A DNA stretch of 64,000 nt, taken from assembly GCF_024228675.1 (NCBI RefSeq), contig NZ_CP100461.1, positions 1,302,001 to 1,366,000 on the forward strand. The letters are read 5' to 3'. Positions within the stretch are counted from its first letter, which is position 1; every line of letters starts with the position of its first letter. Below, one piece after another: positions 1-64,000 of the stretch. Position numbers and translations under genes: made by a program. Under the pieces are notes generated by a model. The model had not been told where the DNA came from and made no database searches. It saw only the letters and a list, made by a program, of their open reading frames with translations. The DNA comes from Salinigranum marinum. Lineage in GTDB: Archaea > Halobacteriota > Halobacteria > Halobacteriales > Haloferacaceae.

Positions 1-1112
1 GTCTGGCACGTCTTGTTCGTCAGCGCCAGTTCGTACTCGTAGACGACGTCCTCGATGTGATACGCGTTCGTGAGCACCGAGAGCGGCTTGAGCACCTGAT
101 TGACCGGGTAGCGCGGGTAGGCACCGAAGTCGTCGACGAACCAGACGTCCAGCCCTCGGATCGAGCCGTCGTCGTCGACCGCCAGCTTCACTCTGTAGTC
201 GCGTTCGGTCGAGTGCATATCGCCGCCCTGGAGGTTCTCGACGCGGTCCTCGACGAACTTTACGGGTGTGCCGTCGAGGTACTGCGACGCCATCGCCGCC
301 AGACAGCAGTAGCGGTGGATGGCGATCTTCGTGCCGTAGCTGCCACCGACGTCGGCCGGGACGTTCAGCCGGACCTTCTCGGGCGGGTAGCCGAGCGTGT
401 CGTAGACGGTGTCGTCGACGAGCGTGTGTAGTTGGATGTTGCAGTCGATGTCGAACGCGTCGGCGTCGGTGTCGTACTGGGCGACGACGCCCGCCGTCTC
501 CAGGGCGACGCCCGAGATCCGGCCCCACGAGTACTCGCCTTCGATCACGTGGTCGGCCTCGGCGAACGCCTCCGAGGGGGAGCCGAACTCGAACCGTTCG
601 CCGTCGGGAACGTTCGTCCCGACGTCCTCGTGGATGATCGTCCCGTCCGCGCGGGCGTCCGTCGCGTCGGCGACCGCCGGGAGTTTGTCGTACGACACCT
701 GGACGCGGTCGGCGATGTCCTCGGCGGCGTAGCGGTCGGAGGCGATCACGGCCGCGACGGGCTCGCCCGCGTAGGTGACTTTCTCCGTGGCGAGCGACCA
801 CTCCTCGAACCCCGGCAGGCCCGAGGGCATCGGGTTGTAGTCGCGCTTGAGGTCCTCGCCGGTGATAACGAGTTCGCAGTCGGGGTGGTCGAGCGCGCGG
901 GAGGCGTCGACCGCCTCGATCCGGGCGTGGGGGTGGACGCTCCGGACGAGCGCCATGTGGAGACAGCCCGGAGGGGTGATGTCGTGGATGTACTCCGCGC
1001 GCCCCGTGAGGATGTCGTAGTCCTCGACGCGCTTGACCGGCTGTCCGGTGTACGACTCGCCCTCGGACTCCGCCGCGGTGCCCGCGTCGCCCTGGGGTTC
1101 CGCTCGGGACAT
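1..1112 (-). CDS. Molybdenum hydroxylase large subunit (CoxL/xanthine dehydrogenase type), 3' end cut off
   Basis: Only the first 370 codons are visible; the gene continues past base 1. The family (xanthine dehydrogenase, CO dehydrogenase CoxL, aldehyde oxidase) hydroxylates heteroaromatics, purines or aldehydes at a molybdopterin centre. Visible are the N-terminal hammerhead domain with GEPVAAV near residue 105 and the start of the cofactor-binding domain with GGSYGTK near residue 255, matching the family GGxFGxK motif. The ATG follows directly on the TGA of the 2Fe-2S subunit gene, so the two are co-transcribed and probably translationally coupled. The substrate cannot be read from this part. 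The nearby purine/pyrimidine permeases and deaminase make an N-heterocycle plausible, which is inference. No FAD (CoxM) subunit is visible; it may lie beyond the window edge. Confidence 0.9.
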   Translation of the reverse strand, partial: MSRAEPQGDAGTAAESEGESYTGQPVKRVEDYDILTGRAEYIHDITPPGCLHMALVRSVHPHARIEAVDASRALDHPDCELVITGEDLKRDYNPMPSGLPGFEEWSLATEKVTYAGEPVAAVIASDRYAAEDIADRVQVSYDKLPAVADATDARADGTIIHEDVGTNVPDGERFEFGSPSEAFAEADHVIEGEYSWGRISGVALETAGVVAQYDTDADAFDIDCNIQLHTLVDDTVYDTLGYPPEKVRLNVPADVGGSYGTKIAIHRYCCLAAMASQYLDGTPVKFVEDRVENLQGGDMHSTERDYRVKLAVDDDGSIRGLDVWFVDDFGAYPRYPVNQVLKPLSVLTNAYHIEDVVYEYELALTNKTCQ

Positions 1113-1640
1113 TCACTCACCCTCCGGGCCCGCGCGCACGTCCAGTTCGGCGGCGGCCCGCTCGACCGCGCGGTAGATGTTGTGATAGCCCGTGCAGCGA
1201 CAGATGTTGTCCGACAGCGCGGTCTTCACCTCGTCGCGCGAGGGGTCGGGCGTCTCACGGAGCAGTTCGACCGAGGACATCACGAACCCGCTGGTGCAGA
1301 AGCCACACTGGAGGGCGTGCTCCTCGTGGAACGCCTCCTGGAGGGGGTGGAGTTCGCCGTCAGTGGCGAGCCCTTCGACGGTCTCGATCTCGAAGCCGTC
1401 GGCCTGGACGGCGTAGGTGAGACAGGACTTCACCGCGTCGCCTTCCATCAGCACCGTGCACGCGCCGCAGACGCCGTGCTCGCAGCCGACGCGCACGCCT
1501 CGCAGGCCCGCCTCGTCGCGCAGGAAGTCGGAGAGCTTCAGCCGGGGTTCGACCTCGCGGGAGACCTCCTCGCCGTTGATCGTCACGGTGACTGACTCCG
1601 TCGGGCGAGCCTCATCTCTCTCTGTGGTACCCGTACTCAT
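1113..1640 (-). CDS. Molybdenum hydroxylase small [2Fe-2S] subunit (CoxS type)
   Basis: A 175-residue electron-transfer subunit of the xanthine dehydrogenase/CO dehydrogenase family. It has a plant-type [2Fe-2S] site with Cys53, Cys58, Cys61 and Cys73, and a C-terminal helical domain with a second cluster from Cys112, Cys115, Cys147 and Cys149 (CGFC and CRC motifs). All eight cysteines are present and the length is normal. It is the first gene of a minus-strand pair with the large subunit. A TATA-like element lies 24-36 bases before the ATG at 1640, which fits a leaderless transcript. Confidence 0.95.
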   Translation of the reverse strand: MSTGTTERDEARPTESVTVTINGEEVSREVEPRLKLSDFLRDEAGLRGVRVGCEHGVCGACTVLMEGDAVKSCLTYAVQADGFEIETVEGLATDGELHPLQEAFHEEHALQCGFCTSGFVMSSVELLRETPDPSRDEVKTALSDNICRCTGYHNIYRAVERAAAELDVRAGPEGE

Positions 1641-1663
1641 GACCGTTCATACCGGTTCTCGCG

Positions 1664-1676
1664 TGATAATTGTTGC
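1664..1676 (-). promoter_or_regulatory. Core promoter of the molybdenum hydroxylase operon
   Basis: On the plus strand this reads TGATAATTGTTGC, 24-36 bases before the start codon at 1640. It differs at only two of 13 positions from the element before the dehydrogenase (start 4277) and the hydrolase (start 9517). It probably contains the TATA box and BRE. The similarity may also reflect a common regulator. Confidence 0.5.
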
Positions 1677-1936
1677 GTCGGATCGGACGGTCGGTTCGAC
1701 CGTTTCCGGCGGCACGAACACCGGGGGTCGCTGGCAGTCAGCGCCGCGGCTCGTCGAACGCAATGGGAGCCGCCAGGGCGGTGTGGCCACGCCACCGGAG
1801 CGGCAGGCTTCGGTGACGAGGCGTAACCGCGCACCGGCCACTGGCTTGTCTCGTCCATCTCCGCCACCCGAACCCGATCGAACTCGGCGCTGTTTCGATC
1901 GAACCGGGGAGCACCGCGGCGGCTATGCCGCGACTC

Positions 1937-3169
1937 TCACTCCTCCCGATCGCCGAACGCGCCCGCCGCTTCGAGCTCGTCCAGGCGCTCCTCGGAGTAG
2001 CCGACCTCCGAGAAGACCTCGCGGTTGTGTTCGCCCAGGCGCGGCGGCGGCGAGCGGAAGCCGCTCTCTGCGTGGCGGAAGTTCAGCGGGTGTTCGATCG
2101 TCGGGATCGTGCGCTCGCCGTCGTCGTCCGACACCTCGCCGACCACGCCTCGAGCCTCGGTCTGTTCGTTGTACAGCGCCTCCTCGACCGACTGGACGGG
2201 ACCCGCAGGGATACCCGCCTCGACGAGGACGTCCATCCACTCCGCCGTGGTCTTCGCCGCGAGCGCTTCTTCGACCTCCGACTCCAGCGCCGACATGTGC
2301 TCGACGCGGTCGGCGTTCGTCTCGAACCGCTCGTCGTCGGCCAACTCGGGCCGGTCGACCGCCTCGCAGAAGCCCCCCCAGAGCTTCTGGTTGAGACAGG
2401 CGACGTTGAGGTGGCCGTCCTGGGTTCGAAAGGTCTGGTACGGCGCGAGCACGGGGTCTTTCGTCCCCATGCGCGAGGGTTCCTCGCCCGCGAACACTTT
2501 GCCCGCCTGCTTCGTCAGCCAGGGGAGCGTCGCGTCGAGCATCCCGAGTTCGACGAACTCGCCCTCGCCGGTCATCTCACGCTTGAGCAGGCCGTTCACG
2601 ATCCCGAAGGCGGCCCACATTCCCGTGATGAGGTCCGTCTGGGGGAGGCCGACCTTCACCGGGCGTCCCTCGGGGTCCGGCTCGCCCGTGACGCTCATGA
2701 TGCCGCTCATGCCCTGGATGAGGAGGTCGTAGCCGGGCTGTTGGCTCCACGGGCCCGAGTCGCCGTACGCGGAGATCGAACAGTAGACGAGGCCCTCGTT
2801 CACCGCCGAGAGGGTGTCGTAGTCGACGCCGAGGCGGTCGGCGACGCCCGGACGGTAGTTCTGGACGAACACGTCCGCGTCGGCGACGAGGTCGTACAGC
2901 GCCTCCGTGCCCGCGTCGGTCTTGAGGTTCAACTCCACCGAGCGCTTGTCGTAGTTGAGCGTCCAGTAGTAGGGGGACTCGCCGTCGACGAACGGCGGCC
3001 CCGAGTGGCGGATATCGTCGCCGACGTCGGGGCGTTCGACCTTGATCACGTCCGCGCCCTGGTTCGCCAGCATCAGCGAGCAGAACCCGCCCGTGACGAA
3101 CGTCGAGAGATCGACCACTGTCACGCCGTCGAGGATGCGTGCGTCGCCCATGTCCGTGTCCACGTCCAT
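1937..3169 (-). CDS. CaiB/BaiF-family (class III) CoA-transferase
   Basis: A 410-residue protein matching formyl-CoA transferase/CaiB enzymes, which move CoA between carboxylic acids through a covalent Asp intermediate. The N-terminus has the typical start (LDGVTVVDLSTFV) followed by GADVIKVERP. The catalytic Asp is Asp179 in the GLPQTDL segment, and the linker motifs NYRPGVADRLG and GPWSQQPGYDLL are in place. Length is normal for the family. It lies about 300 bases downstream of the molybdenum hydroxylase start region and on the same strand as it, with the dehydrogenase gene next upstream. It could activate an organic acid released by ring degradation. Donor and acceptor cannot be told from sequence. 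Confidence 0.93.
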   Translation of the reverse strand: MDVDTDMGDARILDGVTVVDLSTFVTGGFCSLMLANQGADVIKVERPDVGDDIRHSGPPFVDGESPYYWTLNYDKRSVELNLKTDAGTEALYDLVADADVFVQNYRPGVADRLGVDYDTLSAVNEGLVYCSISAYGDSGPWSQQPGYDLLIQGMSGIMSVTGEPDPEGRPVKVGLPQTDLITGMWAAFGIVNGLLKREMTGEGEFVELGMLDATLPWLTKQAGKVFAGEEPSRMGTKDPVLAPYQTFRTQDGHLNVACLNQKLWGGFCEAVDRPELADDERFETNADRVEHMSALESEVEEALAAKTTAEWMDVLVEAGIPAGPVQSVEEALYNEQTEARGVVGEVSDDDGERTIPTIEHPLNFRHAESGFRSPPPRLGEHNREVFSEVGYSEERLDELEAAGAFGDREE

Positions 3170-3245
3170 GCGGCGTACAGCGTCCCGGACGGACGAAAAG
3201 CGTTACTGTCGCGTGAGTCGTCGCACGGAGAGGGGTCGCCCGCCG

Positions 3246-4277
3246 TCAGGGTTCGACCACGGTCGTCCCGAACGTCTCGTTCCGTCGAAGCTCCCGGTGG
3301 ACCGCCGGCACCTCGTCCAGGCCGACCCGCCGGCGGACGACCGGCTGGATCCGACCGTCGGCGAACAGCCGCGCCGCGCGGACGACCTGGTCCTTCGTCG
3401 CGTACCGCGACCCCACGAACGACGCCTCCTTCACCACGTACTCCTTCATCGGGGCGTCGAACACCCGGTCGTGGTGCGTCGTGAGCGAGACGACCTGCCC
3501 GCCCATCGCCAGCGCCGCGAAGGCGTTGTGGAGCGTGTCGACGTCGCCGACCGTGTCGACGACGACCGTGGGGCCCTCGTCGGCCGGCGTCGCCTCGCGG
3601 ACCCGCGCGACGAACTCGTCCGAGGAGGCGTCGACGGGAACGACCGCGTCGGGCGTGACGTCGTCGACGTGAGCCAGACGGTCGGGCGCGACGTCGGCGG
3701 CGACGACGTGTGCCCCCCGGAGCGCCGCCAACTGAGAGAGGTGGACGCCGATTCGCCCCGCGGCACCGACGACGAGGACGGTGTCGGTGTCGTCGACGCC
3801 GACCCGCTCGCAGACGTGCAGCGGCGTGGCGAGGCCGTCGGCGGCGACGGCACCCGCGGCGAACCCCGTCTCACCGAGAGGAAGCGCGTTCCCCGCGGGG
3901 AGGATCGCGTACTCCGCGTACGCACCGTCGCAGTTCACGCCGTACCAGCCTTCGAACCCGGTACAGCGGTTCGCCTCGCCGCGGCGGCAGTGGTCGCACG
4001 TGCCGCAGACGAGGTAGAAGTACGCCAGGACGCGGTCGCCCACGTCGAGCGAGACGCCGTCGCCGACGGCGTCGACGACGCCGGTGAACTCGTGGCCAGG
4101 GATCCGCGGCGTGAGCGCCGGGTCGTCGGAGAGTCCGCCCTGGACGGCGTTTTCGATCGTTCGGGTCACGGCACAGGCGCGGACGTCGACGCGGACCTCA
4201 CCGGGGCCCGGGTCGGGTCGGTCGACCTCCTCGACGGCGAGTTCGCCGCCCCACTCGTCGAGCACGACGGCGTTCAT
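3246..4277 (-). CDS. Zinc-type MDR-family dehydrogenase/reductase with altered catalytic site
   Basis: A 343-residue medium-chain dehydrogenase/reductase. The GHE motif is at 61-63, the structural-zinc cysteines are Cys91, Cys94, Cys97 and Cys105, and a Rossmann nucleotide-binding segment (VVGAAGRIGVH) lies near residue 160. The position that normally holds the catalytic-zinc Cys reads Thr38 (ACAVTRT instead of the usual ACGVCHTD). The enzyme may therefore lack catalytic zinc, as in some enoyl- or acryloyl-CoA reductases of this fold. An alcohol dehydrogenase role should not be assumed. The start at 4277 was chosen because the protein then begins at the usual family N-terminus; an in-frame extension to 4412 has no family character. 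Confidence 0.85.
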   Translation of the reverse strand: MNAVVLDEWGGELAVEEVDRPDPGPGEVRVDVRACAVTRTIENAVQGGLSDDPALTPRIPGHEFTGVVDAVGDGVSLDVGDRVLAYFYLVCGTCDHCRRGEANRCTGFEGWYGVNCDGAYAEYAILPAGNALPLGETGFAAGAVAADGLATPLHVCERVGVDDTDTVLVVGAAGRIGVHLSQLAALRGAHVVAADVAPDRLAHVDDVTPDAVVPVDASSDEFVARVREATPADEGPTVVVDTVGDVDTLHNAFAALAMGGQVVSLTTHHDRVFDAPMKEYVVKEASFVGSRYATKDQVVRAARLFADGRIQPVVRRRVGLDEVPAVHRELRRNETFGTTVVEP

Positions 4278-4309
4278 ATCGGTCACGCGACCACCTGCGG
4301 CGTGAGATT

Positions 4310-4322
4310 TGATAAGTGTTGT
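4310..4322 (-). promoter_or_regulatory. Shared promoter element before the MDR dehydrogenase
   Basis: The plus-strand sequence TGATAAGTGTTGT lies 33-45 bases before the start at 4277. It is identical over all 13 bases to the element at 9542-9554. Read on the minus strand it gives ACAACACTTATCA, a plausible BRE plus TATA box. Confidence 0.5.
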
Positions 4323-4452
4323 CGTGGACCGACGGAACCGAGTCGAACGGACGCGACAAACAAATCGAACCCATTCGTTGGCGTTTTCGACGGTTATATC
4401 GGATAAAACCATTTGTTATCGCAGGAGTACGACGAATATTGCCACCAAGCGG

Positions 4453-4461
4453 ATATTCTTT
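4453..4461 (+). promoter_or_regulatory. TATA-like box for the NCS2 permease
   Basis: TATTCTTTA lies 28-36 bases before the ATG at 4489. This is the spacing expected for a leaderless haloarchaeal transcript and supports that start over upstream in-frame ones. Confidence 0.5.
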
Positions 4462-4488
4462 ACCTCGCTGTCGTCGATGGAGCGGTGT

Positions 4489-5871
4489 ATGACAGTCAGT
4501 GATACCCGTGAATCGACGGACGACTCGTCGGCGAGCGATATCGTCGAGTACGACATCGACGACAAGCCGCCGGCGGGCGAGGCGATCCCGCTCGGCATCC
4601 AGCACTTGCTGGCGATGTTCCTCTCGACGGTTGCGCTCCCGATCGTCATCGCGGGCGCGATCGGTGTCGGACAGGCGGACACGACGTTCTTGCTCCAGAT
4701 GGCGCTTCTCGTCGCCGGACTCGCGACGATCGTCCAGGCGTACCCGATCGGGCCGGTCGGTGCCCGTCTTCCGGTCGTCATGGGGACGAGTGCCATCTTC
4801 GTCGCGCCGCTGATCGACGTGGGGACCCAGTTCGGTCTCGCGGCGATCTTCGGCGCGGTGATCCTCGCCGCCCCGATCGAGATCGCTCTGGGCTACTTTA
4901 TCGACGACATCCGAGGACTGTTCCCCCCGCTGGTGACGGGGATCGTCGTGATGCTGGTCGGACTCACCCTCATCCCGGTCGCGATGGACTACGCCGCCGG
5001 TGGCCCGGGCGCGCCGACGTACGGCAACGCCGCGAACGTCGGCCTCGCGGCGCTGGTGTTCCTCGTCGCCCTCGGCATCAACCAGTTCTTCGACGGCTTC
5101 CTGCGGATGACGAGTGTGCTCGTCGCGGTCGTCGTCGGCTACCTCGCGGCGATCCCCCTCGGACTCCTCGATCTGAGTGGCGTGGCGAGCGCGGCCTGGG
5201 TGTCGGTTCCCGTTCCGTTGCGGTACGGCGTCGAGTTCCACCCGAGTGCGGTCGTTGTCGTCGCCTTCGCGTACGTCATCACGGCCATCGAGACGATCGG
5301 CGACGTCTCGGGGACGACCGAATCGGTCGGGCGGGACGCGACGAGTGACGAGCTGAAGGGTGGTCTCGTCGCCGACGGCGTCATGAGCGCCGTCGCCGGC
5401 GTCTTCGGCGCGTTCCCGAACACGTCGTTCTCGCAGAACGTCGGCCTCATCTCCTTTACCGGAGTGGCGAGCCGGTACGTCGTCGCCATCTGCGGCGTCT
5501 TCCTGGTCGTCCTCGGGTTCGTCCCCAAGGTCGCCGCCGCCGTCGCCGCGATGCCGAACCCCGTGCTCGGCGGTGCCGCGATCGTCCTCTTCGGTATGAT
5601 CTTCTCCGTCGGTGTCCGCATCCTCGCCCGGGGCGCACGGCTCACCCAGCGGAACCTGACGATCATCGCCACGTCGATCGTTCTCGGGGTGGGCGTCGAG
5701 GTTCGACCCGACGTCCTGTCGAGTCTGCCGGAGGATCTCCGGTTGCTCGCGGGGTCGGGGCTGATCGCCGGGGGCGTGACCGCGCTCGTCTTGAACGTCG
5801 TGTTGCCGTCCGACGGGGAGTCGGTCTCCGCGGTCGCGGCCGTCGGGGCCGAAGAGAGCGCGGACGACTGA
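4489..5871 (+). CDS. NCS2-family nucleobase permease (uracil/xanthine type)
   Basis: A 460-residue polytopic membrane protein with about 12-14 hydrophobic segments after an acidic, soluble N-terminus of about 35 residues. It belongs to the nucleobase-cation symporter-2 family (UraA, XanQ, PbuX), which import uracil, xanthine or urate with protons. Family features are PLGIQHLLAMF near residue 40, the acidic transmembrane motif in AYVITAIETIGDVSGTTE and the FPNTSFSQNVGLI segment, which carries the NCS2 signature with its substrate-site residues. It is divergent from the minus-strand dehydrogenase gene. The substrate within the family is not determined; the neighbouring molybdenum hydroxylase and CodA-like enzyme make a purine or pyrimidine likely. 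Confidence 0.92.
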   Translation: MTVSDTRESTDDSSASDIVEYDIDDKPPAGEAIPLGIQHLLAMFLSTVALPIVIAGAIGVGQADTTFLLQMALLVAGLATIVQAYPIGPVGARLPVVMGTSAIFVAPLIDVGTQFGLAAIFGAVILAAPIEIALGYFIDDIRGLFPPLVTGIVVMLVGLTLIPVAMDYAAGGPGAPTYGNAANVGLAALVFLVALGINQFFDGFLRMTSVLVAVVVGYLAAIPLGLLDLSGVASAAWVSVPVPLRYGVEFHPSAVVVVAFAYVITAIETIGDVSGTTESVGRDATSDELKGGLVADGVMSAVAGVFGAFPNTSFSQNVGLISFTGVASRYVVAICGVFLVVLGFVPKVAAAVAAMPNPVLGGAAIVLFGMIFSVGVRILARGARLTQRNLTIIATSIVLGVGVEVRPDVLSSLPEDLRLLAGSGLIAGGVTALVLNVVLPSDGESVSAVAAVGAEESADD

Positions 5872-5897
5872 GCGAGCGAGCAGGACGGGAGAGACGG

Positions 5898-7288
5898 TTA
5901 CACGTACTCTGCGTCGTCGTCAACCGCGTGGCCGGCGACGATCCTGGTTCGTTCGAGCGTGTAGTAGCCGACCGCGTGGATCAACGCGGCCGCCACGATG
6001 CCGTTGAGCGACGTGATGCCGGGGAGCAGTTGGGGCGCGTCGACCCCGGGAACGAGCGATCCGGCGGTGAGGACCGCGACGGCGCAGCCGCCGACGTACG
6101 CGACGACCGCGACCCACCGCACGCTGGCGAACGCGACGTCGTCCATCCGGGGGAGGCGGGTCAGTCCCCACACGACGACGAAGTCCGCGATGATGACGCC
6201 GCCGATCGGCGGGATGTACTGCCCGAGCGTGGCCAGCCAGGGGAGGAGGAGGCTGTCGACACCGGCCAACGCGAGGACGATCCCGACGGCCCGCCGGCGA
6301 GAACGAACGGCCGTTTGCGGTCGAAGTCGAACGCCTCGCTCCCGGCGACGCCGAAGGCGTAGGCTGCGTTGTCGTTCGTCGTCCAGATGTTGAACACGAG
6401 CGCCACGAGGCCGACGAACGCGAGTCCCTGCGCGGAGAGGACGGCGTAGAGGTCGCCCGCGGGCGTCACGTCGTACACCGCGCCGCCGACGGCACCCGAG
6501 AGGAAGAGGAAGCCGTTGCCGACGAGGAACGCGACGAGACCGGCCCAGAACGCGACGCGCTTGTTCGCGGCGAACCGCGCCCAGTTCGGGGCCTGCGTCC
6601 CGCCGCTGATGAACGTCCCGACCACGATGGTGACGGCGGCGCCGAACGCCATCTCACCGCCGCCGACCTGTGATACGAGACCCCCGATGCCTCCGGTGTC
6701 GGCGACGGCGATTCCCATCGAGAGGAGGCCCACTACGACGAGCGCTGGGACGGCGACGTACGAGAGACGCTCCATCCCCTCGTAGCCGAAGTACGCCGTC
6801 GCGAGGTGGAGCACGCCCCAGACGACGACGAGCGCGGAGACGAACATCGGCGTGTCCACGCCGAGGAACGTCGCGGTCGGGACGGCGATGAGGGGGATCG
6901 TGACGCCGAACCAGCCGACCTGCGTTCCGCCGAGCAGGAGATCGGCCCACTTCGCGCCGGTGCGACCGAACGTGTACCGAGAGAGCAACACGGTGGTCAG
7001 TCCGGCTTTCGCCGCGATCGCACACAGGAGGGCGACGTAGACGCCGAGGATGGCGTACCCGACGGCCATGGCGGTCAGCATCGGCACGAACCCCATCGCG
7101 GCCCCGACTTCGGCACCGGCCCACAGCGTGCCGGCGAAGAAGACGAACCCCAAGAGGACCGCCGAGATGCTCACCAGGCCCTTGCGCTCGGATTTCGGGA
7201 CGTGGTCGACCGGCCAGTCCGGATCGGGGAGGTCCTCGTCGCCGAAGACGAACGTTCGCCAGCCGGACTCCGTATCTCGTGTTGCCAT
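5898..7288 (-). pseudogene. NCS1-family cytosine/purine permease (CodB-like), frameshifted
   Basis: Two frames together give one complete NCS1 carrier of about 463 residues. The first frame runs from the ATG at 7288 through ten or so membrane segments to FVLAGG near 6295. The second frame takes over at GIVLALAGVDS and carries the family segment QYIPPIGGVIIADF to the TAA at 5898. Adding one base in the short C run at 6290-6292 (G run on the coding strand) restores a continuous reading frame. The break is either a real inactivating deletion or a base-calling error in a homopolymer. As read, the product would lose its last membrane helices. It is divergent from codA, and the pair resembles the codBA pairing of bacteria, where CodB imports cytosine for CodA. 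Confidence 0.85.
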
Positions 7289-7311
7289 GGCTCGACGTGT
7301 CCGGGATCCAG

Positions 7312-7324
7312 ACATAATTCTTGT
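7312..7324 (-). promoter_or_regulatory. Promoter element of the NCS1 permease
   Basis: The plus-strand sequence ACATAATTCTTGT lies 24-36 bases before the start at 7288. It matches the TGATAAGTGTTGT element of neighbouring genes at nine of 13 positions and at nearly the same spacing. Confidence 0.4.
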
Positions 7325-7360
7325 CATAATACACCCGTGGACACCACCGCAGTCCTTCGA

Positions 7361-7368
7361 TTATTTAA
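7361..7368 (+). promoter_or_regulatory. TATA-like box for codA
   Basis: TTATTTAA is the most AT-rich stretch of the 144-base divergent gap before codA, 65-72 bases upstream of its ATG. A 5' leader of about 40 bases would follow. Confidence 0.4.
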
Positions 7369-7432
7369 TTCCGTATCGACGGTCGCCCGCCGGCCGGGGA
7401 ACAGTTATGTCGCTCCTCGAACCCTCCCCGAC

Positions 7433-8713
7433 ATGGACTACGTCGTCACCGACGCGACCACGCTCGCCGGGGATCGGATCGATATCGAGATCCGCTCGGG
7501 CCGCATCGACCGGATCGTCCCGGCCGGCGAGGGCGACCCCGAGGCGTTCGACCGCGACCGACACTCCGACGCCGGGGGGCGTCTCGTCACGCCCCCGCTC
7601 GTCGAGCCGCATCTCCATCTGGACGCGACGCTCACCGCGGGGGACCCACGCTGGAACGAGACGGGCACGCTCGCGGAGGGGATCCGCGTCTGGGCCGAGC
7701 ACAAGGAGTCGCTCGACGCGGCGGACGTGAAAGCCCGGGCGACGCAGGCGATCGAGTGGATGGCCGCGAACGGGATCACCCGAGTGCGCACCCACGCCGA
7801 CACGACGGAGGAGACGCTGACCGGCGTCGAAGCGTTGCTCGAACTGCGCGAGGAGGTTTCCGACGTCGTTGACCTCCAGGTGGTCGCGTTCCCGCAGGAC
7901 GGGGTGTTCACCCGACCGGGACACGAGGAGCTCCTGCGAGAGGCGATGTCGATGGGCTGTGATCTCGTCGGCGGGATCCCGCACAACGAACACACCCGGG
8001 AGGACGGCGTTTCTTCCGTCGAGGTGGCGATGGACCTCGCCGAGCGGTACGGCGCTCCCGCCGACCTCCACATCGACGAGACGGACGACCCCGGCTCCCG
8101 CTTCACCGAGGTGCTGGCGAGCGAGGCGCTGAAGCGCGGCCTCGGCGGTCGGACGACGGCGAGCCACACCACGGCGATGCACTCGTACCCAAACGCCTAC
8201 GCCGACAAGTTGCTCTCCCTGTTGAGAGAAAGCGGCGTGAGCATCGTCACGAACCCGCCGGACAACAGCGTCCTGCAGGGGCGGTACGACGACTACCCCC
8301 GACGGCGGGGACACACGCGGATCGATCAGTTGCACGACGCGGGCGTCACGGTCGCCATCGGCCACGACTCGGTCATGGACCCGTGGTACCACTACGGCGT
8401 CGGCGACCAACTCGACGCCGCGTTCGTCCTCCTGCACTACGCGCACATGAGCGGCCGGGGGGATGTCGGCACGCTCTGGCGGATGCTCACTGAGTCGAAC
8501 GCCGAGGTGTTCGGAGCCGACGACTACGGACTCGCCGAAGGAAACGAAGGATCGCTCGTCGTCTACGACAGCCCGGATCCGTTCAACGCGCTCCGGACCC
8601 GGGCCGCACGAACAGTCGTGGTGAGGGAGGGCCGCGTCGTCGCGGAGACCGAACCGCGGGAAACAGTGGTCCACCGGTCGGGCGAAAAACGCCGAGTGGA
8701 CTTCCACCGCTGA
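7433..8713 (+). CDS. codA: Cytosine deaminase-like amidohydrolase (CodA family)
   Basis: A 426-residue protein that follows E. coli CodA along its whole length. Metal ligands His60 and His62 sit in EPHLHLDA. FPQDGV carries the conserved substrate-amide Gln, HIDETDD holds the further metal His and catalytic Glu, ASHTTAMHSY is intact, and the metal Asp is in IGHDSVMDPWY near residue 311. The residue directly after that Asp is Ser; in E. coli CodA it is Asp314, which shapes base preference. The substrate may therefore differ from cytosine (other amino- or oxo-pyrimidines or related lactams). The divergent NCS1 permease is the natural uptake partner. The start was chosen by alignment; an upstream open frame has no family match. 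Confidence 0.92.
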   Translation: MDYVVTDATTLAGDRIDIEIRSGRIDRIVPAGEGDPEAFDRDRHSDAGGRLVTPPLVEPHLHLDATLTAGDPRWNETGTLAEGIRVWAEHKESLDAADVKARATQAIEWMAANGITRVRTHADTTEETLTGVEALLELREEVSDVVDLQVVAFPQDGVFTRPGHEELLREAMSMGCDLVGGIPHNEHTREDGVSSVEVAMDLAERYGAPADLHIDETDDPGSRFTEVLASEALKRGLGGRTTASHTTAMHSYPNAYADKLLSLLRESGVSIVTNPPDNSVLQGRYDDYPRRRGHTRIDQLHDAGVTVAIGHDSVMDPWYHYGVGDQLDAAFVLLHYAHMSGRGDVGTLWRMLTESNAEVFGADDYGLAEGNEGSLVVYDSPDPFNALRTRAARTVVVREGRVVAETEPRETVVHRSGEKRRVDFHR

Positions 8714-8752
8714 TCGTCGCCGGAGGGCGCGCGAGGGCGCTGGCGGGTGCGC

Positions 8753-9517
8753 CTACGCCTCGGTGAACGCGACACAGCGGCAGACCGACGACTCCCCGCC
8801 GCGGAACCGCCACGGGAACGTGCCGATCTGGACGCGCTCGTTCAGGAGTTCCTCGGGGACCTGCGCGTTCTCGACGTGGACGATGCCGTGGGGGAACAGC
8901 TCCGTGTGCATGAGCTGGTAGCCCTCGGGCGGGAATATCTCGTCAAGGTCGTCGACGCCGAGGTGGTCGGCTGCCTCGGCGGCGAGTTCGGGGCGGACGT
9001 CGCGGATGACCGTGTTCATCGGGTGGTCCGCGCTCCCGCAGTCGACGAGGATGTAGTTGATATCCATCTCGCGGCACCACTCGGCGAACTCCAGGTTCGG
9101 GCCGGGGTGTTTGCAGAAGAAGGCGTGTGGGTCGGCCTCCTCACGGTGCCACGCGTACTTCTGGAAGCCCGTGTGGATGAAGAGGATGTCGCCCTCGCGG
9201 ACGTCACAGACCTCCTCGATCATCTCGGACGTGTAGACGTCGTACTCGCCGACGTGGTCGGAGATGTCGGCGACGACGGCGTCGCCGACGAGTTCGTCGA
9301 ACGGCATCGACTCGATGTCGCGCCCGTGAGCGATGAAGTGTTTCTCGCCGTCGAGGTGCGTCCCCGTGTGGTTCATGAACTCGATCTTCTGCCCGTTTAC
9401 CTTCTCCGTGTCGAGGGACTTCTCGTACCAGATCTTCGGGTTGTCGTACGTCGGCCACGCGGGCGTGTCGGAACACCACGGCTGTGTGAGCTCGTGCATC
9501 TCGTATCCGTCAAGCAT
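8753..9517 (-). CDS. Cyclase-family metal-dependent hydrolase (kynurenine formamidase-like)
   Basis: A 254-residue member of the cyclase family (PF04199), which includes kynurenine formamidase and isatin hydrolase, enzymes that hydrolyse amide bonds with a divalent metal. The signature is present as HTGTHLDGEKH at residues 50-60, with ligands His50, His54, Asp56 and His60; the usual Pro before the last His is replaced (Glu-Lys). The start at 9517 (MLDGYEMHEL) gives the normal family N-terminus and places a TATA-like element 25-37 bases upstream. A second ATG six codons in is possible. Its place between a deaminase and an IclR regulator suggests it opens or hydrolyses a ring amide in the same pathway, which is inference. 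Confidence 0.88.
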   Translation of the reverse strand: MLDGYEMHELTQPWCSDTPAWPTYDNPKIWYEKSLDTEKVNGQKIEFMNHTGTHLDGEKHFIAHGRDIESMPFDELVGDAVVADISDHVGEYDVYTSEMIEEVCDVREGDILFIHTGFQKYAWHREEADPHAFFCKHPGPNLEFAEWCREMDINYILVDCGSADHPMNTVIRDVRPELAAEAADHLGVDDLDEIFPPEGYQLMHTELFPHGIVHVENAQVPEELLNERVQIGTFPWRFRGGESSVCRCVAFTEA

Positions 9518-9541
9518 ACACCTGGTCCTCCCACAGGAGCA

Positions 9542-9554
9542 TGATAAGTGTTGT
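9542..9554 (-). promoter_or_regulatory. Shared promoter element before the cyclase-family hydrolase
   Basis: TGATAAGTGTTGT on the plus strand, 25-37 bases before the start at 9517. It is an exact 13-base match to the element at 4310-4322. Confidence 0.5.
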
Positions 9555-9797
9555 TCTCGCCACCTTGCCAGGTCCGGCTCACGTCGTTCCGGCGACGTGC
9601 GAGAGTGTTCCACAGAGATGAACGACAGCGAGCGCCGATTCTCTCGGGTGCCGTGGGTCGGTCCCGAGCGAGCGGGTGCCGGGCTCTGGTGCTGTTGGCG
9701 AGCGCGAACCCCGCTCCGTACGGGCGACCGAGCCGGTCGTTCGGCCCGGCGTGTCGCTGACTACATGTTCACTACTCCCGAACGAGTGTCGTGTCAG

Positions 9798-9804
9798 TAT
9801 AAAT
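9798..9804 (+). promoter_or_regulatory. TATAAAT box in the 369-base divergent gap before iclR
   Basis: TATAAAT lies 83-89 bases before the IclR start and would give a leader of about 55 bases. A second T-rich candidate (GTTTTTT, about 9851-9857) lies about 30-36 bases before the ATG. The rest of the gap 9518-9886 holds only the promoter of the minus-strand hydrolase and the inverted repeat at 9866-9882; I see no gene in it. Confidence 0.4.
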
Positions 9805-9865
9805 CGACGCGGGAGGATATCGACAGTATGTTCAGACCAACAGAACGATCGTTTTTTGATGGGGG

Positions 9866-9882
9866 ACGACTGTGATAGTCGT
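9866..9882. promoter_or_regulatory. Inverted repeat just before the IclR start, possible operator
   Basis: ACGACT-GTGAT-AGTCGT is a perfect 6-base inverted repeat with a 5-base spacer, ending four bases before the ATG of the IclR gene. Its position downstream of both candidate TATA boxes would let a bound regulator block its own transcription. Binding is inference. Confidence 0.4.
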
Positions 9883-9886
9883 ACAC

Positions 9887-10657
9887 ATGGAACGAGACGA
9901 ACCGGACGACGGGCTCATCCGGGCGGTGGACACCAGCCTTCGCATCGTCGAGACGCTGAACGACGCCGGGGCGACCGGGGTGACCGAACTCGCCCGGACG
10001 CTCGATCAGCCGAAGAGCACGGTGTACAACCACCTCGACACGCTCAGGCGGCGCGGCTACGTCGTCAAAGCGGACGACGAGTACCGACTGGCCTGTCGGT
10101 TTCTGGAACTCGGCTCGATGACGCGGGATCGACAGCCCGTCTACCGCATCGCGCGCGACGAGGTGACGAAACTCGCCGAGGAGACGGGGGAGCTGTCGGG
10201 CCTGATCGTCGAAGAGCACTGCTACGGCGTGTTCCTCCACCGCGCGAAGGGCGACCAGGCGGTCCGGGTCGACACCCACGTCGGCAAGCGGATCCACCTC
10301 CACGGGGCCGCGCTGGGCAAGGCGATGCTCGCGTTCGCCCCGGACGAGCGCGTCCGCGAGGTCATCGACCGCCGGGGGCTCCCCGCGCTGACCGACCACA
10401 CGATCACCGACGAGGACGTGCTACGGGACGAACTCGACCGGATCCGCGAAGAGGGCGTCGCGTTCGACGACGAGGAGCGGATCAACGGGCTCCGAAGCGT
10501 CGCGGTCCCGCTCCGTACCGACGACGGGGAGGTGCTCGGTGCCATCAGCGTTGCCGGACCGACGAGTCGTATGCGCGGCGAGCGGTTCCGGTCGGCGCTC
10601 CCCGAACAACTGCGGAGCGCTGCCAACGTGATCGAACTCAACATCACCTACCTCTGA
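9887..10657 (+). CDS. IclR-family transcriptional regulator
   Basis: A 256-residue regulator. Residues about 12-70 form the winged helix-turn-helix (TELARTLDQPKSTVYNHLDTL region) and residues about 80-255 the GAF-like effector domain, with HLHGAALGKAMLAF and the C-terminal AISVAGPTSRM typical of IclR. Family members usually bind a small aromatic or organic acid and control the adjacent catabolic operon. The ATG at 9887 was preferred to a GTG at 9872 because the latter lies inside the inverted repeat. It probably controls the flanking catabolic genes and itself, judging from position and the operator-like repeat. Confidence 0.93.
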   Translation: MERDEPDDGLIRAVDTSLRIVETLNDAGATGVTELARTLDQPKSTVYNHLDTLRRRGYVVKADDEYRLACRFLELGSMTRDRQPVYRIARDEVTKLAEETGELSGLIVEEHCYGVFLHRAKGDQAVRVDTHVGKRIHLHGAALGKAMLAFAPDERVREVIDRRGLPALTDHTITDEDVLRDELDRIREEGVAFDDEERINGLRSVAVPLRTDDGEVLGAISVAGPTSRMRGERFRSALPEQLRSAANVIELNITYL

Positions 10658-11003
10658 GGACGCCCGGGATTACACGCATATCGGTGTAATTCGGCCGGTA
10701 CTCACCACCACTCGGCTCTGACGGGTGTCAGTGGAGTCGATCAGCCAATCGGCACCTCTGCGATAGATATATTTGGATACAGTGAGTTCGATTCCCTCGA
10801 TAGGAGTGTCGTTCGATAACTTATCTCGCTGTTTTTGTTGCTGAACATACGGTATAAGTAATAATTTTTACTCTTACTGTGTGTATAACTCTTCACTCGA
10901 TCGGATAGGGTAATTGTCGATCTAACTTTCAATGTGTAGCCTTGCACACGCCCTCGGCCCGGAAAGAGGGGTCCCTCGCCCCGGCAGGTGGGGTCGACTC
11001 GGC
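10658..11003. other. AT-rich convergent gap without a gene
   Basis: This 346-base stretch separates the ends of two convergent genes. From about 10750 to 10935 it is clearly richer in A and T than its surroundings, with runs such as CTGTTTTTG and AATTTTTAC that could end transcription on either strand. I find no convincing coding frame, tRNA or terminal repeat. Confidence 0.5.
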
Positions 11004-11783
11004 TCAGTCGGCGTCGACGACTTCCGTGCTCTCGCGGTCCAGTTTCCGCCGGCGGCTCTCGTTGAGCGCGTCGCAGACGCCGCCCTGGCCGGTCATGTTC
11101 GTCCGCGCCAGCCGTCCGCGCCGGTGGACGAGTTCGAACTGGTCCGGATCGATCGGCCCGCCCTCGGGCGTACGGAACAGCGGGTCGTCGTTGGCCTCGA
11201 TCGCACCCACCTCGCGGGCCTTGACCAGATAGCGGTCGAGGGGTCGAGCGGCCACCGTGACCGCGAACGCGTCGCCGGCCAGGTAGACCGCGGCCCGCGC
11301 GCCGTCGGCCCGCGGTTCGGCGTCGATCTCCAGGTCCCCCGGGGTGAGCCCACAGAGCTGTTCGGCCGAGACGCCGGCGTCGAGGAGCGTCTCGACGGCG
11401 GCGTACTGTCGGGAGAGCCGGGCCTTGTCGTCGAGCGTCGCGCGGACGGAGGCGACGCCGCCGTCGGCGTCGGGGAACGACTCGCCGAACGAGCGTCGTT
11501 CGTTGACGCCCTCGTTGATCTCCGTCTCGTGCATGTGGTCGCGAAGGTAGACGTGGGCCGTCTCGACGTCCGGGAGCGATTCCAGTTCGTCGCGCGCATC
11601 GGTCGCCATCATCCAGGCGAACGCGGGCGAGCACCACGCGGTCGGGAGCGTGAATCGGACGGTCACCTCGTCGGAACCGATCTCTATCTCGTCGACGTAG
11701 TCGAGTTCGACGATCGACTCGTCGAGTTCGGGGTCTGTCACCCGGTCGAGACGGGTACGGACCTCGGTGGGCGTCGTCGACAT
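11004..11783 (-). CDS. DUF59/MIP18-type metal-sulfur assembly protein
   Basis: A 259-residue protein whose first 100 residues carry the DUF59 (PaaD/SufT-like) fold: TDPELDESIVELDYV, then a beta-rich stretch, then the LPTAWCSPAFAWMM Cys motif. DUF59 proteins help assemble or repair Fe-S or metal centres. The rest, about 150 residues, is not recognised and makes the protein longer than simple DUF59 proteins. Its start overlaps the stop of the amidohydrolase gene by one base (TGATG), so the two are one operon. A service role for a metal enzyme of this cluster is inference. Confidence 0.8.
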   Translation of the reverse strand: MSTTPTEVRTRLDRVTDPELDESIVELDYVDEIEIGSDEVTVRFTLPTAWCSPAFAWMMATDARDELESLPDVETAHVYLRDHMHETEINEGVNERRSFGESFPDADGGVASVRATLDDKARLSRQYAAVETLLDAGVSAEQLCGLTPGDLEIDAEPRADGARAAVYLAGDAFAVTVAARPLDRYLVKAREVGAIEANDDPLFRTPEGGPIDPDQFELVHRRGRLARTNMTGQGGVCDALNESRRRKLDRESTEVVDAD

Positions 11784-12841
11784 CAGTCGTCCGCGGAGGC
11801 CGGCGCGCCGTACGAGTCGCCGAGGCCGAACTCCTGGCTGATGGCGTCGTCGCGGAACTGCTTCTTGCGTTCTTCGATGTCGATGTCGTACAGTTCGGCG
11901 ATGTTCTCGCCCATCACCTTCTTTTTCGCCTGGAGGTCGAACTGGACGCCGAACTCCTCGACCTGTTCGTCGGAGAGTTCGGTGTTCATCACCGCCTCGA
12001 TGAGCCAGTCTGGGTCCCAGATGCCGTAGTCGGAGCCGAACGTGATCCGGTCCTCGCCGAGCCAAAAGAGCAGTTCGCCCATGATCTCGGAGAACTTCTT
12101 GGGCCGGCCGAGCGCCATCGGCGCGGCCACGGCGATGCCGCCGTAGACGTTCGGCTCCTGGGTGCCGATCCAGCAGAAGTCGTCGAGTCGGGGAAGGCCG
12201 ACGTGTTCGACGATGAAGTTGAGTTCGGGGAAGTTCGTCGCGGCGTCGTCCACGTCGCCCACGTCGAACGCGTCTTTGTTGAGCGGCCGGATGGTCGGCC
12301 CCTTGTGCGGGTGGATGTTCTCGATCCCCAGTTCGACGCACTTCTCGAGGAACTCGTACGACTCCTCGCTGTCGAGCCGCCACCCCTTCGAGTCGCCCTT
12401 CCACTCCGCGGTATACACTTTCGCGCCCCTGACGTCGTACTCCTCCTTCTGTCGTTCGAGTTCCTTCAGCCCCGCCTCGCCGTCACGCGGGTCCCACCGG
12501 CCGTTGAGGACGAACCGGTCGGGGTGCTCTTGATACAGGGTCTGCCCGAGGTCGTCGACGGTGTTGAACCCCTCCGTGTAGAACTCGTGGAGGTGCGTCG
12601 GCTGGTACACCGCCATGTCGACGTGGTTCGTGAAGAGATCCTCTTTCATCTCCTGGGGCGTGAACTTCCGGTAGTCGTCCATGTCGCGGACGCGCTCCTC
12701 GGGCGTAAAGCCGGTGTGGTAGTCGTAGAAACACTGGATGAACTGCTCGCCACCTTCGTGTTTGATGTTCTCCTCCGTCGCGTCCCACATGTGGGTGTGT
12801 CCGTCGATGACGAACACGTCCTCGCCTTCGTGTGTGTACAT
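11783..12841 (-). CDS. Amidohydrolase-family metal-dependent hydrolase
   Basis: A 352-residue amidohydrolase_2-type TIM-barrel enzyme. The HxH metal motif is His15 and His17 (VIDGHTHMWD); further family landmarks are NIHPHKGP, FIVEHVGLPR and TFGSDYGIWDPDW with the C-terminal Asp. The reaction is unknown; related proteins hydrolyse or decarboxylate small ring or acyl compounds. It is the first gene of a minus-strand pair with the DUF59 gene and is divergent from an alcohol dehydrogenase 195 bases away. Amidohydrolases of this kind are often found with DUF59 proteins and alcohol dehydrogenases beside bacterial propane-type monooxygenases, but no monooxygenase is visible here. Confidence 0.88.
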   Translation of the reverse strand: MYTHEGEDVFVIDGHTHMWDATEENIKHEGGEQFIQCFYDYHTGFTPEERVRDMDDYRKFTPQEMKEDLFTNHVDMAVYQPTHLHEFYTEGFNTVDDLGQTLYQEHPDRFVLNGRWDPRDGEAGLKELERQKEEYDVRGAKVYTAEWKGDSKGWRLDSEESYEFLEKCVELGIENIHPHKGPTIRPLNKDAFDVGDVDDAATNFPELNFIVEHVGLPRLDDFCWIGTQEPNVYGGIAVAAPMALGRPKKFSEIMGELLFWLGEDRITFGSDYGIWDPDWLIEAVMNTELSDEQVEEFGVQFDLQAKKKVMGENIAELYDIDIEERKKQFRDDAISQEFGLGDSYGAPASADD

Positions 12842-13035
12842 GCGAGTTGCCCTGCGTATTTGTTGAATAAATAATTAACATATTTGTTCACGACTCACGG
12901 GGCGAATATTGTACGCATCGGACGTGACTCTCGGGTGAGCGTCGTCGAACGGCGTCGCGGTCCGGCGGCCGGAGCCGGCGGGCAGTTCTCCTCGATGCGA
13001 GGACTTTTGTCCGGGGACCATCACTATTAATCACT

Positions 13036-14079
13036 ATGCAAGCAGCGCGTCTGCACGAGTACACCGACGACATGACGGAGGCGCTGTCGATCGACGAGAT
13101 CGACCGCCCGACCGTCGAGGGACCGAGCGACGTCATCGTCGAGGTCAAGGGGGCGGGATGGTGTCAAACGGACAATCACATCATCGAAGGGATGTGGACC
13201 GAGTACGTCCCACAGGAGCTTCCCCTGACGCTCGGCCACGAGAACGCGGGCATCGTCGCCGAGGTGGGCGACGAGGTCACGACCGTTGAGGTCGGCGACC
13301 CCGTCATCTGCCATCCGGTCCAGACCTGCGGCACCTGCCGGCCGTGCCGGCTCGGCGAGGACATGTACTGCGAGGACTCGAAGTTCAGGGGACTCACACA
13401 CGACGGCGGCTTCGCCGAGTATCTCCAGACCTCCGACCGGGCGGTCATCCCGCTCCCCGACGGCGTGGACCCGACCGACATCGCGCCGCACGCCGACGCC
13501 GGCATCACGGCTTACCACGCAGCGAAGAAGGCCGTACACGAACTCAACCCGGGCGACACGGCGGTCGTCATCGGCGTCGGCGGTCTCGGCCACATCGGCC
13601 TGCAGTGTCTCCGGGCGATGTCCGCCGCCGACATCGTCGCGATCGACCTCAAAGAGTCGGCGCGCGACCTCGCGTCGGAGTTGGGAGCCGACGACACCAT
13701 CGACCCCGGGGCCGAGGACGTCGCCGCCGCGATCGAGGGGTTCTCGGGCGGCGTCGGCGCACAGCAGGTGCTCGACTTCGTCGGCCGGGACGAGACGACG
13801 GCGCTCGCCCCCGACATCACGGCCGCCGGCGGCGACCACCACATCATCGGCTACGGCGGACACATCCACGAGCCGGCCCAGGCGCTCGTCAACGGTGAGT
13901 TCGCCTTCCGGGGGACGCTCGTCGGCCGCTACACCGAACTCCAGGAACTCGTCGCGCTGGTCGACCGCGGCGACGTCCACCTCCACACCGAACGGTACGA
14001 CCTCGGCGACATCAACACCGTCGCCGAGCGGCTCGAACACGGCGAGATCGACGGTCGCGCGGTCATTACCCCGCCCTGA
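13036..14079 (+). CDS. Zinc-dependent NAD(P)-alcohol dehydrogenase
   Basis: A 347-residue MDR-family alcohol dehydrogenase with a full set of zinc ligands: catalytic Cys43 (WCQTD), His68 and Glu69 (GHE), and structural Cys98, Cys101, Cys104 and Cys112. The nucleotide-binding fold is marked by VIGVGGLGHIGLQ. It should interconvert a primary or secondary alcohol with its aldehyde or ketone. A T-rich box (ACTTTTG, about 33 bases upstream) and the absence of a Shine-Dalgarno sequence suggest a leaderless transcript. It is divergent from the amidohydrolase-DUF59 pair and may work with it. Confidence 0.93.
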   Translation: MQAARLHEYTDDMTEALSIDEIDRPTVEGPSDVIVEVKGAGWCQTDNHIIEGMWTEYVPQELPLTLGHENAGIVAEVGDEVTTVEVGDPVICHPVQTCGTCRPCRLGEDMYCEDSKFRGLTHDGGFAEYLQTSDRAVIPLPDGVDPTDIAPHADAGITAYHAAKKAVHELNPGDTAVVIGVGGLGHIGLQCLRAMSAADIVAIDLKESARDLASELGADDTIDPGAEDVAAAIEGFSGGVGAQQVLDFVGRDETTALAPDITAAGGDHHIIGYGGHIHEPAQALVNGEFAFRGTLVGRYTELQELVALVDRGDVHLHTERYDLGDINTVAERLEHGEIDGRAVITPP

Positions 14080-14115
14080 GGTCGGCGGTCCGAACCCGCC
14101 GGCCGGAGCCGCCCC

Positions 14116-14715
14116 TCACACCTCGTCCCAGTAGTCGGGTTCGTTTCCGGCCGCCCACTTGATCGAACAGCCGCGCGAGGGGTTCTCCTCGACCGTCACG
14201 GCCTCGCCCGCGAGCACCTCGTCGATCGCCTGTCGGACCTCGAACCCCGGCTCGCCGGACGGGTCGTCGTCGGGGTTCAGTGCGTCGTCGAGGCGGCCGT
14301 GGTACGCCAGTCGGAACGCCCCGTCGTCGTTCTCGAAGAGGAACGGGTCGGGCGTGCAGACCGCGCCGTACGCCGCCGCCACCGCCTGCGATTCGTCGTG
14401 GAGGTACGCGTCGTAGCCGATCCGGCCCGACTCGACGTACTCGACCATCTTGTCGAAGGAGTCGTCGGGGTACTGCTCCTCGTCGTTCGGGTTGATCCCG
14501 ACCACGGCCACGTCGTCGTACGCGGCGGCGATGTCGTTCAACGTCGCCTCTTTGGCCTTCGCGTACGGGCAGTGGTTACAGGTAAAGACGAGCAACAGCG
14601 CGTCGTACCCGTCGAACGCCGCGAGCGAGTACGTCTCCCCGTCGGTCCCGGTGAGTTCGAAGTCCGGTGCCTCGTCGCCCTCGTCCAGAACGTGTCCGCT
14701 TTCCATCGCAACCAT
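14116..14715 (-). CDS. Thioredoxin-fold redoxin (peroxiredoxin-like family)
   Basis: A 199-residue AhpC/TSA-type redoxin with a CNHCPY active site near residues 46-51 in the sequence LVFTCNHCPYAKA. The N-terminal EGDEAPDFELTGTDGE and the PDPFLFENDD segment are typical of the family, which reduces peroxides or disulfides in the cytoplasm. There is no signal peptide. The start could also be the ATG three codons in (MESGHVL). Between this gene and the next upstream one (14716-14972) I see nothing convincing. Confidence 0.85.
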   Translation of the reverse strand: MVAMESGHVLDEGDEAPDFELTGTDGETYSLAAFDGYDALLLVFTCNHCPYAKAKEATLNDIAAAYDDVAVVGINPNDEEQYPDDSFDKMVEYVESGRIGYDAYLHDESQAVAAAYGAVCTPDPFLFENDDGAFRLAYHGRLDDALNPDDDPSGEPGFEVRQAIDEVLAGEAVTVEENPSRGCSIKWAAGNEPDYWDEV

Positions 14716-14972
14716 GCCGCCTTGTACGGCGTGCCCACGTAATCATCTGTCCCTCCCGGCGACGCGTGTGGTCGAGCCACGGCAGGCGAGCGGACCGAGA
14801 CGTCCGGGCTCTCCGCGGAGTTCGGCCACGCCACACGAACGTTGAAATACGAAAGCGCGGCCTGCGAGACGCGTGCGGTGACCGATACGGCGGGACGTGT
14901 CGTGGTCGCGTGGCTCGTCGTCTCGCCGCAGTGTGAGAGCCACCTGCCAGCCTCGACAGGAGAAACGGCGCG

Positions 14973-15422
14973 TCAGTCCGGGCGCTCCGTCTCCTCGTGG
15001 GCGGCGTCGAGCGCCTCGCGAGCGTTCTCGACGGCCGCCTCGCGTTTCGCCGGGTAAGCCTCGACCTTCGCGCGGAACGTGATCCCGTCGCCGAGTCGAA
15101 CCTCCCCCCTGAAGGCGACCTGTTTGTCGAACCGCAAGAACAGTTCGCAGTTGTCGGTGATGCGATCGTCGAGTTCGTCGAAGACGCGGTCGTAGTCGGG
15201 AGCCGCCCCGATCCGTGCGAGCACGTGCCGGAGATCATCCGCCCGCTCGACCCGCGCCGAGCGGACGACGATCCGGTCGCCGTGGTGCCCGCGGCTCTCG
15301 CTCCGCTCCACCTCGAACTCCTCCGGGAGGAACGTCCGGAGCGCCGCCTCGACCCGCTTTTCGTCCTCCGTCTCGTAGGAGAATGCCCGCAGGTCGACGT
15401 AGTGGAACGGGACGCGAGCCAC
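14973..15422 (-). CDS. RNA-binding protein, PF01877/COG1325 (exosome-associated type)
   Basis: A 149-residue archaeal protein of the PF01877 RNA-binding family, often associated with exosome and ribosome genes. Recognisable segments are the N-terminal VPFHYVDLRAFSYETEDEKRV and the central LFLRFDKQVAFRGEVRLGDGI. The start is a GTG at 15422, two bases after the stop of the upstream small gene, so it is probably translationally coupled. An open frame continues upstream but has no family similarity there. Cytoplasmic RNA processing is the likely role. Confidence 0.8.
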   Translation of the reverse strand: MARVPFHYVDLRAFSYETEDEKRVEAALRTFLPEEFEVERSESRGHHGDRIVVRSARVERADDLRHVLARIGAAPDYDRVFDELDDRITDNCELFLRFDKQVAFRGEVRLGDGITFRAKVEAYPAKREAAVENAREALDAAHEETERPD

Positions 15423-15424
15423 GC

Positions 15425-15616
15425 TTACTCGTCCGCTTCGTCGCTCGCTTCGAGCTGGTCCTCGGGGACGCCCGTCTCCTGGCCCTCCTCGAAGCTCACG
15501 GTGTAGGTCGCATCGCCGAACATCGTCTCCATCACCTGCGTCACGGTGCCGACCTCGCCGTCGAACTCGCTGTGTTTGTCGTGCAGGACGACGGCGTCGT
15601 CTTTCTCGAAGCTCAT
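15425..15616 (-). CDS. Small acidic beta-barrel (SH3/KOW-like) protein
   Basis: A 63-residue acidic protein without a named function. The pattern DDAVVLHDKHSEFDGEVGTVTQV resembles a small SH3- or KOW-like barrel used for nucleic-acid or protein contacts. It is the first gene of a two-gene unit with the RNA-binding protein. An AT-rich box (TTTTTATTC on the minus strand, about 15640-15648) sits about 27 bases before its ATG, consistent with a leaderless transcript. Confidence 0.7.
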   Translation of the reverse strand: MSFEKDDAVVLHDKHSEFDGEVGTVTQVMETMFGDATYTVSFEEGQETGVPEDQLEASDEADE

Positions 15617-15715
15617 GTCGGGTCATCGGCGGGGGCCGAATAAAAACTCCGTGATACGCTCACGCCCGGTCACGGGCGAGCGAACGGCTTTTCACACGGC
15701 GGTCGAACGCCGTGT

Positions 15716-16204
15716 ATGGAACTGGTTTCAGTCGCCGCGCTCACCGCCGACCACGTCATCGGCGACGACGGCGAGTTGCCGTGGCCGTCGATCCCGGCAG
15801 ACAAGGAACAGTATCGCGCCCGAATCGCCGACGCCCCGGTGATCCTCGGTCGGCGGACGTTCGAATCGATGCTCGACGACCTCCCCGGAGCGGCTCAGAT
15901 CGTCCTCAGTCGCTCCGACAGGACGTTCGAGGTTGACACCGCGGTCCACGCCGCGGGCGTCGACGAGTCGGTCGAGATCGCGGCCGACCGCGGTGCCGAC
16001 ACGGCGTACGTCATCGGCGGGGCCGGGATCTACGAGCTGTTCCAGCCGCACCTCGACCGGATGCTCCTGAGCCGCGTCCCGGGCGAGTACGAGGGCGACT
16101 CCTACTACCCGGCGTTCGACGAGTCGGCGTGGACGCTCGCCTCGGAGACCGAGTACGAGGGATTCACGCTGGAAGAGTGGGTCCGTTCCGAGCGCCGACC
16201 CTGA
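15716..16204 (+). CDS. folA: Dihydrofolate reductase
   Basis: A 162-residue DHFR that reduces dihydrofolate to tetrahydrofolate with NADPH. Features are [24 protein letters not shown] (substrate and Met20 loop region), the [11 protein letters not shown] helix, the IVLSRS strand and the [11 protein letters not shown] cofactor loop. Length is normal. Haloarchaeal DHFRs are acidic like this one. It stands as a single gene between convergent and divergent neighbours. Confidence 0.95.
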
Positions 16205-16281
16205 CTCCGGCGGACGACAGGGCCGGATCCAGACCCCAGTCTGACCGACGCGTATAACCGCCCCGCGTCCCTCCCGCAACC

Positions 16282-16473
16282 GTGCCGCTGATCTCCATCA
16301 CCTGTCCCGCCTGCGGTGCCGCGACGTACGTCTCGCTCCCGACCGGACACCGGTTCGTCACCGCCGAACCCGGCGACGGAGACGACCCCGAGCGAGGAGT
16401 CCGAGAGACGATGGACGCGACCTGCGACGCCTGCGAGACGGGGTTCCCGGTGGTTCACGCGCCACGGCGCTAG
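16282..16473 (+). CDS. Small zinc-ribbon-like protein
   Basis: A 63-residue protein starting with GTG, with two cysteine pairs (CPACGA near residue 8 and CDACETG near residue 49) spaced as in a small zinc ribbon. The function is unknown. Its end overlaps the end of the convergent ferredoxin gene by four bases. Confidence 0.65.
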   Translation: MPLISITCPACGAATYVSLPTGHRFVTAEPGDGDDPERGVRETMDATCDACETGFPVVHAPRR

Positions 16474-16823
16474 CCTTCGTCGCCGGTCGCATCGTCGACC
16501 CCGCCCTCGGGAACGTGCTGTCCCCAGAACCCGTCGAACTTCTCGACCGTGACGTCGCCGTTGACGCGGACCTGACAGGCTAGTCTGAGCCCCCCGTCGG
16601 GGTCGTGCGGGGGGACGGCTAGCCTGAGCCGCTCGCGTCGCGTCCGCCCCGACACATCACCCGAAACGGCGACCGCACAGGTTCCACAGGAGCCGAGCCC
16701 CCGGCAGTTCGCCAGTCGGGCCCGACCGTTGTGTGGCGTCTCGTCGGCGGCGAGGAGGACGTCCCGCAGCACCGCACCGGCGTCACAGTCGATCTCTCGG
16801 TCACGGAAGCGAACTGTCGGCAT
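16470..16823 (-). CDS. [2Fe-2S] plant-type ferredoxin
   Basis: A 117-residue ferredoxin with cluster cysteines Cys40, Cys46, Cys49 and Cys83 (CRGLGSCGTC and LACQV). It carries electrons in the cytoplasm. It lacks the long acidic insertion of the main haloarchaeal ferredoxin and looks like the smaller paralogues found next to redox enzymes. It is divergent from the DsbA-like gene. Its partner is unknown. Confidence 0.88.
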   Translation of the reverse strand: MPTVRFRDREIDCDAGAVLRDVLLAADETPHNGRARLANCRGLGSCGTCAVAVSGDVSGRTRRERLRLAVPPHDPDGGLRLACQVRVNGDVTVEKFDGFWGQHVPEGGVDDATGDEG

Positions 16824-16912
16824 ATCTGATCGAAGGAACGGGCGCAGTAAATCGGTGCTGGCCCCCGATCACGACCACGGCCCCTAAGTAGTCGAGTCCC
16901 TACAAGTCGACC

Positions 16913-17566
16913 ATGCAGACGACCCGACGTGCCCTCCTCGCGGGTGCCGGCGTCGCCGTTGCCGGCACGGCCGGCTGTCTCGGTTCGCTCACCGGCGGGA
17001 GCAGCGGCGCCGGCGGCGGTGACACCGACTGCGACCTCTCGGCGCGGGAGCCGATCCAGTCGCTCCCCGCGCCGTCGCTGGGCCCCGACGACGCCGCGGT
17101 GACCGTGATGGCGTTCGAGGACTTCGCCTGTCCGCACTGCCGGACGTACCACCTCGAAGCGTTCCCGTCGATCGAGTCGGAACTCGTCGGCGACGACGTC
17201 CGGTACGAGCACCACGATCTGCCCATCCCGGTGAGCGAGCAGTGGTCGTGGGCCGCCGCGGGAGCCGCACGCGCGGTGCAGGACGCCACCGACGACGCGA
17301 CCTTCTTCGACTACGCGAAGGCGCTCTTCGAGAACCAGAACTCCTACTCGATGTCGCTCGTGGAGTCCCAGGCGAACGAGGTGGGTGCGGACGGCTGCGA
17401 GGTCCGCGCCGCCGCGACGAACGACCGCTACCGGCCCGTCCTGGAGGCCGACCGACAGCGCGGGATCGACATGGGCGTCCAGGGGACGCCGACCGTGTTC
17501 GTGAACGGTCGCGAAGTCGGCGCGACGCTCGACGAGATCAGCGCGGCCGTCGAGAGCGAACGGTAG
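16913..17566 (+). CDS. Exported DsbA-like thioredoxin lipoprotein
   Basis: A 217-residue protein with a twin-arginine signal (TTRRALLAG), a lipobox ending at Cys22 (GTAGC) and a DsbA/FrnE-type thioredoxin domain with the active site Cys73-Pro-His-Cys76 in EDFACPHCRTYH. GTPTVFVNG is the conserved cis-Pro loop. It should form or exchange disulfides outside the membrane. It opens a run of exported redox genes (DsbA, TlpA, CcdA), and CcdA next door is a likely electron donor in this set. Confidence 0.9.
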   Translation: MQTTRRALLAGAGVAVAGTAGCLGSLTGGSSGAGGGDTDCDLSAREPIQSLPAPSLGPDDAAVTVMAFEDFACPHCRTYHLEAFPSIESELVGDDVRYEHHDLPIPVSEQWSWAAAGAARAVQDATDDATFFDYAKALFENQNSYSMSLVESQANEVGADGCEVRAAATNDRYRPVLEADRQRGIDMGVQGTPTVFVNGREVGATLDEISAAVESER

Positions 17567-17635
17567 CCGGTCATGCGCATCCGCGGCGCACAACACCACG
17601 TTGGTTTTATCGCCCGCACGGGAACACACACGGCG

Positions 17636-17671
17636 ATGAACGACGCCGTCACGGGAGGGTCGCGCGCGTGA
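17636..17671 (+). CDS. Possible 11-codon leader ORF before the TlpA gene
   Basis: ATG at 17636 opens an 11-residue frame (MNDAVTGGSRA) whose TGA overlaps the GTG start of the TlpA gene as GTGA. A TTTTAT box lies about 27-34 bases before this ATG, so the mini-frame itself could be read leaderless. GGGAGGGT inside it can act as Shine-Dalgarno for the GTG. It may couple translation or be accidental. Confidence 0.3.
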   Translation: MNDAVTGGSRA

Positions 17672-18180
17672 ACCGCAGACGGGCGCTCGCCGCGCTCGGC
17701 GGGTTCGCGATGACCGCCGGCGGGGGATACGTCGCGTTCAACGGACTGGGCGGCAACAGCACCGCCGTCACGGTCGACACCATCGACGCTCCGGGGTCGA
17801 CGGCGGGTCGCCGACGCCTCCCGGTACCGGACCGACCGACGCTCATCGACCTCTTCGCGACCTGGTGCGTCCCCTGCGAGGCACAGATGCGGAGCCTCCG
17901 CGAGGCCCACGGCGAGTTCGGGGAGCGCGTCGCGTTCGCTTCCGTGACGAACGAACGGGTCGGCGGCGGCCTCACGCTCGACGACGTCCGGCAGTGGTGG
18001 GCCGATCACGACGGCCGCTGGACCGTCGGGCACGACCCCGAGAGCCGGCTGATGAGCGAACTCGGTGCGGGCGGTCTGCCGTTCCTCGCGCTGGCTGACG
18101 CCTCGGGCGAGATCGTCTGGACGCACCGCGGGGTAGCGGACGCCTCGACGCTCCGCGCGGAACTCGGAGCCGTCGTCTGA
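17668..18180 (+). CDS. TlpA/ResA-like membrane-anchored thioredoxin
   Basis: A 170-residue protein with an N-terminal twin-arginine-like signal or anchor (NRRRALAALGGFA) and a thioredoxin domain with Cys67-Val-Pro-Cys70 in LFATWCVPCEAQM. TlpA/ResA proteins reduce disulfides of cytochromes or copper-site proteins outside the membrane. The GTG start at 17668 has a Shine-Dalgarno-like GGGAGGG eight bases upstream. The stop overlaps the ATG of ccdA (TGATG). CcdA is the expected source of electrons, and the SCO protein encoded further downstream is a plausible client. Confidence 0.88.
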   Translation: MNRRRALAALGGFAMTAGGGYVAFNGLGGNSTAVTVDTIDAPGSTAGRRRLPVPDRPTLIDLFATWCVPCEAQMRSLREAHGEFGERVAFASVTNERVGGGLTLDDVRQWWADHDGRWTVGHDPESRLMSELGAGGLPFLALADASGEIVWTHRGVADASTLRAELGAVV

Positions 18181-18848
18181 TGGTGTCGGTGGACGCGGCG
18201 TTCACGGGCACCCTCGCCTTCGCGCTCAGTGCCGGCGTCGCCACGTTCTTCGCCCCCTGTGCGTACCCACTCCTGCCGGGATACGTCGGCTACTACCTCA
18301 GCCGGGACGAGGCCGACCTCGGTGGTGCGGTCGTCCGCGGTGGGGCCGCGACCGCCGGTGCCCTCGCCGTGCTCACGCTCGTCGGCTGGGTGCTCGTCTC
18401 GGTCGGCACCCGGGTCGTCTCGACGCTCACCGTCCTCGAACCGGTCGTCGGCGTCGGCCTCGTCGCGCTCGGCCTCGTCGTCCTCTCGGGGCGGACGCCG
18501 AGTGTCCACCTGCTCCTCCCTCAGTACCGCTCGTCTGTCGGCGGCTTCGCGCTCTTCGGCGGCGTCTACGCCGTCGCGGCCGCCGGCTGCGTCGTTCCGA
18601 TCGTCCTCGGCGTCGTGACGCAGGCACTCACCCTGCCGACGGAGCAGGCGGCCGCGGTCGTCGGCGTCTACGCCGCGGCCGTCTCACTGCCGCTGTTGGG
18701 CGTGACGCTCCTCTCGGCGGTCGGGAGCGACGCGCTCCGGGGGCTCTCCCGTCACGTCGGCTCCGTTCAGCGCCTCGCTGCCCTCGTGATGATCGTCGCT
18801 GGCGTCGCACAGGTCGGCGTCTCGCTGTCGTATCTCGGCGTGGTCTGA
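18180..18848 (+). CDS. ccdA: CcdA-type thiol-electron transporter
   Basis: A 222-residue protein with six predicted membrane segments, the size of CcdA. It carries one Cys in each half, Cys27 (FFAPCAYPLLPGY) and a second near residue 137 (AAAGCVVPIVLG), the pair that passes electrons from cytoplasmic thioredoxin to outside partners. Translational coupling with the TlpA-like gene (TGATG) indicates that they act together. Confidence 0.9.
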   Translation: MVSVDAAFTGTLAFALSAGVATFFAPCAYPLLPGYVGYYLSRDEADLGGAVVRGGAATAGALAVLTLVGWVLVSVGTRVVSTLTVLEPVVGVGLVALGLVVLSGRTPSVHLLLPQYRSSVGGFALFGGVYAVAAAGCVVPIVLGVVTQALTLPTEQAAAVVGVYAAAVSLPLLGVTLLSAVGSDALRGLSRHVGSVQRLAALVMIVAGVAQVGVSLSYLGVV

Positions 18849-18893
18849 GCCGTGAACCGACCTCGTTTTACCGCGGACTCCCGCACCGAGCGT

Positions 18894-20414
18894 ATGAACT
18901 GCGGTCGACCGTCCCCGCGTGCTCGTCGACGCCTCGTCGGCCTCGGCGTGGTGCTCTCTGGCGTGCTCGCGGGTGCCGTCGGACCCGCGGCAGCACACGG
19001 CGGGGCGGCCGCGGCTCCGTCCTCACCGGTCGATCAGGTGCCGACGTGGGCCGGAGTCGCTCTGGGGCTCGCCCTCGTGGCGCTCGGCGTCGCGGCCGTC
19101 GGGCGCGGCCTCGGACGGGCGACCCGGGCCGTCGGCGGTGTCGCGGTCGTCCTCCTCGCCGGGAGCCTGCTCGTCGCCGTCGTGGGCGCGACCGGCGTCG
19201 GCCTCCCCGGTGGCCCCTCGACCGAGACGCCCCTCTGGGTGAGCGAAACCGGTCGCGACATCGGCGGGAACCACCACGCGGCGGCGGTCGCCGACGGCCG
19301 GGTGTACGCCCCGCTGAGCGGTCCGGGTACCTCCGCGGGCTGTGAGCTCGTCTCCCTCCACGGAACGGACGGCGGCGTGGTGTGGCGAGCCCCCGTCGAG
19401 ACCAACTGTACGATCCACGCGGTGGCTGATCCCGCGGTCGCCGACAGCGACGGCGACGGCGTCGCGGAAGTGCTCGTCGCCACCACCGAAGACGACCTCC
19501 GGACGTACAGCCGCGACGGCGACCTCCTCCGGCGGAGCACCCTCTCGGACTACGGCTACACCCGCCCGGCGGTCGCCGATCTCGGTGGCAGCGACGGGCC
19601 GGAGACGGTCGTCGTCGACGTCCGGGGGAGCGTCGTCGTGTTCGACGCCGCGGGGGAGCAGGTGTGGCAGTACGCGCTCGACGACTACGTCTGGGCGCGG
19701 CCGGTCGTCGGCGACGTCGACGGTGACGGCTCCGGCGAGGTGTTCGTCGCCCCGCGCGACGGCACGCTCACGCTCCTGTCAGGAGCGGCTACGAGCGGGA
19801 ACGACGCGGCCGACGACGCGGGCACGGCCGGCCCGGCCGTCGAGTGGTCGACGGCCGTCGGGGACAGCCCCGATATCTCGTGGCTCGCCGCCGGCGAGGC
19901 CGACGGCGACCCCGCGCGCGAACTCGTGGTCGCCACGGTCGACGGCGGCGTCTACGCCGTCGACGGGGCCACGGGCGAGGTGGAGTGGAGCCGGCAGGTC
20001 GGGTCGCTCGCCGCCGTCGGCGGCTTCGGTGACGGCGACGCCGACGGCGACAGCGAGGTGTACGTCGCCGACCACACCGGCCAGGTCCGTGCGCTCGACG
20101 CCGCCACGGGCGACGACGAGTGGGTGACGCGCGTCACGGACGGTCCGGTCCAGATGATGCCCCCACCGTCGCTCGGCGACACCGACGGCGACGGCGCGGC
20201 CGACCTGGTCGTCCCCGCCCACGACGGACGCGTCTCGAAACTCGACCCCGCCGACGGCCACGTCGTCGCGCGCTACGCGCCAATGGGGGCGGCGAACGAC
20301 CGTGGCGGCGACCGGATCTTCGCGCGGGCGACGCTCAGTGACCTCGACGGCGACGGCGACGACGACGCGGTCGTGGTCTACGCCGACGGGACGGTCGTGG
20401 CGCTGGACTTCTGA
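18894..20414 (+). CDS. Secreted beta-propeller protein with calcium-type repeats (FG-GAP/PQQ-like)
   Basis: A 506-residue exported protein. Residues 1-37 look like a signal peptide ending in GPAAAHG, followed by two or three hydrophobic stretches to about residue 110. The rest is a repeat domain whose blades carry Asp-rich calcium loops (DSDGDG, DVDGDG, DTDGDG, DLDGDG), as in FG-GAP and integrin-like propellers, with PQQ-like segments (VYAVDGATGEVEWSR). It probably binds calcium outside the cell; the partner is unknown. The ATG at 18894 was chosen since it starts a good signal peptide; a GTG at 18852 is possible. Confidence 0.8.
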   Translation: MNCGRPSPRARRRLVGLGVVLSGVLAGAVGPAAAHGGAAAAPSSPVDQVPTWAGVALGLALVALGVAAVGRGLGRATRAVGGVAVVLLAGSLLVAVVGATGVGLPGGPSTETPLWVSETGRDIGGNHHAAAVADGRVYAPLSGPGTSAGCELVSLHGTDGGVVWRAPVETNCTIHAVADPAVADSDGDGVAEVLVATTEDDLRTYSRDGDLLRRSTLSDYGYTRPAVADLGGSDGPETVVVDVRGSVVVFDAAGEQVWQYALDDYVWARPVVGDVDGDGSGEVFVAPRDGTLTLLSGAATSGNDAADDAGTAGPAVEWSTAVGDSPDISWLAAGEADGDPARELVVATVDGGVYAVDGATGEVEWSRQVGSLAAVGGFGDGDADGDSEVYVADHTGQVRALDAATGDDEWVTRVTDGPVQMMPPPSLGDTDGDGAADLVVPAHDGRVSKLDPADGHVVARYAPMGAANDRGGDRIFARATLSDLDGDGDDDAVVVYADGTVVALDF

Positions 20415-20431
20415 GCGTCGACCGGACCGTC

Positions 20432-21706
20432 TCAGTCGGCGTCCCCGGTCGGCGTCGGCAACGCCCGCAGCGGCCGTGGCGGGACGAGGTAGTTCCCCCG
20501 GCGCTTGACGAAGATGTACTCCAGGATGCCGTTGTTGACCCGCTGGCGGATCGTCGGGATGTCAGTCAGGTCCGCGCCGTTCATCGCCTCGCGGACCGCC
20601 TCGAACGACTCGATCCTGGTCTGGAGGGTGGGGAAGTGGAGGCTCGCCTCGCCGTCGTCAGTCGACTCGACGTGTCGCCGGAGCAACAGCGGCGCTCCCT
20701 CGGAATCGCGGTTGGCTCGCGCGGCCTTCTGCGCGTGGCCCACGCGGCCGTAGTCGCGCGCCTGCTCGCGGATCGTGTCGACGATCTCGTCGTCGACGCC
20801 GCTGAAGTCGCCCAGGTTCGCGCCCGCGCCCTCGACGAGGCCGCGCTCGGCGTGCCGCGGGGAGAACATCTCCATCACACGCTCGTCGAACCCCTGTTCG
20901 CCGTACCAGTCGTCGAGTCGCTGGCGGATCGTCGCGAGGTGTTTGGTCGTCCCGCCCGCAAAGGACCCCTCGTCGATGGTGACCGCCGACTCTGTCGCCT
21001 GGTTTCGCCGGAAGCCGGCCATGAACCCCATGAACAGCGGCGAATCCTCGGGGACCGGGCCGCCGGACGGGATCCCTTTCACCTCGCCCTGGCGTTCGGC
21101 GGGCATCCCCGCGCCGATGAAGCCGGTCCGCCGGTTCACGACCGAGAACACGCCCGCGAGGGGATCGTCGACCGCGCGGCCGTTCATCGTCTCGCGGTCG
21201 CCGAACAGCGCCTCCTCGGCTTCCAGCAGCGCGTCAGGACGGTCCGAGGCCAGATGGAGGAGGGCGTCCTGGTGGTCGAATTCGGGGGTCTCGAACGCCG
21301 ACAGCCGGCGCGGCTCGGGGAGTGGATACTTGAGGTCGGCGTCGAACCGCGCGAAGTACGCCGGCGTGTACGCGAGCGACGAGAGCAGCCCCTGGTGACT
21401 CCACTCGTAGGCGCGGTCGAGCGTCGCCATCGCCGACGCGACCGCGGCGCGGTCGTCGTCGGTCGGGACACCGTCGTCGAGTTCGAGCGAGAGGAAAACG
21501 TGGTGCCGCGGGAGTTCGTGGTTCCCGGCGTCGTCGCGCGCCAGGAAGTCGTTCCAGCGGTGCTGTCCGACGGGGAGTTCGTCGGGGGCGGTGCCACGGG
21601 GGACGGGTTCGTCGGCCTCGCTCAGACAGGCCGACAGCGCCGTCGCACCGCCCGTCGCCACCGCGAGCTTCATGGCCTCCCGTCGGGAGAGGTCGCGGTC
21701 GAACAC
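20432..21706 (-). CDS. Tat-exported DyP-type peroxidase-like protein
   Basis: A 424-residue protein with a twin-arginine signal (SRREAMKL) and a lipobox ending at Cys27 (LSAC). The body resembles dye-decolourising peroxidases: a segment around GFMAGFRRNQATES takes the place of the usual GxxDG region, and GHAQKAARANRD...LLLRRHV resembles the proximal-haem His segment. The distal Asp of the GxxDG motif is not evident, so catalysis may differ from classical DyP. Bacterial EfeB is an exported DyP involved in iron or haem handling. The gene is divergent from the SCO-P19-like pair, sharing a promoter region with an inverted repeat. Confidence 0.65.
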   Translation of the reverse strand: MFDRDLSRREAMKLAVATGGATALSACLSEADEPVPRGTAPDELPVGQHRWNDFLARDDAGNHELPRHHVFLSLELDDGVPTDDDRAAVASAMATLDRAYEWSHQGLLSSLAYTPAYFARFDADLKYPLPEPRRLSAFETPEFDHQDALLHLASDRPDALLEAEEALFGDRETMNGRAVDDPLAGVFSVVNRRTGFIGAGMPAERQGEVKGIPSGGPVPEDSPLFMGFMAGFRRNQATESAVTIDEGSFAGGTTKHLATIRQRLDDWYGEQGFDERVMEMFSPRHAERGLVEGAGANLGDFSGVDDEIVDTIREQARDYGRVGHAQKAARANRDSEGAPLLLRRHVESTDDGEASLHFPTLQTRIESFEAVREAMNGADLTDIPTIRQRVNNGILEYIFVKRRGNYLVPPRPLRALPTPTGDAD

Positions 21707-21725
21707 GCGGAGGTTACGAAACGGA

Positions 21726-21743
21726 GCGACAAACAGTTGTCGC
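21726..21743. promoter_or_regulatory. Inverted repeat between the DyP-like and SCO genes, possible operator
   Basis: GCGACAA-ACAG-TTGTCGC is a perfect 7-base inverted repeat with a 4-base spacer. It starts 20 bases before the DyP-like ATG and lies upstream of the SCO TATA box, so one bound protein could control both directions. The regulator is unknown; a metal-responsive one would fit the genes. Confidence 0.45.
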
Positions 21744-21773
21744 CGCTTTCGACGCGGTGAGAACGGGACAGGC

Positions 21774-21783
21774 CTATTTAATC
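21774..21783 (+). promoter_or_regulatory. TATA-like box for the SCO gene
   Basis: CTATTTAATC lies 22-31 bases before the ATG at 21805, consistent with a leaderless transcript. It supports this start over an upstream in-frame ATG at 21757. Confidence 0.5.
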
Positions 21784-21804
21784 TGGCACCCCTACCTGAA
21801 ACCG

Positions 21805-22482
21805 ATGAACAGACGCACGTTCCTCGCCGGCGGCGCGGCGCTCGGGACGACGGCGGCCGCCGGCTGTCTGGGGACGCTCGGCCTCGGAGACGAGAACCCG
21901 AACGTCGTCCTCGGCGAACCCGACCGGACCGCCGACGTGTCGAGCGAGGACCTCCCGTACCCCGCGTGGGGCCAGCGGGTCCCCGACGTCACCCTCCCCG
22001 CCCCGCTCGCTGACCGAGCCGTCTCCCTCCGCGACGTCGGTCGACCCTTCCTGACCACGTTCTTCTTCACGAACTGCATGACGACCTGTCCGGTGTTGCT
22101 CTCGGCGCTCCGGGAGGTACAGATCCACTCGGTCGAGGAGGGGTACGCCGACGCCGTCGACTTCTACCCGATCACGTTCGACCCGGCACGGGACGACGAG
22201 GCGGCCCTCCGTGCTGAACTGGAGCAGTTCAACGTCGACGCGGGGGTGGGCAACTGGCAGTTCCTCCGGCCCGAGGACGAAGCGCGCGCGAAGGCGACGG
22301 TCACCGACGAGTTCGGTATCGTCTTCCAGCGACAGGAGATGGACGACGGTCCCGACATGTTCGTCCACCTCGGGTTGATCCTGCTGGTGAACGCCGACGG
22401 CTACGTCGAGCGCGCCTACCGGGGCCAACAGCCCGACGAGGGACAGCTGATCGCGGACCTCCAGCGGGTGAGAGAGACATGA
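21805..22482 (+). CDS. SCO1/SenC copper-chaperone lipoprotein
   Basis: A 225-residue lipoprotein with Tat-type signal (NRRTFLAGG) and lipobox Cys21. The SCO copper site is complete: Cys91 and Cys95 (TNCMTTCPV) and a His near residue 187 (FVHLGLILLV). SCO proteins deliver copper to the CuA site of haem-copper oxidases or act as thiol reductases. The ATGA overlap with the next gene shows that both are in one operon. The TlpA/CcdA pair encoded nearby could keep the cysteines reduced. Confidence 0.93.
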   Translation: MNRRTFLAGGAALGTTAAAGCLGTLGLGDENPNVVLGEPDRTADVSSEDLPYPAWGQRVPDVTLPAPLADRAVSLRDVGRPFLTTFFFTNCMTTCPVLLSALREVQIHSVEEGYADAVDFYPITFDPARDDEAALRAELEQFNVDAGVGNWQFLRPEDEARAKATVTDEFGIVFQRQEMDDGPDMFVHLGLILLVNADGYVERAYRGQQPDEGQLIADLQRVRET

Positions 22483-23543
22483 ACCGACGCACGTTCCTGG
22501 CGGCCGCCGCCGGTGCGTCGTCGACGCTCGTAGCCGGGTGTGCGGGCTTTTCGACCACGGCGTACAGCGCCGATCCACCGCTGGTCGAGGACCCGCCGGC
22601 GGCGGTGTACGTTCCCTCGCACGTCGAGGGGATGGAGATGGTCGGCATGGCCGACGCGGGCGACGCGAAGGTGGCCGTCTCCTACAGCTACCCCCACCGC
22701 TTTTGGACCGTCGAGCAGGACGGCACGGCGTTCGAGACCCAGCAGGTCGACATCGGTAGCGACGACACAGTGCACCTGATGGCGACCGTCTGGGAGCCCG
22801 AGACGGGCGTCGTCGTCCCGAACACGGGGCTGTCGATCGAGATCTCGACCGACGAGGGCCTCGTCAGCGAGGAGGTCGTCTACCCGATGCTCTCCCAGCA
22901 GATGGGCTTTCACTACGGCGCGAACTTCCCGCTCGACGGCAACGACGTGTACGACGTCCGGGTCAGCGTCGGCGCGACCTCGGTCGAACGACTCGGCTCG
23001 CTGTCGGACCGGCTCGAGGAGCCCGCGGCGGCGACCGTCTCCTTCGACTACCGCGAGGCCGCGCGCAACGAGATCGACTACACGGTGTTCGAGGAGTCAC
23101 GGCGGGGCCAGCGCGACGCCATCCCGCCCATGTCGATGGAGATGACCCCGGTCGGCCGCGTCCCCAACCCCGACTCGGTCGCCGGGGAGCCGCTCGGCCA
23201 AGCGACCATCGGCGACCTCGTGCTCCGGGGGTACGCCGCCGAGGCCGACCGCTTCGGCGACGACCCCTACCTCGTGGTAACCGCGGGCACCCCGTACAAC
23301 GACCTCGTCGTGCCCGGCATGGCGCTGTCCGCTCGCGTCCCGGGGGACGGACGGGCCGCCTTCGCAGGCCGGCTCGATCCCGCGCTCGACCCCGAACTCG
23401 GCTTTCACTACGGCGCGACCGCCCCCCGACTCGCCGGCGACGACGAGGTGGAACTCACCGTCGAGATCCCGCCGCAGGTCGCCCGGCACGAGGGGTACGA
23501 GACGGCGTTCCTCGAGACCGGGACGGTCGTCCTCACGGGCTGA
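22479..23543 (+). CDS. Two-domain P19/Tp34-like metal-binding lipoprotein
   Basis: A 354-residue lipoprotein (Tat-type NRRTFL signal, lipobox Cys21). Two similar domains follow, at about residues 40-170 and 205-350. Each ends with a matching segment, MGFHYGANFPL in the first and LGFHYGATAPRL in the second. HYG motifs and the EGMEMVGM start resemble P19/Tp34 proteins (PF10634), which bind copper and iron outside the cell and serve iron uptake in Campylobacter and Treponema. The tandem form is unlike the single-domain bacterial proteins. The operon with SCO and the nearby DyP-like, TlpA and CcdA genes supports a role in extracellular copper or iron handling. Confidence 0.75.
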   Translation: MNRRTFLAAAAGASSTLVAGCAGFSTTAYSADPPLVEDPPAAVYVPSHVEGMEMVGMADAGDAKVAVSYSYPHRFWTVEQDGTAFETQQVDIGSDDTVHLMATVWEPETGVVVPNTGLSIEISTDEGLVSEEVVYPMLSQQMGFHYGANFPLDGNDVYDVRVSVGATSVERLGSLSDRLEEPAAATVSFDYREAARNEIDYTVFEESRRGQRDAIPPMSMEMTPVGRVPNPDSVAGEPLGQATIGDLVLRGYAAEADRFGDDPYLVVTAGTPYNDLVVPGMALSARVPGDGRAAFAGRLDPALDPELGFHYGATAPRLAGDDEVELTVEIPPQVARHEGYETAFLETGTVVLTG

Positions 23544-23600
23544 CCCCCCGTCCCCGACGGGCGCGGCAACCCTTTGTTCGAGTGGGTCTTTACACCAGTC

Positions 23601-24803
23601 ATGGGCTCGGAGCGCCGCGATCGGGTCGTGCTCGCGGTCGTCGTCTGGTGCGTCCTCGTCTCGCAGGTGCTTCTGTACCCCGGCCTCGCCGACCTCGTCG
23701 TCGCCCTCGGCGCGTCGGGAATCGACGCCGCCACGGCATTCCTCGTCGCGGAGGTCGCCGCGTTCGTCGCCTTCGCCTCCGTCTGGGGGGCGCTGTCGGA
23801 CACCACCGGTCGGCGGCTCCGCTGGATCGTCGCCGGCGCGGTCGGGGGTGCCGCGTCGTACCTCCTCCTCGCCGCACTGCCCGCCCTCGGCGTCGGCTTC
23901 GGCGTCGCGCTCGCCGTCCGCGTCGTGGGCGGGGCCTTTACCATCGGCGCGTTCTCGCTCGCGGTGACGACGCTCGCCGACCTGAGCGGGGGCAACGGCC
24001 GGAACATGGGTGCCGCCGGGCTCGCGATCGGGCTCGGGGCGGCGCTCGGGGCGGTCGTCGGCGGACGGCTCTCGACGGTCGACCCGCTCGCGCCGGTCGT
24101 CGCCGCGGCGGGGTTGCTCCTCCTCGTCGCCGGCCTCGCCGCGACGGTCACAGAGCGCGCCCCCACGTGTCGGGAGATGGGGCTCCGGGCCGTCGTCACG
24201 GGCCTGAAGACGCGACCGGCGCTCGCAGTCCCGTACGCGTTCGGCTTCGTCGACCGCCTCACCGCCGGCTTCTTCGCGCTCGTCGGCGTCTTCTACTTCC
24301 GCACGCAGTTCGGCCTCGACGCCGCCGGTGCCGGGGTGGTTCTCGCTCTCTTCTTCCTCCCGTTCGCGCTGCTGCAGTACCCCCTCGGTGTCGTCTCCGA
24401 CCGCGTCGGCCGTTTTTACCCCGTCGTCGTCGGGTCGGTCTGTTACGGCGTCGCCATCGTCGGGGTCGGTCTCGCGCCGTCGCTCGGGCTCGCGGCGGGG
24501 CTGATGGCCGTCGTCGGGGTCTTCGGCGCGCTCGTCGCCCCCGCGACGATGGCGCTCGCGACGGACCTCGTCCCCGACGACGAACGCGGCGTCGCGCTCG
24601 GCGGCTTCAACGTCGCCGGCTCGCTCGGCTTCCTGGCGGGCTTTCTGGTCGGTGGCCTCGCCGCCGACACGCTGGGGTATCTCCCGTCCTTCCTCGTCGT
24701 CGGCGGGCTGGAGGTCGCCATCGCGGTCGTCGCGCTCCGGGCGGTCCGTCGCCTCGAACCGTTCGCGGATCCCGAGCAGGGCGTCCACGCCGCCGACGGC
24801 TGA
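23601..24803 (+). CDS. Major facilitator superfamily transporter
   Basis: A 400-residue carrier with about 12 membrane segments in two six-helix halves. The loop motif after helix 2 (WGALSDTTGRRLRW) is the MFS signature, and the second half repeats it (LGVVSDRVGRFYPV). The substrate is not evident; the shape is like drug or sugar-phosphate efflux carriers. The ATG at 23601 is preferred since a TTTACA box lies about 10 bases before it and no membrane segment is lost; the leader is therefore short. It follows the P19-like gene after 57 bases and may belong to that group. Confidence 0.85.
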   Translation: MGSERRDRVVLAVVVWCVLVSQVLLYPGLADLVVALGASGIDAATAFLVAEVAAFVAFASVWGALSDTTGRRLRWIVAGAVGGAASYLLLAALPALGVGFGVALAVRVVGGAFTIGAFSLAVTTLADLSGGNGRNMGAAGLAIGLGAALGAVVGGRLSTVDPLAPVVAAAGLLLLVAGLAATVTERAPTCREMGLRAVVTGLKTRPALAVPYAFGFVDRLTAGFFALVGVFYFRTQFGLDAAGAGVVLALFFLPFALLQYPLGVVSDRVGRFYPVVVGSVCYGVAIVGVGLAPSLGLAAGLMAVVGVFGALVAPATMALATDLVPDDERGVALGGFNVAGSLGFLAGFLVGGLAADTLGYLPSFLVVGGLEVAIAVVALRAVRRLEPFADPEQGVHAADG

Positions 24804-24854
24804 GCGCGGCCGTCGGTCGAGGGTTTTTGCCCCGCGAGCGGCTCCCCCCAAGCG

Positions 24855-25568
24855 ATGACCGAGCTGTTCGGCCGCGCAGTCGCCGACCACTACCACGACC
24901 GCATGGACGAGCCGCTCCTCGTCCGAGACGGCGCGGAGACACAGGAGCATCCGATCGAGGCGTTCTACTTCGAGCCGTTCGACCCCGAGAGCGAGGCGGG
25001 TCGGTGGCTCTCGTCGTGGGTTCGCGCCCCACTCCTCGACGTCGGGGCGGGGGCCGGCCGGCACGCGCTCGTCTTCGGTGCCCGCGTCGAGACCGTCGCG
25101 GTCGACGTGAGCGAGTCACTGGTGGCGGTGATGACCGACCGCGGGGTCGCGGACGCCCGCGTCGCCGACATGTTCTCGCTCCCGTCGCGGTTCGACCGCG
25201 ACCGGTTCGGGTCGGCGCTGGTCGTCGGCACCCAACTGAGCCTCGCGGGATCGATGCAGGGCCTCCGTGGGCTGCTCGGCGACCTCGCGTTCGTGACCGA
25301 CGCCGACGCGACAGCCGTCGTGGACGGCTACGATCCGGGCCACGAGGCGGCGGCGGAACTGCTCGGGTACCGACCCGACCCGACGCCGGGGCTCGCCCAC
25401 CGCACCTTCCACTTCGCGTACGAGGGCGCGGTGAGCGAGACGCTTCAGTTCCGGCTGTTCAGCCCCGACCGCCTGCGCGAGGCGACCGTCGGCACCGGGT
25501 GGCGGGTCGCGGACGTCCGGCGAGCCGACGAGGGGTCGTACTACCGCGCGGCACTCACGAAGCCGTAG
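24855..25568 (+). CDS. Class I SAM-dependent methyltransferase
   Basis: A 237-residue protein with SAM-binding motif I LLDVGAGAGRHAL near residue 60, an acidic motif II (VETVAVDVSE) and a loosely conserved remainder. The substrate is unknown. It follows the MFS gene after 51 bases. The last segment (GWRVADVRR...YYRAALTK) is typical of small-molecule methyltransferases of haloarchaea. Confidence 0.8.
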   Translation: MTELFGRAVADHYHDRMDEPLLVRDGAETQEHPIEAFYFEPFDPESEAGRWLSSWVRAPLLDVGAGAGRHALVFGARVETVAVDVSESLVAVMTDRGVADARVADMFSLPSRFDRDRFGSALVVGTQLSLAGSMQGLRGLLGDLAFVTDADATAVVDGYDPGHEAAAELLGYRPDPTPGLAHRTFHFAYEGAVSETLQFRLFSPDRLREATVGTGWRVADVRRADEGSYYRAALTKP

Positions 25569-25601
25569 CCCCGCTCTCTCGCGCCCGCCGCGTCGGTCGC
25601 C

Positions 25602-26576
25602 TCACTCGTGGCCCGACACGCGCACCGGCTGGTACGGTTCCTCCAGCCACTCGATGTCCGACTCCGACAGCGAGATGTCGAGCGCCTCGACCGCGTCTTC
25701 GAGGTGTTCGATGCTCGTCGTCCCGACGATGGGCGCGTCGACCCACTCCTTGTGCAGCAGCCACGAGAGGGCGATCTGCGCCATCTTCACGTCCTTCTCG
25801 GCCGCCAGTTCTCCCACCCGCTCGTTGATCTCCCGGCCCCCGCTCTCGAAGTAGGGGTGCTGGCGGGCGTAGTCGTCGGTCGCCCCGCGGGTCGTCGCCT
25901 CGAAATCCTCGTGGGGGCGGGCGAGATAGCCCCGCGCCAGCGGCGACCACGGCATGACGGCGACGTTCTCCTTCGCACACAGCGGGAGCATCTCGCGTTC
26001 CTCCTCGCGGTAGAGGAGGTTGTAGTGGTTCTGCATCGTGAGAAAGCGATCGAGACCGAGCGCAGCCGAGGTAGACAGCGCCTCGGCGAACTGGTGGGCC
26101 CACATCGACGACGCGCCGAGATAGCGCGTCTGCCCCCGCCTGACGACGTCGTCGAGCGCTCGCATCGTCGTCTCGATGGGCGTGTCGTCGTCCCAGCGGT
26201 GGGTCTGCAGGAGATCGACAGTGTCCATCCCCAGCCGGTCGAGGGAGTTTTCGACCTCCTGTTCGATCGCCTTGCGGGAGAGTCCGCCCGAGTTCGGATC
26301 GTCCTCGTCCATCTGGAAGTAGACCTTGGTGGCGACGACGTTCTGGTCGCGGCGGCCCTCCAGCGCCTTCCCCAGGACGCGCTCGGACTCGCCCATCGAG
26401 TACATGTTGGCGGTGTCGAAGAAGTTGATCCCCAGCTCGATGGCGCGGTCGACGAGTTCGATCCCCTCCTCCTCGTCGAGCACCCACTCGCGCCACGACG
26501 AGGTGCCGAAGCTCATACAGCCGAGGCAGATGCGGGAGACCTCCATGCCGGTGTCACCGAGGGTGGTGTACTCCAT
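25602..26576 (-). CDS. Aldo/keto reductase
   Basis: A 324-residue NADPH-type aldo/keto reductase with a TIM barrel. The catalytic tetrad is visible as Asp and Tyr in INFFDTANMY, Lys in VVATKVYFQ and His in LLQTHRWD. The C-terminal cofactor segment is APIVGTTSIEHLEDAV. The ATG at 26576 gives the usual N-terminus (MEYTTLGDTGMEVSRICLG); the frame is open further upstream but not family-like. The substrate is unknown. Confidence 0.92.
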   Translation of the reverse strand: MEYTTLGDTGMEVSRICLGCMSFGTSSWREWVLDEEEGIELVDRAIELGINFFDTANMYSMGESERVLGKALEGRRDQNVVATKVYFQMDEDDPNSGGLSRKAIEQEVENSLDRLGMDTVDLLQTHRWDDDTPIETTMRALDDVVRRGQTRYLGASSMWAHQFAEALSTSAALGLDRFLTMQNHYNLLYREEEREMLPLCAKENVAVMPWSPLARGYLARPHEDFEATTRGATDDYARQHPYFESGGREINERVGELAAEKDVKMAQIALSWLLHKEWVDAPIVGTTSIEHLEDAVEALDISLSESDIEWLEEPYQPVRVSGHE

Positions 26577-26765
26577 GCTCACCCGCTCTCGGCGAGGGCT
26601 CAAAAGTGAGGTGGCTGCGGAAGCGCCCGATTCGAAGCGGGCAGCCGTACAGAGGCCGTCGATCACAGCCGCACGTTCTCACCCCGAGAGAAGCACGGAC
26701 GACGTTTACCCTGTCAGCCGTTCAACGACTATCCGACGCGAGCGGTGTCTCCGTCAGTGATTCAG

Positions 26766-26972
26766 ATGTCCACGAAGCTACTCACAGTCCTCCTCGTCGG
26801 CGTCGTCGCGGTCTCGCTCGTCGGGGCCGTCTCGTTCGTCGGCGGCGTCGTCCGCTTCCTCGTGCTCTTGATGGGGCTCGGGGCGTTCGTCCTCGCGGCG
26901 CGCGGCGCGCGCGGCGACGAGGAGGGCGGCCTCGTCTTCGGCACCGGCGAGGACGAGTCCGCGGCGACGTGA
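26766..26972 (+). CDS. Small two-helix membrane protein
   Basis: A 68-residue protein with two closely spaced hydrophobic segments (residues about 5-45) and an acidic cytoplasmic-type tail. I do not recognise it. The start at 26766 (MSTKLLTVLL) is more natural than an in-frame GTG-type start at 26745. Confidence 0.5.
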   Translation: MSTKLLTVLLVGVVAVSLVGAVSFVGGVVRFLVLLMGLGAFVLAARGARGDEEGGLVFGTGEDESAAT

Positions 26973-27100
26973 GACGGAACCCCCACGGTCTTCGTCTGGA
27001 GCAGCGGCCCTGATCGTCGACGGTCAGCGCCCGTCACCGGACGCTGCTTCGGTCGACTCGATCCGCCTCTCGCGGGTCCGAATCGACCGACAGTCGACCC

Positions 27101-27111
27101 AAATTATTATT
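27101..27111 (+). promoter_or_regulatory. AT-rich promoter box of the acyl-CoA synthetase
   Basis: AAATTATTATT ends 25 bases before the ATG at 27136, the spacing of a leaderless haloarchaeal promoter. It argues for that ATG over the one at 27127. Confidence 0.5.
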
Positions 27112-27135
27112 CGACGTGTTTTCGATATGTTGGGT

Positions 27136-28758
27136 ATGGTACTGGAGTACGACACGGCATGTGAGTCGTTCGAGTGGGACATCCCCGAGGCGTACAACCT
27201 CCCGAGCGTGATCGAGTCGCACGCAGACGCCTTCGGTGACCGGGTCGCCGTCCGCTTCCTCTCGCAGGCGGGCGACCGCACGGAGCGGACGTACGACGAC
27301 CTCCGGCGGGACATGAACCGCTTCGCGAACGCGCTCGCCGATCTCGGGGTCGGGTCGGGCGACCGGGTGATGCATCTGTTCCCGCGGCATCCCGACGCGT
27401 TCGCGATCCAACTCGGCGCGCTGAAACGCGGCGCGCTCTTGGTCCCGTGTTCGTCGATGCTGAAGCCGAAGGACATCGCGTTCCGCGCGTCGGATTGCGA
27501 GGCGTCGACGGTCGTCGCCCACGCGTCGCTCACCGACATGGTCGAGCCGGTGCTCGACGAGACGCCGCTGTCGACCACGATCTGTCTCGACGGCGACCCC
27601 GACGGCTGGCACTCCTTCGCGGAACTCCTCGCGGACCGGGCCGCCGACCACGACGGGCCCATGGTCGGTGCCGATGACCCGATGTCGATCAACTACACCT
27701 CCGGCACCACGGGCCAGCCGAAGCCCGTCCTCCACAGGCACCGCTGGATGCGCTGTTTCGAGCTCGTCAACGGGCCGTACTGGTGGGGCCTGTCGGGCGA
27801 CGAGGACCTCTCCGACGAGCTGATGTGGGCCACGACGGGGACCGGGTGGGCGAAGTGGTTCTGGAGCCCCGTCGGCGTAGGGCTCACGACGGGCGCGACG
27901 CAGTTGCTGTACGACGGCGACTTCGACCCCGAGACGTTCCTCGACGTCATGGCCGACGAGGGCGTCACCCGGCTGTGTGCCGTCCCGACCCAGTACCGCC
28001 TGTTCGCACAGCGGGACCTCTCGACGTGGGATCTCGCGCTCACCGACGCGCTCTCGGCCGGGGAACCGCTCAACCGCGAACCGATCGAGGCGTTCGAGGA
28101 GGCGGTGGGAGTGACACCGCGCGACGGCTACGGGCAGACCGAGACGGTCGCGCTCGTGACCAACTACCCCGGTATCGAGGTCAAAGAGGGCTCGATGGGC
28201 AAGCCGACGCCGGGGATGGGAACGACGATCATCGACACGATGGACGAAGCGGCGGTCGACGACGGCGAGATCGGCGAGATCGCCGTTCCCGTGGACTGTC
28301 CCGGAATCTTCGACGGCTACTACCAGAAACCGAACCTCGACGAGAAGACGTTCTCCGGGGAGTACTACCGGACCGGCGACCTCGCCTCCCGGGACGACGA
28401 CGGCTACTTCTTCTTCGAGGGGCGGGCCGACGACATCATCATCTCGGCGGGCTACCGCATCGGCCCGTTCGAGGTCGAGGACGCGCTCGTCTCTCACCCC
28501 ACCGTCACCGAAGCCGCGGCGGTGGCGTCACCCCACGACGAGCGCGGCAACGTCGTCAAGGCGTACGTCGTGCTCGCGGCGGGGTACGAAGGCTCCGACG
28601 ACCTCGCCGACGAGATCACGGCGTTCATGAAAGAGGAGACGGCCCCGTACAAGTATCCCCGCCGAATCGAGTTCGTCGACGACCTCCCGAAGACCTCCTC
28701 GGGCAAGATTCGACGCATCGAACTCCGCGAGCAGGAGCAGGCGACGTTCGGCGACTAG
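27136..28758 (+). CDS. AMP-forming acyl-CoA synthetase
   Basis: A 540-residue ANL-superfamily enzyme that activates a carboxylic acid to its CoA ester with ATP. Motifs in order are the P-loop-like INYTSGTTGQPKPV near residue 185, DGYGQTE near 330, YYRTGDLASRDDDGY near 415, the hinge GRADDIIISAGYRIGPFEVE near 430 and the catalytic Lys in PKTSSGKIRR near 520. It resembles medium-chain or benzoate-type ligases; chain length cannot be read. It stands alone, with a regulator on the opposite strand downstream. Confidence 0.93.
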   Translation: MVLEYDTACESFEWDIPEAYNLPSVIESHADAFGDRVAVRFLSQAGDRTERTYDDLRRDMNRFANALADLGVGSGDRVMHLFPRHPDAFAIQLGALKRGALLVPCSSMLKPKDIAFRASDCEASTVVAHASLTDMVEPVLDETPLSTTICLDGDPDGWHSFAELLADRAADHDGPMVGADDPMSINYTSGTTGQPKPVLHRHRWMRCFELVNGPYWWGLSGDEDLSDELMWATTGTGWAKWFWSPVGVGLTTGATQLLYDGDFDPETFLDVMADEGVTRLCAVPTQYRLFAQRDLSTWDLALTDALSAGEPLNREPIEAFEEAVGVTPRDGYGQTETVALVTNYPGIEVKEGSMGKPTPGMGTTIIDTMDEAAVDDGEIGEIAVPVDCPGIFDGYYQKPNLDEKTFSGEYYRTGDLASRDDDGYFFFEGRADDIIISAGYRIGPFEVEDALVSHPTVTEAAAVASPHDERGNVVKAYVVLAAGYEGSDDLADEITAFMKEETAPYKYPRRIEFVDDLPKTSSGKIRRIELREQEQATFGD

Positions 28759-28818
28759 GCCGCCGGCGGTCCCGATGTCGACGAGGAAAGGCTCGACCGG
28801 GCGACGGCGCGAAAAGGC

Positions 28819-29412
28819 TCACTCCAGCGTGTCGAAGCTCTCCTCGCCGGGCAGTTCCCGGAAGGCGGCCTCGAAGTCCTCGCTGGAGTACTGCGAGAGC
28901 GTCTCGTCGAGCTCCTCTCTGATCTCGCCCATCCGCCTCGTGAGTCGGTCGTACTCCTCGCTGGGATCGTCCTTGGCGGTGCTCTCCAGGGTCGCTTTCT
29001 TGGAGGCGAGCGCGAAGAACTCCTGGGTACGGTCGTCGAACTGCGCCCGCGACAAGAGCACCTCGACGACCGAGTGGAGTTCCTCGCGGGAGACGGGCTT
29101 GACCAGGTAGTCGTCGAACGGCATGTCGACGATGTCGACGTCGGGTTCGACCGCGGTGATCATCGCGACTCGGCAGTCGATGTCGCGTTCGCGGAGGGCC
29201 GAGAGGACCTCGTCCCCGGTCATCGAGGGCATCCGGCGGTCGAGGAGGGCCACGTCGATGTCCTCGGTCGCCAGATCGAGCGCCGCCTCGCCGCCCGTCG
29301 CGACGATCACCTCGTACGACTCGCCGAGCCAGTGGGCGTACAGCTCCGCGAGTTCGGCCTCGTCGTCTGCGACCAGGACGACCGGCAGGCCGTCGCTGTC
29401 TTCGCCTACCAT
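28819..29412 (-). CDS. Response regulator with HalX domain
   Basis: A 197-residue two-component response regulator. The receiver domain has Asp16, Asp17, phosphorylation site Asp58 (VALLDRRMP) and Lys near 106 (DDYLVKPVSR). The C-terminal 75 residues form the HalX domain, an alpha-helical domain of unknown function special to haloarchaea, with no DNA-binding domain. The partner kinase is not adjacent. It is divergent from the photolyase gene. Confidence 0.9.
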   Translation of the reverse strand: MVGEDSDGLPVVLVADDEAELAELYAHWLGESYEVIVATGGEAALDLATEDIDVALLDRRMPSMTGDEVLSALRERDIDCRVAMITAVEPDVDIVDMPFDDYLVKPVSREELHSVVEVLLSRAQFDDRTQEFFALASKKATLESTAKDDPSEEYDRLTRRMGEIREELDETLSQYSSEDFEAAFRELPGEESFDTLE

Positions 29413-29437
29413 CTGTCTTCGGTGACACTCTCTCGCT

Positions 29438-29446
29438 CCTCATATA
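29438..29446 (-). promoter_or_regulatory. TATA-like box of the HalX regulator in a 318-base divergent gap
   Basis: On the minus strand GATATATGA lies about 26-34 bases before the ATG at 29412. The gap 29413-29730 otherwise shows only GC-rich sequence, with no gene or clear repeat, and must hold the photolyase promoter as well. Confidence 0.45.
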
Positions 29447-29730
29447 TCATGGTGACGGCGTTTGCGCCGGCGGCGGTGTCCGATCGAGGGCGGCCGTCCC
29501 CTCGCGCGGGGTTCACACCCGGGATCGATGTGTCCCGGCTGGAGCGACCCGGCTGGACGGCGTGCGGTACGACGACTCGGATGCCCGCGCGCCGCACACC
29601 TCGCCGTGCGTCCGTCGACGCGTCCCGCCGGGAGTGGCCGGGCGAGCGGCCGTGGCCATAACGGATTACCCGACCGGCTACTAACGATCGGTGTGTTACC
29701 GCCCGAACCACCCCATCGAGCGGGGGCCGC

Positions 29731-31242
29731 ATGACCGTCTGGCTCCTCGGCGACCAGCTCTCGCCCGCGGCCCGGCCGCTGGAGCGCACCGATCACGTCC
29801 TCATGATCGAGGCCCACGGCTTCGCCGAGCGGCTGCCGTACCACCCGGCGAAGCTCACGCTCGTCTTCTCGGCGATGCGTCACTGCCGCGACGCCCTCCG
29901 CGACCGGGGGTACGAGGTGACGTACATCGAGGCCGAGACGTTCGGCGACGGGCTCGACGAGTACTTCGCGGCCGCTCCCGGCGATTCGCTCCTCATGATG
30001 GAGCCGGCGAGCCACGGCGCGGGGGCCCGCTTCGAGGAACTGGTCGCCGCCCGCGGCGGGAGCCTGACACGCGTCGAGAACGACCGATTCCTGACCAGCC
30101 CCGAGACGTTCGACGAGTGGGCCGGGGACCGGACCGTCGACGACGGCTTCCGGCAGGAGCGGTGGTACCGCTTCGTCCGCCGCGAGCTCGACGTCCTGAT
30201 GGACGGCGACGAGCCCGCGGGCGGCGAGTGGAACTACGACGACCAGAACCGCGAGACGCCCGACGAGGAGTGGTCGCCGCCGCCCGTACCCACGTTCGAG
30301 CCCGACGCGATCACCAAGGAGGCCCACGACTGGGTGACCGAGCGGTACGACGACCACTGGGGGGACGACTCGCTGGCGGCGATGGTCTGGCCCACCACCG
30401 CCGAGGAGGCGCGGTCGGCGCTCGACCACTTCGTCGCGACGCGGCTCCCCGAGTTCGGCGACTACCAGGACGCGCTGGTCGACGGAGAGTGGGCGCTCTC
30501 GCACTCGCTGCTCTCGTCGTCGCTCAACCTCGGGCTCCTCCACCCGCGGGAGGCCGTCGACGCCGCGGTCGAGGCGTACGAGACGGGCGACGCCCCGCTG
30601 AACTCCGTAGAGGGGTTCGTTCGTCAGCTCATCGGGTGGCGGGAGTTCATGCGCCACGTCTATCGGCGGGCGATGCCGGAGCTAAACGAGGCGAACCAGT
30701 TGGACCAGACCCGGGAGTTGCCGCCGCTGTACTGGGACGGCGGCACCGACATGAACTGCCTCTCGGAGGCGGTCTCGCACGTCCACGAGCGGGGCTACGC
30801 CCACCACATCGAGCGGCTGATGGTGCTGTCGAACTTCGCGCTCGTCTACGGTGCCGACCCGCACGAACTCAACCGCTGGTTCCACCTCGGCTTCGTCGAC
30901 GCCTACCACTGGGTGACGACCCCGAACGTCGTCGGGATGGGCTCCTTTGCGACCGACGTGCTCTCGTCGAAGCCGTACGCCTCGTCGGGCAACTACATCA
31001 ACAAGATGAGTGACTTCTGTTCCAACTGTCCGTACGCCGTGTCGCGGACGACCGGCGAGGGTGCCTGTCCGTTCAACGCGCTGTACTGGGACTTCCTGAA
31101 GGAAAAAGAGGAGACCCTCCGGGGAACGGGCCGGATGGGGCTGATGTACTCGCACGTCGACAACAAAGACGACGAGGAGTGGCGGGAGATCCGCGAGCGG
31201 GCGAGCGAGGTCCGGGAGCAGGCGCGCGAGGGAGAGCTGTGA
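29731..31242 (+). CDS. Iron-sulfur photolyase/cryptochrome (FeS-BCP, PhrB-like)
   Basis: A 503-residue deoxyribodipyrimidine photolyase-related protein of the FeS-BCP/CryPro clade, whose best known member, Agrobacterium PhrB, repairs (6-4) photoproducts. Cys343, Cys430, Cys433 and Cys446 match the spacing of the four PhrB [4Fe-4S] ligands. The N-terminal antenna domain starts TVWLLGDQLS, and the FAD domain holds GFVRQLIGWREFMRHVY and NRWFHLGFVDAYHW. It would use blue light, FAD and probably a ribolumazine-type antenna. A surface-dwelling halophile exposed to sunlight needs such repair. It could also be a photoreceptor. Confidence 0.93.
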   Translation: MTVWLLGDQLSPAARPLERTDHVLMIEAHGFAERLPYHPAKLTLVFSAMRHCRDALRDRGYEVTYIEAETFGDGLDEYFAAAPGDSLLMMEPASHGAGARFEELVAARGGSLTRVENDRFLTSPETFDEWAGDRTVDDGFRQERWYRFVRRELDVLMDGDEPAGGEWNYDDQNRETPDEEWSPPPVPTFEPDAITKEAHDWVTERYDDHWGDDSLAAMVWPTTAEEARSALDHFVATRLPEFGDYQDALVDGEWALSHSLLSSSLNLGLLHPREAVDAAVEAYETGDAPLNSVEGFVRQLIGWREFMRHVYRRAMPELNEANQLDQTRELPPLYWDGGTDMNCLSEAVSHVHERGYAHHIERLMVLSNFALVYGADPHELNRWFHLGFVDAYHWVTTPNVVGMGSFATDVLSSKPYASSGNYINKMSDFCSNCPYAVSRTTGEGACPFNALYWDFLKEKEETLRGTGRMGLMYSHVDNKDDEEWREIRERASEVREQAREGEL

Positions 31243-31345
31243 GCAGAGCGTTCTGGGACGCCGATCGGTCGGTTCGACGCTCCCCCACCTGCGCGCCTCG
31301 CGTGTTAGCGTGCGACGGCCCCACTTGTCAGGCGAGTGTTGCGAT

Positions 31346-31385
31346 TCAAATACCGAATTTGATAACGAGTCCCACACATATATTC
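31346..31385 (+). promoter_or_regulatory. Promoter and inverted repeat before the lipoprotein gene
   Basis: TCAAAT-ACCGA-ATTTGA at 31346-31362 is a perfect 6-base inverted repeat. The TATA-like CATATATTCA at 31376-31385 lies 23-32 bases before the ATG at 31408. The repeat sits just upstream of the core promoter, where activators often bind. Confidence 0.45.
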
Positions 31386-31407
31386 ACCTAGAGCTGACAT
31401 TCTGCCT

Positions 31408-31959
31408 ATGAGTAATACTACCCGTCGGGGGTGCATCGCCACCGTGGGAGTTCTGCTGTCTTCGGGTTGCCTTGGAAGCGCGACGACTGACACCACCGAT
31501 GGGAGCGGTGAGACCGAGAGACGCGCGACGCCGACACGAACGCCTCGCCCGGACTCGGACGGCGATGGAGTCGTCGACGGGTACGACGACTACCCGACGG
31601 ACCCGGCCAGGTCCAGGCTGGTCGAGTCGGCTTCGGATACGCGTAACATCGAGGAGGATCACTACTACTACTATCCGTTCTCTCTGGATCAGAACGGCTA
31701 CGTCGAGATGGAGTACGTCGTCCGCGAGGGGCCAGACATAGACGTGATCTTCCTCTCTTCACAGGAGTTCGAACATTTCGAGGCCGGTGAGAACTACCTC
31801 CAGTACGACTCGCTGTCTCAGTGGGACGACGGGGGAGGGTCGATCAGCGGACCGATACATTCCGGAAGCAACTACGTCGTGTTTCACAACGCCAACGCTC
31901 CAACAAACTTCTCGAACGACTTGGCACGGGTCGAGTTCGAGATCGAGATCTCCGAGTAA
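31408..31959 (+). CDS. Secreted lipoprotein of unknown function
   Basis: A 183-residue lipoprotein with lipobox Cys21 (LLSSGC) and an acidic Thr-rich linker. One calcium-type repeat follows (DSDGDGVVDGYDDYP, residues about 49-63), and then a beta-rich domain of about 110 residues with a run of tyrosines (DHYYYYPF). I do not recognise the C-terminal domain; its pattern recalls pre-peptidase C-terminal sandwiches. Base composition is less GC-rich than that of neighbours and the flanks are AT-rich, which may point to recent acquisition. The 200 bases after it hold nothing I can identify. Confidence 0.7.
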   Translation: MSNTTRRGCIATVGVLLSSGCLGSATTDTTDGSGETERRATPTRTPRPDSDGDGVVDGYDDYPTDPARSRLVESASDTRNIEEDHYYYYPFSLDQNGYVEMEYVVREGPDIDVIFLSSQEFEHFEAGENYLQYDSLSQWDDGGGSISGPIHSGSNYVVFHNANAPTNFSNDLARVEFEIEISE

Positions 31960-32159
31960 CTGGTCGTTTAGCTCGAACGGACCACACGAGCGAGTGCTGA
32001 TGGGAAGGGGAGAGCGGACGTTCGGCGCGTGGGCCCAACAGAGCGACCGTCGATGGAAACCACCACAGGAGCGAGGAGAGATGGCGTATGAGTGCCGACT
32101 GGCCGGTGAGACTCCTCTGACACACGTTCGGCTGTCGGCCTCGTCTGTTGGATCGAGTG

Positions 32160-32768
32160 TTACCGTCCCATCGCGTGGAACTCGTCGTTCGGCCGCATGT
32201 CCGCGAACATCGCCATCCGGTTCGAGAGGTTGAAGAAGGCGGTCACGGCGGCGATGTCCCAGATGGCCTCCTCGGAGTAGCCGGCGTCTTCGAGCAGGGC
32301 GATGTCGTCCTCGCCGACCTCGGCGGGCCGTTCGGTGAGCTTCACGGCGACGTCGAGCATCGCCATTCGCTCGTCGGAGACGTCGGCTGTGCGGTAGTTG
32401 GCCACCAACTGATCGGCGAGACGCGGGTCCTTCGCGTAGATCCGCGCGAGCGCGCCGTGGGCGACGTTGCAGTAGTAGCAGTGGTTCACGCCCGAGACGG
32501 CGACGACGATCATCTCGACTTCCTCCCGGTCCAGGGCCGTATCCTCGACGAGCGCGTCGTGATACGCGAAGAAGGCGCGGAAGTGCGAGGGCTTGTACGC
32601 GAACGCCGAGAAGACGTTGGGGGTAAAGCCCGCGCGGTCGGTTTCGGCGGCGACGCGCTCGCGGAGGTCCGCGGGGAGGTCGTCGTAGTCGGGCACGGGG
32701 AACCGCCGCATGGCGTCGTCGTCGAGTTCGATGTCGGGGTCGGAGCCGTCGGCCGGGGAGTCTGTCAT
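32160..32768 (-). CDS. Peroxidase-related AhpD/carboxymuconolactone decarboxylase-like protein
   Basis: A 202-residue helical protein of the AhpD-like superfamily ('peroxidase-related enzyme'). The redox site is CYYC in VNHCYYCNVAHGA near residue 105, with the conserved His nearby. It likely reduces peroxides or organic hydroperoxides with thiols in the cytoplasm. The ATG at 32768 gives an acidic N-terminus followed by the domain; upstream frame extension is not family-like. Confidence 0.85.
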   Translation of the reverse strand: MTDSPADGSDPDIELDDDAMRRFPVPDYDDLPADLRERVAAETDRAGFTPNVFSAFAYKPSHFRAFFAYHDALVEDTALDREEVEMIVVAVSGVNHCYYCNVAHGALARIYAKDPRLADQLVANYRTADVSDERMAMLDVAVKLTERPAEVGEDDIALLEDAGYSEEAIWDIAAVTAFFNLSNRMAMFADMRPNDEFHAMGR

Positions 32769-32815
32769 AGCACCCGGTTCGCCGCCGGCGGTAAAAGGTG
32801 CAACGGCGACCCCGG

Positions 32816-33310
32816 TCAGGGACCGACCACCAGCGCGACCCACGCCACCGTGACGAAGACGCCCAGCGAGAGCAGGCCGTAGTTGCCGAGCGTGCTGTCG
32901 GCGGTGACCACCGAGAGGGTGAACTTCCGGTTCGAGAGCGGCCAAAACGGCCTGATCCCCATCGGCGTCAACGCGTCCGCGAGGAGGTGTGCGCCGACCG
33001 AGAGGAGACCGACCGCGGCACCGACCGCGCCGAGCGTCGCCGGAGCGGACAGTGCGGCACCGCCCACGCGACCGACGAGGAGACCGACTCCGCCGAGGAC
33101 GGCCGCGACGAGGAGCGCGAAGCCGACGGTGTGGGTCGGGCCGCGGTGTGTGACGCCGGGGACGCGGTGGTCGACGTCGGGCAGCATCGCCAGCCAGAGC
33201 GTCCCCGCGCCGACGACGAGCGCGAGTTCTACGGCCCCAGCCGAGACGAGCGCGACGCCGACCGGGGCGAAGGCGAGGAGTGCGACGCCGTAGTGGCCGT
33301 TTCGGTACAC
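32816..33310 (-). CDS. DUF457/YdjM-type membrane-bound metal-dependent hydrolase
   Basis: A 164-residue membrane protein with four or five hydrophobic segments. It has the DUF457 motifs LPDVDH near residue 42, HRGPTHTV near residue 54 and AHLLADALTPMGI near residue 105, whose His and Asp residues are thought to bind a metal. Homologues are transcriptionally linked to stress or DNA damage in bacteria, but the substrate is unknown. The start is a GTG (33310, or possibly 33334). It lies 47 bases downstream of the AhpD-like gene start, on the same strand upstream of it. Confidence 0.75.
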   Translation of the reverse strand: MYRNGHYGVALLAFAPVGVALVSAGAVELALVVGAGTLWLAMLPDVDHRVPGVTHRGPTHTVGFALLVAAVLGGVGLLVGRVGGAALSAPATLGAVGAAVGLLSVGAHLLADALTPMGIRPFWPLSNRKFTLSVVTADSTLGNYGLLSLGVFVTVAWVALVVGP

Positions 33311-33397
33311 AGTCGCGAGAGGACCTCGGGCCACGAGTAGCTGACGGACTCCGTGACAGTCGAAAACGGTTAAGCCTCTGCACGAACGATAGGTCCC

Positions 33398-34540
33398 GTG
33401 ATAGACGCGGTGACTGGATTGCTCGACGGGCTTTCGGCCTGGCAAGCGACGCTCGTCGTCGTCGTGCTCTCGCTGGGTGCGGCCCTCCTCGTCGAGATGG
33501 TCGTCATCCGCGGGGCGTCCCGGCTGGTGCGGCGGACGGACACGGAGTTCGACAACATCACCGTCCGAAACGTCCGGTGGCCGCTCGTCGTCTCGGTCGC
33601 GCTCGCGGGGATCTACGTCCTGACGCGGACGCCCGCGGTCGTCGAGAGCACGCTCGTCACCGCCGCGCAGTTGGACACGTTCTTCGGCAAGCCGTCGTTG
33701 GCCATCATCATCGTCGCCTGGGCGTGGGCGCTCAACAACCTGGTCAACGAGAGCGTCGAAGTGGTCAAAGAGAAGGGTAGTCGGTTCGACTTCGCCCCCG
33801 TCTTCTCGAACGTCTGGACGCTCGTGGTCGCGGTGGGGACCGTCGCCGCGCTCCTCCGCCTGTACGACATCGACATCACCCCACTCCTGGGCGCGGCGGG
33901 GGTCGCGGGAATCGCCGTCGGCTTCGCCGCGAAGGACACGGTCGCGAACTTCTTCGGCGGGATCGCCCTCTACTTCGACGACACCTACAAGCTCGGCGAC
34001 TACATCGTGTTGGACTCCGGCGAGGCCGGCACGGTCGTCGCGGTCGGCATCCGGTCGACGACGCTCCTGACGCGCGACGAGGTGCTGGTGACGGTGCCGA
34101 ACTCGGCGCTGAACGCCGCGAAGATCGTCAACGAGTCAGCCCCCCAGCGCCGCCGCCGCATCCGCGTCCCCATCGGGGTCGCATACGGCACCGACGTCGA
34201 CGACTTCGAGGAGCTCGTCGTCGAGGTCGCCGAGGCGGAGTCGCTCGTGCTCGACTCGCCGAAGCCACGCATGCGGCTCCGTCGGTTCGGCGACAGCGCC
34301 CTGGAGTACGAGCTCCTCTGCTGGGTGGCGAGCCCGACCCGTCGCGCCCGCGCGACCCACGAGCTCAACCGGGCGATCTACAAGGCGCTCGCGGAACGCG
34401 GGATCGAGATCCCGTACCCCAAACGGGATCTCACGGTCACGAACGGGATGGAGGCGGTCGATCAGACGGCCGCGCATCAGCCCCCGTTCGACGGCGAGCC
34501 CGAACCGGTCCGGAGCGAGACCGACGGCGGCCGCGATTAG
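33398..34540 (+). CDS. MscS-family mechanosensitive channel
   Basis: A 380-residue channel protein with GTG start. About four membrane helices precede the pore helix AAGVAGIAVGFAAKDTVANFFGG (residues near 165-190), the Gly/Ala-rich TM3 signature. The beta domain follows (YIVLDSGEAGTVVAVGIRSTTL) and then the C-terminal alpha/beta domain. MscS channels release solutes when membrane tension rises, as on sudden dilution of a salt-in organism. Its last four bases overlap the convergent small gene. Confidence 0.93.
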   Translation: MIDAVTGLLDGLSAWQATLVVVVLSLGAALLVEMVVIRGASRLVRRTDTEFDNITVRNVRWPLVVSVALAGIYVLTRTPAVVESTLVTAAQLDTFFGKPSLAIIIVAWAWALNNLVNESVEVVKEKGSRFDFAPVFSNVWTLVVAVGTVAALLRLYDIDITPLLGAAGVAGIAVGFAAKDTVANFFGGIALYFDDTYKLGDYIVLDSGEAGTVVAVGIRSTTLLTRDEVLVTVPNSALNAAKIVNESAPQRRRRIRVPIGVAYGTDVDDFEELVVEVAEAESLVLDSPKPRMRLRRFGDSALEYELLCWVASPTRRARATHELNRAIYKALAERGIEIPYPKRDLTVTNGMEAVDQTAAHQPPFDGEPEPVRSETDGGRD

Positions 34541-34761
34541 GCCAGATCCGCGAGCGCGAGCAGGACACTCGGGGCGGCCACGAGGACGACTCCGACGACG
34601 ATCAAAAGCGCCGGGAGCATCAAAAGCCCGGCGTCGGTGAACAGCCAGAGCCCCAGGCCCGCGAGGACGACCACGGTTCCGACGACGCGCAGGAGCCAGG
34701 TGACGACCCCTTCGAGCTCCGATTCCGCGACGAGTTCGAGGGCTTCGAGTGCTTCGTCCAT
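34537..34761 (-). CDS. Small two-helix membrane protein
   Basis: A 74-residue protein with an amphipathic acidic N-terminus of about 20 residues and two hydrophobic helices. No family is recognised. It is convergent with the MscS gene and overlaps it by four bases. Confidence 0.5.
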   Translation of the reverse strand: MDEALEALELVAESELEGVVTWLLRVVGTVVVLAGLGLWLFTDAGLLMLPALLIVVGVVLVAAPSVLLALADLA

Positions 34762-34868
34762 CGCGTCGGCGGATCGACACTGGAGACAGTTATTTTCCCG
34801 GAACCAGCGTCGAACGAATCGCGACAACGAGTCGCAAGGCCTGTTAGGCGGCCACCCACAGTGACGGT

Positions 34869-34985
34869 ATGTTCGTCGACGCGCTCGTCTCCACGTTCGG
34901 TCCGTTCCTCATTCCTGCCGTCCTGTTCGGGCTCGGCGTCGTTGGCTACCTGTTCATCGTCGCGCTGAGCCGCCTCCGTGGCTGA
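34869..34985 (+). CDS. Single-helix mini membrane protein (38 residues)
   Basis: ATG at 34869 opens a 38-codon frame ending in TGA at 34985. The product has one hydrophobic helix (FGPFLIPAVLFGLGVVGYLF) and a basic end (SRLRG). Such very small single-helix proteins are common and conserved in haloarchaea, but the function is unknown. It is supported by its composition and by the absence of another gene in the gap 34762-35044. Confidence 0.45.
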   Translation: MFVDALVSTFGPFLIPAVLFGLGVVGYLFIVALSRLRG

Positions 34986-35044
34986 TCCGGTGAGAGCGGG
35001 TGTGCAGAAACAGTTATCCACCGCCCAAGTGATTGTGGGATGTC

Positions 35045-35725
35045 ATGGCGCTCGACATCGAAGCACTGCTGACGTATCCGATGGAGTCGGACGACTGGCT
35101 CGTGACGGTGCTCATCGGCACCGTGTTGACACTGCTGTCGGTCTTTATCATCCCGGGCATCTTGGTGTACGGCTATCTCGTCCGGGTGCTCCGCGCCGGG
35201 ATGGACGACGCGCCCGAACCGCCGGCGTTCGGCGACTGGGGATCGCTGTTCGTCGAGGGGCTGGTCGCGACGGTGATCCTGTTCGTCTACCAGCTGATCC
35301 CGCTCGTCGTGTTCGCGGTGACCGTCGGCGGATCGCTCGCCGCGATCGCCACCGGGAGTCGGGTCGGTGCCGGGGTCGGGATGGCCGGGCTCTTCGGTGG
35401 CCTCGCCCTGAGCGTCGTCCTCGCGCTGGTGTTCAGCTACGTCGGGCTGGTCGGCGTCGCCAACTACGCCCGGGAGGGAACGATCGGCGCGGGGTTCGAC
35501 GTCGGCGTCATCATCGACGTCGGGACCGACGGCGCGTACGCGATCCCCTGGGCGGTCGGCGTCTTAGTGCTCATCGTCGCCAGCGTCGTCGGCAGCATCC
35601 CGATCCTCGGGCAGGCCGTGCTGTTCTACGCGTTGATCGTCGCGATGAGGGTCGTCGGGCAGGGGTTCGCAGCGGCCCGCGGACTCGACGGTTCGACGTC
35701 GCCGGGCGCCGGCGTCACCGCCTGA
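35045..35725 (+). CDS. DUF4013-type membrane protein
   Basis: A 226-residue protein with five or six membrane segments and the DUF4013 start pattern (LTYPMESDDWLVTVLIGTVL, then GYLVRVLRAGMD). The family is frequent in haloarchaea and has no assigned function. The ATG at 35045 is preferred over one four codons earlier because it starts the conserved region. Confidence 0.75.
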   Translation: MALDIEALLTYPMESDDWLVTVLIGTVLTLLSVFIIPGILVYGYLVRVLRAGMDDAPEPPAFGDWGSLFVEGLVATVILFVYQLIPLVVFAVTVGGSLAAIATGSRVGAGVGMAGLFGGLALSVVLALVFSYVGLVGVANYAREGTIGAGFDVGVIIDVGTDGAYAIPWAVGVLVLIVASVVGSIPILGQAVLFYALIVAMRVVGQGFAAARGLDGSTSPGAGVTA

Positions 35726-35815
35726 GCCGGCGACGGGCGGGGCGATATCAGCGTTTCTGACAGTCACGAGACTTCGTAAAAAATTTCATGTCACTCCATC
35801 GGATCCGACTAGTCG

Positions 35816-37399
35816 ATGGCGCAACATCCGGGGTGGGTCGTCACGGGGAGGCGTGCCTGGGTCCTCGGCGGACTCGCCGTTGGTGCGCTCGTCGGACGGC
35901 TCCCGTGGGTTCGGTTCGGCGTCGACCCCGGCGACGTGCCGGTGGGTGACGCACCCGTCGGGTGGTTACTCGGCCGACTTCCGTCCACGGCCCAGGTCGG
36001 ACTGGCCCTGGAGTTCCTGCTCGTCTGGGCGCTCGTCTTCGCCGCTCTCCCCGAGCTGTACCCCTCGCGTGCGCGCCGGCTCACGGCGGCGCTCCCGTTC
36101 CGGGTGGCCGTCGCCGGACTCACGACAGCCGCCTCGGTCGTCGTCTTCTTCTCGATAACGCGCCAGTTCTCCCCGGCGGCGCTGTTGGTGCTGGTCGCGG
36201 CGACGCTGACCGTGGCCGTCGTCGTCCCCTCGGTGACGGACAGCTGGCGCTTCGCGACGCCGTACGTCAGCCCGGCGTTCGCCGTCCTCGCGTCGTTCGT
36301 TCCGACTGACCGCGTCCCCGGCTTCGCCGCGCTGTTCCGGCGTGGCACGGTCGATTCGCGAGTCCGGGTCGCCTGCCAGGCACTGCTCGGTGTCGCCACC
36401 GTCGGGTTCGTCCTCGTCACGGGTGCGCTGTCGGCACTGCCGACGCTCGCGTTCCCGGCGCTGGAACTCCTCACGCTCGGAGGGCTCGCGGTCGGCCTCG
36501 GTCACCGCCTGTTCCCCGCGTTCCCGACGCGCTGGCGGCTGCGGTACGCCCGGGCCACGCGACGAACCCGCCGGCGGCTGTGGACCGCACGCAGGCTGCT
36601 CACCGACCTCCGGGGGGCCACGTCGGCACTCCTCGTCACGGCCGGGGTCCTCCTCGGGGCCAGCGCCGGCGGCCTCGCCGTCGCCGTCGCCGTCTCCGCC
36701 GCCCACCGGACGCCGCTCGACGGCGTCGTCGTTCCGCCGATCGGCGTGCTCACCGAGTGGGTCGTCGCCGGTGCCCTGCTCGGATACACCGTCTCTGTCA
36801 CCCAGTTCTGGTGTCGAGCGGCTCGGTGGCTCCCGGCGTTCGTCGCGGCGGACCGGGACCGACGGACGGGGGGACTCCGCACGAACGACACGGCCGCGCA
36901 CGACCGTCCGGCCGGACTCCTCGTGCCGCAGGCGTTCCTGCTCGTCGCCGCGCTCGGGACGCTCTCTCCGGGAGGGCGGCCGACAGACGGGTTCGGGGTG
37001 GCTCTCGGACTGGGGCCGGGACCGGCGCTCGCGGCGACCGCCTTCCTCCTGGCGGCGTCGTTCGCGACACCGTGGCTGCACCGTCTCCCGCGGGTCGCCG
37101 CGACGCTCCCGACCGTCTCCGATCGGCTCACGCCACCGGCCGCGTTCGCGGTCCAGTGGGTCGGTACGTCGGTCGCACTGCTGACGCTTCCCGGAACCGA
37201 TCCCGTGTCGGTGGCCGCGACGACTGCGTTCGTCCTCGTCGTCGCGCTCGGTGGCTACGTCTACGTCGACGTTCGCGACGCGGCCGCCCGCCGCGGCCGG
37301 CGAGGGATCTGTCTCGCGTATCTCGTCTGGCTCTCGGTGGCGGCCGTGGGGCTCGGTCGGATCGTGACGCGGCCGCTCGTGCGGCTCGTAGTCGGCTAG
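35816..37399 (+). CDS. Large polytopic membrane protein of unknown function
   Basis: A 527-residue protein with roughly twelve hydrophobic segments spread over its whole length, Arg-rich loops and no motif I recognise. Composition is typical of the genome. There is no transporter signature such as an MFS loop. AAAAAATTTC sits about 40 bases before the start. It lies between the DUF4013 gene and cheW and may have no link with motility. Confidence 0.6.
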   Translation: MAQHPGWVVTGRRAWVLGGLAVGALVGRLPWVRFGVDPGDVPVGDAPVGWLLGRLPSTAQVGLALEFLLVWALVFAALPELYPSRARRLTAALPFRVAVAGLTTAASVVVFFSITRQFSPAALLVLVAATLTVAVVVPSVTDSWRFATPYVSPAFAVLASFVPTDRVPGFAALFRRGTVDSRVRVACQALLGVATVGFVLVTGALSALPTLAFPALELLTLGGLAVGLGHRLFPAFPTRWRLRYARATRRTRRRLWTARRLLTDLRGATSALLVTAGVLLGASAGGLAVAVAVSAAHRTPLDGVVVPPIGVLTEWVVAGALLGYTVSVTQFWCRAARWLPAFVAADRDRRTGGLRTNDTAAHDRPAGLLVPQAFLLVAALGTLSPGGRPTDGFGVALGLGPGPALAATAFLLAASFATPWLHRLPRVAATLPTVSDRLTPPAAFAVQWVGTSVALLTLPGTDPVSVAATTAFVLVVALGGYVYVDVRDAAARRGRRGICLAYLVWLSVAAVGLGRIVTRPLVRLVVG

Positions 37400-37438
37400 G
37401 CGACCGACGCGTGTCCGGGGATCGTCGGCGGAATCGGA

Positions 37439-37918
37439 TCAGGACAGCGCCGCGACCGGCGAGATCCAGATGACGAGTTCGCCGTCGCGCTTGATGATGC
37501 CCTCGATGGACTCGTCGTTTTCGAGGGGTGGTTTCTCCACGTCGTCCATCGACACGCGGACGACCTGGTACACCTCGTCGACGACCCACCCGATGGCGGC
37601 GTCGTCGGCGAACCGACCCGAGTCGAAGATGACGATCCGCTTGGGCTCGCTCTCCTCGCGGATGTTCAGGAGGCTCTTCGGGTTGACGATCGAGGTGGTC
37701 CGGCCGCGGAGATCCATCACGCCGTCGACGTAGTGCGGCGCGTTCGGGACCGTCGTGAGCGAGCCCTTGTCGACGATCTCCGAGACGTAGTCGATGTCGA
37801 CGCAATACGTCTCCGAGCCGAGTTTGAACTCGAGCACCTGAATCTCGGTGGTGCCCTCGCTCTCCTCGTCGTCGTGCGGTACGGGCTGTGGGGTCTTCGG
37901 TGTCTTCTGCGAGTGCAT
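37439..37918 (-). CDS. cheW: CheW chemotaxis coupling protein
   Basis: A 159-residue CheW. After an acidic N-terminal tail of about 25 residues comes the CheW domain: VLEFKLGSETYCVDIDYVSEIV, then PNAPHYVDGVMDLRGRTTSIVNPK, the binding surface for CheA and transducers. It links membrane receptors to CheA. It is divergent from cheB, with about 200 bases between them. Part of that gap is AT-rich (TTTACGTACCG on the minus strand), which is a likely promoter region. Confidence 0.95.
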   Translation of the reverse strand: MHSQKTPKTPQPVPHDDEESEGTTEIQVLEFKLGSETYCVDIDYVSEIVDKGSLTTVPNAPHYVDGVMDLRGRTTSIVNPKSLLNIREESEPKRIVIFDSGRFADDAAIGWVVDEVYQVVRVSMDDVEKPPLENDESIEGIIKRDGELVIWISPVAALS

Positions 37919-38124
37919 GTCTTTCGGCTCCCGGTGACGCCTGTTACTTCTGCGGTCGGCCAAACGGTACGTAAACTTACTCCTCGCGTTATCACGCCTG
38001 ATTATCGCCGAGATGCGTTTATGTATCACACTGTCGAAGCACGGACAGAGATGCGAATCGGATCGTTGGCTCGGCCCCGTTCGAACCGCACCCACCCGGC
38101 TGTGGACCTCAGCCGGAGGTGGCG

Positions 38125-39204
38125 ATGAGCACGACGGCCGGCGGGACGAGGGCCGTCGTCGTGGACGACTCGCGGTTCATGCGGACGCTCATCCGCAACC
38201 TCCTCGAAGAGGGCGGGGTCGAGGTGGTCGCCGAGGCGGCAGACGGCGAGGCCGCGATCGAGACGGTCGCCGAGCACATGCCCGACGTGGTGACGATGGA
38301 CATCGAGATGCCGCGGATGAACGGCATCGAGGCCGTCGAGCGGATCATGACCGACAGTCCCACGCCCGTGTTGATGCTGTCGGCACACGCCGAGGAGAAC
38401 GCCGACGTGACGTTCGAGGCGCTCGACCGCGGGGCCGTCGACTTCGTGACCAAGCCGGGCGGCGAGGTGACCTCGGAGATGCCGCGCGTGAAACGCGAAC
38501 TCGTCGACAAGGTCCAGTCGGCCGCCGTCGTCGACCTCTCGGTGGCCGGGCGGCGGTCCTCGCCACCGACGGCGCGGCCGCAAGCGGCGACCCCTGGCTC
38601 GATCGCACCGGCCGTGCCCGCTTCAGCCGACGGCGCGACGGTCGTCATCGGCGCGTCGACGGGCGGGCCGGCCGTCGTCGAGGGGGTGCTCGGGGGGCTC
38701 CCGCCGGAGGCGGGCCTACGCGTGCTGATCGTCCAGCACATGCCGGAGGGTTTCACGGCGCGCTTCGCCAAGCGACTCGACGCCCGCAGCGGCTACGACG
38801 TCGCCGAAGCGCGCGACGGCGAGCGGATCGGTGCCGGTCAGGCCCGGGTCGCCCCCGGCGGTTCACACCTGGTCGTCGACGACGACAGAGCCGGACAACT
38901 CCGGCTCAGACTGCGTGGCGGCGACCGGATCCACGGCGTCAAGCCGGCGATCGATGTCACGATGTCGTCGGCCGCCGAGGCCGTCCGCGGGCCGCTGACG
39001 ACGGTCCTCCTGACGGGGATGGGTCGCGACGGCGTCGAGGGGATGAGCGCGGTCAAACGGGCCGGCGGTGCGACGGTCGCACAGGACGAGCGAACGTCGG
39101 CGATCTTCGGCATGCCGAAGCGGGCCATCCAGGCGGGACACGCCGACGAGGTGCTCCCCGCCGGGGAGATCGCCGAGGGCATTGTCGCCACACTGAGGAA
39201 CTAA
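38125..39204 (+). CDS. cheB: CheB protein-glutamate methylesterase/deamidase
   Basis: A 359-residue response-regulator methylesterase that removes methyl groups from transducers for adaptation. The receiver domain has phosphorylation Asp59 (VVTMDIEMP). The catalytic domain has Ser178 (GASTGGP), His205 (VQHMPEGF) and Asp302 (GMGRDG). The Shine-Dalgarno-like GGAGGT four bases before the ATG at 38125 decides for this start over a GTG at 38119. It heads the operon cheB-cheA-cheR-cheF1 with one-base gaps or overlaps. Confidence 0.95.
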   Translation: MSTTAGGTRAVVVDDSRFMRTLIRNLLEEGGVEVVAEAADGEAAIETVAEHMPDVVTMDIEMPRMNGIEAVERIMTDSPTPVLMLSAHAEENADVTFEALDRGAVDFVTKPGGEVTSEMPRVKRELVDKVQSAAVVDLSVAGRRSSPPTARPQAATPGSIAPAVPASADGATVVIGASTGGPAVVEGVLGGLPPEAGLRVLIVQHMPEGFTARFAKRLDARSGYDVAEARDGERIGAGQARVAPGGSHLVVDDDRAGQLRLRLRGGDRIHGVKPAIDVTMSSAAEAVRGPLTTVLLTGMGRDGVEGMSAVKRAGGATVAQDERTSAIFGMPKRAIQAGHADEVLPAGEIAEGIVATLRN

Positions 39205-39205
39205 C

Positions 39206-41449
39206 ATGGACGAGGAACTGTACCAGGCCTTCATCACCGAAAGCGAGGAGAGCATCACCCAACTGAACAACTCGTTGTTGACGCTGGAGTCGAACCCAGA
39301 AGACGACGAGGCGATCGACGACATCTTCCGCCGGGCTCACACGCTGAAGGGGAACTTCGGCGCGATGGGTTTCGACGCGGCGGCGACAGTCGCCCACGCC
39401 ATCGAGGACCTCCTCGACGAGGTGCGGCAGGGCGGACTCGACGTGACGCCCGAACGGATGGATCTCGTGTTCGAGGGCGTCGATCTCATCGTCGACATCC
39501 TCCACGACATCGAAGCGAACGGCGAGACGACCATCGATCCCGAGGAGACGGTCAGTGCCCTCCGGGCCGCCGCCGAGGGCGACGAGGGGACGGACGGAGC
39601 CGAGAGCCAGGGAGACGTCGACGACCCGGACGCGGCCGACGCCGCCGGGTCGGAGCCGTCCGCGCCGGTCGATACCGTCGACGCCGGGGATGGAGAGGGC
39701 GACGACGTCCCCGCGTCCCGGGCGGCGCTGATCGAGTCAGCGGTCGAGACCGTTCCGACGGATGTGCTCGCCGGCTCCGACGCCCTCTACCACGTCGAGG
39801 TCGCGCTCTCGACGGGCGAGATGAAGAGCGTCGACGCGGGCCTCTTCCTCGAGGGGATCCCCGAGGACCTGGCGATTCCGGGAGCGATCCCGCCGCTGAC
39901 CGACATCGAAGCGGGCGCGTTCGACGACGGCGTCGAACTGTTCGTGGCGGACACCGACTCGGACGCGGTCGCGCGGACGGTCGGCGAGCTCTGGGGGGTG
40001 ACCGACTGCGAGGTCACGGACGTCTCGACGGCGATCACCCGGGCGGGTGGGCGGCTCGGAGACGGCGGGACCGACACCGCTAGCGGACCGGCGGGCGAGG
40101 GGAGCGGCGACGCGGATGGGACGGACGGGGACGAAGGCGACGCGTCGACGGCCGCGACTGTGGCTGGGGCGGCGACCGACGACGTCGAGGAGGACGCGGG
40201 CGGCGACGGCGGGAGTGGTGGCGATACGGGGTCGGAGCGGAGCATCGCCGAGGTGAAATCCGTCCGGGTGGACGTCGACCAGCTCGACGAACTCCACGAG
40301 CTGGTCGAACAGCTCGTCACCTCCCGCATCAAGCTCCGACAGGCCATCGGCGAGGACGAAACCGGGGGCGTCGACACGCTAGACGAACTGGACAAGATCT
40401 CGTCGAACCTCCAGAGCACGGTGATGGACATGCGGCTGATCCCGCTGAAGAAGGTGTTCGACAAGTTCCCGCGCCTCGTTCGTGACCTCGCCCGCGAGCA
40501 GGACAAGCGGGTCGACTTCCGCGTCGAGGGTCAAGACATCGAGCTCGACCGGACGATCCTCGACGAGATCTCCGATCCACTGATGCACGTGCTCCGGAAC
40601 GCGGTCGACCACGGGATCGAGCCGCCCGAAGAGCGAGCCGAGGCGGGCAAGCCCGAACAGGGTGTCGTGGAACTGTCGGCCCACCGAGAGCACGACACTG
40701 TCGTGATCGAAGTCGCCGACGACGGCGGCGGGCTCGACGTCGACCGGATCCGCGAGAAGGCCGTCTCGAAGGGGCTCGCGTCGACCGAGGCGGTCTCGTC
40801 GCTCCCCGACGAGGAAGTGTTCGACTACGTCTTCCACCCGGGCTTTTCGACGAACGAGGAGATCACCGACGTCTCCGGCCGGGGCGTCGGGATGGACGTG
40901 GTGAAGACGACGGTCGAGGCGCTCGACGGGTCGGTGTCCGTCACCTCGACGCTCGGCGAGGGGACGACGTTCAGGATCCGGCTGCCGGTGTCGGTGGCGA
41001 TCATCAAGGTGCTGTTCGTCACGGTCGGCGACCGCCAGTTCGGCGTCCCGATCAAGTACATCGACGAGATCGGCCGCGAGACGCGCATCGACACGATCAA
41101 CGGGGCCGAGGTCGTCGTCCACGACGATCAGGTGTTCCCGCTCATCCGGCTCCGGGACGCTCTCGGCGTCGGCGAGCCCGGTCCCGAGACGGGGATGGTC
41201 GTCCGGATCCGCCCACAGGACCGGCAGGTCGCGCTCCGGTGTGACGGCGTGACGCGGCAGGAGGAGGTCGTCGTCACGCCGTTGCAGGGCCCGCTGTCGG
41301 GCGCGGACGGGCTGTCCGGAACGGCGGTCATCGGCGACGGCAACGTCATCCCCATCCTCGACATCGGGACGCTCGAAGGGGCCGACGCGGGCGGGAGCGC
41401 CGCGAGCGAGTACGGTGGACTGGCCGCCGACGGGGGGAGCGCCGACTGA
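39206..41449 (+). CDS. cheA: CheA chemotaxis histidine kinase
   Basis: A 747-residue kinase with all five domains. P1 has the phosphorylated His45 (RRAHTLKGNF). An acidic linker and a P2-like CheY-docking domain lie at about 170-280, followed by a second acidic linker. P3 is the dimerisation domain (LDELHELVEQLVTSRIKLR). P4 is the ATPase with HVLRNAVDHGIE, VADDGGGLD and GRGVGMDVVK, and P5 is CheW-like. It phosphorylates CheY and CheB in response to transducers. Its TGA overlaps the cheR ATG (TGATG). The very acidic linkers are typical of halophiles. Confidence 0.97.
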   Translation: MDEELYQAFITESEESITQLNNSLLTLESNPEDDEAIDDIFRRAHTLKGNFGAMGFDAAATVAHAIEDLLDEVRQGGLDVTPERMDLVFEGVDLIVDILHDIEANGETTIDPEETVSALRAAAEGDEGTDGAESQGDVDDPDAADAAGSEPSAPVDTVDAGDGEGDDVPASRAALIESAVETVPTDVLAGSDALYHVEVALSTGEMKSVDAGLFLEGIPEDLAIPGAIPPLTDIEAGAFDDGVELFVADTDSDAVARTVGELWGVTDCEVTDVSTAITRAGGRLGDGGTDTASGPAGEGSGDADGTDGDEGDASTAATVAGAATDDVEEDAGGDGGSGGDTGSERSIAEVKSVRVDVDQLDELHELVEQLVTSRIKLRQAIGEDETGGVDTLDELDKISSNLQSTVMDMRLIPLKKVFDKFPRLVRDLAREQDKRVDFRVEGQDIELDRTILDEISDPLMHVLRNAVDHGIEPPEERAEAGKPEQGVVELSAHREHDTVVIEVADDGGGLDVDRIREKAVSKGLASTEAVSSLPDEEVFDYVFHPGFSTNEEITDVSGRGVGMDVVKTTVEALDGSVSVTSTLGEGTTFRIRLPVSVAIIKVLFVTVGDRQFGVPIKYIDEIGRETRIDTINGAEVVVHDDQVFPLIRLRDALGVGEPGPETGMVVRIRPQDRQVALRCDGVTRQEEVVVTPLQGPLSGADGLSGTAVIGDGNVIPILDIGTLEGADAGGSAASEYGGLAADGGSAD

Positions 41450-42258
41450 TGGCCACGACCGAGAGTCGGGCGTTCGACCGACTCCTCGACTACATCGAAG
41501 AGTCGCTGGGGTTCGCCACGTCGATGTACAACAACGCGTACCTCGACCGGCGGATCTCCGCACGGATGCGCCGAAACGACGCCGACAGCTACCGCGCGTA
41601 CCAGCGGCGGCTCGAATCGGACGACGAGGAACAGCAGGCCCTCCTCGACGCGCTGAGCGTCAACGTCACCTCTTTCTTCCGGAACGCCGACGTGTGGGAG
41701 GCGCTCCGTCCCGTCCTCAGAGAGCTTACGGCCGCGGGACGGACAAAGGTGTGGAGTGCGGCCTGCTCGGACGGCAGGGAGGCGTACTCGCTGGCGATGC
41801 TCGCACACGACGATCCGGAGGTCCGCGCGGACCGGATCCGGATCGTCGGGACGGACATCAAACGATCCATCCTCCAGGCGGCGAAACGCGGCGAGTACCT
41901 GGCCTCCGAGACGAACGATCTGGAGTCCCAACTCGCCCCGATCGGCGACTACGAGCGGTACGTCGAGCGGGACGAGGACTGCTACCGCGTCTCGCGTCCG
42001 GTGAAACGGATGGTCGAGTTCCGCCGGCACGACCTCATCAGGGAGTCGCCACCGCACGAGTTCGACCTCGTCTTGTGTCGGAACCTCTTCATTTACGTCG
42101 ACGCCGACGCCAAGCGCGCGGTGTTCGAGACGCTCGGGTCGGGGCTCCGGCCGGGCGGCTACCTCACGATCGGAATGACAGAGACCGTCCCGTCGGCCTG
42201 TCGGTCCTGGTTCGAACCGGTGGAGAAGCGGCTCCGGATCTACCGAAGCACACGCTGA
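41449..42258 (+). CDS. cheR: CheR transducer methyltransferase
   Basis: A 269-residue methyltransferase that adds methyl groups to glutamates of transducers with SAM. It has the N-terminal helical domain with FFRNADVWEAL, the SAM-binding segment VWSAACSDGREAYSLAM and the later VLCRNLFIYVD. In this last motif the usual start 'CRNVLIYF' is recognisable. It is coupled by overlap to cheA and is followed after one base by cheF1. Confidence 0.95.
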   Translation: MATTESRAFDRLLDYIEESLGFATSMYNNAYLDRRISARMRRNDADSYRAYQRRLESDDEEQQALLDALSVNVTSFFRNADVWEALRPVLRELTAAGRTKVWSAACSDGREAYSLAMLAHDDPEVRADRIRIVGTDIKRSILQAAKRGEYLASETNDLESQLAPIGDYERYVERDEDCYRVSRPVKRMVEFRRHDLIRESPPHEFDLVLCRNLFIYVDADAKRAVFETLGSGLRPGGYLTIGMTETVPSACRSWFEPVEKRLRIYRSTR

Positions 42259-42259
42259 C

Positions 42260-43123
42260 ATGAAGCAGGGTGAGTACAAGCTGTCCGACACGCACGGCCG
42301 CTTTCTCAGGGCCGAACGGAACGGCCGGGAACTGCAGGACGCGGCGTGGACGAGCGGACGGATCCTCCTGTCGAACAGACGGCTCATCCTCGCGGGATCG
42401 GGCGGCAAGCGGACGTTCCCCCTCTCGACGATCGAGGGGGTCGAGGGGCGCTACGACGTCAACCAGGACGTCGCGAGCGTCTCGAACTACCTCTCGCTCC
42501 GGATCCCGAACGGCGTCGTCCTGGTCGCACCGACGGAGTACGAGACGTTCGAGCAGGAGTTCTACGGGGCCGTCCTGAACGAGGGGACGTTCCTCGCGCG
42601 GCATCCCGCGGTCGAAGGCGGCGTCGTCCAGAACACGGAGTGGGAGCGGTCGCGGCTCAAGGTCGAAGCGGAGGCGGTGAGCATGGCGACCGTGAGCGGG
42701 ACGTTCGTCGAGATCCGCCTCGACGACATCGGCGATATCACCACGGGCCGACGGACCATCATCGACGACGACCGCCTGGTGCTCGAAGTCGAACACTCCG
42801 ACGAGGAGACGAGCGTCCAGACGTACATCTCCGGCACCGACCGCCAGATGTCGTTCCTCGAATCGGTGCTCCGGAAGGGCGAAGAGCAGTCCGAGACGTC
42901 GCTGGAGCTGTCGAAAACCGACAAACAGGTGCTCACGGCGCTGTACTCCGGCGTCTCGCCGTTCGACATTCCCTCGTTTCTCGGCCTCGACGTCGACGAG
43001 GTCGAGGAGCTGTACGTCAGGCTCATCGACCACGACGTCCTCAACGAGGTCAGGGTCCGACACGAGGTGACGCTGAACGCCCGTGGCCGGAGCATCGCGA
43101 GCGACGTCATCTCCGACCAGTAA
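42260..43123 (+). CDS. cheF1: CheF1 archaellum-chemotaxis adaptor
   Basis: A 287-residue archaeal-specific CheF (DUF439). In Halobacterium salinarum CheF proteins bind CheY, CheC/CheD and the archaellum motor and are needed for switching. Here the N-terminal part (GRILLSNRRLILAGSGGKRTFPLSTIEG) resembles a PH-like fold. The C-terminal 80 residues look like a winged helix (VLTALYSGVSPFDIPSFLGLDVDEVEELYVRLIDHDVL). It is the last gene of the cheBAR-F1 operon and converges on cheF2, the same arrangement as in H. salinarum. Confidence 0.92.
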   Translation: MKQGEYKLSDTHGRFLRAERNGRELQDAAWTSGRILLSNRRLILAGSGGKRTFPLSTIEGVEGRYDVNQDVASVSNYLSLRIPNGVVLVAPTEYETFEQEFYGAVLNEGTFLARHPAVEGGVVQNTEWERSRLKVEAEAVSMATVSGTFVEIRLDDIGDITTGRRTIIDDDRLVLEVEHSDEETSVQTYISGTDRQMSFLESVLRKGEEQSETSLELSKTDKQVLTALYSGVSPFDIPSFLGLDVDEVEELYVRLIDHDVLNEVRVRHEVTLNARGRSIASDVISDQ

Positions 43124-43179
43124 CCCCGGCTAACCACGGTCGAGGACGGGCGATCGTCGATTCGACGCTCAGATGTCTC

Positions 43180-43245
43180 TTGGGAGTTCCGTAGAGGTCT
43201 GTTGAAAGTTCTGCAGAAGTCCTTTGAAAGATTCCTCAGAAGTTG
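43180..43245. repeat. Three imperfect 22-base tandem repeats between cheF1 and cheF2
   Basis: Units start at 43180, 43202 and 43224, each 22 bases and each of the form TTG(A/G)(A/G)AG followed by TTC-N4-GA(A/G). The middle unit holds the perfect palindrome TTCTGCAGAA. The last unit covers the cheF2 stop codon. They fill the convergent gap and may end transcription or bind a protein. Confidence 0.55.
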
Positions 43246-44270
43246 ATGTCCTCGAACCGCTCGTTGATCAGGAACTGCGCCTGGGGTGTGAGTTCGTGCG
43301 GCGGATCGATCGACTCGATGAGCCCGTTGTCGTCGAGGGTTTCGAGGTGGTCGTCCAGGACCGACTCGTCCACGTCGAGCAACGCGGCGAGGTCGACACC
43401 GCTCGCCGCCGTGCCCGCCGAGTAGAGGCCGACGAGCACTTCGAGGGCGTCGTCGGAGAGGTCGATGTCGCGGACGTCCGACGCGAGGTAGTGGTACATC
43501 TGTCTGAGGTAGCGTCCGAGGATGTTCATCTTGCGTCGGGACGACATCGACACCTCGGTCGTGACGGTCTGGGTCTGGGTGACGTGCTGGACGGAGAGCA
43601 CGAGCCGTGGCTCGTCCTCGATCGTCCGTTCGAGCACCTCGAAGAAGACGACGCTACCGAGGTCGATCTCGAACACCCCATCGCCGATCGTCAGCTCCTC
43701 CGTCCCGGGGAAGGCGACACAGTCGGTGTCGAGGTGGAGTCCGACCTCGCGGATGGACTCCTCTTGGAACCGACCTCCGATCTTCGCGGGGTGTTTGAGC
43801 GCCACGGTCGACCCGTGGAGCGTCGCCCGGTAGAGGATGAGCGAGAACTTCTCGATGGTCTCGCGGTCACCGCCGACGACGGTCGTCCGCTGGACGCCGT
43901 TGACGACGTAGCCGACCATCACCGTGTGGTCGAAGAACTGCTCGACCTCCGGCGGGACCTGTCCGACGGCGACGTCGAAGATCGACGTGAGCGGCACGAC
44001 CGTCTTCGAGTCCGACGTCGCCAGGATGAGCCGCTGTTCGCTCATCAACACGCGGCCCTTGAGCGGGTCGAACGTCCCCGACCCCCCGGCGACGAAGTTC
44101 GCCACGAAGTCGACGACGATTGACTCCCCCGATTTGGTCCGGGTGAGCCGCCGTCTCGCCTCGTCTTCACCCCGTGCGGCCTCGGTCGCTGCTTGCTGTT
44201 TTCGCTCCCCCTCGGTCGTTTCGGTGTCCGCATCCGCGTCCGGGTTCGAGGTCGACGAACTGTCGCTCAC
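43236..44270 (-). CDS. cheF2: CheF2 archaellum-chemotaxis adaptor
   Basis: A 344-residue second CheF. An acidic, Ala/Glu-rich tail of about 50 residues precedes the DUF439 domain (RVLMSEQRLILATSDSKTVVPLTSIFDV) and the C-terminal winged-helix-like part (LEVLVGLYSAGTAASGVDLAALLDVDESVLDDHLETL). The GTG start at 44270 overlaps the arlJ stop as GTGA, so cheF2 is the last gene of the archaellum operon. Having cheF2 in the motor operon and cheF1 in the che operon fits its role as link between the two systems. Confidence 0.9.
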   Translation of the reverse strand: MSDSSSTSNPDADADTETTEGERKQQAATEAARGEDEARRRLTRTKSGESIVVDFVANFVAGGSGTFDPLKGRVLMSEQRLILATSDSKTVVPLTSIFDVAVGQVPPEVEQFFDHTVMVGYVVNGVQRTTVVGGDRETIEKFSLILYRATLHGSTVALKHPAKIGGRFQEESIREVGLHLDTDCVAFPGTEELTIGDGVFEIDLGSVVFFEVLERTIEDEPRLVLSVQHVTQTQTVTTEVSMSSRRKMNILGRYLRQMYHYLASDVRDIDLSDDALEVLVGLYSAGTAASGVDLAALLDVDESVLDDHLETLDDNGLIESIDPPHELTPQAQFLINERFEDINF

Positions 44271-46009
44271 GCGGAGATCAGCGCTCCGGCGAGGTGTGAG
44301 GTCACGACGGCGAGGATACTCCCGATCCACGCGAGCGCGACGAAGTGGAGGTAGGAGTTGGCCTTGTGGCCACCGTCGACGACGCGGATCATCAGCGACG
44401 ACAACAGGGCGTTGAACAGGATGATGAGCGTCAGGAGGTACTCGATCGTGGGCACGTCGTACACACCGGCGTGGATGATCGTGCCGACGTTCGTCCCGGT
44501 AAGGTCCATCTGTGCGGAGATCCCGACGAGGATCTCGACCACTTCCAGTCCGATGAAGAAGGCGAAGGCGGCCGAGGCAGTGATCCCGTAGAGGACGCCG
44601 ATGAGGGTGATCGTCGCCTGTTGGCGCTGGCGACGGAGCTGGAGCACCTCGTTCATGTTCCGGCTGATGAGCTCGCCGAGTTGCTTTGGGCTCCCGCCCA
44701 TCTGTCGGCCGACGAGATACATCTCGGAGAACTTCTGGATGAGGTACGAGCTGGCCTCGGCGGTGAAGTAAAACCACGCCTTCGTCGGTTCGATCCGCAT
44801 CTTCAGCCGGGTGTACAGCCGGTTGACGTCCGCCGTGAGCGTGCCGAAGTCCTTCTTCCGGAGCGTCTTGAGCACCGCCGAGGTGGTCGCCTGCTTCGCG
44901 CTCTCGGAGGAGCCGAGCGCGCGGATGAAGCCGGGGAACTCCTCGTCGCGGCCCTTGATCGAGTTCTCGTGTCGCCGCGCGAGGATCCCCGGGATCGCAA
45001 GCGGTGTGAGCGGTGCCGACATCAGGATCGGGATCGGGACGCCCTCCAACACGCCGCGCATCGCCCGGCCGACCGGCGTGAGGCCGAACGTCCCGAGCGC
45101 GAGCGCGAAGATGAGGATGAACGACAGCCCGACCGCGCCGTAGAGGCTGATGTCCACCTGGCGGACCGGCCGGGTGCGGTACTCCTCCTGGAGGTACCAC
45201 AGAGGGTCGTACGGCGACATCGTCCGCATGACGAAGTAAAAGCCGAGCTGGACGAAGACGAACAGGATGATGACCGCGAGGATGGTCGTCGTCGCGTCGG
45301 TCCCCGTGAGGATCGGGAGGACGATCGCGTTGATCAGCCCGAACGTCATCGAAAGGATCATCGACAGGTAGAGGTCCTTCATCACTTCGAGGTTCTCCAG
45401 GGCACCCTCGTACACCGTGACGTACGACTGGATCATCGCCTCCTGCTCGCCGAGGAGGAAGTCGTCGATTCCTTGACCCGCGTTCAACGCGTACGCCAGC
45501 CGATCGAGGAAGTCAGCCATCGGCTTCGATGGCACCTCCCGGGCCCGCCGTTTGCACGCGTCGTCGAGCGACTGGTTCCAGGCGTCGACGAGCTGGACGA
45601 TCCGGTTCATCTCGGTCGCGAGTTCGCCGTACTCCTCCTCGCGCGAGAGCGCGCGGAACACTTCGACGCGGTCGATGTTCGTCGTCGACAGCACCGTCAT
45701 GTGGGTGATGAGTAGGTGGAGCTGGTTCTCCAGGCCGCGGCGCTGCTGTTCGACGAGCAGGCGCGGGTACAGAAGCGCCGTCGCGGCCAGGAGGACGCCC
45801 AAGAAGAAGATCGGCAGCCGGACGAGGAGCGGAAGTGGGAGGACGACCGACCCGAGCGTCGACAGCAGGAAGAACAGCGCGGCCGGCGAGACGACGAGCA
45901 GGAGGTAGCGCTCGACGCGCATCGGCATCCGCTGGTACGACTCCCAGACGGAGTCGGCGAACTCCTTGAAGCGGGCGGTGCCGGTCGCGACGTTCGTGTT
46001 CGATCCCAT
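44267..46009 (-). CDS. arlJ: ArlJ (FlaJ) archaellum membrane platform protein
   Basis: A 580-residue polytopic membrane protein of the TadC/PilC/FlaJ family, the platform on which the filament is assembled and to which ArlI binds. Clusters of membrane helices lie near residues 30-80, 210-270 and 290-345 and at the C-terminus. Between them are cytoplasmic domains rich in charged residues (RRHENSIKGRDEEFPGFIRALG and the MGGSPKQLGELI region). It follows arlI after three bases and overlaps cheF2. Confidence 0.95.
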   Translation of the reverse strand: MGSNTNVATGTARFKEFADSVWESYQRMPMRVERYLLLVVSPAALFFLLSTLGSVVLPLPLLVRLPIFFLGVLLAATALLYPRLLVEQQRRGLENQLHLLITHMTVLSTTNIDRVEVFRALSREEEYGELATEMNRIVQLVDAWNQSLDDACKRRAREVPSKPMADFLDRLAYALNAGQGIDDFLLGEQEAMIQSYVTVYEGALENLEVMKDLYLSMILSMTFGLINAIVLPILTGTDATTTILAVIILFVFVQLGFYFVMRTMSPYDPLWYLQEEYRTRPVRQVDISLYGAVGLSFILIFALALGTFGLTPVGRAMRGVLEGVPIPILMSAPLTPLAIPGILARRHENSIKGRDEEFPGFIRALGSSESAKQATTSAVLKTLRKKDFGTLTADVNRLYTRLKMRIEPTKAWFYFTAEASSYLIQKFSEMYLVGRQMGGSPKQLGELISRNMNEVLQLRRQRQQATITLIGVLYGITASAAFAFFIGLEVVEILVGISAQMDLTGTNVGTIIHAGVYDVPTIEYLLTLIILFNALLSSLMIRVVDGGHKANSYLHFVALAWIGSILAVVTSHLAGALISA

Positions 46010-46012
46010 CTG

Positions 46013-47695
46013 TCATCGTCTCAGTGAGGCCATGTCGAAGGGGAGGCCCTCCACCCCGTCACGCTGGAAGTCCTCGATCAGTTCGTTCACGTCGTGGTAG
46101 CCGACGACGTTCTCTTGGATCGCGCGTCTGATGATCTCCGCGCGGAACTCGATGTCGTCGTAGATGTCGCGCGTGTCGGCGTAGCCGAGCAGTTGGGCGA
46201 CCTTCTCCTCCATGATGTAGGAGTTATTCATCCCCTGGAAGACGATCTCGTCGTCGACGGGATCCCAGTAGAACACCTCGCGGGTGACGACCCCGCCCAT
46301 CTCCTTCGAGTAGCCCTCGATCTCGACGACGCTCGTCACGCGGCGGAGGATGTCGTCCCCCCGCCGAACGCGGTTCTGGAACAGTGCGATGTCGGCGTTG
46401 TCCATGAACGTCTCGGGGACGTTGATCGGGTCGCCGGTGAAGCGCTGGATCATGGAGACGATGTCGGACGCGTGGAAGGTGAGGATGACCGGGTGACCCG
46501 TCTGCGCCGCCTGAAACGCCATCCGCCCCTCCTCGCCACGCACCTCCCCCACGATGATGTAGTCGGGGCGCGACCGGAGCGCTGCGGCGACGAGGTCGAA
46601 CATGTCGACCTCGGAGTCGCTCCCGCGTCCCTCGCGGGTGAGCAGTTGCTGCCAAGTGTTGTGCGGCGGGAGCACCTCGGCAGTGTCCTCCGCGGTGTAG
46701 ATCTTCGAGTCGCGGGGGATGAACGACAGCATCGCGTTCAGCGTCGTCGTCTTCCCGGACGCCGTTTCGCCGACGACGAAGATTGTCCGCTCGTTCTCCA
46801 GGGCGACCCACAGGTACGCGGCGAGTTCCGGGGAGAGCGTCCCCCACTTCGTGATCTGGTAAATCGACAGCGGAACGTCGTCGCCCTGTCGGATCGTCAG
46901 GCTGGAACCCTTCAGCGAGATGTCGTCGGAGTAGATGATGTTGATACGCGAGCCGTCCGGGAGCGTCGAGTCGACGATGGGGTGGGCGTCGGAGACGGGG
47001 TCGCCGATCCGCTCGCCCATGTTCCGGAGCCAGTTGTCGAACTGCTCGACCGAGTCGAACTCGACGCTCGTCTCGAGCAGGCCGAACGTTCCGTGATCGA
47101 CGTCGACCTGGTTGGGTCCGATGACGTGGATGTCCTCGTTCTCGGGGTCGCGCATGATCGGTTCGAGCGGCCCGAGCCCGACGATGTCGCGGACGAGACG
47201 GTACTGCATCTTCTCGTACGTCGACTCCGGGACGGCGACCCGCCCGATGTCGAGTTTCCCTTTCAGTTGCTGGATCGTGGTCTGTTCGTCCTCAGGCACC
47301 GGCTCACGAACGGTCACGACTTCCTCGAGGAGTTCCTCGATCCGCTGTTCGTACTCGGCGTCGGACTCGGGGGCGGGCTTCCGGACGCTGTACTCGAGGA
47401 TCTTGTCCTTGACGTCGTCGAACACGGCGCGTTCGGACTCGTCGAGCTCTGGTTCGATCGTATAGTACTTGGTCGTCTCGCCGAAGTTACCGTATATCTG
47501 ACAGTAGATTGGCCCGCCGAGGTGGTAGAGCACGTTCGGACGGCGCGATTCGTAGTCGGACGGTTCGTCCACGAGGAGTGGAAACTCACCGGTGATCTGC
47601 TTGAACCGCTTGAGGTGATCCCTGAGGTGGTCCCAGCGGGACGCGTGCCGCTTGAGTTCCTCCGAGATCCGTGCCGAGCCGTGCTCCGTCGCCAT
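46013..47695 (-). CDS. arlI: ArlI (FlaI) archaellum motor ATPase
   Basis: A 560-residue GspE/VirB11-type secretion ATPase that powers both assembly and rotation. Walker A is GETASGKTTT near residue 308, the Asp box TAEDTAEVLPPHNTW follows near 335, Walker B is RPDYIIVGEVRGEEGR near 380 and the His box TGHPVILTFHAS near 402. An N-terminal extension of about 230 residues contacts ArlJ. The ATG overlaps the arlH stop (TGATG). Confidence 0.97.
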   Translation of the reverse strand: MATEHGSARISEELKRHASRWDHLRDHLKRFKQITGEFPLLVDEPSDYESRRPNVLYHLGGPIYCQIYGNFGETTKYYTIEPELDESERAVFDDVKDKILEYSVRKPAPESDAEYEQRIEELLEEVVTVREPVPEDEQTTIQQLKGKLDIGRVAVPESTYEKMQYRLVRDIVGLGPLEPIMRDPENEDIHVIGPNQVDVDHGTFGLLETSVEFDSVEQFDNWLRNMGERIGDPVSDAHPIVDSTLPDGSRINIIYSDDISLKGSSLTIRQGDDVPLSIYQITKWGTLSPELAAYLWVALENERTIFVVGETASGKTTTLNAMLSFIPRDSKIYTAEDTAEVLPPHNTWQQLLTREGRGSDSEVDMFDLVAAALRSRPDYIIVGEVRGEEGRMAFQAAQTGHPVILTFHASDIVSMIQRFTGDPINVPETFMDNADIALFQNRVRRGDDILRRVTSVVEIEGYSKEMGGVVTREVFYWDPVDDEIVFQGMNNSYIMEEKVAQLLGYADTRDIYDDIEFRAEIIRRAIQENVVGYHDVNELIEDFQRDGVEGLPFDMASLRR

Positions 47696-48444
47696 CAGGC
47701 CACACTCCTCGATTCGATGACAATTCCGATGCCCGAGCGAACCGAGAAGCCGATGCGGTCGCCGACCTGCTCACCCATCCCCGCGAACCGCTTGACGAAG
47801 ATGTTCCGGCGCACGTCGTTGCCGACCTCGACCATCTCGAGTTCGATGAAGACGTCCGCGATCGAGCGGAACGGTCCCATCGTCTCCTCGTCGACGGTCG
47901 TCGGGTCGACGGTGAGGATCACCGTCTTCCCCTGCGAGGTGACCTCCCGGAAGAAGGAGATGATCTCCAGGGCCGCCTGCCGCTCTTCGTTCTGACGGAC
48001 CAGCGCCTCGAACTGCGGGTCGTTCCGGAGGATCGCGTCGAACGTGTCGACGATGATGACGTCCCCGTTCCACACCTCTTCGGCCTCCATCAGGCGCCGG
48101 AGCAGCTCCTTTCGGTCGCGCTCTTGGCCGCTGAGGGCCCCGCCGGAGTCGAGTTCGGCGTGGATATAGAGGATCTCCTCGTTCAACAGCGGTCTGACCA
48201 TGTTGTACTCCAGCGAGTGCATCTGATCGAGAAAGCCCCGCACGCTCAACTCCGTGGAGATGAACGTGACGGTGATGTCCTCGTCGGTGAAGCCGTAGCT
48301 CAGTCGCTGGGAGATGACGCTCTTGCCCGCGCCGTAATCACCCTCGATGAGGACGATCGCGCCGCGCGGGATTCCCCCGCCGAGTTCCTGCTTCAGGCGG
48401 TCGTGTCCGTCCAGCCCGATCGGGAATTGCGTAGAGTCTGTCAT
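47695..48444 (-). CDS. arlH: ArlH (FlaH) archaellum motor protein
   Basis: A 249-residue RecA/KaiC-fold protein that forms a ring with ArlI and regulates assembly and rotation through nucleotide binding. Walker A is Gly35 to Ser42 (GDYGAGKS) and Walker B is DVIIVDTFDAIL near residue 130. ArlH binds ATP with little hydrolysis in studied archaea. It overlaps arlG by four bases and arlI by one. Confidence 0.95.
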   Translation of the reverse strand: MTDSTQFPIGLDGHDRLKQELGGGIPRGAIVLIEGDYGAGKSVISQRLSYGFTDEDITVTFISTELSVRGFLDQMHSLEYNMVRPLLNEEILYIHAELDSGGALSGQERDRKELLRRLMEAEEVWNGDVIIVDTFDAILRNDPQFEALVRQNEERQAALEIISFFREVTSQGKTVILTVDPTTVDEETMGPFRSIADVFIELEMVEVGNDVRRNIFVKRFAGMGEQVGDRIGFSVRSGIGIVIESRSVA

Positions 48445-48890
48445 GATGTTCTGAACCGAAAGACCTCCTCGTCGCTGTCGAGGACGAGTTTCACGCGGTG
48501 GTCACCGGGCGACAGCGAGACGCCCGAGACGGTGAGTTCGACCACCCCGTTCGGCGTCCACTCGGTGCCGTCGACCACCTGCAGGGACGTGGCGGTCTGG
48601 TACTGCCCGTCGACGAAGAGGTCGACGGCGTCCGCGTCGGCCGGGAGGGTCCGGACCCCGGTGTTCTTGACGTAGAGCGTGATCGTTCCGTTCGCGTCGT
48701 CGTAGACGCCCGCCTCGGGATCGGAGATGATCTCCACGTCGGTCTTGATCGATTTCGAGACGTCCCCACCGCGATCGTCGACCGCGTTCGAGATGCCGCT
48801 CACCGTGTCGATGAGCACCCCGGCGACGCCAGCCGCGATGACGATGCTCGCGATGAACAGGATGAGCGTCGGCACGGATATCTCCGCCAT
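48441..48890 (-). CDS. arlG: ArlG (FlaG) archaellum stator protein
   Basis: A 149-residue protein with one N-terminal membrane helix (PTLILFIASIVIAAGVAGVLIDT) and an outer beta-sandwich domain rich in Asp. ArlG forms a filament capped by ArlF that anchors the motor to the S-layer. The start lies one base after the arlF stop, and the stop overlaps the arlH start (ATGA). Confidence 0.92.
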   Translation of the reverse strand: MAEISVPTLILFIASIVIAAGVAGVLIDTVSGISNAVDDRGGDVSKSIKTDVEIISDPEAGVYDDANGTITLYVKNTGVRTLPADADAVDLFVDGQYQTATSLQVVDGTEWTPNGVVELTVSGVSLSPGDHRVKLVLDSDEEVFRFRTS

Positions 48891-48891
48891 G

Positions 48892-49332
48892 TTACGTCAC
48901 CGTGACTTGGCTCGTTTCGGCGACGCCGTACTCGGTGACGACTTTCACCCGAGCGGGCTCCGACGTGGAGACGTTCAGCGTCATCGTCTCGCCGGGCTCC
49001 CAGAGGTCGGTCGCCGCGGTTCCGTCGACCCGTGCCGACGCCGTGGAGTCGTACTCGTTGTCCACGAGCACGGTCGTCCCGTTCACCGACAGCGTCGTCG
49101 ACCCCTCGTTCACCACCGAGAGGTTCAGCGTGCTCGTCGTGTTGTTGTAGACGGCGCTCGTCACGGCAATCGCCGTATTCCGGCGGTCGAGCAACTGCTC
49201 TTGGCGGTCGTCGCGGGCCTCGTCGACCTGCTCGAACGTCGTCGCGGTCGTCGTGAACATCGTCCCCGCGGCGATGAACAGCCCGAGGAAGACGATCGCC
49301 GTCGCCCCGCTAACGCCGAATCCCACGGTCAC
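48892..49332 (-). CDS. arlF: ArlF (FlaF) archaellum stator protein
   Basis: A 146-residue protein with an N-terminal hydrophobic helix (VSGATAIVFLGLFIAAGTMFT) and an immunoglobulin-like outer domain (LNLSVVNEGSTTLSVNGTTVLVDN), which in studied archaea binds the S-layer. Two or three N-x-S/T sites could carry glycans. Its first 23 bases overlap the end of arlCE. Confidence 0.92.
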   Translation of the reverse strand: MTVGFGVSGATAIVFLGLFIAAGTMFTTTATTFEQVDEARDDRQEQLLDRRNTAIAVTSAVYNNTTSTLNLSVVNEGSTTLSVNGTTVLVDNEYDSTASARVDGTAATDLWEPGETMTLNVSTSEPARVKVVTEYGVAETSQVTVT

Positions 49333-50887
49333 TCCCCCCGTCGGCGACGAGCGCCTCTAGCGCGGCCGGATCGGGCTCGTGGCCACCGAGTCGACTCACG
49401 TACGAGAGGCTCGTCTCGTGGTGGTCGACGGCCAGTTGCGCGTGCTGTTCGTCGTCCCGCGGGCTCGCGGCGAGGCGAACGTACGTGTCGAGCTTCGATC
49501 GCACGTCGGCCGAGATCCAGCCGAAGTCCTGGTAGAGCCGAAGCGCGCGGGACGCACCGAGGGGGCCACCGGCCGAGACGAGGAAACGCACCCACTCCAT
49601 CGCGACGGACTCGGCGACGTACGTCGACGGGAGCGTCGAGAGGTGGGCGGCCGAGTCGTCCGCTCTCGCGGCACCCCGCTTCTCCCGTCCGACCTCGTCG
49701 GCACGCTCGGAGTCGGTCCCGGAGTCCGCGGAGTCGGTCCCGGAGTCCGCGGAGCCCGCCCCGGCGTCGTGAAACATCTCGTCGTCGGTCACGGCTTCGG
49801 CCGCCTCGACCGACTCGCGGTCGCCGTCCGGGTCGTGCACGCTGTCGGTGGGTTCGTCTGACACGTCCGCATCAGCCGGTTCGTCGTCCGACTGAACGCT
49901 GACCAGCTCGGATCGACCGGCACCGCTCTCGGGTGCGGCCGTCCCGTCAGCGACCTCGCCGGCACCGTCATCGGGGTCGTCCTCCTCGTCGGTCGCCTCG
50001 GCGTCGCTCTCCTCGTCAGCCGTCTCGGTTGTGACCGCGTCACCGTCGTCCTCGTGGCCGTCGACGGCATCGTCGGCTTCGCCAGCGTCGTCCGCCGCGT
50101 CCTCGTCGGTGTCTTCCCAGCCGTCGCCGTCCTCGTACTCGGCTTTGAGATCGTCGAACGAGACTCCGCCCGTCCCGCCAGTGTCGGCCGCTTCGGCGTC
50201 GGTCGGGTCGGGCTCCTCGTCGAGCATCTCCGGCCCGTCCGGTTCGGCCTCCGCGAGTTCGTCCTCGGCGGCCGCTTCGGCTCGCTCCTCGCCGGTCTCG
50301 GCGTCCAGTTCGCCGAAGTCCTCGTCGAAGAAGCTCTCGGCGTTGGCGTTCGCGACGTCCGGATCGAGGTCGTCCTCATCGTCCTCCTCGGAGTCGAACA
50401 GTCCGAACGCGCCGTCGCCGTGTTCGAGCCCGCCCATCTCCCGGGCGTCGTCGACGAACGGGTTGATGCCGCGGGTGACCATCTCGTAGATGTCGAGGAG
50501 TTTGCGGATCGTATCGTCGAGCTCGTCGACGGTTTCGCCGATCTGTTTGTTCTCCTCGCGGACGGTGTTCATGCTCGACGAGATCGACCCGACCTCGGTC
50601 TCCAGTTCGCCGATGCGGTCCTCGAAGTCCGCGAGCCGCTCGGTGAAGTCGTTTCCGCCGCCGGCTCCGGCTCCGCCCCCGCCCCCGAAGCCGTCGTCGT
50701 CGAGGTCGCCGAACCCGTCGTCGGCGCCGTCCGCGTCGTCGGCCGTAGGGCCGTCGAAGTCGTCGTCGAGGTCGTCGAACTCCTCGTCGAACTCCCCGAG
50801 GTCGTCGAACTCGTCCGTGTCACCGTCCTCGTCGACGTCGCCGGACGCCTCCTCGTCCTCGTCGTTCACCCAGTCCATCATTCCCAT
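49310..50887 (-). CDS. arlCE: Fused ArlCE (FlaC/FlaE) archaellum switch-complex protein
   Basis: A 525-residue fusion. An acidic head is followed by an ArlC coiled-coil (FTERLADFEDRIGELETEV...ENKQIGETVDELDDTI, residues about 85-150). A very acidic linker of about 250 residues leads to an ArlD/E domain (STLPSTYVAESVAMEWVRFLVSAGG region, about 420-500). ArlC, D and E form the ring that receives the CheF-CheY signal. The linker is low complexity and holds a tandem 21-base duplication. The first gene of the operon, it starts at 50887 (MGMMDW; two other Met codons follow closely). The 3' end overlaps arlF by 23 bases. Confidence 0.92.
   Translation of the reverse strand: MGMMDWVNDEDEEASGDVDEDGDTDEFDDLGEFDEEFDDLDDDFDGPTADDADGADDGFGDLDDDGFGGGGGAGAGGGNDFTERLADFEDRIGELETEVGSISSSMNTVREENKQIGETVDELDDTIRKLLDIYEMVTRGINPFVDDAREMGGLEHGDGAFGLFDSEEDDEDDLDPDVANANAESFFDEDFGELDAETGEERAEAAAEDELAEAEPDGPEMLDEEPDPTDAEAADTGGTGGVSFDDLKAEYEDGDGWEDTDEDAADDAGEADDAVDGHEDDGDAVTTETADEESDAEATDEEDDPDDGAGEVADGTAAPESGAGRSELVSVQSDDEPADADVSDEPTDSVHDPDGDRESVEAAEAVTDDEMFHDAGAGSADSGTDSADSGTDSERADEVGREKRGAARADDSAAHLSTLPSTYVAESVAMEWVRFLVSAGGPLGASRALRLYQDFGWISADVRSKLDTYVRLAASPRDDEQHAQLAVDHHETSLSYVSRLGGHEPDPAALEALVADGGSDRGIRR
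49709..49750 (-). repeat. Perfect 21-base tandem duplication in the arlCE linker
   Basis: Bases 49709-49729 and 49730-49750 are identical and code for two copies of a Ser/Asp/Ala/Gly/Thr-rich heptapeptide (DSADSGT). It shows that the linker length can change by slippage in multiples of three. Confidence 0.85.
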
Positions 50888-51193
50888 CCGTATCGCCTCC
50901 GTCGCGAGACGCGAAGGGAAGCTCCGTTCCGAACCGTCGCCGAAGCGAACCCGACCCGACATCGTCGGACGCCACCGAACACGACCGCCAGAGGCGGGGG
51001 AACAGATAGCATTGATTGTCTGGTAACCCTGAACGATACATGAAGTTTCGCTCCTGACTATCGAGGGTGATAACGCACACCGGCGCGTAGTTTTTGCCCC
51101 GCTCGGATCGAACGAATCCCAGTGAATGTAGCGGCGGTGAGAAGAGTTATTTGGGCCGGTAACCACGGTGTACAAGTCCGAGGATCTAACTCA
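50888..51193. promoter_or_regulatory. 306-base divergent control region of the archaellum operon and KaiC-like gene
   Basis: No gene is visible. The plus side has AGTTATTT about 45-52 bases before the KaiC-like start. For the minus side, AT-rich sequence lies about 150-190 bases before arlCE (around 51040-51075, CGTTATCACC on the minus strand). The archaellum operon may thus have a long leader. Confidence 0.4.
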
Positions 51194-51943
51194 ATGCCAG
51201 AACTCGTCGAAACCGGAATCGAAGGACTCGATTCTATCCTTAATGGTGGTATCGTGAAGGACGCAGCAGTCCTCATTAGCGGCAATCCCGGGACCGGCAA
51301 GAGCATCCTCGGGATGCAGTATCTCTACAACGGTGTGGCCGACCACGGCGAGGGAGGTATCTATCTGACGTTCGAGGAGTCACGGGCCGACATCGAGGAG
51401 GCCGCTCTCTCGATCGGCTTCGACAAGTGGCCCGAGTTCGTCGAGAGCGGCGACATCAAGGTGTACGACAAACGAACGCTCCTGCGCGACGGGGACTTCT
51501 CCGGGACGCTCGACCGCATCCTCGACGATCTCCAGTCGACTAACTACGACCGGCTGGTGCTGGACTCGCTGACGATGTTCCAGCTCTTCTTCGAGGACGA
51601 GAAGGAACAGCGTCACTACCTCCTGAAGTTCATCGACATCCTCAAGGACTCGGGGCTGACCTCCCTGCTCACGACGGAGCAGTCGGCGATCTTCCCCGAG
51701 ACCGAGATCGGACTCGAGAACTTCCTCACGGACGGGAACATCTACCTCGTGCAGTCGCCCGCCGGCTCGACCTCTAATCGCTACGTCTGGGTGGCGAAGA
51801 TGCGCAAGCAAGAGATCAAAAACTCTATGTTCCCGATGGAGATCTCCCAGGGCGGGATCAAGATCTACGAGCAGGCCGCGGGCTTCTCGATGGTCGGGGA
51901 AAGCGCGCCCTTTTTCGGTGGCGGCGACCAGCCCGAGCGCTGA
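51194..51943 (+). CDS. KaiC-like RecA-fold ATPase of the motility locus
   Basis: A 249-residue single-domain KaiC-family protein. Walker A is residues 30-37 (GNPGTGKS), the catalytic Glu pair is in YLTFEES near 60, and Walker B is YDRLVLDSLTMF near 130. Haloarchaea encode several such proteins, the cir genes of Haloferax, one of which is reported to influence motility. Unlike cyanobacterial KaiC there is only one domain. The ATG at 51194 gives the family start (MPELVETGIEGLDSILNGG). It may regulate archaellum expression, inferred from its position between the motor operon and the archaellins. Confidence 0.88.
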   Translation: MPELVETGIEGLDSILNGGIVKDAAVLISGNPGTGKSILGMQYLYNGVADHGEGGIYLTFEESRADIEEAALSIGFDKWPEFVESGDIKVYDKRTLLRDGDFSGTLDRILDDLQSTNYDRLVLDSLTMFQLFFEDEKEQRHYLLKFIDILKDSGLTSLLTTEQSAIFPETEIGLENFLTDGNIYLVQSPAGSTSNRYVWVAKMRKQEIKNSMFPMEISQGGIKIYEQAAGFSMVGESAPFFGGGDQPER

Positions 51944-52312
51944 GGGAGCGCCTCGTGGGTTGTGTCGAGGCGTTCGGAACGGTCGAGAGTAGCTATCGGG
52001 CCGCTCCACAGGGTGGAATTGTCGAAATCGTTCTCGTCAGGACAGTCGGCAATCGCTTTCAGAACCGGCTGTGATCGCCGCGAGACCGTTTCTGTCCACG
52101 CATCCCCGGAATAAATAGCGGGGCGAATCGGAACGGCCGATGAGACATCGACTTGTGGACGTTCTCCGGACGTCTCGGCGAGCGTTTCGGAACATCGATT
52201 ACGAACATGGCGTATGTACTGCCACCGGCGATCGGCTGTACAGTAAGCGTTCGCTATCGAAGGTTGCTCCAGTAAAAAACAGAACCGCTCGTGCACCGCG
52301 TGGTGCGCGGAG
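51944..52312. other. Convergent 369-base gap without a gene
   Basis: It contains one hairpin-capable stretch, CCCCG at 52104-52108 and CGGGG at 52119-52123 around an AT-rich loop, and T/A-richer sequence near 52240-52290. It may end both the KaiC-like and archaellin transcripts. An open minus-strand frame here has no protein-like character. Confidence 0.4.
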
Positions 52313-52885
52313 TTAGAGGAAGATCGTGTCGTCTTGGACGTCGGTCGGGATCGTCACCTGGACACGAGTGGTTGCGCCCGACGGCGTCGTGAAGAGGAGC
52401 GTCCCTTCTTCGCCGCTCTGGAGCGTTGAGCTGTTAAACGCCGAATTGCTGACGCCGATCTCGAGTCGGTACTTCGAGTCGTCGGTGATCGTCACGGGTG
52501 AGGTGGTGGTGCTGTTCGTCTCGTCGAAGACCGTGACTGCAGCGTTGGAGACAGGAGCCTGACCCTGGTTGGCGTCGCTGATCCACTGCACGGTCGTCGA
52601 TGTCAGATTGATGTTTCCGGACCCAGACGCCTTCCTGACCGTTACCGAGACGTTGTCCGTCGATCCGGAACTGATCGTGGCGTAGGCGTTCACCACGGTG
52701 AGGCGGTCACTCACTTCGCCCTGTGCCTGCTGACCGGTCTGTTCTGCGTTCTCCTGAAGGAATCCGGCCGTGTTGACCAAGACTCCGGCCGCGATCGCCG
52801 CGACCAGCACCATCGCGATGAACACGATGAGGGTTCCGATACCGACCTGACCGCGGTCGTCGTCGGGGAATATGTTGAGCTTCAT
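52313..52885 (-). CDS. arlA: Archaellin (second gene of the pair)
   Basis: A 190-residue major filament protein. The class III signal peptide DDDRG is cleaved before QVGIG (after Gly12) and is followed by the hydrophobic filament-core helix ([35 protein letters not shown]). The outer domain is a beta sandwich with N-glycosylation sites NVS, NLT, NST and NSS. It begins nine bases after the stop of the other archaellin gene, so the two share a transcript. The N-terminal third of the gene is almost identical in DNA to its partner; the outer domain is not. Confidence 0.95.
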
Positions 52886-52894
52886 TGTGCTACC

Positions 52895-53464
52895 TCAGAT
52901 CTCCACCACGCCACCGCTCTCGGCGGTGTCGGGGATCCGTCCCTGGACGTACGTCGAAGCACCGGAAGAAGTCGTGATCTGGAACTCGAACTCGCTTCCG
53001 GGCGACAGGGAACTGGCGATCGTGGTGAGGTCGAGCGTGATCTCGATTCTGTCGGACTCACTCCGCAGGATCGTCGCGTCGTTGTTCGCAACCGCGGTGG
53101 TCGTCACCGCGTTGTTGGAGGTAGCGTTGAGCGTGTTGGAGGCGGTAGCCCCGTCGGGACCGAGATACGTGTACGTCGTATCGTCGAGACTGATGTCGTC
53201 GGAGCCGGACGCCTTGCGGACGGTAAGAACGACCTGATCGTAGTTTCCGTTAGTACCAGTGTCCGTGGCGTACGCATTCACGACGTCAATCCGGTCGCTC
53301 ACTTCGCCCTGTGCCTGCTGTCCGGTCTGTTCTGCGTTCTCCTGAAGGAATCCGGCCGTGTTGACCAGGACCCCGGCCGCGATCGCCGCGACCAGTACCA
53401 TCGCGATGAACACGATGAGGGTCCCGATACCGACCTGACCCCTGTCTGCTGTGTCTTCGAACAT
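52895..53464 (-). CDS. arlA: Archaellin (first gene of the pair)
   Basis: A 189-residue archaellin with a short class III signal peptide (cleavage after Gly9 in DRGQVGIG) and the same filament-core helix as its partner. The outer domain differs and has one clear glycosylation site (NAT). Two archaellins with different outer domains are common in haloarchaea and may both be needed for a stable filament or allow surface variation. The gene follows a 334-base upstream gap that must contain its promoter. Confidence 0.95.
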
Positions 53465-53798
53465 GTTGGGTAGTCTCGGCCGGATCCCCCCGACGGGGTC
53501 CGGGCCTTACTCGCATCGAGCGGTAGTGGATACATAACCATACTCCCCTGATTATCACGAGAGAAAATCAATCAAGGATACTGACTCTCATACGAATACA
53601 CGCGTCCGTACACGGGTATGTAACGCAATCCGGAACGACGGACCAGTATAGATCTGGAGAACGATTCGGAACAAAGACCAGGACAGGTCTAGAGCTGCAC
53701 CCCGGACGAGTTCCCCGGCCGACCGCTCTCTCGACTCAGGAACAGGGGGACGGAGGGACCAGGGACGCAGGAACCAGCGCGCCGCGGTCAGCGGCGGG
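53465..53798 (-). promoter_or_regulatory. Archaellin upstream region
   Basis: No gene is seen. Bases 53527-53600 are AT-rich compared with the flanks; on the minus strand GTTATGTATCC (about 65-75 bases before the ATG at 53464) and TGATAATC are the best core-promoter candidates. The leader would be long for a haloarchaeon. The part nearer 53798 is GC-rich. Confidence 0.4.
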
Positions 53799-54140
53799 TC
53801 AGTTGTCTTGGGCGATTCGACGCCAGACGTCGTCGAGTTTGTTCTTCACTTCCGGCCGTTCGGTGACGTTGAGAACGAGGTCGTCGTCCTCGAACCGGAC
53901 GTTGATCTCGTCGACCTCACGCCGGTAGACGTTGGTCCGACGGTGTTCGTCGGAGAGAACCCGATCGTGGAGCGTCAACAGCCCGGCCTCGGACAGTTCC
54001 TCGATGCGTCGGTAACAGGTCGCGATGGGGATGTCGAGCAGGTCGCTGAACTCCTGTGCCGAGTGGGGCTGGTGCGCAGAGCGGAGGATATCTGGGTTGT
54101 AATCGTTTCCGAGGGCCGCGAGTGTCCTGTCTGGGTCCAT
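53799..54140 (-). CDS. Winged-helix (ArsR-like) transcriptional regulator
   Basis: A 113-residue protein that is a winged helix throughout. Residues about 25-75 hold the helix-turn-helix and wing (SAQEFSDLLDIPIATCYRRIEELSEAGLLTLHDRV), and the rest is a short beta extension (INVRFEDDDLVLNVTERPE). No metal-binding cysteines are visible. Position just upstream of the archaellins and divergent from the che operon suggests it controls motility genes, which is inference. Confidence 0.85.
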   Translation of the reverse strand: MDPDRTLAALGNDYNPDILRSAHQPHSAQEFSDLLDIPIATCYRRIEELSEAGLLTLHDRVLSDEHRRTNVYRREVDEINVRFEDDDLVLNVTERPEVKNKLDDVWRRIAQDN

Positions 54141-54265
54141 CAGTGTTTTCGTTCATGATACCGACTAATGTCAATGTATTGGTTACGTGCTTGACGGATA
54201 CGGGTCTCGACTCCCACCGGCGCCGCACGCTGGGTTCGGTCAGAGAGAGTCGGCTCCCCGATGGG

Positions 54266-54274
54266 CTTATTATC
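54266..54274 (+). promoter_or_regulatory. TATA-like box for the second che operon
   Basis: CTTATTATC lies 21-29 bases before the ATG at 54295, fitting a leaderless transcript and supporting this start. Confidence 0.5.
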
Positions 54275-54294
54275 ACGTCTCGACCACTTCCCGT

Positions 54295-54837
54295 ATGGCA
54301 CCGCGCGGGCCGAACGACGAGGAGGGGGTGGTCGAGCCCGACGACCTCGACATCACGAAGAACGAGGAGGTTCACGAGCTGCGTGACGGACAGTACGTCA
54401 TCGCCACGGAGAACGCGGGGGCCGACGACCGCGACCTGGCGGAGCTTCGAGCGGACCTCCGCGAGGCATCAACACCCGAGCCCGATCCGCGGTCGGCGCT
54501 GGTCGAGCACCTGGAGTCGGTCTCGGCGGCCAACGGCTTCGTCATCGCGGGACGGTTCGACGACGAAGTCGCAGTGCACGAGAGCACCTCGGACGATCCC
54601 GGGGCGGTCTTTCGCGAGTTACTCACGTGGTACGCGGCGAACGTCGACGACGACACGCCCGCCCCGGAGGTTCTCGGCATCCTCTGTCTCGCCGCCCGCC
54701 TCCCGGTGCGGTATCCGGCACGGACGGTGGCCGACGTGCTCGCGGCGCACGACCTCTCGCCCGACGACTCGATCCGGGAGCTGATCGATATCGTTCGCGA
54801 CGAGGGGCTCGTCATCCCGCCCGACGCCGACGAGTAG
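54295..54837 (+). CDS. Conserved haloarchaeal protein of the che locus, function unknown
   Basis: A 180-residue acidic cytoplasmic protein, no membrane segment. Residues 20-60 look like a small beta unit (VHELRDGQYVIATEN) with a charged helix. The C-terminal 110 residues are mostly helical and could hold a small mixed domain (ALVEHLESVSAANGFVIAGRFDDEVAVHES). I do not recognise the family. It directly precedes cheY (64 bases) in the same direction, so a role with the Che proteins is possible. Confidence 0.65.
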   Translation: MAPRGPNDEEGVVEPDDLDITKNEEVHELRDGQYVIATENAGADDRDLAELRADLREASTPEPDPRSALVEHLESVSAANGFVIAGRFDDEVAVHESTSDDPGAVFRELLTWYAANVDDDTPAPEVLGILCLAARLPVRYPARTVADVLAAHDLSPDDSIRELIDIVRDEGLVIPPDADE

Positions 54838-54868
54838 TTTGCTATCGATCGTGATAACCAGTGGGAAG

Positions 54869-54876
54869 TATTTATG
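54869..54876 (+). promoter_or_regulatory. TATA-like box for cheY
   Basis: TATTTATG lies 26-33 bases before the cheY ATG at 54902. cheY, cheC and cheD can thus be transcribed apart from the gene before them. Confidence 0.55.
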
Positions 54877-54901
54877 CGGTGATTTCAGCAATCAGGACTG
54901 T

Positions 54902-55270
54902 ATGGCGAACACAGTGCTGGTGGTCGACGACTCCGCGTTCATGCGGAACCCCCTGAAGCAGCTCCTCGATGGCGAACACGACGTGATCGGAGAGGCCGAA
55001 AACGGCGTCGAGGCCGTCGAACTGTACCGTGAACTGAACCCCGACGTGGTGACGATGGACGTCGTGATGCCGATCAGGAACGGGATCGAGGCGACGACGG
55101 AGATCAAGGAGATCGACCCGGGGTCGTCGGTTATCATGTGTACGAGCGTCGGCCAGGAGGAGAAGATGCGCGAGGCCGTCGAGGCCGGCGCCGACGGCTA
55201 CATCACCAAGCCGTTCCAGAAACCCAACGTCCTGCAGGCGATCGACGACGTGGCGAAGGCGAAGGTATGA
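54902..55270 (+). CDS. cheY: CheY chemotaxis response regulator
   Basis: A 122-residue single-domain receiver. The acidic pocket is Asp9 and Asp10, the phosphorylation site is Asp53 (VVTMDVVMP), Thr81 is the switch residue, and Lys103 is in YITKPF. Phosphorylated by CheA, it signals to the archaellum through CheF. The start at 54902 gives the normal length. Its stop overlaps the cheC start (ATGA). Confidence 0.97.
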   Translation: MANTVLVVDDSAFMRNPLKQLLDGEHDVIGEAENGVEAVELYRELNPDVVTMDVVMPIRNGIEATTEIKEIDPGSSVIMCTSVGQEEKMREAVEAGADGYITKPFQKPNVLQAIDDVAKAKV

Positions 55271-56448
55271 ACCTCGACGTCCACGCGCTCCGGACGTTCA
55301 GTCAGCTGGCACACTCCGGCGCCGAGAAGGCCGCGTGGTCGCTCTCAGAGTTGACTGGGATGGAGACGCGGGTCAACGTGACCAAGATCGAGTTGGAGAC
55401 CGCCACCGACGTCGAGTGTGAGTTCCGTGACAACGACTTCGTGAGCGTCCGGATCGGGTTCAGCGGCGGGCTCGACGGCCGGACGATCCTCGCGTTCGAC
55501 CGCGAGGCAGCGTCGAACGTCGTCGAGGCGATCCTCCCCGGCGGTGCTGGAGGGGACGAACTCGCGACGTCGGGGCTCAAAGAGGTCGGCAACATCATGC
55601 TCGGCGGCTTCATCGACGGCTGGGCGAACCACCTCGAGACCAGCATCGACATCACGACTCCGACCTACCTCGACGTCGACAGCGACGGGCCGCTCGACGG
55701 GTTCGCCGTCGGCGACCGACTGGAGGGCGAAAACGAGCACGTCCTCGTCTTCCGCAACCAGCTCGAAACGACCGCCGACGCGGTGACTTTTTATCTCTAC
55801 ATGGTGCCGACCGCGGGGACGATCGAGACGATCGTCGACACGGCGACCGACGCCGAGGAAGCGGTCCCGATCGAGACGCTCACCACGTTCAGCGACATGA
55901 TCTCCGACGGTGCCGAGCAGGCGTCGGCGGACATCTCGGCGATGACGGGCACGCAGACGGTCGTCGACGTCTCGCGGTTGAGCTTCGTCCCGATCGAGGG
56001 GGTCCCGATGCAGCTCGACGATGCGACCCGCGTCGGCGTCGTCCTCGAGTTCATGGGCGTCCCCAGCGGCTACATCGCCATTCTCTTCGACGAGACCTCC
56101 TCGGAGCAGATCGCCGCGGCGCTGCTCCCGGGCGCGGACGCCGGGGAGGCGATGCGCCAGAGCGCGATACAGGAGATCGGCAACATCATCACGTCGGGTT
56201 TCCTCGATGGCTGGGCCAACCAACTCGAGACGACGATCGAGATCTCCCCGCCACAGTTCGTCCACGACCTCGGTCCGGCGATCATCGACCCCCTGGCCAC
56301 CGAACTCGCCCAGGCGCAGGACTACGCCTTCCTGATCGACTCGACCATCAGGACCGACGACGACGAGTTCACCTGCGACATCTACGCGTTACCGAACGAG
56401 AAGGAGTTGCGCCAGGCGCTCGACCAGCTATCGGCACACCCAGCCTGA
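55267..56448 (+). CDS. cheC: CheC phosphatase, tandem two-domain form
   Basis: A 393-residue protein made of two CheC-like halves (about 1-195 and 200-393). Each half has the phosphatase-type helix: LKEVGNIMLGGFIDGWANHLE in the first and IQEIGNIITSGFLDGWANQLE in the second. CheC removes phosphate from CheY and binds CheD. Single-domain CheC is about 200 residues, so this is the duplicated form known from haloarchaea (CheJ/CheC). In both halves the Glu-x-x-Asn pair is present, so both could be active. It is coupled to cheY and cheD by overlaps. Confidence 0.93.
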   Translation: MNLDVHALRTFSQLAHSGAEKAAWSLSELTGMETRVNVTKIELETATDVECEFRDNDFVSVRIGFSGGLDGRTILAFDREAASNVVEAILPGGAGGDELATSGLKEVGNIMLGGFIDGWANHLETSIDITTPTYLDVDSDGPLDGFAVGDRLEGENEHVLVFRNQLETTADAVTFYLYMVPTAGTIETIVDTATDAEEAVPIETLTTFSDMISDGAEQASADISAMTGTQTVVDVSRLSFVPIEGVPMQLDDATRVGVVLEFMGVPSGYIAILFDETSSEQIAAALLPGADAGEAMRQSAIQEIGNIITSGFLDGWANQLETTIEISPPQFVHDLGPAIIDPLATELAQAQDYAFLIDSTIRTDDDEFTCDIYALPNEKELRQALDQLSAHPA

Positions 56449-56954
56449 TGGAAGTCTACACGAGCGATCCGCCGGCCCGCCGGCGCACCGACCGCATCAA
56501 GGTCGGCATCGCCGACTTCGCGGTCGGCGACAGCGAGAGCCGACTCTCGACGAGTGGGCTCGGCTCCTGTGTCGGGATCGCGCTGTACGACGACCGTGCC
56601 GGGATCAGCGGGCTCGCCCACGCGATGCTCCCGGCCGGGGAGGGCAGAGAGGACGAGGCGAAGTACGTCGACACCGCGGTCCACGCGCTGATCGTGGCGA
56701 TGGAGGGAGCGGGTGCCTCACGGCGTCGGATCCGCGCGAAACTGGCCGGGGGGAGTACGATGTTCGAGTTCGATTCGACCGACGAGAGCGTCGGCGATCG
56801 GAACGTCGCAGCAGCCCGCGAGACGCTCTTGGCGCTCGGAATCCCCATCGATGGCACGGACGTCGGCGGCGACCACGGTCGATCGCTCGAACTCGACGGG
56901 GCAACCGGCGACTTGCACGTCAGGTCGGCCTCGGCCGGCACACATACGCTGTAG
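56448..56954 (+). CDS. cheD: CheD receptor-glutamine deamidase
   Basis: A 168-residue CheD with catalytic triad residues Cys41 (GLGSCVGIALYD), His58 (GLAHAMLP) and Thr104 (GGSTMF). It deamidates transducer glutamines and stimulates CheC. The start overlaps the cheC stop (TGATG). The length is normal. Confidence 0.95.
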   Translation: MEVYTSDPPARRRTDRIKVGIADFAVGDSESRLSTSGLGSCVGIALYDDRAGISGLAHAMLPAGEGREDEAKYVDTAVHALIVAMEGAGASRRRIRAKLAGGSTMFEFDSTDESVGDRNVAAARETLLALGIPIDGTDVGGDHGRSLELDGATGDLHVRSASAGTHTL

Positions 56955-56986
56955 CCAGTATCATAATCGATACTCAGCAGAATAGA

Positions 56987-56994
56987 TTTATACA
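56987..56994 (+). promoter_or_regulatory. TATA-like box for arlD and the actin-like gene
   Basis: TTTATACA lies 49-56 bases before the arlD ATG, giving a leader of about 25 bases. It marks a possible separate transcript arlD-actin-like-membrane protein. Confidence 0.55.
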
Positions 56995-57042
56995 CGTCGC
57001 ACTGGTCAGCTGTATTAACAGTCGGTTTCGCGAGACTACATC

Positions 57043-57705
57043 ATGAACGTCAACCCCGAAGACTACGACCCGGAGGAGTTGCGGCAGATGGCAGCGGAGC
57101 GACGGGCGGTCGACCGCCCCGAGGGCCGGCGCGGGGACGCCGACGATCCGACTCCACACGCCGACGACACGGGCTCGCGACGCGGGGACGACCCAGCGCC
57201 GCGACACACCGACGAGTCCGCACCGCGACGGAACGGCGTCGACGGCCGCCGCGGACCGCGTGGACGCTTCGGCGGGGGGAGTCGGGTCGGTCCGAGACCC
57301 GACCGTGGGCCCGCGACGAACGGCCGGGGCAACCCGGAGCCGACCCGTGGGCCGGCCGCCGACGCGCTGCGCTCGAACCAGCTCGAACAGCTGTTCCTCC
57401 ACCAGTCCGCGACGATCGCCGAGGAGATGACGAAGCCGTACCTCGGATCGATCCCCCAAAAGTACGCGGCCGAGCGCGTCATCTTCGACTGGCTCGAATT
57501 CCTCGTGCTCAAGGGCGGCTTCAAGCGGACGATGGACGCCCTCCGGTACTACCGGACGATCGACTGGATTACCGAGGACGTCGAGTCGTCGCTCCAAGAC
57601 TACCTGATCGGCTTTTCCGACGAGGGAACAGGCTCGCACGACCTCAACGTCGACGATCACCAGCTCAGTCTCGTGTACGTCGCCCGACTCGCCTCGATGA
57701 GTTAA
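57043..57705 (+). CDS. arlD: ArlD (FlaD) archaellum switch-complex protein
   Basis: A 220-residue protein. The first 115 residues are disordered, rich in Arg, Gly, Asp and Pro and less acidic than most proteins here. Residues about 130-220 are the conserved ArlD/E domain (KPYLGSIPQKYAAERVIFDWLEFLVLKGG, then YYRTIDWITEDVESSLQDYL), clearly related to the C-terminal domain of ArlCE. ArlD joins the cytoplasmic ring of the motor. As in other haloarchaea it is encoded away from arlCE, next to cheD. Confidence 0.92.
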   Translation: MNVNPEDYDPEELRQMAAERRAVDRPEGRRGDADDPTPHADDTGSRRGDDPAPRHTDESAPRRNGVDGRRGPRGRFGGGSRVGPRPDRGPATNGRGNPEPTRGPAADALRSNQLEQLFLHQSATIAEEMTKPYLGSIPQKYAAERVIFDWLEFLVLKGGFKRTMDALRYYRTIDWITEDVESSLQDYLIGFSDEGTGSHDLNVDDHQLSLVYVARLASMS

Positions 57706-57729
57706 GTGGGTAGCGGTCCAGCGCCAACC

Positions 57730-58866
57730 ATGGCAGACGAAGCGGGTGCAGAACCGACCGACGGTAGCGAGGATGAAGCCGAGAACGAGGAGACCGAAGC
57801 AACGGGCGACGAGTCCGCCGAAGCCGCGTTCGAGGCCGGCGACGGGCCGCTCCCGATCGGGGTGAAACTCGGGAGCACACGGACCGTGATCTACGTGCCC
57901 GAGGAGGACGGCTCCTTGCGCACGGTCAGAACGCTCACGTGTCTCTCGACGTACGACGACCCGCTGACGGGCGAAGAACGCGTCATCTACGGCGAACAGG
58001 CGGCGCGGGAGTACCCCGATCGGGTCCGGTACATGCTCCGCTCGGGGCTCCCCGAGGACGACGAGAACGCGGACCTCGCGAAACAGTTCTTCTCCGAACT
58101 CGTCGACTCACAGGGCATCCCAGAAGAGAGCGCCGTCGTCTACGCGATCCCGACAATCGAGAACGAGGCCGGTCTCGCGAACCTCAGCGCCGTCATCGAG
58201 GAGAGCGGGATCGGCCGGGCGCTCGTCCGCTCGTTCCCCGAGTCGCTCTGTGGGTCGATCCCCGCACTCGGCGACGATCTCGAAGCGATCGACGAGATCT
58301 TCCTCGCGGTGAACATGGGATCGACGAATCTCGAAGCCTGCGCGTACCGTCACGGCGAACAGTTGTCGCCCTTCTCGACGGGCTCGGTCACCGGCAACGA
58401 GGTCGATCGACGGATCGCGAACGCGGTCGAAGAGGAGACCCAAGGACGGGTCAATATCGACCGGACCACCGCCCGCGAGTACAAGGAAGAACACGGCGAC
58501 TTCGCGGCGTTCGAGCCGTTCACGGACGTCATCCAACAGCCCGGCGGCGGGAGCCACGAGTTCACGATCGAGCGCTCGGTGATGGATCCGCTCGACGACT
58601 ACGTCGACGAGGTCGTCGACGAGGTGGCGAACGAGTTCCTCTCCGAGTTGGCGAACAGCCACATGAAGCCCTACCAGATCGCGCTGTCACGGCCGATCGC
58701 CGTGACGGGTGGGATGGCCTGCATCCCCGGGATCGTCTCGGAGTTCGAGACCCGCCTCGGCGAGGAACTGAACCGGGAGGTCGAAGCGACGGCCCCGGAG
58801 CGACCCGACCTCGCGGCCGCACAGGGCGCACAGCGAATCGCGACCCGGCTCGCAGAGCGCCTATAA
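57730..58866 (+). CDS. Actin/MreB-like ATPase next to arlD
   Basis: A 378-residue protein with an acidic disordered head (1-40) and an actin-fold body. Landmarks are the first phosphate loop GVKLGSTRTVIYV near residue 44, the second one LAVNMGSTNLEACAY at about 192-206 (Asn replaces the usual Asp) and the adenosine loop VTGGMACIPG near 325. Haloarchaea have actin relatives such as salactin and volactin, and this could be one of them or a further family. It follows arlD by 24 bases and is six bases before a membrane protein gene, so all three are likely one operon. A role in placing or shaping the motility machinery is inference. Confidence 0.8.
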   Translation: MADEAGAEPTDGSEDEAENEETEATGDESAEAAFEAGDGPLPIGVKLGSTRTVIYVPEEDGSLRTVRTLTCLSTYDDPLTGEERVIYGEQAAREYPDRVRYMLRSGLPEDDENADLAKQFFSELVDSQGIPEESAVVYAIPTIENEAGLANLSAVIEESGIGRALVRSFPESLCGSIPALGDDLEAIDEIFLAVNMGSTNLEACAYRHGEQLSPFSTGSVTGNEVDRRIANAVEEETQGRVNIDRTTAREYKEEHGDFAAFEPFTDVIQQPGGGSHEFTIERSVMDPLDDYVDEVVDEVANEFLSELANSHMKPYQIALSRPIAVTGGMACIPGIVSEFETRLGEELNREVEATAPERPDLAAAQGAQRIATRLAERL

Positions 58867-58872
58867 CGACCG

Positions 58873-59643
58873 ATGGGCTCCGACGTCGACACGGACCCCG
58901 AGGCCGACGCCGACGTCCCGACCGACCGCTCACAGGACACGCCAGACGGATCGAGGGAGCGACCGACTGACCCCGCGTCGTTCGTCTGGAGCACGGACCT
59001 GTCGGCCACAGAGACCGAGGCCGACGCCGAACCGGAATCCGAGCCTGAGCCCGAGTCCGAAGCAGCGCTCTCGCCCACCCGCTACCTCCTCGCCGGCGAG
59101 GCGATCACGGAGCGGATCGACGTCGGGCGCGGCTGGGTCGTCGCGACGACCCACCGCGTGCTGGTGTACGACCCCGCCGCCGCCGGGACCCGGTTCACCT
59201 CGATCGACCGGCCGAACGTCGTCGGCGTGGGGACGACGGGCGGCGGGAACGCGACGGTCCTCGGGTACGTCTCGCGGGCGGTCGTCTACGCCGTCTTGCT
59301 CCTCGGCAGCGGCCTCGTCGCCCGGTCGTTCGGCCTGCGCTCGCTGTTCAGTGTGAGCTCCGGCGCGGCGGAGACGCCCGGGGTCGGCGGCCTGCTGTCG
59401 TTCCTGTCGCTCGCCGGCACGCTCTTGGGCCTGTTCGTCGACGCGCTCATCCTTGGAGGGGTCGTCGCCGGCCTCGTGGCGGTCGCGCTCGCCGTCTGGT
59501 ATCTCCGGGGTCGGCAGCCGACCCTCGTGGTCGAACGCGCCGGCGACGACGACGTGACGATCCGCCTCCCGTCCGCGGCCGCCGGCCAACGGGCCGTCGG
59601 GCGACTCGAACGGGAACTGGCCGACGAACTCGCCGTCTCCTAG
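58873..59643 (+). CDS. Membrane protein with acidic head and PH-like segments, unknown function
   Basis: A 256-residue protein. A disordered acidic head of about 75 residues (Asp/Glu/Pro) is followed by a beta segment (YLLAGEAITERIDVGRGWVVATTHRVLVYD) like the start of bacterial PH domains. Two or three membrane helices (about 125-215) and a closing beta segment (TLVVERAGDDDVTIRLPS) come next. The split PH-like pattern around a membrane hairpin is unusual. Six bases separate it from the actin-like gene, so it may be a membrane partner of it. Confidence 0.7.
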   Translation: MGSDVDTDPEADADVPTDRSQDTPDGSRERPTDPASFVWSTDLSATETEADAEPESEPEPESEAALSPTRYLLAGEAITERIDVGRGWVVATTHRVLVYDPAAAGTRFTSIDRPNVVGVGTTGGGNATVLGYVSRAVVYAVLLLGSGLVARSFGLRSLFSVSSGAAETPGVGGLLSFLSLAGTLLGLFVDALILGGVVAGLVAVALAVWYLRGRQPTLVVERAGDDDVTIRLPSAAAGQRAVGRLERELADELAVS

Positions 59644-59651
59644 ACGCCGGC

Positions 59652-60620
59652 TCAGGACTGTTCGGCACGGAACGTGGCGACCTCCTCGCGGGTCGGCAGG
59701 GCGGTCATCGCGCCCTGTGCCGTGGTGGTCACGGCGGCGACCGCGTTTCCGAAGCCCAGCGCCTCGTCGAGTCCCGCCCCGTCGACCAGGGCGGCGATGA
59801 TCCCCGCGGTGAACGCGTCGCCCGCCCCGGTCGTGTCGACCGGTTCGACGGTGTAGCCGTCGTGCGCGACGGTCGTCGGGGCGCCGGCCCACGGCGCGTC
59901 GGCGCTCGCGGCGGCGACCGACCCTTCGCCGCCGAGCGTCAGGAAGACCGTGTGCGGGCCACGGTCGAGCAGGGCCTCGGCCGTCCGCTCCGGTGCGTCG
60001 TGGTCGATCCCGGCCGCGCCGAGGTCGTCGGGCGTCGCCTTCAGGACGTCTACCCGTCCGAGGACCTCGTCGAGGGTCTCGGCGAACGAGGCGTCCGCGC
60101 CGGCCCAGAGTTCGGGCCGGGCGTTCGGATCGAACGAGACGGTCGAACCCGCCTCCCGTGCCCGGTCGACGAGGTCGAGCGTCGCGGTCCGTGCGGGCTC
60201 GTCGGCGAGCGTGACGCCGCCGACGTGGACCCACTCGACGTCCGCGAGGGCGGCGTCGTCGATCCGACCGGGCTGGAGTCGGGTGTCTGCGCTCTCGTGG
60301 CGGTGAAACGAGAACTCGCGTTCGGCCTCCTCGCCGAGGCTGACGAAGGCGAGCCCCGTCTTCGCCTCCTCGTCGACTTCGACGTAGGTGTCGGCGAGGC
60401 CGGCGTCGGCGAGCACCCCGGTGAGGTAGTCGCCGAAGGCGCCGTCACCGACGCGCGTCCAGAACTCGGGCAGGGTGTCGAGATGCGCGAGGCCGACGGC
60501 GACGTTCGCGGGCGCACCGCCGGCCCGACGTGAGAACGTCTCGACAGCCGCGAGGGGGCCGGTCTGCTGTGGGATGAAGTCGATGAGCGTCTCGCCGGCG
60601 ACGAGGACGGTCCGTGTCAT
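59652..60620 (-). CDS. PfkB-family sugar kinase (fructokinase/ribokinase type)
   Basis: A 322-residue carbohydrate kinase. N-terminal substrate motif is SRRAGGAPANVAVGLAHL near residue 30. The C-terminal signature is DTTGAGDAFTAG near 263 with the catalytic Asp. It phosphorylates a free sugar with ATP in the cytoplasm; it most resembles fructokinases and related kinases of haloarchaea, but the exact sugar is not certain. It is convergent with the motility locus. Confidence 0.92.
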   Translation of the reverse strand: MTRTVLVAGETLIDFIPQQTGPLAAVETFSRRAGGAPANVAVGLAHLDTLPEFWTRVGDGAFGDYLTGVLADAGLADTYVEVDEEAKTGLAFVSLGEEAEREFSFHRHESADTRLQPGRIDDAALADVEWVHVGGVTLADEPARTATLDLVDRAREAGSTVSFDPNARPELWAGADASFAETLDEVLGRVDVLKATPDDLGAAGIDHDAPERTAEALLDRGPHTVFLTLGGEGSVAAASADAPWAGAPTTVAHDGYTVEPVDTTGAGDAFTAGIIAALVDGAGLDEALGFGNAVAAVTTTAQGAMTALPTREEVATFRAEQS

Positions 60621-60770
60621 GCCACCGGCTACACCGAGACGGTAGTTGAAACCACCTCGTTTCGCGCACCATCGCTCCCGACGGGGCCGGGCACGACCGG
60701 CCGGAGGACCCACCGAACAGTCGACATCGGGAGCGGGGTCGTTATGTTCGCCCGGGACTCCTCTCGACGC

Positions 60771-61142
60771 ATGACGCGCGATCCGCTCGCCCCGTTCGAC
60801 GACGGTGTCTTCGCGGCGGTCGCACGGACTCACGACGTGCCGACCGCGGCGCTTCGCGACCTGGTTCGGCGACACCAAGAACTCGTCCGGCGTCTCCCGG
60901 GCGTCGACGACATCGTCTACGAGTGGCGCAACGCGTTTCCGAACGATCCCGTGATCGAGCGATGGCCCGACGTCTACTATCTGTCCGTCGCGGGGACCGT
61001 CTGGCCCGAGTACGCGGCGTCGCTCGGGCTCGACGGCCGTGAGGCGGCGGCGCTTCGGGCGGTCCACCGACGGCAGCTCGACGCCAGCGTCGGGTGCCGG
61101 CCGACCGGCGATCGCAGTGCAATGGTGCTCACCCGCGAGTGA
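60771..61142 (+). CDS. Small protein of unknown function
   Basis: A 123-residue acidic cytoplasmic protein with a mostly helical pattern (ALRDLVRRHQELVRRLPGVDDIVYEWRN) and a conserved-looking Tyr/Trp segment (WPDVYYLSVAGTVWPEYAASLGL). I do not recognise a family; the end (MVLTRE) carries no motif. The start at 60771 is preferred to one nine codons earlier because of composition. Confidence 0.65.
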   Translation: MTRDPLAPFDDGVFAAVARTHDVPTAALRDLVRRHQELVRRLPGVDDIVYEWRNAFPNDPVIERWPDVYYLSVAGTVWPEYAASLGLDGREAAALRAVHRRQLDASVGCRPTGDRSAMVLTRE

Positions 61143-61238
61143 CCAATCGAAATCGGCCTGGGCCGGCGTCGAACAGCCACCGGAGAACGAGAGCGCGTGG
61201 CCGCACGGCGCGGTCGGTGACGGTCGATCGCTCGCGCA

Positions 61239-63356
61239 CTAGTCCGTCGACACAGTCGAGGAGGCCGACGACACCGTCTCCGTCTCGGTCGCGTGCTGGG
61301 GCGACGTCTCCCGGAGGCGGATCCGGACGACCGCCCCGCGCGGGTCGTTCTCCTCGAAGTCGAGGTGCCCGTTCGACCGGGTGACGATCCACTGTGTCAG
61401 CCAGAGACCGAGGCCGCTGCCGTGGCTTAGTGGGGTCTCGATCCCCTCGGTGAAGACGCGTCGTTCGGACTCGGGGATGCCCGGTCCGTTGTCGGCGACG
61501 CGCACCTCGACGTACTCGATCCCATCGTGGACGACGGGCTCGATCTCGACTGCGACCTGCGGGACGACGCGGTCGTTGTGTTCGATGGCGTTGTCGACGA
61601 CGTTCAACAGCGCGGACTCGACGAGGTCGTCGGCGAGCACCCACTGCTCGTCGGGGAGTTCTCGGCTGACGATCGCCCCGGGGAACTCCGCCTGGATGGC
61701 GTCGAGCCGGTCGTGGATCGGATCCGTGATCTCGACGGGCTTCTTGACGCCGTCGGTGCTGTGGAGCGTGTAGTCGATCTTGCGCGTCTGCTCGCCGAGG
61801 TCGACGAGCGTCTCGGCCTTTCGGCGAATGACCTGAGCGTGCTCTTTCGCCTCGGCCGTGACGCCCTCGCCGAGGAGGAGATCCGCGTGTCCCTGAATGA
61901 CGTTCACCTCGTTCCGCAGGTCGTGACGGAGTACCCGGTTGAGCACGCGGAGCCGCTGCTCGTAGCGACGACGACCGGTCACGTCGCGCGCGTTCACCAC
62001 GACCCCTTCGACCGTGGGGTCGTCGACGAGGTTGACGCCGACCGCCTCGAACGTCCGCCAGGAGCCGTCGACGTGACGGGCGCGGTATTCGATCCTGGCC
62101 TGTGCGCCGCAGCCGTCCGCGACGAGTTCCTCGAACGCCTCGCGGGTCGCCGTGCGGTCGTCGGGGTGGACCAACTCGAACGCGTCACGACCGACGAGGT
62201 CGTCGGGGTCGTAACCGAGGACGCGCTCGGACGAGGGCGCACAGTAGGTCCGCGTTCCGTCGGGACCGAGCACCGTGATGAGGTCCCGGGAGTTCTCGAT
62301 GAGCGCGCGGAACTCCGCCTCGGCGTGGCGACGCTCGGTGACGTCGCGCAGGACCAGCAGATGCCCCTGTTCGTACTCCCGCTGGCCGTCGAAGCGGCTC
62401 GCCGTCGCCTCGAAGAAGCGCCGCTGACCCTCGCCGTCGATCACGAACTCCTCGCGGTCCGCCTCGCCGTCGACGAGTCGACGGAGCGACGGGCCGTACT
62501 CGGGAACCTCCGACAGCGACTCGCCGAGGAGCGCTCCCTCGGCGGTGTCGAAGATCCGTCTGGCTCGGGGGTTCGTCTCGACCACCCGACCGCGGTCGTC
62601 GACGACGACCACCCCGTCGCGGAGTTGCCCGACCACGGCGTCGCGGGCGATCGGGTTGATGTCGAACAGTTGGTGCCGGTAGAGCCCGACGAGTACGGTC
62701 ACGGAGGAGACACCGAACGACACGGGCGTGAGCCCGACACCGCGCGTCGACCCTGGGGTGACCACGGTCGCGCCGAGGGCGGCGAGCGGGACGATCGAGG
62801 CGACCAGGACGACGACGGTCTGCCGTCGGTAGAGTCGGCGCGAGCGCGTGAGCAGGTGGACCAGAACGGCGAGTCCGACGACCACGAGCACGAGGGAGTA
62901 CACCGTGTGGAAGACGAGCAGCGGGCCAGTGACCGCCGACGTTAGCCGTGTCGTGACGGGCGTTCCGGCGGCGAACGAGAGCAGGTCGGCGCTCCCGTCG
63001 GAGAGCACGACCGCGACGACGACCGCGGGTTCGACCAGCGAGAGCGCGACGGTCGGGGGGGTGAGGAGGTCCTCGAACCCGGCGTACGAGAGGACGAAGA
63101 GGAACCAGAACGTCGCGAGCGGGGCAGCCCCGAGCCACACGACGCGGGCCCAAAACGACGACCCGTCGGCGGGGGCTAACAGGAGGTGAAAGCCGTACGC
63201 GGTCGCCCACACGGCGGCCGCGAGCGTAGCGGCGGCGAACGCCAGCGGGATCTGTTGGGTGTAGCTCCGGACGCGACCGAGGACCGCGATGGCCGTCGCT
63301 GCCGACACGACGCCCGCCGCGAACAGCGCGGCTGCGTACACCACGTCCGTGGTCAT
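61239..63356 (-). CDS. 7TM-PAS-PAS sensor histidine kinase
   Basis: A 705-residue sensor kinase. Seven membrane segments occupy about residues 5-220 (the histidine-kinase N-terminal 7TM region). Two PAS domains follow, at about 235-345 (VVVDDRGRVVETNPRARRIF) and 350-465 (LITVLGPDGTRTYCAPSSERVLGY). The H box is VLRHDLRNEVNVI with His near residue 478. The ATPase domain has NVVDNAIEHND, VADNGPGIP and GSGLGLWL. This architecture is typical of haloarchaea. Signal and target are unknown; no regulator is adjacent. Confidence 0.93.
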   Translation of the reverse strand: MTTDVVYAAALFAAGVVSAATAIAVLGRVRSYTQQIPLAFAAATLAAAVWATAYGFHLLLAPADGSSFWARVVWLGAAPLATFWFLFVLSYAGFEDLLTPPTVALSLVEPAVVVAVVLSDGSADLLSFAAGTPVTTRLTSAVTGPLLVFHTVYSLVLVVVGLAVLVHLLTRSRRLYRRQTVVVLVASIVPLAALGATVVTPGSTRGVGLTPVSFGVSSVTVLVGLYRHQLFDINPIARDAVVGQLRDGVVVVDDRGRVVETNPRARRIFDTAEGALLGESLSEVPEYGPSLRRLVDGEADREEFVIDGEGQRRFFEATASRFDGQREYEQGHLLVLRDVTERRHAEAEFRALIENSRDLITVLGPDGTRTYCAPSSERVLGYDPDDLVGRDAFELVHPDDRTATREAFEELVADGCGAQARIEYRARHVDGSWRTFEAVGVNLVDDPTVEGVVVNARDVTGRRRYEQRLRVLNRVLRHDLRNEVNVIQGHADLLLGEGVTAEAKEHAQVIRRKAETLVDLGEQTRKIDYTLHSTDGVKKPVEITDPIHDRLDAIQAEFPGAIVSRELPDEQWVLADDLVESALLNVVDNAIEHNDRVVPQVAVEIEPVVHDGIEYVEVRVADNGPGIPESERRVFTEGIETPLSHGSGLGLWLTQWIVTRSNGHLDFEENDPRGAVVRIRLRETSPQHATETETVSSASSTVSTD

Positions 63357-63455
63357 GGTCTTCTCACGCTCATCCTGGCATGGTTCCCGTTCTGGCTGGC
63401 CGGTCGTCTGACTGCTACGGTGGTCACTCCTGACACAATTAAAAGGTCAGGCCCG

Positions 63456-63473
63456 GGTATCGCCTCTGATACC
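63456..63473. other. Inverted repeat between the kinase and acyl-CoA dehydrogenase genes
   Basis: GGTATC-GCCTCT-GATACC, 6-base arms with a 6-base loop, in a 188-base gap. An AT-rich stretch (ACAATTAAAA, about 63436-63445) lies beside it. It may end the upstream gene or serve the kinase promoter. Confidence 0.35.
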
Positions 63474-63544
63474 TGGAACCCGATCCGCACGGCCCGCAAG
63501 CGGTTCTCACGGGGTCTCGGCGTCCGCCCGGGGCGATCGGACGA

Positions 63545-64000
63545 TCAGAGCCCGAGCTGTCGGCCGAGGATGAGGTGCTGTATCTCCGAGGTCCCCTCGC
63601 CGATCTCCATCAGCTTCGCGTCGCGATAGAAGCGCTGTGGGGCGAAATCGGTCGTGTACCCGTAGCCGCCGAGGACCTGGACGGCGTCTTCGGCCACCTC
63701 ACGGGCGGCCTCGCTGGCGTCGAGTTTGGCGAGGGCGGACTCCGTCGTGACCCGCTCGCCGGCGTCGTACCGGACCGCGGCCTTGTGGGTCAGGAGCCGC
63801 GCCCGCTCGGTCTTGCGGTACATGTCGACCAGCGTGTCGCGAACGGCGTCGAACTTCGAGATCGGCTGGTCGAACTGTTCGCGCTGCCGAGCGTAGTCGC
63901 GCGCGGCGTCGTACGCGCCCTGTGCCAGTCCCACGGAGAGCGCCGCGATGGAGATCCGGCCGCCGTCGAGCGTCTTCATCGTCTGTTTCCACCCCTCGCC
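63545..64000 (-). CDS. Acyl-CoA dehydrogenase, C-terminal part (gene runs off the window)
   Basis: The last 151 codons of an acyl-CoA dehydrogenase, the FAD enzyme that introduces a double bond into acyl-CoA in beta-oxidation. It holds the C-terminal helical domain (GRISIAALSVGLAQGAYDAARDYARQREQF) and the family segments QVLGGYGYTTD and GEGTSEIQ with the usual catalytic region just before. The start lies beyond base 64000, so the ATG at 63979 is an internal Met. Confidence 0.93.
   Translation of the reverse strand, partial: GEGWKQTMKTLDGGRISIAALSVGLAQGAYDAARDYARQREQFDQPISKFDAVRDTLVDMYRKTERARLLTHKAAVRYDAGERVTTESALAKLDASEAAREVAEDAVQVLGGYGYTTDFAPQRFYRDAKLMEIGEGTSEIQHLILGRQLGL

Follow-up and report, generated by a model that had tools for sequence, protein, structure and literature searches.

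What is an actin-like ATPase doing directly behind arlD, a gene of the archaellum motor? Within the window, by which we mean the whole 64,000-nucleotide stretch of DNA analysed here, a first-pass annotation had placed an actin-like open reading frame behind arlD and a membrane protein frame six bases after it. It had guessed that the two supply a filament and a membrane anchor that position the polar motility machinery or couple it to cell shape. Both placements are confirmed. The actin-like protein is salactin, the best-studied haloarchaeal actin; what is new is not salactin itself, a known protein, but its wiring to arlD.

Identity of the actin-like protein

The protein is matched over its full length by PF25229 (Salactin) at 610 bits, against a cut-off of 27.1, and by the NCBIfam salactin equivalog NF053533 at 599 bits, against a cut-off of 400. 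Matches so far above the cut-offs rule out a new actin family and show that the first-pass annotation, which had set the protein apart from salactin, was mistaken: the protein is salactin, known to form filaments in haloarchaea. The annotation had the fold right. In the AlphaFold2 model (pLDDT 87, pTM 0.83), the predicted fold is that of actin, with MamK and MreB as matches among solved structures at Z of about 31 over about 310 residues. An Asp/Glu-rich N-terminal tail (about residues 1-33), with the pLDDT below 50 of a disordered segment, precedes the actin-fold ATPase. The genome carries a single copy by a genome-wide family search, and a search for a plasmid or viral origin found no relatives among plasmid records or viral contigs.

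Is the nucleotide site unusual? In phosphate loop 2 Asn stands in place of the usual Asp (N195 of the 378-residue protein), as had been noticed at first pass; in phosphate loop 1, Lys also replaces the usual Asp (K46). The Asn is no peculiarity of the window protein, for the Lys/Asn pair is invariant in the complete salactins examined, 60/60 from haloarchaea and 13/13 from other archaea. The H. salinarum protein is an active ATPase and forms polymers (PMC10746226). Since it belongs to the same family, the Asn predicts neither a dead nor an altered enzyme in the window, and there is no reason to expect the change in ATP turnover that had been suggested.

A three-gene unit and its regulatory site

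The genes for ArlD, salactin and the membrane protein lie in a row on one strand (Table 1), with 24 nt between arlD and the salactin ATG at 57730 and 6 nt between salactin and the membrane frame. The stand-alone ArlD is encoded once in the genome, and the second PF04659 match (49385-49654) lies inside the ArlCE gene. Between cheD and arlD, a spacer of 88 nt carries a CsmR-type site and then TTTATA. Judged by this layout, the unit likely has its own promoter, separate from cheC/cheD. A small HTH protein encoded beside the archaellin genes is placed like CsmR, its size and position resembling what has been described for H. volcanii CsmR (PMC13286277).

Table 1. Features in and around the arlD-salactin unit of the window
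Feature	Coordinates	Strand	Basis
Small HTH protein placed like CsmR, beside archaellin genes	53799..54140	-	PF12840 37.7 bits
cheC-type gene	55267..56448	+	PF04509 82 bits, PF13690 69 bits
cheD, last gene 5' of the arlD-salactin-membrane-protein unit	56448..56954	+	PF03975 96 bits
Putative CsmR-type operator TATCATAATCGATA	56959..56972	+	one mismatch to TATCA-N4-TGATA; 70 nt before arlD start codon
TATA-like element TTTATA, directly 3' of the CsmR-type site	56987..56992	+	sequence
arlD, archaellum motor/switch protein	57043..57705	+	PF04659 94 bits
Salactin gene, 378 aa	57730..58866	+	PF25229, NF053533, AF2 model, MamK/MreB structural matches
Membrane protein, 256 aa, acidic tail and predicted split PH domain	58873..59643	+	AF2 model, structural matches

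In H. volcanii, a 2026 study described the CsmR motif as TATCA-N4-TGATA, found TATA boxes adjoining CsmR sites, and listed the 'ArlD/HVO_1202' unit among those of the archaellum and chemotaxis that go up when csmR is mutated (PMC13286277). By our reasoning HVO_1202 is probably the salactin of H. volcanii, since all six distinct Haloferax salactins examined adjoin arlD and the H. volcanii genome has a salactin match. In the literature search, HVO_1202 was mentioned without identification and no report linked salactin with arlD.

How far does the site extend? The window holds 8 CsmR-type sites with at most 2 mismatches, against 2.2 expected, among them sites beside cheY (54843), near the start of the ArlCE gene (51059), beside the archaellins (53553) and before arlD (56959). 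Across the family of the window, a site with at most one mismatch accompanies arlD in 40 of 62 pairs, on a background of 0.02 per region; these pairs were drawn from overlapping locus sets and are not 62 independent species. The site reads TCTCA-N4-TGATA, with a varying spacer, in Halorubrum, whose pair is distant from the archaellum cluster. At the same threshold, the Haloarcula-side family has the site in 0/49 pairs. Only in window-family genomes, then, is the arlD-salactin pair tied to the archaellum and chemotaxis units by a common regulatory site. As a universal feature the site is ruled out, being absent on the Haloarcula side and also before unlinked salactins, except for two-mismatch sites in one genus.

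Two further sites in the window, each with one mismatch, deserve mention. One (63458-63471) lies about 100 nt upstream of a 7TM-PAS histidine kinase gene (61239-63356, minus strand), which from this position may belong to the motility regulon; the other (37990-38003) lies just before an open reading frame that starts at 38013, in the chemotaxis region.

Adjacency of arlD and salactin across haloarchaea

Is the pairing peculiar to this genome? The class sample gave 61 loci from 116 genomes, with one locus missing and the window added; a further 80 named loci were included, and removal of duplicates left 127 distinct haloarchaeal salactin genes. An arlD gene is the immediate neighbour of salactin in 105 of these, is not in 20, and in 2 the contig ends; in 101 it lies directly upstream on the same strand. 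Two loci agree in the identity of a neighbour with a probability of 0.67 for the gene just before salactin and of 0.014 to 0.087 for the other seven positions within four genes. Adjacency to arlD thus exceeds general synteny, with most salactins paired while the other positions are shuffled. The salactin study had found gene order around salactin to be poorly kept, even among Halobacterium, and had proposed a role in DNA partitioning (PMC10746226).

The pair occurs in Halorubrum, Haloferax, Haloarcula, Halobellus, Haloplanus, Halobaculum, Halorientalis, Halomicrobium, Natronomonas, Halocatena and many other genera. (The last of these cost us a prospective outgroup: Actinarchaeum halophilum was dropped, its taxonomy being Halocatena halophila, a haloarchaeon.) In the window genus and Haloferax the pair belongs to the arl/che cluster; elsewhere, for example in Halorubrum (605774 vs 1400712 in G006) and Haloarcula, it is distant from the ArlCE gene. 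Order and orientation vary among loci while adjacency persists. Haloferax mucosum has two diverged salactins on two contigs (L070, L098), each with an arlD of its own, one upstream and one downstream. Loci without the pair include all five from g18, a genus that we take to be Halobacterium-like, and those of g36, g42 and part of Natronomonas and Halovenus. No hidden ArlD was found beside the unpaired salactins; their neighbours are unrelated, many of them housekeeping genes, and the PF04659 matches lie elsewhere.

Dependence of salactin on ArlD

Is salactin also tied to ArlD by presence and absence? In the class sample, PF04659 is absent from 24 of the 116 genomes, none of which has salactin, and salactin is present in 60 of the 92 genomes with PF04659. 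Within the family of the window (138 genomes), 9 genomes have no PF04659 match and 8 have only a long ArlCE-type match; salactin is missing from all 17 and intact in 108 of about 120 with ArlD. A Fisher test of this co-occurrence, in which one ambiguous genome was scored as having no ArlD, gives 5e-15; it makes no correction for ancestry, and a single deletion can remove two neighbouring genes, so that the value is support rather than proof. Among the 116 Halobacteria and the 138 family genomes salactin is therefore confined to genomes bearing PF04659, a rule that some non-haloarchaea break.

The dependence is one-sided. ArlD occurs without salactin in 12 genomes of the window family, and 32 of the 92 archaellated genomes of the class sample, including all of family f4, are without salactin. 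In one genome without archaellins (G343) salactin and its adjacent arlD are both broken, and another (G319) retains arlD beside a remnant of salactin. In the Haloplanus group, two genomes keep the pair intact where the archaellin is interrupted by stops (G358, L188) or was not found (G353, L189), which could reflect recent decay or a function beyond swimming.

The membrane protein and other downstream proteins

Does the membrane protein anchor the filament? It has three hydrophobic segments by hydropathy, and profile searches gave no named family above cut-off and no match to a Pfam PH family. In the AlphaFold2 model, residues about 64-124 and 215-256 form a predicted PH domain, interrupted by a helical hairpin over the hydrophobic segments. 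Chains with the PH fold head the structural matches, the best at Z 9.8, for a model of modest confidence (pLDDT 75) whose Foldseek E is 0.014 at best. The gene lies 3' of salactin in 14 of the loci read, which come from the window genus (three of four species), G081, Halobaculum, g6, part of Natronomonas and one MAG, and relatives of the protein are also found in genomes without salactin.

One genome of the window genus (G405, L181:6755-8453) has lost salactin and retains an intact arlD and the membrane protein gene; the frame behind its arlD appears to join the acidic 5' end of salactin to the membrane gene. Found in a minority of genera and kept in G405 without salactin, the membrane protein is ruled out as a general salactin partner, and the membrane anchor imagined at first pass is weakened by these same distributions. 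Since G405 keeps arlD and the membrane gene in the absence of salactin, the protein may serve ArlD as well as salactin. Conservation of the order arlD-actin-membrane gene had been proposed as a check on the idea: the arlD-actin part is conserved (adjacent in 105/127), and the membrane gene follows only in some genera.

On the Haloarcula side, a different large protein is encoded directly 3' of salactin in 34 of 140 loci (for example L041, L043, L047 and L123). In the L041 member, the bacterial PH domain PF14470 scores 24.6 bits against a cut-off of 23, and helical repeats come after it. The gene stays 3' of salactin even in g36, whose salactins have no arlD beside them.

Salactin outside haloarchaea

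Salactin also occurs in other archaeal classes, and in the 13 non-haloarchaeal loci read it is never beside a PF04659 gene; five non-haloarchaeal genomes (G132, G144, G216, G263, G165) have salactin without any PF04659 gene. In f13 and f31 genomes, which we guess to be Archaeoglobi-like, genes for salactin, a coiled-coil protein and a MinD-like ATPase, so labelled from 112 bits to an archaeal MinD model that lie below its cut-off, stand in a row in 8 loci (L199, L200, L201, L203, L204, L206, L207, L208). The row in L199 is preceded by genes for a PilB/ArlI-like ATPase, a T2SSF membrane protein and a protein that looks pilin-like. In f17 genomes, at a guess Methanocella-like, a prepilin/preflagellin peptidase is encoded 3' of salactin in at least two of four (L195, with 101 bits to PF06847, and L197), and a secreted repeat protein precedes salactin in both. 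Time and again, then, the genes around salactin point towards spatial ATPases and the machines of type IV filaments, among which archaella count.

What might salactin do for the archaellum?

The link of the arlD-salactin pair to the archaellum is well supported, and neither the gene pair nor the regulatory link is reported in the literature found. What kind of link is it? In H. salinarum, salactin filaments grow from polar foci and then collapse, showing dynamic instability (PMC10746226). ArlD is required for archaella in H. volcanii, where it is polar and forms small foci that move discontinuously, sometimes between the poles (PMC6509185), and the polar placement of ArlD/archaella and of chemosensory foci is affected by MinD4 and MinD2 (PMC11588486). 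A role of some kind for salactin in the polar motility programme is probable. The polar-motility guess made at first pass gains support from the pair, from the ArlD dependence and from the CsmR-type site upstream of arlD; a role in cell shape is not indicated, as H. salinarum without salactin forms normal rods in exponential rich medium and misshapen cells only in low phosphate (PMC10746226).

Given the pair, the ArlD dependence and the co-regulation, the simplest reading is that salactin handles the ArlD-bearing motor. To its more specific form, in which salactin is a dynamic polar filament that places this motor or passes it on, we assign a probability of about 0.45; the mechanism is one that we infer. 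Salactin would be expressed with arlD and the PH-domain membrane protein from one promoter with a CsmR-type site, and would act together with the base of the polar archaellum, which bears ArlD. Its ATP-driven filaments would grow from the pole and collapse, with an ArlD-containing motor or pre-motor complex as the cargo or anchor to which they would bind. Alongside the MinD4/MinD2 system, the filament would help to place motors at the pole and, before the cell divides, to pass them on to the new pole. If salactin and MinD4 are redundant, that would account for an H. salinarum deletion that swarms normally; that species group is also one in which the pair has been broken up. More tentative is the fullest version, in which salactin is a filament for the positioning and inheritance of archaella that carries the motor, through ArlD, to or between the poles, and in which its original role was the spatial control of type IV filament machines, a role that non-haloarchaeal relatives beside MinD-like ATPases and type IV pilus genes would still display.

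Several observations count against placement of the motor: the H. salinarum deletion has no soft-agar defect (an assay that by itself would not reveal misplaced archaella), about a third of the archaellated genomes (32/92) do without salactin, non-haloarchaeal salactins occur without PF04659, G358 and G353 hold the pair without intact archaellins, and co-deletion of neighbours could account for part of the co-loss. The main rival is that salactin is a DNA-partitioning filament, and that arlD shares its unit through a common cell state (growing, motile, polarised rods) and through polar nucleation. The clear phenotype of the H. salinarum deletion is uneven DNA and poor viability in low phosphate; its motility in soft agar is unchanged (PMC10746226). 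The non-haloarchaeal salactins without ArlD, operonic with an ATPase of the MinD/ParA type, a family able to partition DNA, also suit this explanation, as do the two Haloplanus-group genomes with the pair and no intact archaellin. Its authors called the partitioning role not definitive (PMC10746226). It leaves unexplained why arlD is the specific partner and why ArlD and salactin are absent together in 17/17 genomes, and 56 of the 116 complete haloarchaeal genomes, which must also partition their DNA, lack salactin. We consider it unlikely as the whole account, though both roles could hold for one polar filament.

Alternatively, might salactin be another kind of archaellum accessory, an actin-fold ATPase for motor assembly or switching that would sit at the ArlCDE ring much as PilM does in its own machine? 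Pairing with arlD, whose product has been placed in the cytosolic switch complex (PMC6509185), would suit such a part, as would the type IV pilus or prepilin peptidase genes beside salactin outside haloarchaea. Long polar filaments with dynamic instability (PMC10746226) are unlike a fixed motor part, however, a part needed for torque or switching is hard to square with a deletion that swarms normally, and many archaellated genomes manage without salactin; we regard this alternative as improbable. Least credible is chance followed by inertia, an ancestral pair of neighbours never broken and without functional link, which accords with a rough salactin tree (an ancestral haloarchaeal pair, several later separations) but not with the shuffling of every other neighbour, the occurrence of the pair both within the arl/che cluster and far away, the adjacency kept through changes of order and orientation, or the CsmR-type site kept in Halorubrum with a varying spacer.

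Why would motor placement by salactin matter? It would tie an actin cytoskeleton to archaellum placement, and the link could be tested with existing H. volcanii tools (ArlD-GFP, minD mutants and csmR mutants). The role of salactin had been inferred partly from a Halobacterium neighbourhood that carries little signal, while in most other haloarchaea there is a clear and distinct signal, arlD.

Comparison with known systems

The window protein and H. salinarum salactin (VNG0153C, PMC10746226) share PF25229/NF053533, the actin fold, the acidic N-terminal tail and the phosphate-loop Lys and Asn. Unlike its H. salinarum counterpart, the window gene forms a unit with arlD, beside chemotaxis genes and behind a CsmR-type site. 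DNA replication and repair genes have been described near Halobacterium salactin (PMC10746226), and in the Halobacterium-like loci examined salactin is not beside arlD and the PH-domain membrane protein is absent nearby. Volactin (HVO_2015, PMC10869688) is likewise a haloarchaeal actin with dynamic filaments, but it affects disk shape and belongs to a different family; its model PF25216 reaches 21.2 bits with the C-terminal part of the window protein, below the cut-off of 35. Under the accessory alternative, PilM of bacterial type IV pili would be comparable to salactin in place, not in sequence.

MamK is an actin that positions magnetosomes, and its genes have no link to archaella. Among solved structures it is the best relative of the window protein by sequence profile (5ljv, E 1.6e-4) and ties for best by fold (Z 31.1), although the MamK model NF040964 gives 40.2 bits, below its cut-off of 400. 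The salactin paper also named MamK the closest subfamily (PMC10746226). In the alignment MamK retains Asp at the two positions where salactin has its signature Lys and Asn, and H. salinarum salactin hydrolyses ATP without either Asp. MinD4/MinD2 of H. volcanii (PMC11588486) form a polar positioning system, built on a ParA/MinD-family ATPase and not on an actin. No MinD gene was noted beside salactin in the haloarchaeal loci, whereas in the non-haloarchaeal relatives MinD-like ATPases stand in operons with salactin itself.
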